Shown here piece after piece: positions 1 to 28,689 of a stretch of 28,689 nucleotides of DNA. The position numbers and the translations under genes were made by a program. The notes beneath the pieces are model-generated. The model saw only the letters and a list, made by a program, of their open reading frames with translations, did not search any database and had not been told where the DNA came from. Source of the stretch: an uncultured Lachnospiraceae bacterium (GTDB lineage Bacteria > Bacillota > Clostridia > Lachnospirales > Lachnospiraceae). The first letter of the stretch is position 1. Every line of letters begins with the position of its first letter. The stretch covers positions 1 to 28,689 of the forward strand of contig UQVK01000043.1 in NCBI GenBank assembly GCA_900544445.1. The letters are read 5' to 3'.

Positions 1-2
1 TC

Positions 3-26
3 AAGAAGGCCTATCTGGGAGAATAA
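3..26 (+). CDS. C-terminal tail of an upstream gene, possibly a LivF-type ABC ATPase
   Basis: The third frame reads KKAYLGE and stops at TAA (24-26). This short tail resembles the usual C-terminus of branched-chain amino acid ABC transporter ATPases (LivF/LivG), which often end in AYLGE or AYLGG. Only seven residues are inside the window, so the identification is a guess from memory of the family. The other two plus frames also stop within the first 60 bases. The stop codon lies inside the first GAATAAAG header of the hairpin array that follows. Confidence 0.4.
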   Translation, partial: KKAYLGE

Positions 27-169
27 AGCACGAACCGGAGGTTCGTGCTGAATAAAGTGCTGCCTTCGGCAGCAGAAAAAAAGGCGGATGAAATCCGAAG
101 GATTTCATCCTGGAAATTGGCCTGTCGGCCAATTTCTCTGAATAGAGTGCTGCCTTCGGCAGCAGAAAA
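21..169 (+). repeat. Tandem array of five perfect hairpins with GAATAAAG headers
   Basis: Five stem-loops follow each other: 27-49 (AGCACGAAC arms), 58-74 (TGCTGCC/GGCAGCA, loop TTC), 86-110 (11-bp GGATGAAATCC arms, loop GAA), 113-136 (10-bp GAAATTGGCC arms, loop TGTC) and 148-164, a copy of the second. A header GAATAAAG or GAATAGAG stands at 21, 50 and 140. Bases 50-79 and 140-169 match at all but one position. None has a proper T-run, so they are not ordinary terminators. They lie between the stop of the upstream gene and the ribosome site of the next gene, so would be transcribed in any read-through message. Confidence 0.85.
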
Positions 170-177
170 GAGGTAGT

Positions 178-816
178 ATGTCAAAAGTAATTATTACCAT
201 CGCGCGTCAGTATGGAAGCGGCGGAAAGACCGTGGGAAAAATGCTGGCCAAGGAGCTGGACATTCCCTATTATGACCGGGAAATCATCGCAATGGCCGCG
301 GAGGAAAGCGGTGTGAACCCCACCCTCTTTCAGGATGAGTTCAAACACCACGGCCTGCGCGCCCTGCTTTCCGGCGGGTATAAGGGCAGCCGCCTGCTTT
401 CTCCGGAAAGCGCCGGCTTTACCAGCGACGACAACCTGTTCAACTATCAGGCTAAAATCATCCGCTCTCTGGCGGAGGAAGGCTCCTGCATCATCATCGG
501 ACGCTGCGCGGATCATATTCTGAAGGATATGCCCGGCGTGGTGCGGGTGTTCGTCCACGCGCCGGAGGACTTCTGCCTGCAGGAGGCCATGAAGGTGAAC
601 AGCCTTCCGGAAAATGAAGTGAAAAAGCTCATCGCAAAGACCGACGACTACCGGGCCAGATATTATAAGTATTATACCGGCCAGGAGTGGAAGAACGCCC
701 TGAACTATGACCTGTCCCTGGACAGCTCCAGGCTGGGCTTCGACGGGACGGTGGAGGCCATCAAGGCTTACATCGAGGTGAGAAAGCGCTTTGATGCAAA
801 GATGAAGGACGAGTAA
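178..816 (+). CDS. Cytidylate kinase-like family protein
   Basis: A 212-residue cytosolic P-loop protein of the cytidylate kinase-like family, common in Clostridia and not the housekeeping Cmk. The N-terminus has a beta strand followed by a glycine-rich loop (QYGSGGKTVGK, residues 11-21). A DRE motif sits at 33-35, and the family-typical GSCIIIGRCADHIL stretch is at about 102-115. Members probably phosphorylate a nucleotide or a related small molecule, but their substrate is not established. The ATG at 178 follows an AGAGG ribosome site at 170-174. The gene stands alone, behind the hairpin array and ahead of a strong terminator. Confidence 0.85.
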   Translation: MSKVIITIARQYGSGGKTVGKMLAKELDIPYYDREIIAMAAEESGVNPTLFQDEFKHHGLRALLSGGYKGSRLLSPESAGFTSDDNLFNYQAKIIRSLAEEGSCIIIGRCADHILKDMPGVVRVFVHAPEDFCLQEAMKVNSLPENEVKKLIAKTDDYRARYYKYYTGQEWKNALNYDLSLDSSRLGFDGTVEAIKAYIEVRKRFDAKMKDE

Positions 817-823
817 ACGGAAT

Positions 824-857
824 GGGCCGGGCAGAATGTCCGGCCCTGATTTTATTT
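824..857 (+). terminator. Intrinsic terminator of the cytidylate kinase-like gene
   Basis: The arms GGGCCGG (824-830) and CCGGCCC (840-846) form a GC-rich stem eight bases after the stop codon. A T-rich run (850-857) follows. Confidence 0.75.
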
Positions 858-946
858 GCAATAAACCCGACAGGCGGCCGTGGAACTCCGTATTTCGGTT
901 CTGACTGCCCTCCAGATTTGGGCTCTGACTGCACTAAAAACCTTTT

Positions 947-1193
947 GTACGGTTCAAATTGCAGGAAATGCCATTCTGTGCCGTACAAAATCGTATGGTT
1001 CCAGATACGAGAAATCCTGTCCGTAACCGTATCGCCGGCAAAATAGTACGGTTATGAATCCCAAAATCTTATTTGTAACCGTATCAGAAGTTTTTTTGTA
1101 CGGTTGCAGAAGGTAAATTAGCATTTTTGAACCGTACCGGATGACATGATACCCGGGAGCATTGTAGCAGATCCGATACGGCAGATCTGCTAC
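947..1193. repeat. Array of alternating inverted GTACGGTT motifs plus a 10-bp perfect palindrome
   Basis: This fills most of the 413-base gene-free stretch 817-1229. Motif GTACGGTT or a close variant occurs on the plus strand at 947-955, 993-1001, 1046-1054 and 1098-1106. It occurs on the minus strand at 980-986, 1023-1032, 1075-1084 and 1129-1138. The orientations alternate strictly, giving four units of about 46-54 bases, each able to fold into a hairpin with a loop of about 20-25 bases. Loops differ in sequence while arms are conserved. A fifth, perfect stem (GTAGCAGATC, 1164-1173 with 1184-1193) follows, close to the stop of the DUF4091 gene. A TCTGACTGC direct repeat precedes the array (about 899-932). 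No credible gene was seen here. Confidence 0.8.
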
Positions 1194-1229
1194 TTCCATT
1201 TCCGGCATAAACACAACAGCTACCGCGTG

Positions 1230-2954
1230 TTATGCATTTTCCTGAATTTTTTCCAGGGTATCCAGCATCAGCCCTCTGGCTTTCTCAAAAGTATTGTAAT
1301 TGTTCACGAAAATATCGGGGAGCACCTTTCGACCTTCCAAAACATATTTCCTCACATCCTGTTCATTCAAAAGAGTATCAAATACCTGCTGAACTATGTC
1401 CTCCCTGTCAGCCTCCCTCAACCGTTCCATGAGTTCATAATCTTCGATTCCGCGTTTAAGAGCCTTCCATCGCAAAGATTTCAAGATCCCACCGCTTTTT
1501 GACGGGTAAACCAAACATAGATCTCCTGCCTTCCAGTCTCCAAAACGAATATCCTCCAAGGGGCGCTCTGTCCAGCAGGTATAAGTCCAGCGGAGCAGTC
1601 CGTCAAACCCCAACAATGCGTTCATCGTGCCGAGAAAACGTGCTTCCAGAAGGCCACTTTCCAAGAAGGTGTTTGGATATTCCGGTCCACAGCAGATATA
1701 CCACTGGAAGCGGGATCCCGGGCGTTCCTTCTGCTGCACCTTCAATTTATCATATCGGGAACAAAGGCAGTAAAAATTGGGAGCCACATCCGCAATTTCC
1801 CCTTTGCACTTGTCCAGAAATTCTACATGGTCTATAGCGGTTTTATATTGAAATGCAGGCGCGGTTTCCCGAACAATCGCAAGGCTTTTCTGATACCGGT
1901 CAAAATCTTTCGGTTCATCTGCCGCCACGCGTACCCTGTCAATCTGTCCCGTGCCGATGAAATACTGCTCCAGAGCGGCAATATAGGCACGGATATCCTC
2001 CGACTTGCGCAGATAACAATATTTTTCTTCTTTCTCGTCATAATACCGTATCAAAATATTTTCCGGATATTCAGGACACACATCTTTCTGATCAAAGTCT
2101 GCCCATCTCCAGATATTCACAAGCCCAAATACCTCAATTTCTCCGTCAATACCGCAGTCATGGCACAAGTCAATATAACGTTGCATGGCATTGTAATTGT
2201 AGCAGAAACTTCCATCCCTCTTTTTTATGGTACGAATCATATTATATTCATATAACTCTGCTGGGGCTCTGTGATTCTCCCAGCAGGCCCATCCTCTCCA
2301 TGGGCTGTCAGAAGCTACTACAGTAATTGATTTTTGGCCGAGCTGAGCAAGCGATTCTGCCATCTTTCGCAAAATCAGAAAATGCTCTTCGCTGAACAGA
2401 GGGACAGCAAACTGTCTGGCAATATTGGAAACATGCTGCCACAAGTCCAGACGGAAACGATACTGTGTTGGTAACGGCATACGGAAAGGACGAACATTCA
2501 GACAGATATCTGACCGCCAGTACAGTATTTCATCACCATTCTGTTCAAATTTCCATAAACGGATTGTTATCGTACTTTCTTCCGCCGTACCATCCTCCGG
2601 AATATCCGTTTCTGCCCAAACAGCCACAGGCCTTCCCTTCTTCAGGCCTACCTTTCTCTCCGTATTCAAAATATCCGCGCGCCAAATCCCTTCATCATCA
2701 CAGAGCATTCCTTCGGGGAAAAGTCGCACCGGATATTCCGCACATATCTCCAATCGAAAAGCTGGCCTTCCCGCTCCGCCATAAATTCTTGGTTCCCCAT
2801 TCAGACACAGATCGCATTCTTCCTCCGGAAACAGGATCACCTGAAACGACGCCTCCTGTCCTCTTGCTGCCGTCAGCTTTTCCAATTGCTCCGGCTCCTG
2901 AAACGGAATCTGTTCTGTCAGTCTGTATGCCTCATTGGTAATGATTATCTTCAT
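1230..2954 (-). CDS. DUF4091-domain glycoside hydrolase (GH123-like)
   Basis: Start chosen at 2954 (MKIIITNEAY) because AAAGGGG lies just upstream; a longer reading to 3020 has no such site. It gives 574 residues with no signal peptide, so the enzyme should be cytosolic. The N-terminal ~160 residues look like a beta-sandwich, and the rest like a TIM barrel ending in the DUF4091 signature (GFDGLLRWTYTCW, YPSKSGG, LRWKALKRGIEDYELMERL). An acid pair in VAADEP (346-347) matches in kind the D-E pair used for substrate-assisted catalysis in GH123 beta-N-acetylgalactosaminidases. The substrate here is unknown. Its start overlaps the end of the AraC gene by 23 bases, suggesting coupled translation. 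It is the last gene of sugar module 1 and presumably acts on the imported glycan. Confidence 0.8.
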   Translation of the reverse strand: MKIIITNEAYRLTEQIPFQEPEQLEKLTAARGQEASFQVILFPEEECDLCLNGEPRIYGGAGRPAFRLEICAEYPVRLFPEGMLCDDEGIWRADILNTERKVGLKKGRPVAVWAETDIPEDGTAEESTITIRLWKFEQNGDEILYWRSDICLNVRPFRMPLPTQYRFRLDLWQHVSNIARQFAVPLFSEEHFLILRKMAESLAQLGQKSITVVASDSPWRGWACWENHRAPAELYEYNMIRTIKKRDGSFCYNYNAMQRYIDLCHDCGIDGEIEVFGLVNIWRWADFDQKDVCPEYPENILIRYYDEKEEKYCYLRKSEDIRAYIAALEQYFIGTGQIDRVRVAADEPKDFDRYQKSLAIVRETAPAFQYKTAIDHVEFLDKCKGEIADVAPNFYCLCSRYDKLKVQQKERPGSRFQWYICCGPEYPNTFLESGLLEARFLGTMNALLGFDGLLRWTYTCWTERPLEDIRFGDWKAGDLCLVYPSKSGGILKSLRWKALKRGIEDYELMERLREADREDIVQQVFDTLLNEQDVRKYVLEGRKVLPDIFVNNYNTFEKARGLMLDTLEKIQENA

Positions 2955-5127
2955 CTTGTTCTTCCCCTTTCTCTTTTGTCCGGGACAGCTCTGCATAAAT
3001 GGATGGACGAATTCCCTCATATTTCTGAAACGCTCTGGAAAAGGACAGTTCGTTATTATATCCGACCATTCCAGCTACTACCTTTACTGTATATCTTCCT
3101 GCCCGCAAGTATTCCTTTGCCTTTTCCATTCTCAGCCTGCAGACATAATCTGCGAACATTTCCCGGAAATGATTTTTAAACAGTCTGGAAACAGATGATT
3201 CTGACATACTGAATTCTTCTCCAATCTGCTTCAGAGAAAGCTGTGGGTCAGAAAAATGGTTATCCACATATTCCCTGATCTGTTTCATAGTTTCTGACGT
3301 TTTCGCTCTTTCCGTTTTCTGCCATACTCCGGTACATATCATATTCGCCATCTCGTACAGTAATCTCCATTGTTCATCGTCGTCCTGCGAGCGTCGATAA
3401 TGATGGTATTCCAGTATCAAATCGTTGTCCCGAATGTCCAGTTCTTCCATCACCCTCACAAACGTATCAAAAATTACTGCCGTAATTTTTCTACGTTCCT
3501 CTCTTCCCAGGTCTCTTGCATGATTTTCCTTATCCAATTCCGATAGTATTTCATTGACGACTCCGCTGTTTCCATATTTCAGTTGCGTGATTAACTGAAT
3601 TTCCCAATCCGTTGGGTAATAAATTTTCTGCTTTACATCAGCAATCCGCGCCTTTCCATGTGCGCCGTCCTCTTTATCCGCCAGACAGATTTCATGGATA
3701 TTGCTGTATGATTTGGATATGCCAATTGTCTTTTGCTCACATGTACCTCCGAGCAGATTAATTCTCCTATCTGTCAGAGCCTTCAGGTTATCCATGAATT
3801 CTGCAAGCTCCTTTTTTCCCATCTGTTCTTCCATTGAATTCAGGATCAAAATAATAAACATTTCCTGACGGAAGCTTTCTACAATTTCAAAGGCAAGCTT
3901 TTTCAGCTTCAGGTAATCCTCTGCAGCCTTTCTCAAAACCAGGGTCTCGCTCTCTTCCTGCATGTATACTCTGACAACTTGATACCATCTGTCATCTGAC
4001 AGATCCAGCTGATATTTTTTCTGTTCCTTCATCAAGTCTCTTTTGTCAAAATAGCCATACAGGATCTTCTGAAGGAAAGCGTTCCTGGCGATCCGGTAAT
4101 ATTGCTGTGTCTCCTGTCTTGCCGTCTCTTTTTCCCGATTCAGAAGCTCCACATGACTTAAAATTATAGAATATTCATCCTCCTCCCCTATGCCTTGAAG
4201 GCGAAGCTTTTTCAGAAGCGCAAGCATGGGATGGTATAGTACCCAAGTCAACCAGAAGGACAGCAGTGCTCCTACCGCTGCGGCAAAGATCAGAATTCCT
4301 GAACAGGCTACCACTTCCCGAATTCCAAATCCTTCCTTGCCAAAGCCATTTACAACTATACTGTAGTTCCAGCCAAACCGGGACTGTGAAGAAAAGATAT
4401 TCTCACCCTTCTCCGGTTTCTGCATCCATGCAGACAGAAGTTCTGCCTCTTCACCTGACATCTGAAAATAAGTAATGTCCGGATTCAATTCCAGCAGCCA
4501 TAATTGAAAGTTTTTCTTATCAAACACAGCGAGGAAAAAACATTTTGAAGAAGGTGTCAGGCCAATCTCACGGCTGATAAAGCACAGTTCATTTCCAAAT
4601 CTGTCCTCCCATCCCGGAGCCATAACCGTCAATAGCCCTTCCCCTCTCTCCATCATATCAAACAGTTCTTTCTGTTGGTCTTCCTCAGTGATTCCAAGTC
4701 CACGGCAAAAAGCAGCATATTCCTGCCATCCGTTCTTATCTACCACACTGTTTCGATTCATATCCAGAACAGCGATTGTTTTTGTATATTCCACCCAGGA
4801 ATTATAAATGTTCATTTCCTGATAAATTTCTTTGTTTCGAGTATAATCAAAATATTCTCTCATAACCTCTGATGGAGAATACAATCTTTTCACCCATTCC
4901 CGGTTCATCAGTCCACTGGTTAATTCATAAATCTGAGAAAACTGATCATCCACCTGTAAAATGATCCTTCCCGCTTCTCTGTTATATTCATTTTCTTCAA
5001 TCTGCTTTCTGTTTCTCATATTCTGCCAGCAGGCTATGAAAAGCGAGATTACCAGCAGACTTACAAGCACCGGCATGATACCCAGATATATCTTTTTAAA
5101 ATAGGGCCGTTTTATCAGGATTTCCAT
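2932..5127 (-). CDS. Membrane-anchored AraC-family transcriptional regulator
   Basis: A 731-residue protein with a transmembrane helix at about 13-34, an extracytoplasmic sensor region of roughly 235 residues, a second helix at about 270-295 (SGILIFAAAVGALLSFW), a long cytoplasmic linker, and a C-terminal AraC double helix-turn-helix at about 615-712. The DNA-binding part carries LSLKQIGEEFSMSESSVSRL and VKVVAGMVGYNNELSFSRAF. Regulators of this build sit beside LplB/YtcP sugar importers in Lachnospiraceae and Paenibacillaceae and are thought to sense sugars directly from outside. Context makes it the activator of module 1. AAGGGAAG precedes the ATG. It is separated from the lipoprotein gene by about 120 bases with a hairpin, so it may be expressed at a lower level. 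Confidence 0.85.
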   Translation of the reverse strand: MEILIKRPYFKKIYLGIMPVLVSLLVISLFIACWQNMRNRKQIEENEYNREAGRIILQVDDQFSQIYELTSGLMNREWVKRLYSPSEVMREYFDYTRNKEIYQEMNIYNSWVEYTKTIAVLDMNRNSVVDKNGWQEYAAFCRGLGITEEDQQKELFDMMERGEGLLTVMAPGWEDRFGNELCFISREIGLTPSSKCFFLAVFDKKNFQLWLLELNPDITYFQMSGEEAELLSAWMQKPEKGENIFSSQSRFGWNYSIVVNGFGKEGFGIREVVACSGILIFAAAVGALLSFWLTWVLYHPMLALLKKLRLQGIGEEDEYSIILSHVELLNREKETARQETQQYYRIARNAFLQKILYGYFDKRDLMKEQKKYQLDLSDDRWYQVVRVYMQEESETLVLRKAAEDYLKLKKLAFEIVESFRQEMFIILILNSMEEQMGKKELAEFMDNLKALTDRRINLLGGTCEQKTIGISKSYSNIHEICLADKEDGAHGKARIADVKQKIYYPTDWEIQLITQLKYGNSGVVNEILSELDKENHARDLGREERRKITAVIFDTFVRVMEELDIRDNDLILEYHHYRRSQDDDEQWRLLYEMANMICTGVWQKTERAKTSETMKQIREYVDNHFSDPQLSLKQIGEEFSMSESSVSRLFKNHFREMFADYVCRLRMEKAKEYLRAGRYTVKVVAGMVGYNNELSFSRAFQKYEGIRPSIYAELSRTKEKGEEQDEDNHYQ

Positions 5128-5156
5128 CTGTTCTTCCCTTCTCGAATATGCCTGAG

Positions 5157-5196
5157 AAAGGGAGAATATCCCCGATTGGTGAATATCTCCCTTTTT
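5157..5196 (-). terminator. Hairpin between the lipoprotein and AraC genes, partial terminator
   Basis: The arms AAAGGGAGAATAT (5157-5169) and ATATCTCCCTTT (5183-5194) pair with one bulged base. On the minus strand the stem ends in TTTCTC, a weak T-run. On the plus strand it is followed by seven T. It probably reduces read-through from the abundant lipoprotein message into the regulator gene. Confidence 0.5.
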
Positions 5197-5247
5197 TTAT
5201 CTGACAGTTATATCATATCATGCCGCATCCCCGTCTTTTCATTCTTC

Positions 5248-6942
5248 TTATGCAGCATTGTATCTGTCACAGAGTGTCTGATTAATCTCAATGTATTCAT
5301 CCAGTCCAAGCTCCTTCAGTTCCTCAATATAACTGTCCCAGTCATCCAGTGAAGAACGTCCCAAGATGATGTTTGCGATTAATTCCTTTGAATATGTCTC
5401 CAGATCCGTCTGTATTTCGCTCAGCCGTTCTGACTCCTCTGCATTCGGAAGAGCCTGACAGGTCTTTATCTCCATTGCAAGCGTGGAGCCATAACCAATG
5501 ATACCCTTTTGGAAATCAGATTTTTCCGGAACCACTTTGTTGATCTCAGCTCCCAGATCGGCATACCTTATGGACGGAAGGATAGAATCCCGGCCGATCA
5601 GATCATACAGAAGAGCTTTCTTTTCTTCAACCATTTTCCCCATATTGTCGCTGGTATAGTTCCCAATCGTTTCATTGTATCCGTTTGTCTTCTGGAAGGA
5701 CTCTCCCTCCACTCCATATACTGTAAACTCCGCACATTCATCTGTAAACAGATAATTGAGAAGATCTGCAACTGCTTCAGGGTCTTTACAGCTGCTGCTC
5801 ACAGCAAATTTCCCCATCGTATAATTTGGATCTTCCAGAATAATGTATGGTTCTACCCCATCCAGAGCCTTCACAAGGCCAATTGGAACATATAGAGGAT
5901 CCTCAGCGCTGCTGATCGTAGGCTCCAGCCAGGTTTCCATAATATATTCACATTTTCCTGCCAGGCGATCTTCGGCCACTCTCTGATCCACCTGTTCCGT
6001 CGTTGTTAGACCAATCAAACTGGTATCTACCAAGCCTTCATCGATCAGTTCTTTCGCATATGACAGATAATCCTTGATCCCTTCCTGATACCAGGGACAA
6101 AGCACTTCCTTTGTATTATAGTCATATGCAACCAGACCGTTTCCTAATCCGAACCACTGGGCCACGCCATCCTGAAACAGAATGTTGGTAGGATCCAGAT
6201 ACAGCACCTCATCCTGTACACCATTTCCATTAGCGTCCTGTTCCCGAAATGCCCGCAATACCTCTTTGAATTCTTCTGTCGTTTCAGGTATATCCAGTCC
6301 CAGCTTATCAAGCCAATCCTTCCTGATGTTCATGACAATTCCCGTTGCAGCGGATTCTCCTTCATATGACATGACCGAAGACGTAGGAATCCAATAGAAA
6401 TTGCCATCTGTTGCAGTAAAACGTCTTATAATAAATGGGAGCTTTTCTTCCATATAAGCAAGCGCTTCCTCTCCACCATTTTCCTCCAGCAGTTGATTAA
6501 GTGGAAGAAACATTCCGCCTTCTGCAAGTTCCAACGCCGTAGTATCATCCAGACAGCTGATATTCACGATATCCGGAAGATCTCCGGATGCTGTCCTGGT
6601 CTGAACAACTGTAGAAAATTGATCCCGGGAAACCACTTCAATATCCAGCTGCAGATTCCGTTTTGCCAGTTCATCTTCAAATATTTGCCAGTATTCATAA
6701 TCTTCTCTTTCTGAAGCAAGAAGTCCCTGTGAATAATACTGGTTCTCCTGCCCCAGGATCGTAATCGTACGCATCTCTCCATCCGATGCCGTCTCCGCGC
6801 TTTCCGCCGCTCCGGTTTCCTCCACTGTAGCTGATGCCGCGGGTTCGGATGATGCCTGGGTACCCTCCGTTCCCTGACAGCCTGCTGCCGACAGCAGCAG
6901 AACGCCCGCCAGGACTGCGCTCATCCATCTTTTCTTTCTCAT
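5248..6942 (-). CDS. Extracellular solute-binding lipoprotein, sugar ABC importer (module 1)
   Basis: A 564-residue lipoprotein. The signal peptide (MRKKRW, then a hydrophobic stretch) ends in the lipobox SAAGC with the lipidated cysteine at 22. A low-complexity Ser/Ala/Glu/Thr linker runs to about residue 55. The rest fits the large family-1 binding proteins (LipO/YtcQ type), about 500-560 residues long, which capture oligosaccharides for LplB/YtcP permeases. GGAGG lies about nine bases before the ATG. It is the third gene of module 1, 24 bases behind the YtcP-type permease. The ligand cannot be read from sequence; the GH123-like enzyme nearby hints at an amino-sugar-containing glycan, which is only an inference. 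Confidence 0.9.
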   Translation of the reverse strand: MRKKRWMSAVLAGVLLLSAAGCQGTEGTQASSEPAASATVEETGAAESAETASDGEMRTITILGQENQYYSQGLLASEREDYEYWQIFEDELAKRNLQLDIEVVSRDQFSTVVQTRTASGDLPDIVNISCLDDTTALELAEGGMFLPLNQLLEENGGEEALAYMEEKLPFIIRRFTATDGNFYWIPTSSVMSYEGESAATGIVMNIRKDWLDKLGLDIPETTEEFKEVLRAFREQDANGNGVQDEVLYLDPTNILFQDGVAQWFGLGNGLVAYDYNTKEVLCPWYQEGIKDYLSYAKELIDEGLVDTSLIGLTTTEQVDQRVAEDRLAGKCEYIMETWLEPTISSAEDPLYVPIGLVKALDGVEPYIILEDPNYTMGKFAVSSSCKDPEAVADLLNYLFTDECAEFTVYGVEGESFQKTNGYNETIGNYTSDNMGKMVEEKKALLYDLIGRDSILPSIRYADLGAEINKVVPEKSDFQKGIIGYGSTLAMEIKTCQALPNAEESERLSEIQTDLETYSKELIANIILGRSSLDDWDSYIEELKELGLDEYIEINQTLCDRYNAA

Positions 6943-6966
6943 TGCCAGATCCTCCTTTTTCTTTTT

Positions 6967-7914
6967 TTATTCCTTCAGGGAGCCTATCATCACTCCCTTG
7001 ATGAAATACTTCTGTAAAAACGGATATACAAAGATGATCGGAAGCGTTGTAAAAATGATCATCGAATATCTTTTCTGCAGATTGGTCATCCGTTCCATTG
7101 CTGCCGCTTTTGCGGCTTCCGCCGTCAGAGCTGTCGTCTGAGTCTGTTCTACCAGGATCCTTCTCAGATACATCTGAAGCGGCTGGATCTCCAGATCGGG
7201 CTGATAAACCATCGACTGGAACCAGGAATTCCATACACCGACAATCGTATAAATAGCGATCACAGCCATGATTGGTTTCGCAAGCGGCATATAGATCCGG
7301 AACAGGATCTGAAAATGATTCGCTCCGTCCACCTTTGCCGCCTCCCTGATTCCCTCCTGGATGGAAGAGAGATAGGTCCTGGTAAGTATGATATTATAAA
7401 TGCTGAACGACCCCGGAATGATCAGCGCCCAGATGTTGTTATACAGCCCAAGCCTGGAATAGATCAGATAGGTTGGGATCAGTCCGCCGCTGAAATACAT
7501 GGGAACCAGCAGAAACCAGACCACATATTTCCTTCCGATCAGCTTTTTTGAAGTGAGCGGATAGGCCGCAAGCAGGCAGGTGATTTCCATCAGGAGCGTC
7601 TCTGATACCACATAGAGGATCGTATATCCATAAGCTCTCCACATGGTCGTATCCTGTATGATTGACGTATAGGCTCCAAGACTGAAGCCCTTAGGCCACC
7701 AGTAAATATTTCCTTTCACAACCTCCATGGGGTCGCTGACGGACATAACCAGCACAAAATACATGGGATACAAAGTGATAAAGCAGCAGAGCGCGATAAT
7801 GATCCCGATACACCAGTCCGCCGCACGGCTTCCTTCCCGAATCGTACAGGAGGCCTGCCCCTCTGAGCGTCTGCGCCTTAGAATCGCCGCTGTTTTCTTT
7901 TCCTTCTGTTTCAT
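6967..7914 (-). CDS. Sugar ABC transporter permease, YtcP/AraQ type (module 1)
   Basis: Start taken at 7914 (MKQKEKK), which has AAGGAGGA nine bases upstream and leaves 16 bases to the preceding gene; a reading from 7944 would overlap that gene. It gives 315 residues with about six transmembrane helices after a basic N-terminus. The EAA loop that contacts the ATPase is at about 191-214 (EAAKVDGANHFQILFRIYMP). The C-terminus KYFIKGVMIGSLKE is typical of the family. It forms the translocation pore together with the LplB-type partner encoded just upstream. Confidence 0.92.
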   Translation of the reverse strand: MKQKEKKTAAILRRRRSEGQASCTIREGSRAADWCIGIIIALCCFITLYPMYFVLVMSVSDPMEVVKGNIYWWPKGFSLGAYTSIIQDTTMWRAYGYTILYVVSETLLMEITCLLAAYPLTSKKLIGRKYVVWFLLVPMYFSGGLIPTYLIYSRLGLYNNIWALIIPGSFSIYNIILTRTYLSSIQEGIREAAKVDGANHFQILFRIYMPLAKPIMAVIAIYTIVGVWNSWFQSMVYQPDLEIQPLQMYLRRILVEQTQTTALTAEAAKAAAMERMTNLQKRYSMIIFTTLPIIFVYPFLQKYFIKGVMIGSLKE

Positions 7915-7930
7915 TTCAGACGTCCTCCTT

Positions 7931-8941
7931 TTACCACATTCCATTTCCTGTACATTTTACGCTCAGCTTGTTTGCAAAAAAGATCAGCAGGAAATTGATG
8001 GTCGAAGATATAATGCCCACCGCCGAATTCAGGCTGAAATTTCCGTTGGTGATACCGTCTCTGTAAATGTATGTTCCGAACACATCGGATGCCTCATAGA
8101 TGGTGGGGTTATACAACAGCAGGATCAGATCCGTATTGGAGGACATAATGCCTCCCACCCCCATGATGAACATAATGGCGATCGTCGGCAAAATCCCCGG
8201 AAGCGTAATGTAAAGAGCCCTCTGCAGGCGGTTGGCCCCGTCGATTCTCGCCGATTCATACAGTGCCGTATCAATGGCTGACATGCCGGACAAATAGAGA
8301 ATGCTGTTCCACCCGAAGGATTTCCAGACATTTGTTACCGTATAAACAACCGGAAAGGCTGAAGTGCTCACATTATATGCCACCGGCTCCTTTCCGAACA
8401 GCCCTCTGATATCATTGATGATCCCATCCGTTCCGATAAAGGAAAGCACAATGCCGGCCACTACAACCATGGAAATGAAATACGGCAGATAGCTCGCCGT
8501 CTGTGCAAATTTCTTAAACTTTACATTCTTTACTTCATTTAAGAGAAGCGCGAACAAAATCGGCAGAGGGAAACCGAACACCAGATTCAGGAAGCTCAGG
8601 TACAGCGTATTTTTCAAAAGCCTTCCGAAATATCTGCCCTCTATAAACTGTCTGAAAAATTTCAGTCCAACCCACTCCGTCTTTGCTGACAGTATGGGCG
8701 CACCCGGGAAATAATCCTGAAATGCGATCAGCATACCGTACAGCGGCAGATAGGACAGGACAAAAATCAGGATCAGTACTGGAAGCATCAGAAGATACAG
8801 CTCCCTGCTTTCCTTTATGGCCGCGCTTCCGTATTTTTTTCTTATCGATTCGCGGAGTTTCCTCCCGACGGCCTTCTCTCCGTCTTTCTTCTCTGCCGCT
8901 CGCCCTTCTCCGCTGACTCCCTTTCCTTTTCTGAATCCCAT
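7931..8941 (-). CDS. Sugar ABC transporter permease, LplB type (module 1)
   Basis: A 336-residue membrane protein with a long charged cytoplasmic N-terminus (to about 45), then about six transmembrane helices. The family-typical YLPLYGMLIAFQDY is near 64-77. The EAA loop is at about 229-252 (ESARIDGANRLQRALYITLP). The C-terminus ends in GNGMW, like other LplB proteins that end in xxxLW or xxMW. AAGGAAGAAGG precedes the ATG. It is the first gene of module 1; no ATPase gene accompanies it. Confidence 0.92.
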   Translation of the reverse strand: MGFRKGKGVSGEGRAAEKKDGEKAVGRKLRESIRKKYGSAAIKESRELYLLMLPVLILIFVLSYLPLYGMLIAFQDYFPGAPILSAKTEWVGLKFFRQFIEGRYFGRLLKNTLYLSFLNLVFGFPLPILFALLLNEVKNVKFKKFAQTASYLPYFISMVVVAGIVLSFIGTDGIINDIRGLFGKEPVAYNVSTSAFPVVYTVTNVWKSFGWNSILYLSGMSAIDTALYESARIDGANRLQRALYITLPGILPTIAIMFIMGVGGIMSSNTDLILLLYNPTIYEASDVFGTYIYRDGITNGNFSLNSAVGIISSTINFLLIFFANKLSVKCTGNGMW

Positions 8942-9357
8942 AGCCCTTCTTCCTTTCCGTTCATTATCTATATCGAATCGATCCTTCCTTCTATCCGCAT
9001 AGCTTCTGTATATCCGGCGTCATATCCGGTCTGCAGTTCTGATGCATTTATTATCGACGGTCTCTTTTCAGAAAACAACCCGCCAAAAATCCGGGCACAT
9101 ACAATATTTGCATTTTTCAGTCTGTAAGATCTGCAACGTCTCTCATTATAGTGCATACAGCCGATTATTATACTATATTTCATCTCATTTTTTTGCAAAA
9201 CCTCCTGTTTTATTAAAAATTCTGTATGGCCTGCAAAAAATGTATGAACCTATATTGCCGTTTCCTTTTGCGAAAGCCCTAAAAAAGTTGTCAATCCCGC
9301 CGTGGAATGTTACCATGTTTGTAAGCGGCATCTGCCCGCAGTACGGAGGGAAGATTT
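8942..9357. other. Divergent intergenic region with candidate module 1 control sites
   Basis: These 416 bases separate module 1 (minus) from the peptidase (plus). On the minus strand two TATAAT boxes are visible, at 9167-9172 and 9145-9150. The first has TTGCAA at 9193-9198, but the spacing of 20 is too long for a strong promoter, as expected for an activator-dependent start. They are flanked by an inverted pair, TATAGT (9147-9152) and ACTATA (9172-9177), a possible operator. A 70-codon minus reading frame at 8968-9198 lacks a convincing start and was not called. The plus promoter is listed separately. Confidence 0.4.
9288..9316 (+). promoter_or_regulatory. Promoter of the LD-carboxypeptidase gene
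   Basis: TTGTCA (9288-9293), a 17-base spacer and TACCAT (9311-9316), with a TG at 9308-9309 forming an extended -10. It lies about 40 bases before the start codon. Confidence 0.55.
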
Positions 9358-10386
9358 ATGATAAAAAATATCGCCATCGTCAGCCTGTCCAGCGGAATCC
9401 TCGGAGAGGTTTTTGCGAAGCATGAACTGGAGATCGGGTTAAAAAGACTGGAAGCTTTGGGGCTGAATGTCAGCTTCATGCCCCATGCGCTGAAGGGAAT
9501 CGAGTACGTCAGAAACCATCCCGAAGAACGCGCTGCCGACCTGCTGCTGGCTTTGAAGGATCCCAGGATCGATATGATCCTCTGCGCCATCGGCGGGGAC
9601 GACACCTACCGGCTGCTTCCTTATCTGTTTGAACATGGGGAACTGGCCGCGGCGGTTTCGGATCAGATATTCCTCGGCTTTTCCGACACGACGATCAACC
9701 ATTTTATGTTTCACAAAGTGGGGATGAAAACCTTCTACGGCCAGTCCTTCCTTTCAGACATCTGCGAGTTGGATAACGCCATACTCCCCTATACCGGAAA
9801 ATATTTTGAGGAGCTGATAAACACCGGAACCATAAAGGAAATCAGGCCCAGCGACATCTGGTATGAAGAGAGAACCGATTTTGGCACCGGACAGATCGGA
9901 ATCCCGCGGAAATCTCATCCCGATCACGGCTTTGAGCTGCTGCAGGGAAAACCCGTTTTTTCAGGAGAGATCCTGGGCGGCTGCATCGATTCCATTTATG
10001 ACATTTTCAACGGGGACCGTTATGCCGATATGCCGCTTCTCTGCGGGAAGTACGGATTATTTCCAAAGACGCCCGACTGGGCCGGGAAAATTCTTCTGCT
10101 GGAATCCAGCGAAGAGAAAATGTCTCCCGAAAAATACAGGAAAGCAGTGTCTGTCTTAAAAGAAACGGGAATTTTCAAGGTGATTTCAGGCATCCTGATC
10201 GGCAAGCCGATGGATGAAGCCTTTGTTGAAGAATATAAGCAGATCCTCACAGACATAATTGATGACCCAAACCTGCCTGTCGTATGCAACGTCAATATCG
10301 GACATGCGTTTCCGCACTGCATCATTCCTTTTGGCGTCGAGGCAGTGGTTGACGCAGATCACCAGGTGATCCGGTTTGCGGACTGA
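9358..10386 (+). CDS. S66-family LD-carboxypeptidase / MccF-like peptidase
   Basis: A 342-residue cytosolic serine peptidase of family S66. The likely catalytic triad is Ser109 in GFSDTT (nucleophile elbow), Glu204 in SGEILGGC and His316 in NIGHAFPH, all at the family positions. The conserved CAIGGDD motif is at 76-82. S66 enzymes either trim the terminal D-Ala from the muropeptide tetrapeptide during cell-wall recycling (LdcA) or cleave the amide of microcin C-like antibiotics (MccF). The sequence alone does not decide, although the RNHPEERAADL stretch is common in the MccF-like branch. GGAGGG lies just before the ATG. It appears to be a single-gene transcript. Confidence 0.88.
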   Translation: MIKNIAIVSLSSGILGEVFAKHELEIGLKRLEALGLNVSFMPHALKGIEYVRNHPEERAADLLLALKDPRIDMILCAIGGDDTYRLLPYLFEHGELAAAVSDQIFLGFSDTTINHFMFHKVGMKTFYGQSFLSDICELDNAILPYTGKYFEELINTGTIKEIRPSDIWYEERTDFGTGQIGIPRKSHPDHGFELLQGKPVFSGEILGGCIDSIYDIFNGDRYADMPLLCGKYGLFPKTPDWAGKILLLESSEEKMSPEKYRKAVSVLKETGIFKVISGILIGKPMDEAFVEEYKQILTDIIDDPNLPVVCNVNIGHAFPHCIIPFGVEAVVDADHQVIRFAD

Positions 10387-10456
10387 TTTCATGGAGGAAG
10401 AATTATGAACTGTCCGCTGGCCGGTCGGGTTTCCGGCCAGCTGTCCGGCCGGCTTC
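10387..10456 (+). other. Orphan ribosome site and start codon, with a GC-rich hairpin
   Basis: Right after the peptidase stop, GGAGGA (10393-10398) precedes an ATG at 10405 with ideal spacing. The frame it opens runs 61 codons, mostly antisense into the aminotransferase remnant, and resembles nothing known. CTGGCCGG (10417-10424) and CCGGCCAG (10433-10440) form an 8-bp stem without a T-run. The translation signals look like the leftover start of a gene whose body was lost. Confidence 0.5.
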
Positions 10457-11053
10457 TCAGCAGAGTTCTTTTGTCACTTTGCCGAACCGCTTCACGCCTT
10501 CTTCGATCTGTTCCATGCTGGGGGCGGAGAAATTCAGCCGGAAGGCATGACCCGGCTTTCCGGGATCCACGGCGAAAGCCGCGCTCTTGACCACGCCCAC
10601 GCCCGCCTTCAGGGCGGCGTCGCTCACCGCGTCCACGTCAACCGTTTCCGGAACCGTTACCCACAAAAACATGCCGCCCTCCGGCACATGGATGCCAAGA
10701 GAAGGCGCGCAGGCTTCCTTCAGGCCTTCCGCCATCGCCCTGCATTTTTCTCCGTATATGGCGCTGATTTTTTTCAGATGGGCTTCGTAGTCCATTTTTT
10801 CCAGGCATTTTTCTATGATTTTCTGATTGAATAAAGGGTCCTGTCCGTCGGCTTCCTTTACGGAAGCGATCTTTCCCACCAGCTCCCCGGCCCCGTACAG
10901 AAAGCCCACCCGGAGCCCGGCGGAAAGGGTTTTGGAAAAAGAGCCCACATAAAGCACACGCCCGTCCTCATCCAGGCTCTTTATGGCAGGAACCGCTTCC
11001 CCGGAAAAGCGGATCTCGCCGTATGGATCAATTTCCTGATACGAAACTGAGGC
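10457..11053 (-). pseudogene. PLP-dependent aminotransferase, N-terminal half missing
   Basis: The frame carries the C-terminal half of a class I/II (2-aminoadipate/MocR-like) aminotransferase. It begins around IDPYGEIRFSGE, then IKSLDEDGRVLYVGSFSKTLSAGLRVG with the PLP-binding lysine in SFSK, and ends normally in KVTKELC. In intact relatives about 200 residues precede this point. Here the frame meets a TGA at 11054-11056 and similarity ends near 11035. The only inner start is a GTG at 10957, in the middle of the fold. I therefore call it a 5'-truncated remnant. It lies 20-odd bases behind the AEC gene in the same direction, which suggests a deletion joined the two. Confidence 0.82.
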
Positions 11054-11076
11054 TCACTCTGTTCCCCTGCCGCCTT

Positions 11077-12000
11077 CTACAGGCTCAGCAGGAATACACT
11101 CCAGACCGGGATGGTAACCGCTGACAGGGCCGTAGTGAAGACCACGCAACGGGCGGCGGCTTTTTCATCGGCGCCGTATTTCGCAGCAAGCAGGGATGTG
11201 GTGCTTCCCGCCGGCGTTGCGGAAAGCAGGGTGCTCACGCCCGTGATCAGCGCATCCATGCCGGTCAGACGGCAGATGCCGTAAACCAGCGCCGGAATCA
11301 GCGCAAGACGGATGGCCGCAAAAAAAATCTGATGCTTTCCGAAAAGCTCCCGGAAATCCACATCCGTCAGGATCGTGCCGATGTAGACCATCGTCATCGC
11401 CGTACAGCAGTTGCTGAATGCCAGGATGGTATCCCCCAGGACACCCGGAAGGGGGATCTGGAAGACCATGATCACCATGCCGATGTAGGTGGCAACCATG
11501 CAGGGATGGGTGAGTATCTTCCGGTATGCGGTCTTTCCGCTCTCCGTTTTCTGAAAACTGGAAACGCCCGCCGTCCACATGACGATCCGCTGCGGGATCA
11601 GAAAGATCGAGGCATACAGCAGTCCCGTTTCCCCAAATACTCCCTCTGCCAGAGGATTGCCCATGAAGCCGGAGTTGGAGCAGACCGTGGCGTACTGATA
11701 TACGCATTTTTCTCCGTCATCAAAGCGCCTGTACAGAAGCCGGGAAAGCAGGAAAGATACCACCTGAGCCAGAACCGCCATCAGAAGCACCATAAAGAAG
11801 GTACTCCAGAACCCCGCCTCCATTTCCCTGGAAAATGCCTTGATGATGTTGCAGGGAAGGATGGCATACAGGATGATGTCCGTGAGACATTTTTTCCCTT
11901 CCAGGGTAATGATTCCTGTTTTTCTCATGAGAAATCCCGCTCCCATCAGAAGCACCATCATCCCCATGAGCCGGTAAAGTTCTGAAAACACTGACGCCAC
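11077..12000 (-). CDS. AEC-family permease (auxin efflux carrier type)
   Basis: Start chosen at a GTG (11998-12000), one base after the dehydrogenase stop, with AGGAG overlapping that stop. The longer frame would run far into the dehydrogenase gene. It gives 308 residues, the usual AEC length, with about ten hydrophobic helices (for example MGMMVLLMGAGFLM and ITGVSTLLSATPAGSTTSLL). The family includes malate, malonate and other organic-anion carriers (MdcF, MleP). Tight coupling to a D-2-hydroxyacid dehydrogenase suggests it moves a hydroxy- or keto-acid; direction and substrate are inferred. Confidence 0.85.
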   Translation of the reverse strand: MASVFSELYRLMGMMVLLMGAGFLMRKTGIITLEGKKCLTDIILYAILPCNIIKAFSREMEAGFWSTFFMVLLMAVLAQVVSFLLSRLLYRRFDDGEKCVYQYATVCSNSGFMGNPLAEGVFGETGLLYASIFLIPQRIVMWTAGVSSFQKTESGKTAYRKILTHPCMVATYIGMVIMVFQIPLPGVLGDTILAFSNCCTAMTMVYIGTILTDVDFRELFGKHQIFFAAIRLALIPALVYGICRLTGMDALITGVSTLLSATPAGSTTSLLAAKYGADEKAAARCVVFTTALSAVTIPVWSVFLLSL

Positions 12001-12001
12001 C

Positions 12002-13009
12002 TCACTCCTGATCCCGGACCAGCTCACGGTCACAGCTTCCGGTACGCGCATAGGACAGCAGGTTTTCCACCGTCCCCTCCGACAGGTTGCGGTCCGCCTC
12101 ATCCGTATAGAAGGCGGAATGGGAGGTGAAAATCACGTTGTCATGCTCCAGGAGCTTTCCCAGTACCGGAATCGGACAGGTATCATATTCCGGCTTTTTC
12201 CTCAGCTGTCCTTCTCCTTCAATCACATCCAGACACACGCCGCCCAGCTTTCCGCTTTCGATCCCCTCCAGCACTGCCTCCGCATCGAACAGACCGCCTC
12301 TGGAGGTATTTACCAGAACCACGCCGTCCTTCATCGTCTGAATCGATTCCCGGTTGACCATGTGATGGCTGCTCTCATTGTAAATGGCGTGGTAGATGAT
12401 CACATCGCACTGCGCATACAGTTCCTCGAGGGGTACGAACGAGGCGAATTCCTCCACTTTGGGATTTGGAAAAGGATCATAGGCGTAAATCTTCTTCGGC
12501 CCGAAACCGCTCAGACAGCGGATGGTCGTAAATCCGATCCGCCCCGCTCCCACCACGCCCACGTTCATGTTGCGCAGCTCCCTTCCCAGCAGGCCGTTCA
12601 GCCCGTAACAGCATTTTTCCACCTGCAGAAGCTGCTTCCGGAAATGCCGGAGCGCCGCGAGAACCAGCAGCACCGTATGCTCTGAAATGGCGTTCGGGGA
12701 ATACACCGGAACGTTCGCGCCGCGGATTCCGTATTTTTTCATCGCCTCCAGATCAAAATGATCGTAGCCCGCGCAGCAACAGCAGATATAACGGATGCCG
12801 CACTCGGAAAGCTTTTTGAAAAACGCCTCCGGTTCCTTATGATCCGCCGTATAAATCATCGCTTCGCAGCCTTCCTCCGCAAGCTTCTCCAGATTCTCCA
12901 TCGCGGGCGGGCAGTCAAACTCTACCAGCTCAAGTTCCTCATACCGGTCCGCATAGGGCGCGAACCTGGCTTTTCCACCGCGAACCGTATTGAATAATCC
13001 AACCTTCAT
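12002..13009 (-). CDS. D-isomer-specific 2-hydroxyacid dehydrogenase (D-lactate dehydrogenase-like)
   Basis: Start at 13009 (MKVGLFNTVR), with GGAGG about nine bases upstream, gives 335 residues. The NAD-binding GxGxxG is at 154-159 (GAGRIG). The catalytic set Arg237 (NTSRGG), Glu264 (DVIEGEG) and His297 (TSHSAF) matches almost exactly the spacing in D-lactate dehydrogenases (Arg235/Glu264/His296 in Lactobacillus). The enzyme should interconvert a 2-keto acid and a D-2-hydroxy acid with NADH in the cytosol. Cysteine is unusually abundant (CCCC at 76-79). It is the first gene of an operon with the AEC permease. Exact substrate (pyruvate or another keto acid) is open. Confidence 0.85.
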   Translation of the reverse strand: MKVGLFNTVRGGKARFAPYADRYEELELVEFDCPPAMENLEKLAEEGCEAMIYTADHKEPEAFFKKLSECGIRYICCCCAGYDHFDLEAMKKYGIRGANVPVYSPNAISEHTVLLVLAALRHFRKQLLQVEKCCYGLNGLLGRELRNMNVGVVGAGRIGFTTIRCLSGFGPKKIYAYDPFPNPKVEEFASFVPLEELYAQCDVIIYHAIYNESSHHMVNRESIQTMKDGVVLVNTSRGGLFDAEAVLEGIESGKLGGVCLDVIEGEGQLRKKPEYDTCPIPVLGKLLEHDNVIFTSHSAFYTDEADRNLSEGTVENLLSYARTGSCDRELVRDQE

Positions 13010-13046
13010 CTCACCTTTCCTCCAGAAAACAGAATGATTCTTCAGC

Positions 13047-13089
13047 AAAAAAAGAAGAGGCGCCGGATCCGTAGATCCGATACCTCTTC
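13047..13089 (-). terminator. Intrinsic terminator: end of gntR message and candidate attenuator for the dehydrogenase
   Basis: On the minus strand GAAGAGG (13089-13083) pairs with CCTCTTC (13060-13054). An inner CGGATC/GATCCG stem (13079-13074 with 13069-13064) is separated from it by a small internal loop. Seven T follow directly (13053-13047). It stands after the GntR stop and only about 40 bases before the dehydrogenase start. Confidence 0.82.
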
Positions 13090-13111
13090 GTATCTGTAAT
13101 TTATGGCTTTA

Positions 13112-13140
13112 TTTTTACCACATCCGGAATCAGGTGTAAA
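13112..13140 (-). promoter_or_regulatory. Promoter of the dehydrogenase-AEC operon
   Basis: On the minus strand TTTACA (13140-13135), 17 bases, then TAAAAA (13117-13112), with a TG giving an extended -10. The predicted start near 13105 places the terminator hairpin within the first 60 bases of the transcript. Confidence 0.5.
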
Positions 13141-13199
13141 AAGAAAAACTGATTTTTCTAATCTGTTTCTTTTTTAAACCAATTTTCCCATTTCTGTTT

Positions 13200-13889
13200 T
13201 TAATCATATACATAATAGATGTTTTTCATGTAAAATTTCAGGTGGCTGGTCATGCTTTTCTCTGCAAGCTCCTCATCATGGGCGCAGATTGCGTCATATA
13301 TGGCCCGGTGCTTATCCAGCACGAAGCGGATGGATTCCTCCTTCAGGGACAGCTGCAGATTCAGAAGCTCCCTGCTCCGGTATCTGCCCAGCGCCTCGCA
13401 GATGTAAAAATTGTCGGAGGCCTGCGCGATGATATCGTGAAATTCCTTGTCCAGAAGCAGAATGCTGCGAAGCTCCTTACCGTCCGCCGCTTCCCGGAAC
13501 CGCTCCATATTTTCACGCAGCTGTTCCAGCTGCTTTCCGGTGATATTCCTCGCCGCAAGATAGGCGGCCTTCGCTTCCAGCATCAACCGGAATTCACAGA
13601 AGTCCACATAATCCTTCAGCCGGATCCTGCTCACCTGATATCCCGCTCTGCCGCTTTTCTCCAGGAACCGGTCCTCCTCCAGACGGATCAGGGCGTCCCT
13701 GACCGGCGTTCTGCTCATGCCGAAGAGAACCGCAAGCTGTTCCTGCGGAATCTTCTCGCCGGGAGAAAGCTGCCCGTTCAGGATTTCCCGGAGCACCAGC
13801 TCATAGGCAAGATCCGTCTGATTCAGAAAAGGCTGTTCCTTTAAAAGCGTATGGGTCAGACTGTCGTAATATTCTTTGTCCTTCAGCAT
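13200..13889 (-). CDS. GntR-family transcriptional regulator, FCD (FadR) subfamily
   Basis: Start at 13889 (MLKDKEYYDS), preceded by GGAGGG; the reading from 14000 covers the promoter and is rejected. It gives 229 residues. A winged helix is at about 24-90 with the recognition region LAVLFGMSRTPVRDALIRLEE. The FCD effector domain follows, with probable metal ligands Asp147 and His151 (LDKEFHDI), His194 and His216 (MTSHL). FCD regulators bind small carboxylates such as lactate, gluconate or keto acids. Position just upstream of the dehydrogenase-permease operon makes that operon and its own promoter the likely targets. Confidence 0.9.
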   Translation of the reverse strand: MLKDKEYYDSLTHTLLKEQPFLNQTDLAYELVLREILNGQLSPGEKIPQEQLAVLFGMSRTPVRDALIRLEEDRFLEKSGRAGYQVSRIRLKDYVDFCEFRLMLEAKAAYLAARNITGKQLEQLRENMERFREAADGKELRSILLLDKEFHDIIAQASDNFYICEALGRYRSRELLNLQLSLKEESIRFVLDKHRAIYDAICAHDEELAEKSMTSHLKFYMKNIYYVYD

Positions 13890-13936
13890 TTTTCCCTCCG
13901 TCCCTGACGATATTTTCACTTTGATTGATTGTAAGT

Positions 13937-13958
13937 ACGGCACGATTTTATCGTGCCG
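13937..13958. promoter_or_regulatory. Palindrome in the gntR leader, possible operator
   Basis: CGGCACGA (13938-13945) and TCGTGCCG (13951-13958) form an 8-bp perfect stem with a five-base loop; one more A-T pair can close at the loop. It lies between the predicted gntR transcription start and the start codon, a usual place for an autoregulatory operator. It could equally be an mRNA hairpin. Confidence 0.5.
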
Positions 13959-13977
13959 GATTGCGCTGCGCTCAATT

Positions 13978-14006
13978 ATTCTATCAGGAATGTACCGCAT
14001 CTACAA
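13978..14006 (-). promoter_or_regulatory. Promoter of the gntR gene
   Basis: On the minus strand TTGTAG (14006-14001), 17 bases, then TAGAAT (13983-13978) with TG directly before it (extended -10). Both boxes are close to consensus. The predicted start near 13971 leaves a leader of about 80 bases. Confidence 0.72.
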
Positions 14007-14060
14007 GGCTTGCGAGCGTTTTTTCCTTTTCTTTTTCCCGCTCCGCAGCAGTCGGCACGT

Positions 14061-14130
14061 ATTCTGTCGCATTCTGTCAGAATCTGCATAAGTTAAACTA
14101 AAAGCATTCTGCCCAAACGGCAGAAAGGAG
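14061..14130 (+). promoter_or_regulatory. Leader of the DUF4474 gene: ATTCTGTC repeats and a hairpin abutting the ribosome site
   Basis: ATTCTGTC stands at 14061-14068 and again at 14071-14078, exactly ten bases on; ATTCTGCC follows at 14106-14113. TTCTGCC (14107-14113) pairs with GGCAGAA (14119-14125), and this stem touches the AAGGAG ribosome site (14125-14130). TAAACT (14094-14099) could serve as a -10, but no good -35 was seen. Confidence 0.4.
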
Positions 14131-14137
14131 CAGATAC

Positions 14138-15427
14138 ATGACGACAACAGGAATCATTCTACTCTCTATCGCCGCTGTCCTTGTCATCGCACTTCTCGCG
14201 GCTTTCCTCGTTCTGAATATACGCGCGCGCCGTTTCCGCCCCACCGTGGATAAGGCGGCCCAACAGGCGGCTCTGAACCGGGATCTTGCGGAAGCGGGCT
14301 TTGCCTATGACAGAAAGGAAGACATTTTCTATTCCCTCATGGACTGCTGGCAGCGGGAAATGGGATACTGTCAGCTCTACGACGAAGGCTCCTCCCTGTT
14401 CAACATGGTGATGCACTGCGAACCCGTCCGTTTTTCCTACGCCGGAAAACGCTGGATGATCGAACTCTGGAAGGGCCAGTACGGAATCACCACCGGAGCG
14501 GAGGTCGGCATCTACAACACCGATCAGGACGATATCCGTACCGAGCGCTTCATCGGACCTTTCTACGACTGCGCACAGGATTCGGAACGTCTTCCCATGA
14601 GCTTTGTGCTTCGCAGGAACGGACGTGTCCTGTTTAAAAGAAAAGCGCTTCACTGGTGGCTCACCGGTTTCAGGCTGGGGGAATTCTCCACCCTGGATTC
14701 CCTCACCATGGATGTGCGCATCCGTTTCCCGAATTCCGAAATGCGGGACGCCTTCCTGGAAGGCCTTCTGGAACTGGGTTACGGCAGCAGGGAATACGCC
14801 GTCCGCGGAAATACTGTGACCGTTCACTATACGAAGCCGCACAGCGTTCAGCCCCTCTCCCGCGGCTCGCTTCAGGAGGCGGCCGTACAGCAGGTCAACA
14901 AAAGCAACTGCGCCTTATTCAGGCAGGCGACGGGAAAATACACGGATACGCTGGATAAACTGGAATATATCAAAGCGCTTGTTCCGGAGCTCTATGAATT
15001 TTTCATGCACTCCCTGTACGCGAAAGGCTTCTATGAAGGCTTCGGCTGGCTGCTGGATCTGATTCACGAACATAACCATGCACCGAAGCCTGTTCCGCCC
15101 ACGCCGCATCCGCCCATGCCTCATCCGCCGAAGCCCTGCCCTCCGGAACCCTGCAGACCGGATCTGTGCTGTCATGCCCGCCGGGCCAACCGGCTCTGCT
15201 GCGGCAATTGTGAGGAATGTCCCTACCGCAGAAGCTCCGGCTGCACAGGCTGCTCCGTCACATACGTTTCTTCGTGCAGCTCTTCCTGCGGAAGCGGGAT
15301 GCGCCGTACATGCGGCTCCTGTCAGCACATGAGCCTGAGCTGCCGCTGCTCAGGGTCTTCCGGGCAGTGCTCTTCCGGACGGACTTCATCTGATTCCTGC
15401 CGGAGGAACCGGGAAGGGAGGGCTTAA
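14138..15427 (+). CDS. Membrane-anchored DUF4474 protein with Pro-rich and Cys-rich tail
   Basis: A 429-residue protein of unknown function. A single transmembrane helix (about 4-28) is followed by the basic NIRARRFR; by the positive-inside rule the body faces the cytosol. The DUF4474-type domain spans about 45-290 (FYSLMDCWQREMGYCQLYD, MIELWKGQYGITTGAEVGIY, LHWWLTGFRLGEFS). A proline-rich spacer (about 315-340, PTPHPPMPHPPKP) leads to a tail with 18 cysteines between 334 and 421, often in pairs or CxxC (CCGNCEECP, CTGC, CGSC, CRC). In a reducing cytosol that favours metal binding over disulfides. AAGGAG precedes the ATG. The phosphoesterase gene starts one base after its stop, so the two are surely co-translated and likely act together. 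Confidence 0.8.
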   Translation: MTTTGIILLSIAAVLVIALLAAFLVLNIRARRFRPTVDKAAQQAALNRDLAEAGFAYDRKEDIFYSLMDCWQREMGYCQLYDEGSSLFNMVMHCEPVRFSYAGKRWMIELWKGQYGITTGAEVGIYNTDQDDIRTERFIGPFYDCAQDSERLPMSFVLRRNGRVLFKRKALHWWLTGFRLGEFSTLDSLTMDVRIRFPNSEMRDAFLEGLLELGYGSREYAVRGNTVTVHYTKPHSVQPLSRGSLQEAAVQQVNKSNCALFRQATGKYTDTLDKLEYIKALVPELYEFFMHSLYAKGFYEGFGWLLDLIHEHNHAPKPVPPTPHPPMPHPPKPCPPEPCRPDLCCHARRANRLCCGNCEECPYRRSSGCTGCSVTYVSSCSSSCGSGMRRTCGSCQHMSLSCRCSGSSGQCSSGRTSSDSCRRNREGRA

Positions 15428-15428
15428 C

Positions 15429-16319
15429 ATGCCTTCCCTCACCGCAAAACTCGATAAGCTTTATTCCACCTCGGCCGTCCTGCCCTTTGACAACAGCTCC
15501 CGGATCATCCTCATGAGCGACTGCCACAGAGGACAGGGCAACGGAGCCGACAATTTTCTCCCCAACAGCATGATTTTTCAGGGGGCTCTGGAATACTATT
15601 ATCAGAACGGATACACCTATATCGAGCTGGGAGACGGAGATGAGCTCTGGGAAAACCGCTGCATCGGCGTAATTTTGCGCACCTACAGCCGCCTCTTCCG
15701 GCTGCTGGGGCAGTTCCAGAAGGAAAACCGGCTTTTCCTGATTTACGGCAACCACGATATCATAAAGCGCAGAAAAAGCTTTGTCCGCGCCGCCTGCGAC
15801 CTCTATGCCTGCGACGCACCGGAGGAGCCGGAAAATATTTTTCAGCAGACAAGGGCTTCGGAAAGCCTGATTCTGGAAAATCGTGACACCCTGCAGCGCC
15901 TGTTTCTGGTACACGGTCATCAGGGCAGCCTTCTGAACGACGAGCTGTGGCCTCTGGGCCGTTTTCTGGTGCGCTATCTCTGGCGGCCTTTGGAAATCAT
16001 CGGCTTCACCGCTCCCACAGGCGCCGGCCGCTCCCGGAAGCTCATGGAAAAGATTGAACGGCAGCTCTGCTCCTACGCTTCCGCCACCGGCCGCATCCTC
16101 ATCGCCGGCCACACCCACAGGCCCGTCTTCGCCCAGCCCGGTACCTGCCCCTATTTCAACGACGGAAGCTGCGTCCATCCGCAGTGCATCACCGGCATTG
16201 AGATCAGGGCCGGAGGCATCCAGCTTGTGCGCTGGGCCGTGGCGTCAGATCCCCAGCGCCGTCTGGTGATCCGCCGGGAAATCCTGAATGGGCCGGTGGA
16301 GCTGGGGGAATATGGATAA
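15429..16319 (+). CDS. Calcineurin-like metallophosphoesterase
   Basis: A 296-residue cytosolic protein with the metallophosphoesterase signature set in order: DCH (31-33), GDGDE (68-72), GNHD (107-110), VHGH (161-164) and AGHTH (226-230). These residues hold the two catalytic metal ions. UDP-2,3-diacylglucosamine hydrolase-like and other phosphodiesterases share the layout, but the substrate here is unknown. Three further cysteines lie in the C-terminal part (CPYFNDGSCVHPQC, 240-253), an uncommon addition that echoes the Cys-rich neighbour. The ATG at 15429 follows the DUF4474 stop by one base, with GGGAGGG inside the end of that gene as ribosome site. Confidence 0.88.
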   Translation: MPSLTAKLDKLYSTSAVLPFDNSSRIILMSDCHRGQGNGADNFLPNSMIFQGALEYYYQNGYTYIELGDGDELWENRCIGVILRTYSRLFRLLGQFQKENRLFLIYGNHDIIKRRKSFVRAACDLYACDAPEEPENIFQQTRASESLILENRDTLQRLFLVHGHQGSLLNDELWPLGRFLVRYLWRPLEIIGFTAPTGAGRSRKLMEKIERQLCSYASATGRILIAGHTHRPVFAQPGTCPYFNDGSCVHPQCITGIEIRAGGIQLVRWAVASDPQRRLVIRREILNGPVELGEYG

Positions 16320-16336
16320 CGGAAATATCTGAAAAA

Positions 16337-16376
16337 GGATCCTGCGGGGGGTACACTTCTGCAGGGTTCTTTTCTC
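16337..16376 (+). terminator. Intrinsic terminator of the DUF4474-phosphoesterase operon
   Basis: GGATCCTGC (16337-16345) pairs with GCAGGGTTC (16361-16369), including two G-T pairs. It is followed by TTTTCTCTT. The 15-base loop contains a G-run. Confidence 0.6.
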
Positions 16377-16458
16377 TTCGGAGCTTTCAGAAGACAGCTA
16401 TCGGCGGGGCCTTTTCTCTGCCCGCTTCTTCTTTTGCCCCAAAAAACAGCAGCAATTT

Positions 16459-17048
16459 TCATCCCATTCCGTATTCCCGGTACAGCTTCCTGCGAAACGC
16501 CTCGCTGCTCACTGCCCTTTCCAGATCCTCCGTTCTGGAGTCCTTCATCAGTCTTTCCGCCAACGCTGCAAACCTCCGCTCTCCATTTTTTTCACCCCTT
16601 TTTTCGCCTCTCTTTTCACCGATCCGTATCCCATCACGCCTGCTGTCCTCCATCATTTCATCCAAAGCCTTACACATATTGACCTTTCCTCCTTCAGATC
16701 CTTCTTTTTCCTGTGCCGGAGCCGCTTTTTCCGTAACTGCCCCGCATAGTCCAGAGCATCATATTCCATACATCTGGCCGGCATAGCATAATGCAGCTCA
16801 TTCTGATGTTCCACTGTAAGCACGCAGCAGGTGCCATCTCTGTATCTTTTCTTTGCCACATCCCGGTATCTGCTCCGTCCTCCTCCGCTTCTGCCAGTAC
16901 GCTTTTCCAAATGATATATGTCCAGGGCAGCTTCCAGCTCCTCCGGCGTCACCTCCTTTCTCCCGCCAAATACCGTGCCGTTTATGAAATCGGCAAAAAT
17001 ATCCGCCTTCTCCATATAGGCACAGAAAGCGTCATTTTTTTCTCCCAT
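16459..17048 (-). pseudogene. Rpn-family nuclease/transposase, internal deletion and frame break
   Basis: The first part (start 17048, GGAGGA upstream; MGEKNDAFCAYMEKADIFAD) matches the N-terminus of Rpn/PD-(D/E)XK recombination-promoting nucleases, through CMEYDALDYAGQLRKKRLRH and RKKKDLKEE. The reading then jumps to VNMCKALDEMMEDSRR, the start of the family's C-terminal segment, in another frame (stop at 16459). The central ~150 residues holding most of the nuclease core are absent. The junction is near 16680-16690, where the remaining bases form GGAGGAAAGG before ATG 16677, so a 72-residue C-terminal piece (charged EKRGEKRGEKNGE, then a helical tail) could still be translated. Intact members are near 300 residues and promote recA-independent recombination. 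Confidence 0.82.
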
Positions 17049-17422
17049 AATGCTTTCCTCCTTCTTTTCCTTTTTTTGAACCGTGAATCTCAGCGGGCGA
17101 AATATACCCCGGCGAACGCCGTATACGGATGCCTCATTTTCATGGCATCTTCTAAAGATGGGACGGTTACAGACTGCCGTCCGCTTCAGATCCGGTTTCT
17201 GCAGCAGAGATATGCTGCAGAAACCGGGAATGGATAAGATTAATATACCGCAGGGCGGACAAAGGCGCAAGAACGAATTGCAAATACCTCTGAAAAGTTT
17301 AAAACTGATCCTTTCGGCAGCAGCAATCCATTGTTCAAACATTTCACACAGTAAGCAGGTGCACGGCTGATTCAAAGGTGCAAATTATCCTGACCTTTCA
17401 AAAAATTCTGTAATTTTTACAT
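17049..17422. other. Gene-free stretch with a cluster of palindromes
   Basis: Palindromes crowd 17111-17227: GGCG/CGCC (17111-17120), CCGTATACGG (17119-17128), GATGCC/GGCATC (17128-17133 with 17144-17149), CATCTT/AAGATG (17146-17160), GGACGG/CCGTCC (17161-17182) and a 15-bp perfect stem (17192-17206 with 17213-17227, loop GAGATA). The third and fourth exclude each other. None has a T-run. They lie just upstream of the Rpn remnant. From 17228 to 17422 I see nothing. Confidence 0.6.
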
Positions 17423-17476
17423 AAAAATCCCGCCGAAAAATCATCATCCAAAAGCTCTGATTCCGGCGAGATTTTT
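17423..17476 (-). terminator. Bidirectional intrinsic terminator ending sugar module 2
   Basis: AAAAATCCCGCCG (17423-17435) pairs with CGGCGAGATTTTT (17464-17476) with one mismatch. Either strand ends in a run of T. It stands about 45 bases after the last gene of module 2. Confidence 0.65.
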
Positions 17477-17522
17477 TACTTCATGAAAGAGCTTAAAATG
17501 CTTTTTTCTGACTCACAAGTTT

Positions 17523-18512
17523 CTAAATAAACGGTCTGCGATCCAGTACATTTTTCAACGGTACTTCAGAATCAATTTCCCCAGGCAACGCAATTTGAAG
17601 CTCTGCCAAAGCGCACATGGCGCCAAACAGCAAATGCAGATCATTAAGGCCTTCATCCTTTTTCTCATCCAGAGAATCCAGCCATGGAATATATTTTTGT
17701 GTGAAATCCAATAAAAGCATTTTAATTTCATCAAAACGATACGCGGTCTGGCGGGAAGCCCGATTCATCGCAAATACCCAGTCGATTTCCATAAAACCGA
17801 CACTTTTTCCAAATGCATCTGGCAAGCCTCCGTTTTGATACATATCAATACAGGAATCAATCAATCGTTCCGGGTTTGGAAATGCTTCTCTTGCATTCTC
17901 GTAGTTAAACAGATAATGAAACCATCCGAACAGCTGATGTGATAACGGAGCAGCACCAGGATGCCCGGATATTCCCAATCCTGTATCCCTGTCATTATTC
18001 TGATTCAGCCACTCAAAATATTTTTTTCTCCATTTCATGTCGGCGGTTCTGGTAATCATAAACGCAGCCGCCAGGCCCGCTCCCTGGTGTGAATTATTCC
18101 ATGGATTATTTCCCCAGTCCAGGCCTGCTAAAAAGACAGCCATTTCTTCATAATTCAGATATTTCAGCAATTCTGTGAGAGGATATAGTGTGGAAGCGTC
18201 AAACAGCTCCAGAGCAGCAATGCAGTGTGCCGTTGTATGTATCGTGTGATGCGTCCCTTCAAAATATAATCCGGTTTGGGGATTCTGCATCTTCTGAAGC
18301 GTTATAATCCATTCCTCTCTTTTTTGTGGTTCCTTTGGAAAATGACCGATTGTATACAATATATTGGCAGCATCCGCACAGCCGTATTCATTTACTCCCA
18401 TTTTTCGGCTTTCTTTCTTATCCTGCCACAGGTACCTCGCATATTGTCCTTCTTCGATCCGATGCCTTTCTACAATTTCTTCCACCTTCTCAATGAATCC
18501 GCTTATATCCAT
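17523..18512 (-). CDS. Unknown protein, probably an alpha-helical toroid enzyme (module 2)
   Basis: Start at 18512 (MDISGFIEKV), with GGAGG nine bases upstream; a TTG further up lies inside that site. It gives 329 residues, no signal peptide and no membrane helix. I do not recognise the family. Repeated helical hairpins with motifs such as HHTIHTTAHCIAALELFD, GNNPWNNSHQGAGLAAAF and DRDTGLGISGHPGAAPLSHQ resemble the (alpha/alpha)-toroid fold of terpenoid-cyclase-like and family 88/105-type glycan enzymes. The conserved-looking His, Asp and Trp residues suggest catalysis. Position as the last gene of a sugar importer operon, in the place held by a glycosidase in module 1, makes a role in processing the imported compound likely. 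Confidence 0.7.
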   Translation of the reverse strand: MDISGFIEKVEEIVERHRIEEGQYARYLWQDKKESRKMGVNEYGCADAANILYTIGHFPKEPQKREEWIITLQKMQNPQTGLYFEGTHHTIHTTAHCIAALELFDASTLYPLTELLKYLNYEEMAVFLAGLDWGNNPWNNSHQGAGLAAAFMITRTADMKWRKKYFEWLNQNNDRDTGLGISGHPGAAPLSHQLFGWFHYLFNYENAREAFPNPERLIDSCIDMYQNGGLPDAFGKSVGFMEIDWVFAMNRASRQTAYRFDEIKMLLLDFTQKYIPWLDSLDEKKDEGLNDLHLLFGAMCALAELQIALPGEIDSEVPLKNVLDRRPFI

Positions 18513-18531
18513 CCTTTTTTCCTCCAAACAG

Positions 18532-19356
18532 CTAATTTTCTTCTGTATTCCTTTTTCTTTTTAATCGGAATCCGCTTGGCGTCATTCCCGTACTTTTTGT
18601 AAAAAAAGCGCTGAAATTGGCTACTTCGTCAAATCCCACTGCCCCGGCTATCTCATTGATACTGTTCTCCGTGCTCCGTAATAAGACTTTTGCCTTGTTG
18701 ATTCTCTTCTGCGCATAAAGCGCCATTGCGCTCATTCCGAAATAGCGATGGCACAATCTTTGCAGCTGAGACGGAGAAATACTGAAATATCTGGCAATGG
18801 TATCCACATGCAGTTTTTCTGAAATATGCGTTTCCATATATTCCGTTATCTGTCTGTCAATCCTCCCCTTTTCTCCATATTCCAGACGCTCTATAATTTC
18901 TGCAAGACCTTCACACACCAGCAGCGATGCTTTGATACCATCGACCGCACTTCCATTTGCGAGCAGCCCCTCCATTTTCTGTGCGCGTTCCTGAAAAGCA
19001 AGCCTTTCAAATACCATCGCTCTTCTCAAATCCATCAGTTTCCCGACAATGCCCATTAAGTCTTGTTCTTTTTTCAGGAAAAAATTAGCTCCGCTCTGCG
19101 TATATCCGCTTTCCGTATACAGCATATGCGAAATTCCGGGCGGTACCAGGTAACCGCTCCCCTCTACTAGCAGATGCTCTTTTCCTTCCATCTCCACAAT
19201 CAGACTCCCTTCCAGCACAATCAGAAACTGCATATAGTCATGATCATGAAAATTGATTCCCCACGACTGAGGCCTGACATGAAAATTCAGATCAAGGAAT
19301 GGCTCAATTCCTTTCACTTTATATCCCTTAATATCCCGCAGTTCCGTAATCCGCAT
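18532..19356 (-). CDS. AraC-family regulator with N-terminal cupin domain (module 2)
   Basis: A 274-residue cytosolic regulator. The N-terminal cupin-like sensor shows HDHDYMQFLIVLEGS (histidines 37 and 39) and LVPPGISH (His77). The AraC domain at about 165-267 has VDTIARYFSISPSQLQRLCH and INEIAGAVGFDEVANFSAFF. Proteins of this build bind a sugar or sugar acid in the cupin and activate the neighbouring transport operon. GGAGAAGG precedes the ATG. It lies 47 bases behind the permease gene and 19 before the unknown enzyme. Unlike the module 1 regulator it has no membrane part, so it must read the intracellular sugar. Confidence 0.9.
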   Translation of the reverse strand: MRITELRDIKGYKVKGIEPFLDLNFHVRPQSWGINFHDHDYMQFLIVLEGSLIVEMEGKEHLLVEGSGYLVPPGISHMLYTESGYTQSGANFFLKKEQDLMGIVGKLMDLRRAMVFERLAFQERAQKMEGLLANGSAVDGIKASLLVCEGLAEIIERLEYGEKGRIDRQITEYMETHISEKLHVDTIARYFSISPSQLQRLCHRYFGMSAMALYAQKRINKAKVLLRSTENSINEIAGAVGFDEVANFSAFFTKSTGMTPSGFRLKRKRNTEEN

Positions 19357-19403
19357 GATCCGCCTTCTCCATCCTTGTCTTTTTCAGAGGTTTATCATAC
19401 ATT

Positions 19404-20279
19404 TTACCCTTTAATCGCTCCAATCATAACACCCTTAACAAAGAATTTCTGTACAAAGGGGAAAATAACGAGTAAGGGAAGAATTGCCACTAAAATTACA
19501 GCATAGTTTAACGTAATCGTATAAAAAACCTCTGAAGACTGTCCCGCTTCGGTCGCCATAACCCCCATTGTTTCTTCGTTAATCAGCATGGACCGCAGAA
19601 TCAACTGAAGCGGATACTTATTGTTATCCTTTAAATAAATCATCGCTTCATACCAACCGTTCCAATGTCCAGCCGCATAAAATAAAGTAATAACTGCCAG
19701 AATAGGTTTGGAAAGCGGCGTAATAATCAGCAAAAAAATGCCAATTGGTCCCGCGCCATCAACTTCAGCCGCTTCAGCCAGATCCTCCGGAATCTGCTGA
19801 GACAGATAGGTTCTGGTAATCATCAGATTATAGGTTCCGATTGCTCCGGGCAGAACCAGCGCCCATATGGAATCCAGTAATCCATAAGATCTGACAATCA
19901 GATACGTTGGGATCATACCGCCCGAGAAAAATAAAGTAAGCGTCACCAGAAAGCCAATTACCCTCTTACACGGCAATTCCTTTTTCGAAAGTCCATATGC
20001 CATGACAAAGGTCATCACTACATTTATCGTTGTTCCCACAATTACATACAATATGGTATTAGCGTACCCTCTCCATATCGTCTCCGATGTAAACAGCATG
20101 TTGAAATTGTAGAGTGAAATCTTCGCAGGAAATAACGCCAGCGGATTTTTCACATATTCCAAAGGCTCTGAAAATGCCGCCACAATCACCGTCCAGATTG
20201 GATAAATAAAAACCAGCGCCAATAACAGCAACAGCAGAGAGGTTACACAGTCAAATATTCCCACTTTTTTTCTTTTCAT
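19404..20279 (-). CDS. Sugar ABC transporter permease, YtcP/AraQ type (module 2)
   Basis: A 291-residue membrane protein with about six helices. The EAA loop is at about 169-192 (EAAEVDGAGPIGIFLLIITP), and the family C-terminus is FFVKGVMIGAIKG. GGGAGG lies nine bases before the ATG. It pairs with the LplB-type permease 15 bases upstream. Sequence similarity to the module 1 copy is plain at the motifs but modest elsewhere, so the two modules are not a recent duplication. Confidence 0.92.
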   Translation of the reverse strand: MKRKKVGIFDCVTSLLLLLLALVFIYPIWTVIVAAFSEPLEYVKNPLALFPAKISLYNFNMLFTSETIWRGYANTILYVIVGTTINVVMTFVMAYGLSKKELPCKRVIGFLVTLTLFFSGGMIPTYLIVRSYGLLDSIWALVLPGAIGTYNLMITRTYLSQQIPEDLAEAAEVDGAGPIGIFLLIITPLSKPILAVITLFYAAGHWNGWYEAMIYLKDNNKYPLQLILRSMLINEETMGVMATEAGQSSEVFYTITLNYAVILVAILPLLVIFPFVQKFFVKGVMIGAIKG

Positions 20280-20294
20280 AAGCTTTTCCTCCCG

Positions 20295-21233
20295 TTACCA
20301 CAGTGATGTGTCCGCCACTTTTCTTGATAACCTGTTAAAGAAAACGAGAATAATCAGGCCAACCACGTTGTTGAACAGCCCTACCGCACTGGCGAAGGAA
20401 TATCTCATATTCTCAATGCCCATGCGATAGACATAGGTGCTCAGGATATCTGAAGTAGGATAATTGGAACTCGTCTGCAAAAGAAGTACTTTTTCAAAGC
20501 CGACATTCAACACATTACCAAGCTGCATAAGAAGAAGCGTCGCCATCGTAGGAAGCAGACATGGCAGGCTGATATGCCAAATTTTCTGCAAACGGTTTGC
20601 TCCATCCAACTCTGCCGCCTCGAATAAAGTCGTATCAATGGAGGTCAGCGTTGCATAGTATATAATGGAATTCCACCCAACGCTCTGCCAGATGCCGCTT
20701 GCTATATAAACCGTCCGAAACCATTTGGGATCCTGAAGAAAATTTTGTCTGGTTCCTCCAAAGATGTCAATTATCTCATTCACAATTCCATCTGTTATCG
20801 CCAGATACTGTTTTAACAGACCGCAGATCACGACAATGGAAATAAAATGCGGAAAGTAACTGATACATTGAATTACTGAGCGGAATTTCCCAAATTTTAC
20901 TTCATACAGTAAAAGGGCAAACAGAATCGGTATTGGAAAGCCAAAAATAATACTGTATATGCTGAGCGCAAAAGTATTTTTCAATAACCGTACAAAATAA
21001 TTTCCCGTAAAAAAAGTGATAAAATTTTCCAGTCCAACCCATTCACTGTTCAGAAAACCTTTGAATGGATTATAATCCTGAAATGCAATCAAATTTCCCC
21101 ACATCGGAACATACCGAAACAGGACGTAATAAATCAGTCCCGGGGTCACGAACGCCAGCGCCACAAGTCCCTTATATCGGGATCTGCTGGTCTGATACCA
21201 TCGTTTTTTCCTCACTGTGTTGGATTTTTCCAT
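20295..21233 (-). CDS. Sugar ABC transporter permease, LplB type (module 2)
   Basis: Start at 21233 (MEKSNTVRKK), preceded by AAGGAAGG, rather than 21266. It gives 312 residues: a basic cytoplasmic N-terminus, about six helices, YVPMWGNLIAFQDYNPF near 41-57, the EAA loop at about 205-227 (EAAELDGANRLQKIWHISLP), and the typical end ADTSLW. It forms the membrane channel with the YtcP-type partner and receives substrate from the lipoprotein encoded just upstream. Confidence 0.92.
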   Translation of the reverse strand: MEKSNTVRKKRWYQTSRSRYKGLVALAFVTPGLIYYVLFRYVPMWGNLIAFQDYNPFKGFLNSEWVGLENFITFFTGNYFVRLLKNTFALSIYSIIFGFPIPILFALLLYEVKFGKFRSVIQCISYFPHFISIVVICGLLKQYLAITDGIVNEIIDIFGGTRQNFLQDPKWFRTVYIASGIWQSVGWNSIIYYATLTSIDTTLFEAAELDGANRLQKIWHISLPCLLPTMATLLLMQLGNVLNVGFEKVLLLQTSSNYPTSDILSTYVYRMGIENMRYSFASAVGLFNNVVGLIILVFFNRLSRKVADTSLW

Positions 21234-21283
21234 CTTTTTCCTTCCTTTTATTTGCAGGCTGAACATTCAGTCGTTTAAAGGCG

Positions 21284-21313
21284 CTGCCGCATGGGATTAT
21301 ATCCATGCGGCAG
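21284..21313 (-). promoter_or_regulatory. Intercistronic hairpin behind the module 2 lipoprotein gene
   Basis: An 11-bp perfect stem (CTGCCGCATGG 21284-21294, CCATGCGGCAG 21303-21313, loop of eight) begins 27 bases after the lipoprotein stop and has no T-run. Such stems commonly protect the upstream message from 3' decay, giving excess binding protein over permease, as in the malE-malF gap. Confidence 0.6.
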
Positions 21314-21339
21314 AACATTTGCTCAGGCGTTTACATCTC

Positions 21340-22977
21340 TTAGTCTCCTGCGATTGCAAGCCACCGCTCATAAGCCGCCTGATGATAGGAAAGTAATTCA
21401 TCCAGTCTCAATGCATCAAAGCCATCCAGATAAGTCTGCCACGCCCCGTCATCCTCAATATCAATCACACCATTTACAAAATTTGCAAAATTCTCATCCA
21501 CATATGCATTCAAATCCGTCGAAATCGTATTTACTTCTGTGATCTCATCTTCCGAATACCGCAATGCAGGCATCCGGATATCTGTTGCCTCTCCGATTTC
21601 CGTTATACTTTCATTTCCTTCTTTTGCCAGATCGCTCAGGGTAGCATGATAAAAATCCTTAGGCTGCGCGCTGGGATACATACTGGTGTTCGCGGAAAAT
21701 GAATTCAAATAATTCAGTACACCCAGCGGACTGGAGGTGACTTCTTCCGTAAATTCATAGCTGTCACCATTTTTCACATAGGTTTCTCCCTCTACTCCCC
21801 AATAAACCAGCGTCCGTCCTTCTTCACTATACAGGTAGTCTACCATTTCAATTACAGCGTCAACATTGCTGCAGGTAGAAGAAATAGCTCCTCCATATCC
21901 CACATCAAGAACGGTATGATGTCCCTGCCGCGTCCTGGTACCATCCGGGCCATACAAAGGATCCATATAGGTCAGCGCTTCTCCCTGTCCATCTTCCATA
22001 AGAAGACTGTTATATGTTGATAACACACCGGAGAAAGATCCTTCCGCAATCGCTGTAGATTGATTTAAAACATCTGTGCGAATATCATTACTCGTCAGAG
22101 AATTCCAGTCCGGATTTAACAGTCCATCTTCATACAGCCTGTTCAGATAAATCAACGCCTCTCTGTAAGCATCCTCTGTAGGGCCATACGCTATTTCGCC
22201 ATCCTTCAGATACGCATCATCCGTCGTACTGGTTCCGGTCCCTCTTGCCCCCACATTCCAGGACCACACCAGCGTTTTCAGGGACTCCATATTCATATCA
22301 ACAGGATAATTCACTGTTTCAACATTATCCCTGATAGCGACCATTGCATCATAAAATTCATCGGTTGTCGTTGGAACGGAAAGCCCCGCCTCCTCCAGAA
22401 AATCTTCTCTGATAAACCATCCCGACCAATAACGTGTTGCCACTTCCATAATTCTCGGGAAGAAATAAATATTTCCATCTGCGGAAGTAATGGAAGCTCT
22501 TGCATCAGGATATTCTTCCAAAAGCCCATACAGATTCGGCATTTTTTCCGGAGTAATGTAATCATTTAAAGCAATTAACGCTCCGGCACGCCCGAACTCC
22601 TCATATATAAGCGGCGACATATCCACTATAAAATCAGGAAGATTCCCACTGTCTGACATGGCAAGCGAAAACAATGTGGATTTATCTGCAGCCGGAACCG
22701 TGGTCCAGTCCACTTTGATATTCAGTCTGTTTTCCACTTCCTTCCAGATCAGCTGTTCATTGTAGCTGGTAATTCCGGACTGCTCATCAAATGTAAAAGC
22801 TCCCCAGCCTTTAATGGTAATCGGTTCCGAGCCAGATTCCTCAGATGAATTCTCCGTTTCAGACTGCGTATTATTCTGTACAACATTTTCTTCCTTTACG
22901 TTTCCCGAATTTCCACATCCTGTCATTGAAAAAATCATACTAATCCCGACCAATATTGCTAACAATTTTCCCTTCAT
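21340..22977 (-). CDS. Extracellular solute-binding lipoprotein, sugar ABC importer (module 2)
   Basis: Start at 22977 (MKGKLLAILV), with GGAGGG six bases upstream; the longer reading to 23007 has no ribosome site. It gives 545 residues with a lipoprotein signal and lipobox SMTGC (cysteine 21). An Asn/Ser/Glu-rich linker follows to about residue 50. The body is of the LipO/YtcQ binding-protein type with many aromatic residues. It is the first gene of module 2, whereas the counterpart in module 1 is third. The ligand is not evident from sequence. Confidence 0.9.
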   Translation of the reverse strand: MKGKLLAILVGISMIFSMTGCGNSGNVKEENVVQNNTQSETENSSEESGSEPITIKGWGAFTFDEQSGITSYNEQLIWKEVENRLNIKVDWTTVPAADKSTLFSLAMSDSGNLPDFIVDMSPLIYEEFGRAGALIALNDYITPEKMPNLYGLLEEYPDARASITSADGNIYFFPRIMEVATRYWSGWFIREDFLEEAGLSVPTTTDEFYDAMVAIRDNVETVNYPVDMNMESLKTLVWSWNVGARGTGTSTTDDAYLKDGEIAYGPTEDAYREALIYLNRLYEDGLLNPDWNSLTSNDIRTDVLNQSTAIAEGSFSGVLSTYNSLLMEDGQGEALTYMDPLYGPDGTRTRQGHHTVLDVGYGGAISSTCSNVDAVIEMVDYLYSEEGRTLVYWGVEGETYVKNGDSYEFTEEVTSSPLGVLNYLNSFSANTSMYPSAQPKDFYHATLSDLAKEGNESITEIGEATDIRMPALRYSEDEITEVNTISTDLNAYVDENFANFVNGVIDIEDDGAWQTYLDGFDALRLDELLSYHQAAYERWLAIAGD

Positions 22978-23174
22978 ATTTTCCCTCCGCATTACATATA
23001 CCCACAATAACAGACAATTTTTTTAGTTTTTGCGCAAAAATCTTATTAACATTCTACAATGTGCATCTTATAACGTACATATAAAATGCAACCAGAAATT
23101 TATGAAATACAATCATTCCATAGTAAAACACGTTCACGGCAGAATTCTTTTTTTGTATTTTTCTCCTCCGAGAC
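22978..23174 (-). promoter_or_regulatory. Control region of sugar module 2
   Basis: A perfect 14-base palindrome, TTTTTGCGCAAAAA (23027-23040), lies about 50 bases before the start codon. A second inverted pair, ACATT/AATGT, is at 23049-23062. Several A/T-rich -10-like words occur, but none has a matching -35 at proper spacing, consistent with an activator-dependent promoter. Together with the terminator just upstream, this accounts for the 316-base gap between the TOPRIM-like gene and the lipoprotein gene. Confidence 0.4.
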
Positions 23175-23212
23175 ATAAAAATAATGGATATCCGCCAGTC
23201 CGCAGATATCCA
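23175..23212 (-). terminator. Intrinsic terminator of the ATPase-TOPRIM operon
   Basis: On the minus strand TGGATATC (23212-23205) pairs with GATATCCA (23192-23185). TTATTTTTATG follows. It lies about 80 bases after the TOPRIM-like gene. Confidence 0.6.
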
Positions 23213-23293
23213 CCATTCACCCCTGTTTCAGGGAACGCCCGGAATATTTCAGCTTTTCACTCCGTTGCAAAAAATTACAGGGATTTCTATTTT

Positions 23294-24313
23294 TCATATC
23301 ACGAGCGTAAAATTATATTCAGCCACAAAAAATATACAGGTACAAAGAACCCATATAAAACCTTCCATCTCCTCTCTGCTGCATGTATTCTGTATCTCCA
23401 GAATTCTGACAGGATCAAGCTGTTCAAAGCACTCTCTATATTGGGCATCATCAACCGCATACTGATTATTTTGGATTCGATTTGCTTTACATATATTATG
23501 ATGAATTATCTGTTTAAAAATTCCACGCATATACTGCCAATAGGTCTGACCAGTATGGGCATACCCGGTTCCTGCTACCATGGCCTTAATCTGATATTTT
23601 GCCGTCTGCACATTTCTTTCTTCCACTGCATCCTGCAGAATCTGCTGTATATTCTCCTCCAGACCACTTTCATTGCAAATATTCAGAATTCTGGCACAGC
23701 ACTGTTTTCCCTTCTGCTCATCCTCTATTCCGAAATGCCGGCATAACAAATCCTCCATTTTACCTGGAAATTCAAACAGGGCTTCGATTCCGGTTTCCTT
23801 TCTCACCAGAGCCTTATATTTTTTCCCAGGCTGTAGAGATACCGGAATCTTTCTTTCCGCATATTGATCATCCGGCACGGTGCACAAATGCTGATATGCT
23901 TCTATCATCGGATAGTTAATATACAGCTTTCCCACGTCCGCCGCATCGCTAAAGTATCTCTGCATTTTCAAAATCTTTTCTTCCGAGAAATTTTTATCAT
24001 GCCGTTCATAATCAAATACAAGCATGATATTCACAAAATCTTCCTTATAACGAAGTGGATGAAATTCCAGCTTTCTACTTATGACAAAGGGAAGATCAAT
24101 ATCGTCCTCTTCCCATGCTTCTCCATATTCCTTTACGATATCCTCATAAAGCATATAAATGTTGGTACCATAGATCCAGATATCATCCATGGAAATATGG
24201 ATGGAGGGAAAACACCGGAATAATATGCCAAACAGCTCATTTTTTTCATGCTTTCCTTCCACAATCAACAGGTTCTGCCCCCTTATCCTTGTTTCGTCAG
24301 AATAATCATTCAT
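23294..24313 (-). CDS. TOPRIM-like partner of an SMC-type ATPase, candidate defence effector
   Basis: Start at 24313 (MNDYSDETRI), overlapping the ATPase stop by eight bases, gives 339 residues. The N-terminal third looks like a TOPRIM fold: a strand ending in LIVEGKHEK (Glu19), then MLVFDYERHD (Asp101, Glu103, Asp106), the acidic sites that would bind magnesium. LYINYPMIEAY (130-140) follows, as in OLD- and RloB-like proteins. The rest is helical and unassigned, ending in a hydrophobic stretch of about 20 residues (from FIWVL to the last residue). An ATPase plus TOPRIM pair is the plan of OLD-type, PARIS (AriA-AriB), AbiL and RloAB anti-phage systems. I cannot place this pair in any of them from sequence. 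Confidence 0.62.
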   Translation of the reverse strand: MNDYSDETRIRGQNLLIVEGKHEKNELFGILFRCFPSIHISMDDIWIYGTNIYMLYEDIVKEYGEAWEEDDIDLPFVISRKLEFHPLRYKEDFVNIMLVFDYERHDKNFSEEKILKMQRYFSDAADVGKLYINYPMIEAYQHLCTVPDDQYAERKIPVSLQPGKKYKALVRKETGIEALFEFPGKMEDLLCRHFGIEDEQKGKQCCARILNICNESGLEENIQQILQDAVEERNVQTAKYQIKAMVAGTGYAHTGQTYWQYMRGIFKQIIHHNICKANRIQNNQYAVDDAQYRECFEQLDPVRILEIQNTCSREEMEGFIWVLCTCIFFVAEYNFTLVI

Positions 24314-25451
24314 ACCTTTCAAATTCTCCGCTTATGTACATCTTCTCCAGATTATGCCCTTCCCGTAGTTCCCTCTCCGTCGCGTCGCACAGGGCCGTCA
24401 AAGTCCCTTCTCCCGACAGGATGAACAGGCAGTCCGGCCTCATCAGACGATTGTTCATCAGATTGGTATTGTGCGAGGTCATAATAATCTGACTTCGGGG
24501 GAATTTTTTCTTAAAAAATTTAACTAAATTCTCTGCCATTTCATAATGATAAAAGGCATCGAATTCGTCCAGATAAACGAAGGCAGATTTCTCTATTGCT
24601 GTGACAATCCTTCTGTATATATCCAGCAATGCCAAAGTTCCACTGGAAGCATTTTTAAAAAATGGAACCAGCTTTTTATGAGAAAAATACAGCTCCCTTC
24701 GTCCATCCGGAAGTTTTTTCAAAACAAGTCTGCAATTTATGTCCATCATATTAAAAAAATATTCCAGGTCTTTCAGGTTATTCTCCTGTTCCAGCCTTTC
24801 AGAAAAGATATAAGTCGAGATTCCCACTCGAACTTGTGTCAGCGCATTTCCAGCCGTAATCATAGTCATGCTTCTGACATAATTTAACAGCTTTATAAGT
24901 AAAGAATCATCCTTTAAAGCCATATTGCTGATCAGCCATCTCAAAAAGGGCAATAAAGCCTGTTCCCCATCTCCCGGTCCAAGTATCTGTCTGTATCTTT
25001 CCACATTTGCCGTTTCCGCTTCAACTTCTTCCAGATGTGGAAAAACAAGCTTTCTCTCCGAAAAATCACATTCAAAAATGAGCGTTCCATTTATTTCCAA
25101 TTTTTCCCATTTCAACCTGTACTCTGCAAATTTTGCATATCTGTAAACCATTTCCCGACCGTCGAAATCAAAAACATAGGAAAAAGTGGCAGCATCTTCC
25201 TCAGAGTCAGCATTCAGAAATGTCTTTGTTTCATCATTTGGCAAAGCGTCGTAGAGCATTGCCCTTATATCCATGACAGCTCTGCCCAGATTCGTTTTTC
25301 CGGTTGCATTTTTCCCATAAATCATCATTTTACTGATCAGTCCGTCAGTGATACAGTCTGTACTGAACTGGTATCCCGCTGTCTTCTCAAAATCCAGACA
25401 TACTTCTTTTTGAAAATTCTTATAATTTTTTACCGTAAATCTTTTCAGCAT
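24306..25451 (-). CDS. SMC/AAA15-type ATP-binding protein, candidate defence sensor
   Basis: A 381-residue cytosolic ATPase of the AAA15/AAA_21 (OLD/RecF-like) class. It begins with FTVKNYKNF, the usual first strand, then Walker A GKNATGKT (46-53), an ABC-like signature KNASSGTLALL (267-276), Walker B FVYLDEFD (291-298) and the H-loop TSHNTNL with His327. The middle (about 60-260) lacks the long coiled coil of true SMC proteins. Such proteins dimerise on ATP and, in defence pairs, detect a phage factor and unleash a partner. The next gene overlaps it by eight bases. It has its own strong promoter and an AGGAGAGGG ribosome site. Base composition is visibly more A/T-rich than the GH2 gene beside it. 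Confidence 0.82.
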   Translation of the reverse strand: MLKRFTVKNYKNFQKEVCLDFEKTAGYQFSTDCITDGLISKMMIYGKNATGKTNLGRAVMDIRAMLYDALPNDETKTFLNADSEEDAATFSYVFDFDGREMVYRYAKFAEYRLKWEKLEINGTLIFECDFSERKLVFPHLEEVEAETANVERYRQILGPGDGEQALLPFLRWLISNMALKDDSLLIKLLNYVRSMTMITAGNALTQVRVGISTYIFSERLEQENNLKDLEYFFNMMDINCRLVLKKLPDGRRELYFSHKKLVPFFKNASSGTLALLDIYRRIVTAIEKSAFVYLDEFDAFYHYEMAENLVKFFKKKFPRSQIIMTSHNTNLMNNRLMRPDCLFILSGEGTLTALCDATERELREGHNLEKMYISGEFERYE

Positions 25452-25504
25452 ACTGTCTGCCCTCTCCTGTCATTTTCATTGATTAACTAATTCCTCTAAT
25501 TAAC

Positions 25505-25533
25505 AGTATAACGAAATTGCTTTTTTCACGCAA
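25505..25533 (-). promoter_or_regulatory. Promoter of the ATPase-TOPRIM pair
   Basis: On the minus strand TTGCGT (25533-25528), exactly 17 bases, then TATACT (25510-25505). The predicted start near 25498 falls in an A/T-rich imperfect inverted repeat (25482-25504, TTAACTAATT...TAATTAAC), a possible operator. The leader is about 45 bases. Confidence 0.72.
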
Positions 25534-25618
25534 CAGGCTTCCGTAAAAAAATTACGGCATATCTCAACAAAAACCGGAGCATTCCCAAATCGGCAATATG
25601 ACCGTTTCCTTTCTTGTC

Positions 25619-25670
25619 AAAAAAGGATACCCTGCCGGTCCTGAACCGGCTTTTTCGGATATCCTTTTTC
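25619..25670 (-). terminator. Intrinsic terminator of the GH2 gene
   Basis: Outer arms AAAAAGGATA (25620-25629) and TATCCTTTTT (25660-25669) enclose an inner GCCGGT/ACCGGC stem (25634-25650). On the minus strand the stem ends in a run of six T. It lies about 30 bases after the stop. Confidence 0.78.
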
Positions 25671-25697
25671 TCATGTCCCGTTTTCAGTTTTTCTTCT

Positions 25698-28499
25698 CTA
25701 TTCCGCCACCAGCGAAGCCACCGTTTCCACGTCCAGTTCCTGCTCCGGCGCAAATTCTTCGCCTGCCAGATACCGATAAATGGAAGAAAGCAGCGCCCTC
25801 GCTTCCGGATACTGCTGCAGATCCTGCAGGCCCAGGGAGGAAAACAGCAGCCTTCCGCCGCCGCAGCGGCATTCAAACAGCTGTGCCATGGGCCGCAGAT
25901 ACGCGTAGCTGTCCATCTCCGTAATGATGGCCTGTATCCTCTTCGGCAGGATCACCGCGCGCCGGGAAGCCATCGGCCACCACTGCCAGTCGGTGTGGCT
26001 GTCCGTGGGGAAATCCGCGAACAGGGGATGGGCACTGTCGATGAGCTGTCCCATGCCGCCCGCCTGCTGGGCAAAGGTGCCCACCGACCAGAAATCGGTG
26101 GTAAACTGGGCCCGGATGGATCCCGGCAGCGCCTCCTTCGTGGAGGGCGGGGTCAGGTACACGCATCCGCCTGCCGCAAGGACACGCTTCGCCGCTTCAT
26201 CAAAGCGCTGTGTCTCATACACGTTTTCCGGGCATACCAGATTTTCCGGAGAAACCGGAGGATAAACCCAGACGGGATAACGGTTCACCGCGCCGTCTAC
26301 CGATACCTCCAGGGTCAGACGGGCAGCTTTTTCCACCGCTCTCAGGGAAAGCTTCACACAGCCTGCTTCCGTCAGAGTTCCGGCCGGGTAGCTTCCTTCT
26401 TTGGTTTCCGCCTGTGCGATGAGCGTATCGTCCTGTGTTTTCAAGGCACAGCGAACCTTTCCGGAAAGGTTCGTTTTCCCATAGTTGGCAATCTTCACGG
26501 GCACCGTCAGCTCTTCCGTGTTTTCCCAGGTGTAACGGGGCAGAAGTGCCAGCGGCAGCTGATCCCGGAAAAAGGCCTGAAACTTCGCGGGTTCCGCGAA
26601 GGGATAGGGTTTCGGCTCCAGATGGGAGTTCAGCATGCCCACCAGCGCGGTTCCCTGTCCGGGGAAATCCTGCAGGCCCAGCAGAGAGATACCGGACAGC
26701 TCCTTTGTGCGCATCGCCGCCTCGATCTCCTCCCGATAGGCCAGGCGGGAAATCTCTCCCGTCGCCTCCACCTGTTTTTCCCACTCTTCATCGGAAATTC
26801 CGGCCGCCTTCACCCGCTCCTGCACCAGCCGCAGGTTGGCCGGATCAGAAATCCCCTGAAAAGCCTCCAGCTCATGGAAGTCCGGAAGCACCTCGAACTG
26901 TCCCACCTCAAAGCTGAATACGGGTTTGGCGTAGACCTTCCGAATTTCAGCCATGGATTCGTCGTAGTTCTGTGCAGCATCCGGATAGCGGTTGTTGATA
27001 TACCCCTGAAGCGCGCCGTCCTCTCCGCCGCCTGCATGGGTTCCCCGCAGATCCCAGGAAAGGGGATTCCCGGAAGAATCCTTTCCCGAGACGTATTTCT
27101 GAGAGGCAAAAAAGTCGCTCTCCGGATCCACGCCCACATCCCCGTAGTGGGCGTTGGAACTGTTGGCATACAGACGGGTCGGATCCAGTTCATGGGCAAG
27201 CGCCAGCATGCTGTCCATCCGGGAGTGTCCCACCGGTCCGGCCGCCAGCTCATTTCCAAAGGTCAGCATCACGAAGGAAGGATGATTTGCCAAAGCCAGA
27301 ATCACCTGCTTCAGTTCCGTCAGATAATAGGCGTAGCTTTCCGGCGCTTCAAAGGCGTGCACCGGATCCCAGTGGGACAGCTCCGGCTGCATCAGCATGC
27401 CCATCCGGTCCGCCGCAATGAACGCCGCCTCCGGCGGGCAGTGGGAATGGAAACGCATGCAGTTGATTCCATAGGAACGGTACCGCGCAAGCACATCTAT
27501 CCATTCCTCCACCGTCATGGGCGGATGGCCGGTCTCCGGAAATTCACAGCAGTTGGCCTCGCTGCGCAGGAAGATCACCCGGCCGTTTAAAGCCAGTCTT
27601 CCCTTTCCGTTGTCTCCAAAGGTACGCACACCGAAGGTTTCCGTGCGGCTGGCCAGTTCCTGCCTCTCTTTTGCCGACAGACGGGCGGTCAGTTCATACA
27701 GATTTCCCTCCTCCTCATCCCATCTGCGCACATCCCCGGCCAGAGGAAGCTTTTCCAGCACAAACCGGGTCAGGCCGGGCTGTACGCAGATCTTCTTTTG
27801 ATATCCGGCATATTCGCTCGCCACGGATTTCTCCTTTTTCAGGGCGTCGCTTTCCACCAGGAGGGTGCCGCTCCAGAACCGGTCAGCGGAAACCTCCGCC
27901 TGCACGGTCAGAGTCTCTCCATCCCTGTCCGGGTAGATCCGCAGGGCGGACAGGAATACCGGCTCCTCCACGCGAAGCCGCAGATATCCCAGCACGCCGT
28001 TCCAGTTGGTCTGCGTTTCGTCCGTGGCCGCCGAAGAATACACGATGGCATCATGGGGCAGCCCCGGATAGCTGTTGTCGGACAGCAGCGTGATTTCATT
28101 GTCCCCGTTCAGAAGTCCGGTCACCTCGAACACATGCGGAGTGGAAAGGGACCCTTCCGAAAAATGAGGTACCTCCTTTCCATCTACCAGAAGCCGCAGG
28201 TACCGGACCCGCTCCGCTTCCAGAAAGACGCGCTTTCCTTCTTCCGGCGTAAAGGAAATCCGCCGGGTCAGCCGCGCTTCTCCCTCAAAGGTATATTTTC
28301 TGGTAAACCGGGTAGCGATGGGCGCGTTCTCGTTAAAGCCTTCTTCCGCGTTTCCAAGCGCCGCGTCCGGGTGCCACTGGTTCTGCCCCAGATCCTTATG
28401 CCCGATCCGGTTTTCATCGAGCGTTCCGGGCAGCTGCATGGGATAAACCTTCCCGTCTCCAATATCGGCCTGCCAGAGGCCGGACAGATCAAAGTACAT
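25698..28499 (-). CDS. Glycoside hydrolase family 2 enzyme (beta-galactosidase/beta-glucuronidase type)
   Basis: Start at 28499 (MYFDLSGLWQ), with GGAGGA ten bases upstream; a longer frame to 28577 is rejected because it covers the promoter. It gives 933 residues and no signal peptide. Order: jelly-roll sugar-binding domain (about 1-180), immunoglobulin-like domain (about 180-290), TIM barrel (about 300-600), then further beta and Rossmann-like parts. The acid/base is probably Glu417 in TFGNELAAG and the nucleophile Glu531 in FSFEVGQF. INCMRFHSHCPPEAAF near 345-360 is the usual barrel motif. It should remove a terminal beta-linked sugar inside the cell; which sugar is not readable. It stands as a single gene between terminators and is GC-rich like the 9-16 kb segment. 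Confidence 0.88.
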   Translation of the reverse strand: MYFDLSGLWQADIGDGKVYPMQLPGTLDENRIGHKDLGQNQWHPDAALGNAEEGFNENAPIATRFTRKYTFEGEARLTRRISFTPEEGKRVFLEAERVRYLRLLVDGKEVPHFSEGSLSTPHVFEVTGLLNGDNEITLLSDNSYPGLPHDAIVYSSAATDETQTNWNGVLGYLRLRVEEPVFLSALRIYPDRDGETLTVQAEVSADRFWSGTLLVESDALKKEKSVASEYAGYQKKICVQPGLTRFVLEKLPLAGDVRRWDEEEGNLYELTARLSAKERQELASRTETFGVRTFGDNGKGRLALNGRVIFLRSEANCCEFPETGHPPMTVEEWIDVLARYRSYGINCMRFHSHCPPEAAFIAADRMGMLMQPELSHWDPVHAFEAPESYAYYLTELKQVILALANHPSFVMLTFGNELAAGPVGHSRMDSMLALAHELDPTRLYANSSNAHYGDVGVDPESDFFASQKYVSGKDSSGNPLSWDLRGTHAGGGEDGALQGYINNRYPDAAQNYDESMAEIRKVYAKPVFSFEVGQFEVLPDFHELEAFQGISDPANLRLVQERVKAAGISDEEWEKQVEATGEISRLAYREEIEAAMRTKELSGISLLGLQDFPGQGTALVGMLNSHLEPKPYPFAEPAKFQAFFRDQLPLALLPRYTWENTEELTVPVKIANYGKTNLSGKVRCALKTQDDTLIAQAETKEGSYPAGTLTEAGCVKLSLRAVEKAARLTLEVSVDGAVNRYPVWVYPPVSPENLVCPENVYETQRFDEAAKRVLAAGGCVYLTPPSTKEALPGSIRAQFTTDFWSVGTFAQQAGGMGQLIDSAHPLFADFPTDSHTDWQWWPMASRRAVILPKRIQAIITEMDSYAYLRPMAQLFECRCGGGRLLFSSLGLQDLQQYPEARALLSSIYRYLAGEEFAPEQELDVETVASLVAE

Positions 28500-28548
28500 C
28501 TGAATTTCCTCCATATGATTTTGCGTAAAAACATTACTCTGATTGTTC

Positions 28549-28557
28549 AGTATATCA
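28549..28557 (-). promoter_or_regulatory. Extended -10 promoter of the GH2 gene
   Basis: On the minus strand TGATATACT (28557-28549) is an extended -10. A -35 box at the right distance is poor, so an activator is likely. The implied start near 28542 lies inside the longer reading frame and supports translation from 28499. Confidence 0.5.
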
Positions 28558-28631
28558 CAGAAGGAGTTGTCCGCCATTGCTGTGACTTGCTCTTTTGTTT
28601 AGAAAATTTGCTGTGGATCGGAGCGGAAGAG

Positions 28632-28689
28632 AATAGGGGCTGTCGGGAAATAGATAGTTCCAAATAGGGGCCGTAGAGACTCATGCGAG
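28632..28689. other. Window-edge sequence with AATAGGGGC repeat, possible insertion-sequence end
   Basis: AATAGGGGC occurs at 28632-28640 and again at 28663-28671. The bases GGGGCTGTCGGGAAA (28636-28650) resemble the terminal inverted repeats (GGGGCTGTCG...) that I recall for IS1182-type elements. The element body would lie outside the window. Confidence 0.3.

Follow-up and report, generated by a model that had tools for sequence, protein, structure and literature searches.

What might a membrane-anchored protein do whose tail is rich in cysteines and whose gene is followed at once by that of a metallophosphoesterase? The question is raised by two genes, here called A and B, in the window, the 28,689-nucleotide stretch of contig UQVK01000043.1 from an uncultured Lachnospiraceae bacterium that was analysed as a whole. 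Protein A is a clear member of the Pfam family DUF4474 (PF14751; residues 46-286, E 9.8e-90, whole profile matched), although its tail and its pairing with an enzyme lie outside the Pfam definition. Protein B matches Pfam Metallophos (PF00149) with 29.2 bits, above the cut-off of 21.5. The preliminary description of the locus regarded the pairing as one without a described function, and in the literature searched (a limited collection) none was found for DUF4474.

Organization of the locus

The features of the two genes and of the region upstream are collected in Table 1. As first described, the genes are one base apart, with the stop codon of A, 1 nt and the ATG of B in succession. Protein A contains 23 cysteines in total, and the tail reported at the outset is there: 18 of them fall within residues 334-421, with a proline-rich stretch ahead, a density whose probability by chance is ~3e-17 with the Cys background taken as 1.2%. 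The tail in the window includes four CxxC motifs and one CxC motif.

Table 1. Features of genes A and B and of the upstream region (window coordinates)
Feature	Coordinates	Strand	Description	Basis
Gene A	14138..15427	+	429 aa; membrane-anchored DUF4474 protein, Pro/Cys tail	ORF, Pfam
Gene B	15429..16319	+	296 aa; predicted calcineurin-like metallophosphoesterase, putative LpxH-like fold	ORF, Pfam, alignment, VIA matches
N-terminal transmembrane segment of A, single	14153..14215	+	About residues 6-26; model helix 3-32	
DUF4474 domain of A	14273..14995	+	Residues 46-286	Pfam and model
Proline-rich spacer of A	15080..15151	+	Residues 315-338, before Cys tail	Sequence
18-Cys tail of A	15137..15400	+	Residues 334-421	Sequence
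AAGGAG, ribosome-binding site of A	14125..14130	+		Sequence
Hairpin, predicted leader, beside ribosome-binding site of A	14107..14125	+	-10.6 kcal/mol, z -2.96	
CATAAGTTA, mother-cell sigma -10-like box	14087..14095	+	51 nt 5′ of the ATG of A; same place in orthologues	
Site of the -35 AC of relatives	14069..14070	+	GC in window	

The loci nearest to the window were L001 and L002 (98%), both labelled Eisenbergiella. L001 and L007 come from the same MAG (DWYY01, Ca. Eisenbergiella merdipullorum) and are 98% and 69% identical to A, a double occurrence that reflects either paralogues or a mixed MAG. The GC content of the two genes (14138-16319) was 58%, versus 48% for the window. The leader hairpin (TTCTGCC-CAAAC-GGCAGAA) was also recognized by eye 5′ of A in Eisenbergiella loci.

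The two genes as a conserved pair

Co-occurrence was surveyed in a family-level set of 200 genomes from the family of G001, with full-length DUF4474 defined as 228 bits or more and a phosphoesterase match as E <= 1e-25. Full-length DUF4474 was present in 41 genomes and all 41 contained a phosphoesterase match, which was found in 45 of the 200 overall. For G143, one of the 41, the sole match was at the level of a paralogue (33% identity, different contig), and for G027, G094 and G129 the match sits on a different contig from DUF4474. The four phosphoesterase genomes beyond the 41 were three with a distant form (36-39%) and G074, where the pair (L061) is decayed with both genes fragmented; G074 is SpoIVA-positive.

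The phosphoesterase gene lay immediately 3′ of the DUF4474 gene (same strand, within about 200 nt) at 38 of 47 distinct loci. The nine others comprised four contig ends (L006, L031, L038, L046), L032, which is a duplicate of L015, and four loci (L012, L015, L033, L036) with no phosphoesterase beside the DUF4474 gene. A class-level draw of 343 genomes yielded 13 intact new loci (L062-L073 and L075), and at 10 of these the phosphoesterase adjoined DUF4474, the exceptions being L066, L069 and L070. These comparisons show the pairing of A and B to be conserved.

Several loci were unusual in structure. In L075 (G353) the DUF4474 frame is open and of the anchored type; it is 414 residues long, about 50 of which are inserted between profile positions 88 and 90, and the enzyme gene comes directly behind it. 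Two DUF4474 genes were present in each of G016 and G130, where the short one adjoins the enzyme and the long-tailed one is without it, and in G182, where the tailed copy is truncated by the contig end. Across these paralogue pairs (G016, G130, G182; L033, L032, L038), the tail-less copy stands beside the enzyme and the long-tailed copy elsewhere.

Phosphoesterase B

The metal-ligand motifs D-x-H, GD, GNH, H and GHxH are all present in B, and the putative ligands D31, H33, D69, N108, H109, H162, H228 and H230 were invariant in 30/30 aligned relatives; B is accordingly annotated as a predicted calcineurin-like metallophosphoesterase. The 23 best VIA matches were all chains of LpxH, the calcineurin-like UDP-2,3-diacylglucosamine hydrolase, yet identity was 14-18% and NCBIfam listed only the YfcE-type models PRK09453 and YfcE, both under cut-off. 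Lipid A synthesis is not expected in Gram-positive-type Clostridia such as these hosts. Nothing joining a metallophosphoesterase with sporulation, the mother cell or the spore coat was found in the limited collection of literature searched.

The three extra cysteines noted earlier near the C terminus of B are present (C240, C248, C253), but they are not tied to the tail of A. C240 is not conserved. C248 and C253 were conserved in at least 90% of the 30 aligned phosphoesterases, including phosphoesterases with a tail-less DUF4474 partner (L018; in L016, C253 is missing), and so cannot count as an addition that accompanies the tail.

Topology of A and distribution of the cysteine tail

Topology was examined in 286 sequences (46 loci, window included, and two sets of 120 homologues). 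A hydrophobic N-terminal segment was found in 285, with more positive charges after than before it in 285/285; in the A protein of the window this segment has a Kyte-Doolittle mean of 3.17 and is followed by RARRFR. By the positive-inside rule, the DUF4474 domain and the tail are therefore predicted to lie in the cytosol, with A as an N-out/C-in anchor, which agrees with the orientation originally proposed.

Tail cysteines were counted from the alignment. At least eight were present in 93/120 close homologues (best 120 of 735), in 2/120 distant homologues (best 120 of 2649) and in 19/47 locus-set rows (window included), and at least eight together with at least two CxxC motifs in 53/120 close and 2/120 distant homologues. 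DUF4474 proteins from [Clostridium] scindens MAGs are among the close homologues listed. The cysteine tail thus recurs among close homologues but is rare in the distant set, and distant loci keep the phosphoesterase though the tail is mostly absent. In a quick tree that combined 43 anchored DUF4474 domains with 10 toxin-like ones, the rows with a Pro/Cys tail (n = 17) formed one clade (SH-aLRT 96), two of them being Cys-poor owing to contig ends (L031, 6 Cys; L038, 3 Cys). Many tails are Pro/Cys repeats of variable length and CPPEPP type without CxxC, the motif CCGNCEEC was seen repeatedly in Eisenbergiella tails, and dense CxC/CxxC motifs of the metallothionein type were not conserved across the family. 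At the tailed loci L012, L015 and L033 the phosphoesterase is not next door. A different, basic Cys-rich tail occurs in a few distant homologues (P0335 foremost; P0247, P0251, P0265), so tails may have become rich in cysteines on more than one occasion, a point in favour of the cysteines having some role.

On the sequences compared, the Pro/Cys tail is an accessory module of one Lachnospiraceae clade. Since it is confined to that clade and missing from most distant pairs, feeding metal to the enzyme, as the preliminary description had proposed, is not supported as its general function; delivery of metal from tail to enzyme is possible for Eisenbergiella only.

Sporulation genes in the host genomes

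SpoIVA was found above cut-off in 132/200 family-level genomes versus 41/41 with full-length DUF4474 (hypergeometric p 3e-9, a value that ignores descent), and none of the 68 SpoIVA-negative family-level genomes contained full-length DUF4474. At class level, SpoIVA was present in 254/343 genomes versus 16/16 with DUF4474 (p 0.007, likewise ignoring descent), the 16 including G472, where the DUF4474 gene is broken. Nine source genomes, one labelled only Lachnospiraceae, lie behind the Eisenbergiella-type loci. Four of the nine were without a SpoIVA match, among them the genomes of the two loci nearest the window, G537 (L002) and G542 (L001, L007); because SpoVAC was found in all nine, the missing SpoIVA was read as MAG incompleteness. 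Sigma-K-family matches were also obtained in 9/9, all under the curated cut-off and fragmented in G540, with a model that also matches 11/14 control genomes. Judged by gene content, the hosts of full-length DUF4474 are spore-formers in the genomes drawn here. In the limited literature collection nothing on sporulation genes of Eisenbergiella was found apart from a review on antidepressants.

The putative promoter element upstream of A

According to the available part of a study of C. difficile, sigma-E and sigma-K have a common -10 element and are split by the -35 element, ATA versus AC, and expression of the cotJB2 operon, which is flagged there as a probable target of sigma-K, falls when sigK is mutated (Saujet 2013, PMC3789822). 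The element CATANNNTA was found at -65 to -20 5′ of A in 26/43 regions, window included, compared with a shuffle mean of 1.6 and maximum of 6 (500 shuffles) and with 1/79 other genes of the same loci. Omitted from the 43 were L020-L023 and L032 (duplicates), L001, L002 and L006 (near-identical) and L039 (start misplaced); L008 was additionally omitted from the counts of -35 spacing. AC was present 15-17 nt 5′ of CATANNNT at 17/27 sites (mean 3.4, maximum 7 for other distance windows) and the sigma-E-type ATA 13-15 nt 5′ of CATANNNT at 0/27. Control of the operon by sigma-E was considered and is disfavoured in the Lachnospiraceae set, given the lack of ATA. The window has the -10-like box CATAAGTTA with GC at the AC position of relatives; AC is found at 16 nt in L004, L005, L006, L008 and L017, and GC in the window, L001, L002, L003 and L007. 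No sigma-70-like site was found in the scanned stretch 5′ of A.

For the cotJ control, 520 nt 5′ of the CotJB domain were scanned in DUF4474-positive genomes at 28 of 30 loci (L138 and L145 were too short). AC-N15-17-CATANNNT was found at 20/28 loci (shuffle mean 2.5, maximum 7) and the ATA form at 2/28 (shuffle mean 1.4). In these genomes orthologues of A thus share the arrangement with cotJ, a gene of the sigma-K regulon, although neither A nor B is known as a coat gene and the class-level DUF4474 copies bear a variant element. In the spoIVA contrast, which is rough because several starts are miscalled and visibly internal, CATANNNT occurred in 20/30 regions, with AC in 1 and ATA in 3. The class-level promoter set (L062-L073, excluding L074, which is broken, and L075) had CATANNNTA in 1/12 and otherwise TTAACATAAT-N12-GAATATTATG or near it. 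A pooled form, G[CA]ATANNNT, picked post hoc after viewing these sequences, was present in 12/12, with AC at 17 nt in 11 and ATA at 14 nt in 8, a pattern that does not distinguish sigma-E from sigma-K at these loci.

DUF4474 in toxin-like proteins

Weaker DUF4474 matches were the C-terminal ends of long proteins that carry RHS repeats (L052, L053 and L056, the last matched in the genome search and not in the Pfam scan), LXG (L060 over cut-off, L057 under it), VWA with TSP3 or CBM2 (L054, L055) or, in L080, a subtilase. The L080 protein (L080:1547-8275) is predicted to be secreted and combines its subtilase with a PPC domain, a peptidoglycan-binding domain and a C-terminal DUF4474 near the anchored form (225.5 bits), and its genome, G451, holds the anchored form too. 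Ten residues (Q72, G76, W111, G113, Y115, G120, E122, G124, Y126, W174) were identical in 53/53 aligned rows, 43 anchored and 10 toxin-like, and D82 in 52/53. Toxin-like class-level matches in G213, G480, G407, G357, G276:C7 and G451:C53 and a third in G297 were left outside the counts.

Directly 3′ of the toxin-like gene, a lipoprotein-like gene was found in 14/17 cases (9/10 in a first set and 5/7 in a further set, exceptions L077 and L080), with lipobox-like calls made by eye, two pairs coming from one locus each, and doubtful calls at L053 (frame as called without a signal sequence) and L060 (odd lipobox). Ten of these neighbours were scanned: seven matched DUF5104 (L053 below cut-off), two contained ankyrin repeats and one matched no family. 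A DUF5104 lipoprotein-like gene stands behind the toxin-like gene at L052, L053, L054, L055, L060 and L079. The layout of polymorphic toxins, with a delivery region, a C-terminal variable domain and an adjoining small gene, was found in the L052-L060 homologues, and DUF4474-DUF5104 is on sequence grounds a probable toxin-immunity pair. DUF5104 was detected in 2/41 genomes with the anchored form and 18/200 family-level genomes; like DUF4474 (PF14751), it had no mention in the limited collection of literature searched. The available part of a 2012 survey of polymorphic toxins describes lipoprotein immunity as exceptional and the location of immunity as tracking that of the toxin (PMC3482391); TelC, as far as the available part of its description goes, acts in the wall zone and its immunity protein faces outward (PMC6193138). 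From the lipoprotein-like neighbours, this tracking and the TelC case, we infer by analogy that the toxin form of DUF4474 acts outside the cytoplasm.

Protein A shares its domain with these toxin-like C-termini and the lipoprotein-like genes behind them. However, it differs from RHS/LXG toxins and from TelC-TipC (TelC being likened by description) in that it is without a lipoprotein partner and has no N-terminal delivery domain (RHS, LXG etc.), but only DUF4474 and one hydrophobic segment; the adjoining gene is that of the phosphoesterase and not an immunity gene. A itself is accordingly not classed as a polymorphic toxin.

Interpretation and alternatives

What the compared sequences give is a conserved pair, a C-in anchor as predicted from charge, hosts that are spore-formers by gene content and a sigma-K-like element, and a role for A and B in sporulation is likely. 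In the best explanation, they would form a late mother-cell sporulation operon with DUF4474 holding the phosphoesterase at the membrane. Taken whole, this explanation is held with confidence and doubt in equal parts; its sporulation and sigma-K part is highly probable, and its enzyme-at-the-membrane part is tentative. Sigma-K would transcribe the operon late, in the mother cell, and A would be placed in the mother-cell membrane or the outer membrane of the forespore, toward the mother-cell cytosol where the coat forms. On that face DUF4474 would bind some constituent of a membrane or of the envelope, or act upon it, and would keep B, an LpxH-like peripheral phosphoesterase, near a lipid- or nucleotide-linked phosphate substrate. 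The Pro/Cys tail of the one Lachnospiraceae clade would most likely cross-link A to the coat by disulfides once the mother cell is oxidised or lysing, and in Eisenbergiella it may bind metal.

Two alternatives assign the working part to the cysteines. If A were mainly a structural spore protein, its Cys/Pro tail would be the tie between the outer forespore membrane and the coat or exosporium, with B as a side function; the sigma-K-like promoter, a tail length that varies as in a structural repeat, the separate basic Cys-rich tail of some distant homologues, the long-tailed paralogues without enzyme and the Cys-rich proteins of the clostridial exosporium (CdeC) are consistent with this. CdeC and CdeM are Cys-rich like A, here presumed a sporulation product and likened to them by description, and CdeC differs from A, which is anchored in a membrane and includes a globular domain. 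Cys-rich disulfide anchors linking the spore coat and the outer forespore membrane did not appear in the limited literature collection. Most distant orthologues are, however, tail-less, yet have kept promoter, anchor and enzyme, and the core function is therefore independent of the tail, which leaves the structural reading rather unlikely. A metal scaffold, meaning a tail that keeps zinc or iron in store and either loads the two-metal enzyme or regulates it, could draw on the cysteines on the predicted reducing side with their CxxC and CxC motifs, on CCGNCEEC in Eisenbergiella and on the invariant metal ligands of the adjoining enzyme. It is improbable, as the tail is absent in most distant pairs, some tails have no adjoining enzyme, many are CPPEPP-type repeats without CxxC, and C248 and C253 of B are kept without a tail.

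The remaining alternatives concern the domain and the timing. A toxin-related domain might damage the mother-cell envelope late and so aid spore release, with B as modulator; the ten residues common to anchored and toxin-like rows, the envelope target that lipoprotein-like neighbours suggest for the toxin form and sigma-K timing would fit such a self-destruction device. The anchored form faces the cytosol, whereas the toxin form apparently works on the outside, and the near absence of an immunity partner (DUF5104) from genomes with the anchored form also weighs against it, though this may equally mean that the anchored form is harmless; we regard the device as improbable too. Equally, the genes could be a vegetative envelope-stress or signalling pair linked to spore-formers by descent alone, as a patchy distribution and a SpoIVA statistic blind to descent would allow. 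The promoter element and its spacing, backed by the cotJ control, the restriction of full-length copies to SpoIVA-positive family-level genomes and the lack of a sigma-70-like site in the scanned upstream stretch make this very improbable.

The preferred reading, a late mother-cell operon, can be extended to one envelope-active domain with two uses, in RHS/LXG-type interbacterial toxins and in a mother-cell sporulation protein, against the same lipid- or glycan-linked target. The toxin form would apparently be restrained by surface lipoproteins (DUF5104 and others), and the form tethered on the cytosolic side of a membrane would, with the LpxH-like phosphoesterase, reshape the envelope of the mother cell or forespore, or take it apart, at a late stage of sporulation. 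This extension is doubtful.

If the late mother-cell reading is true, it would give a stage and a working hypothesis for DUF4474, a domain without mention in the literature searched, and a membrane-anchored enzyme pair would be added to what little is known of how gut Lachnospiraceae sporulate. If the two-use extension is true, the target of the DUF4474-DUF5104 toxins may equal that of the sporulation protein, and each system would be a handle on the other.
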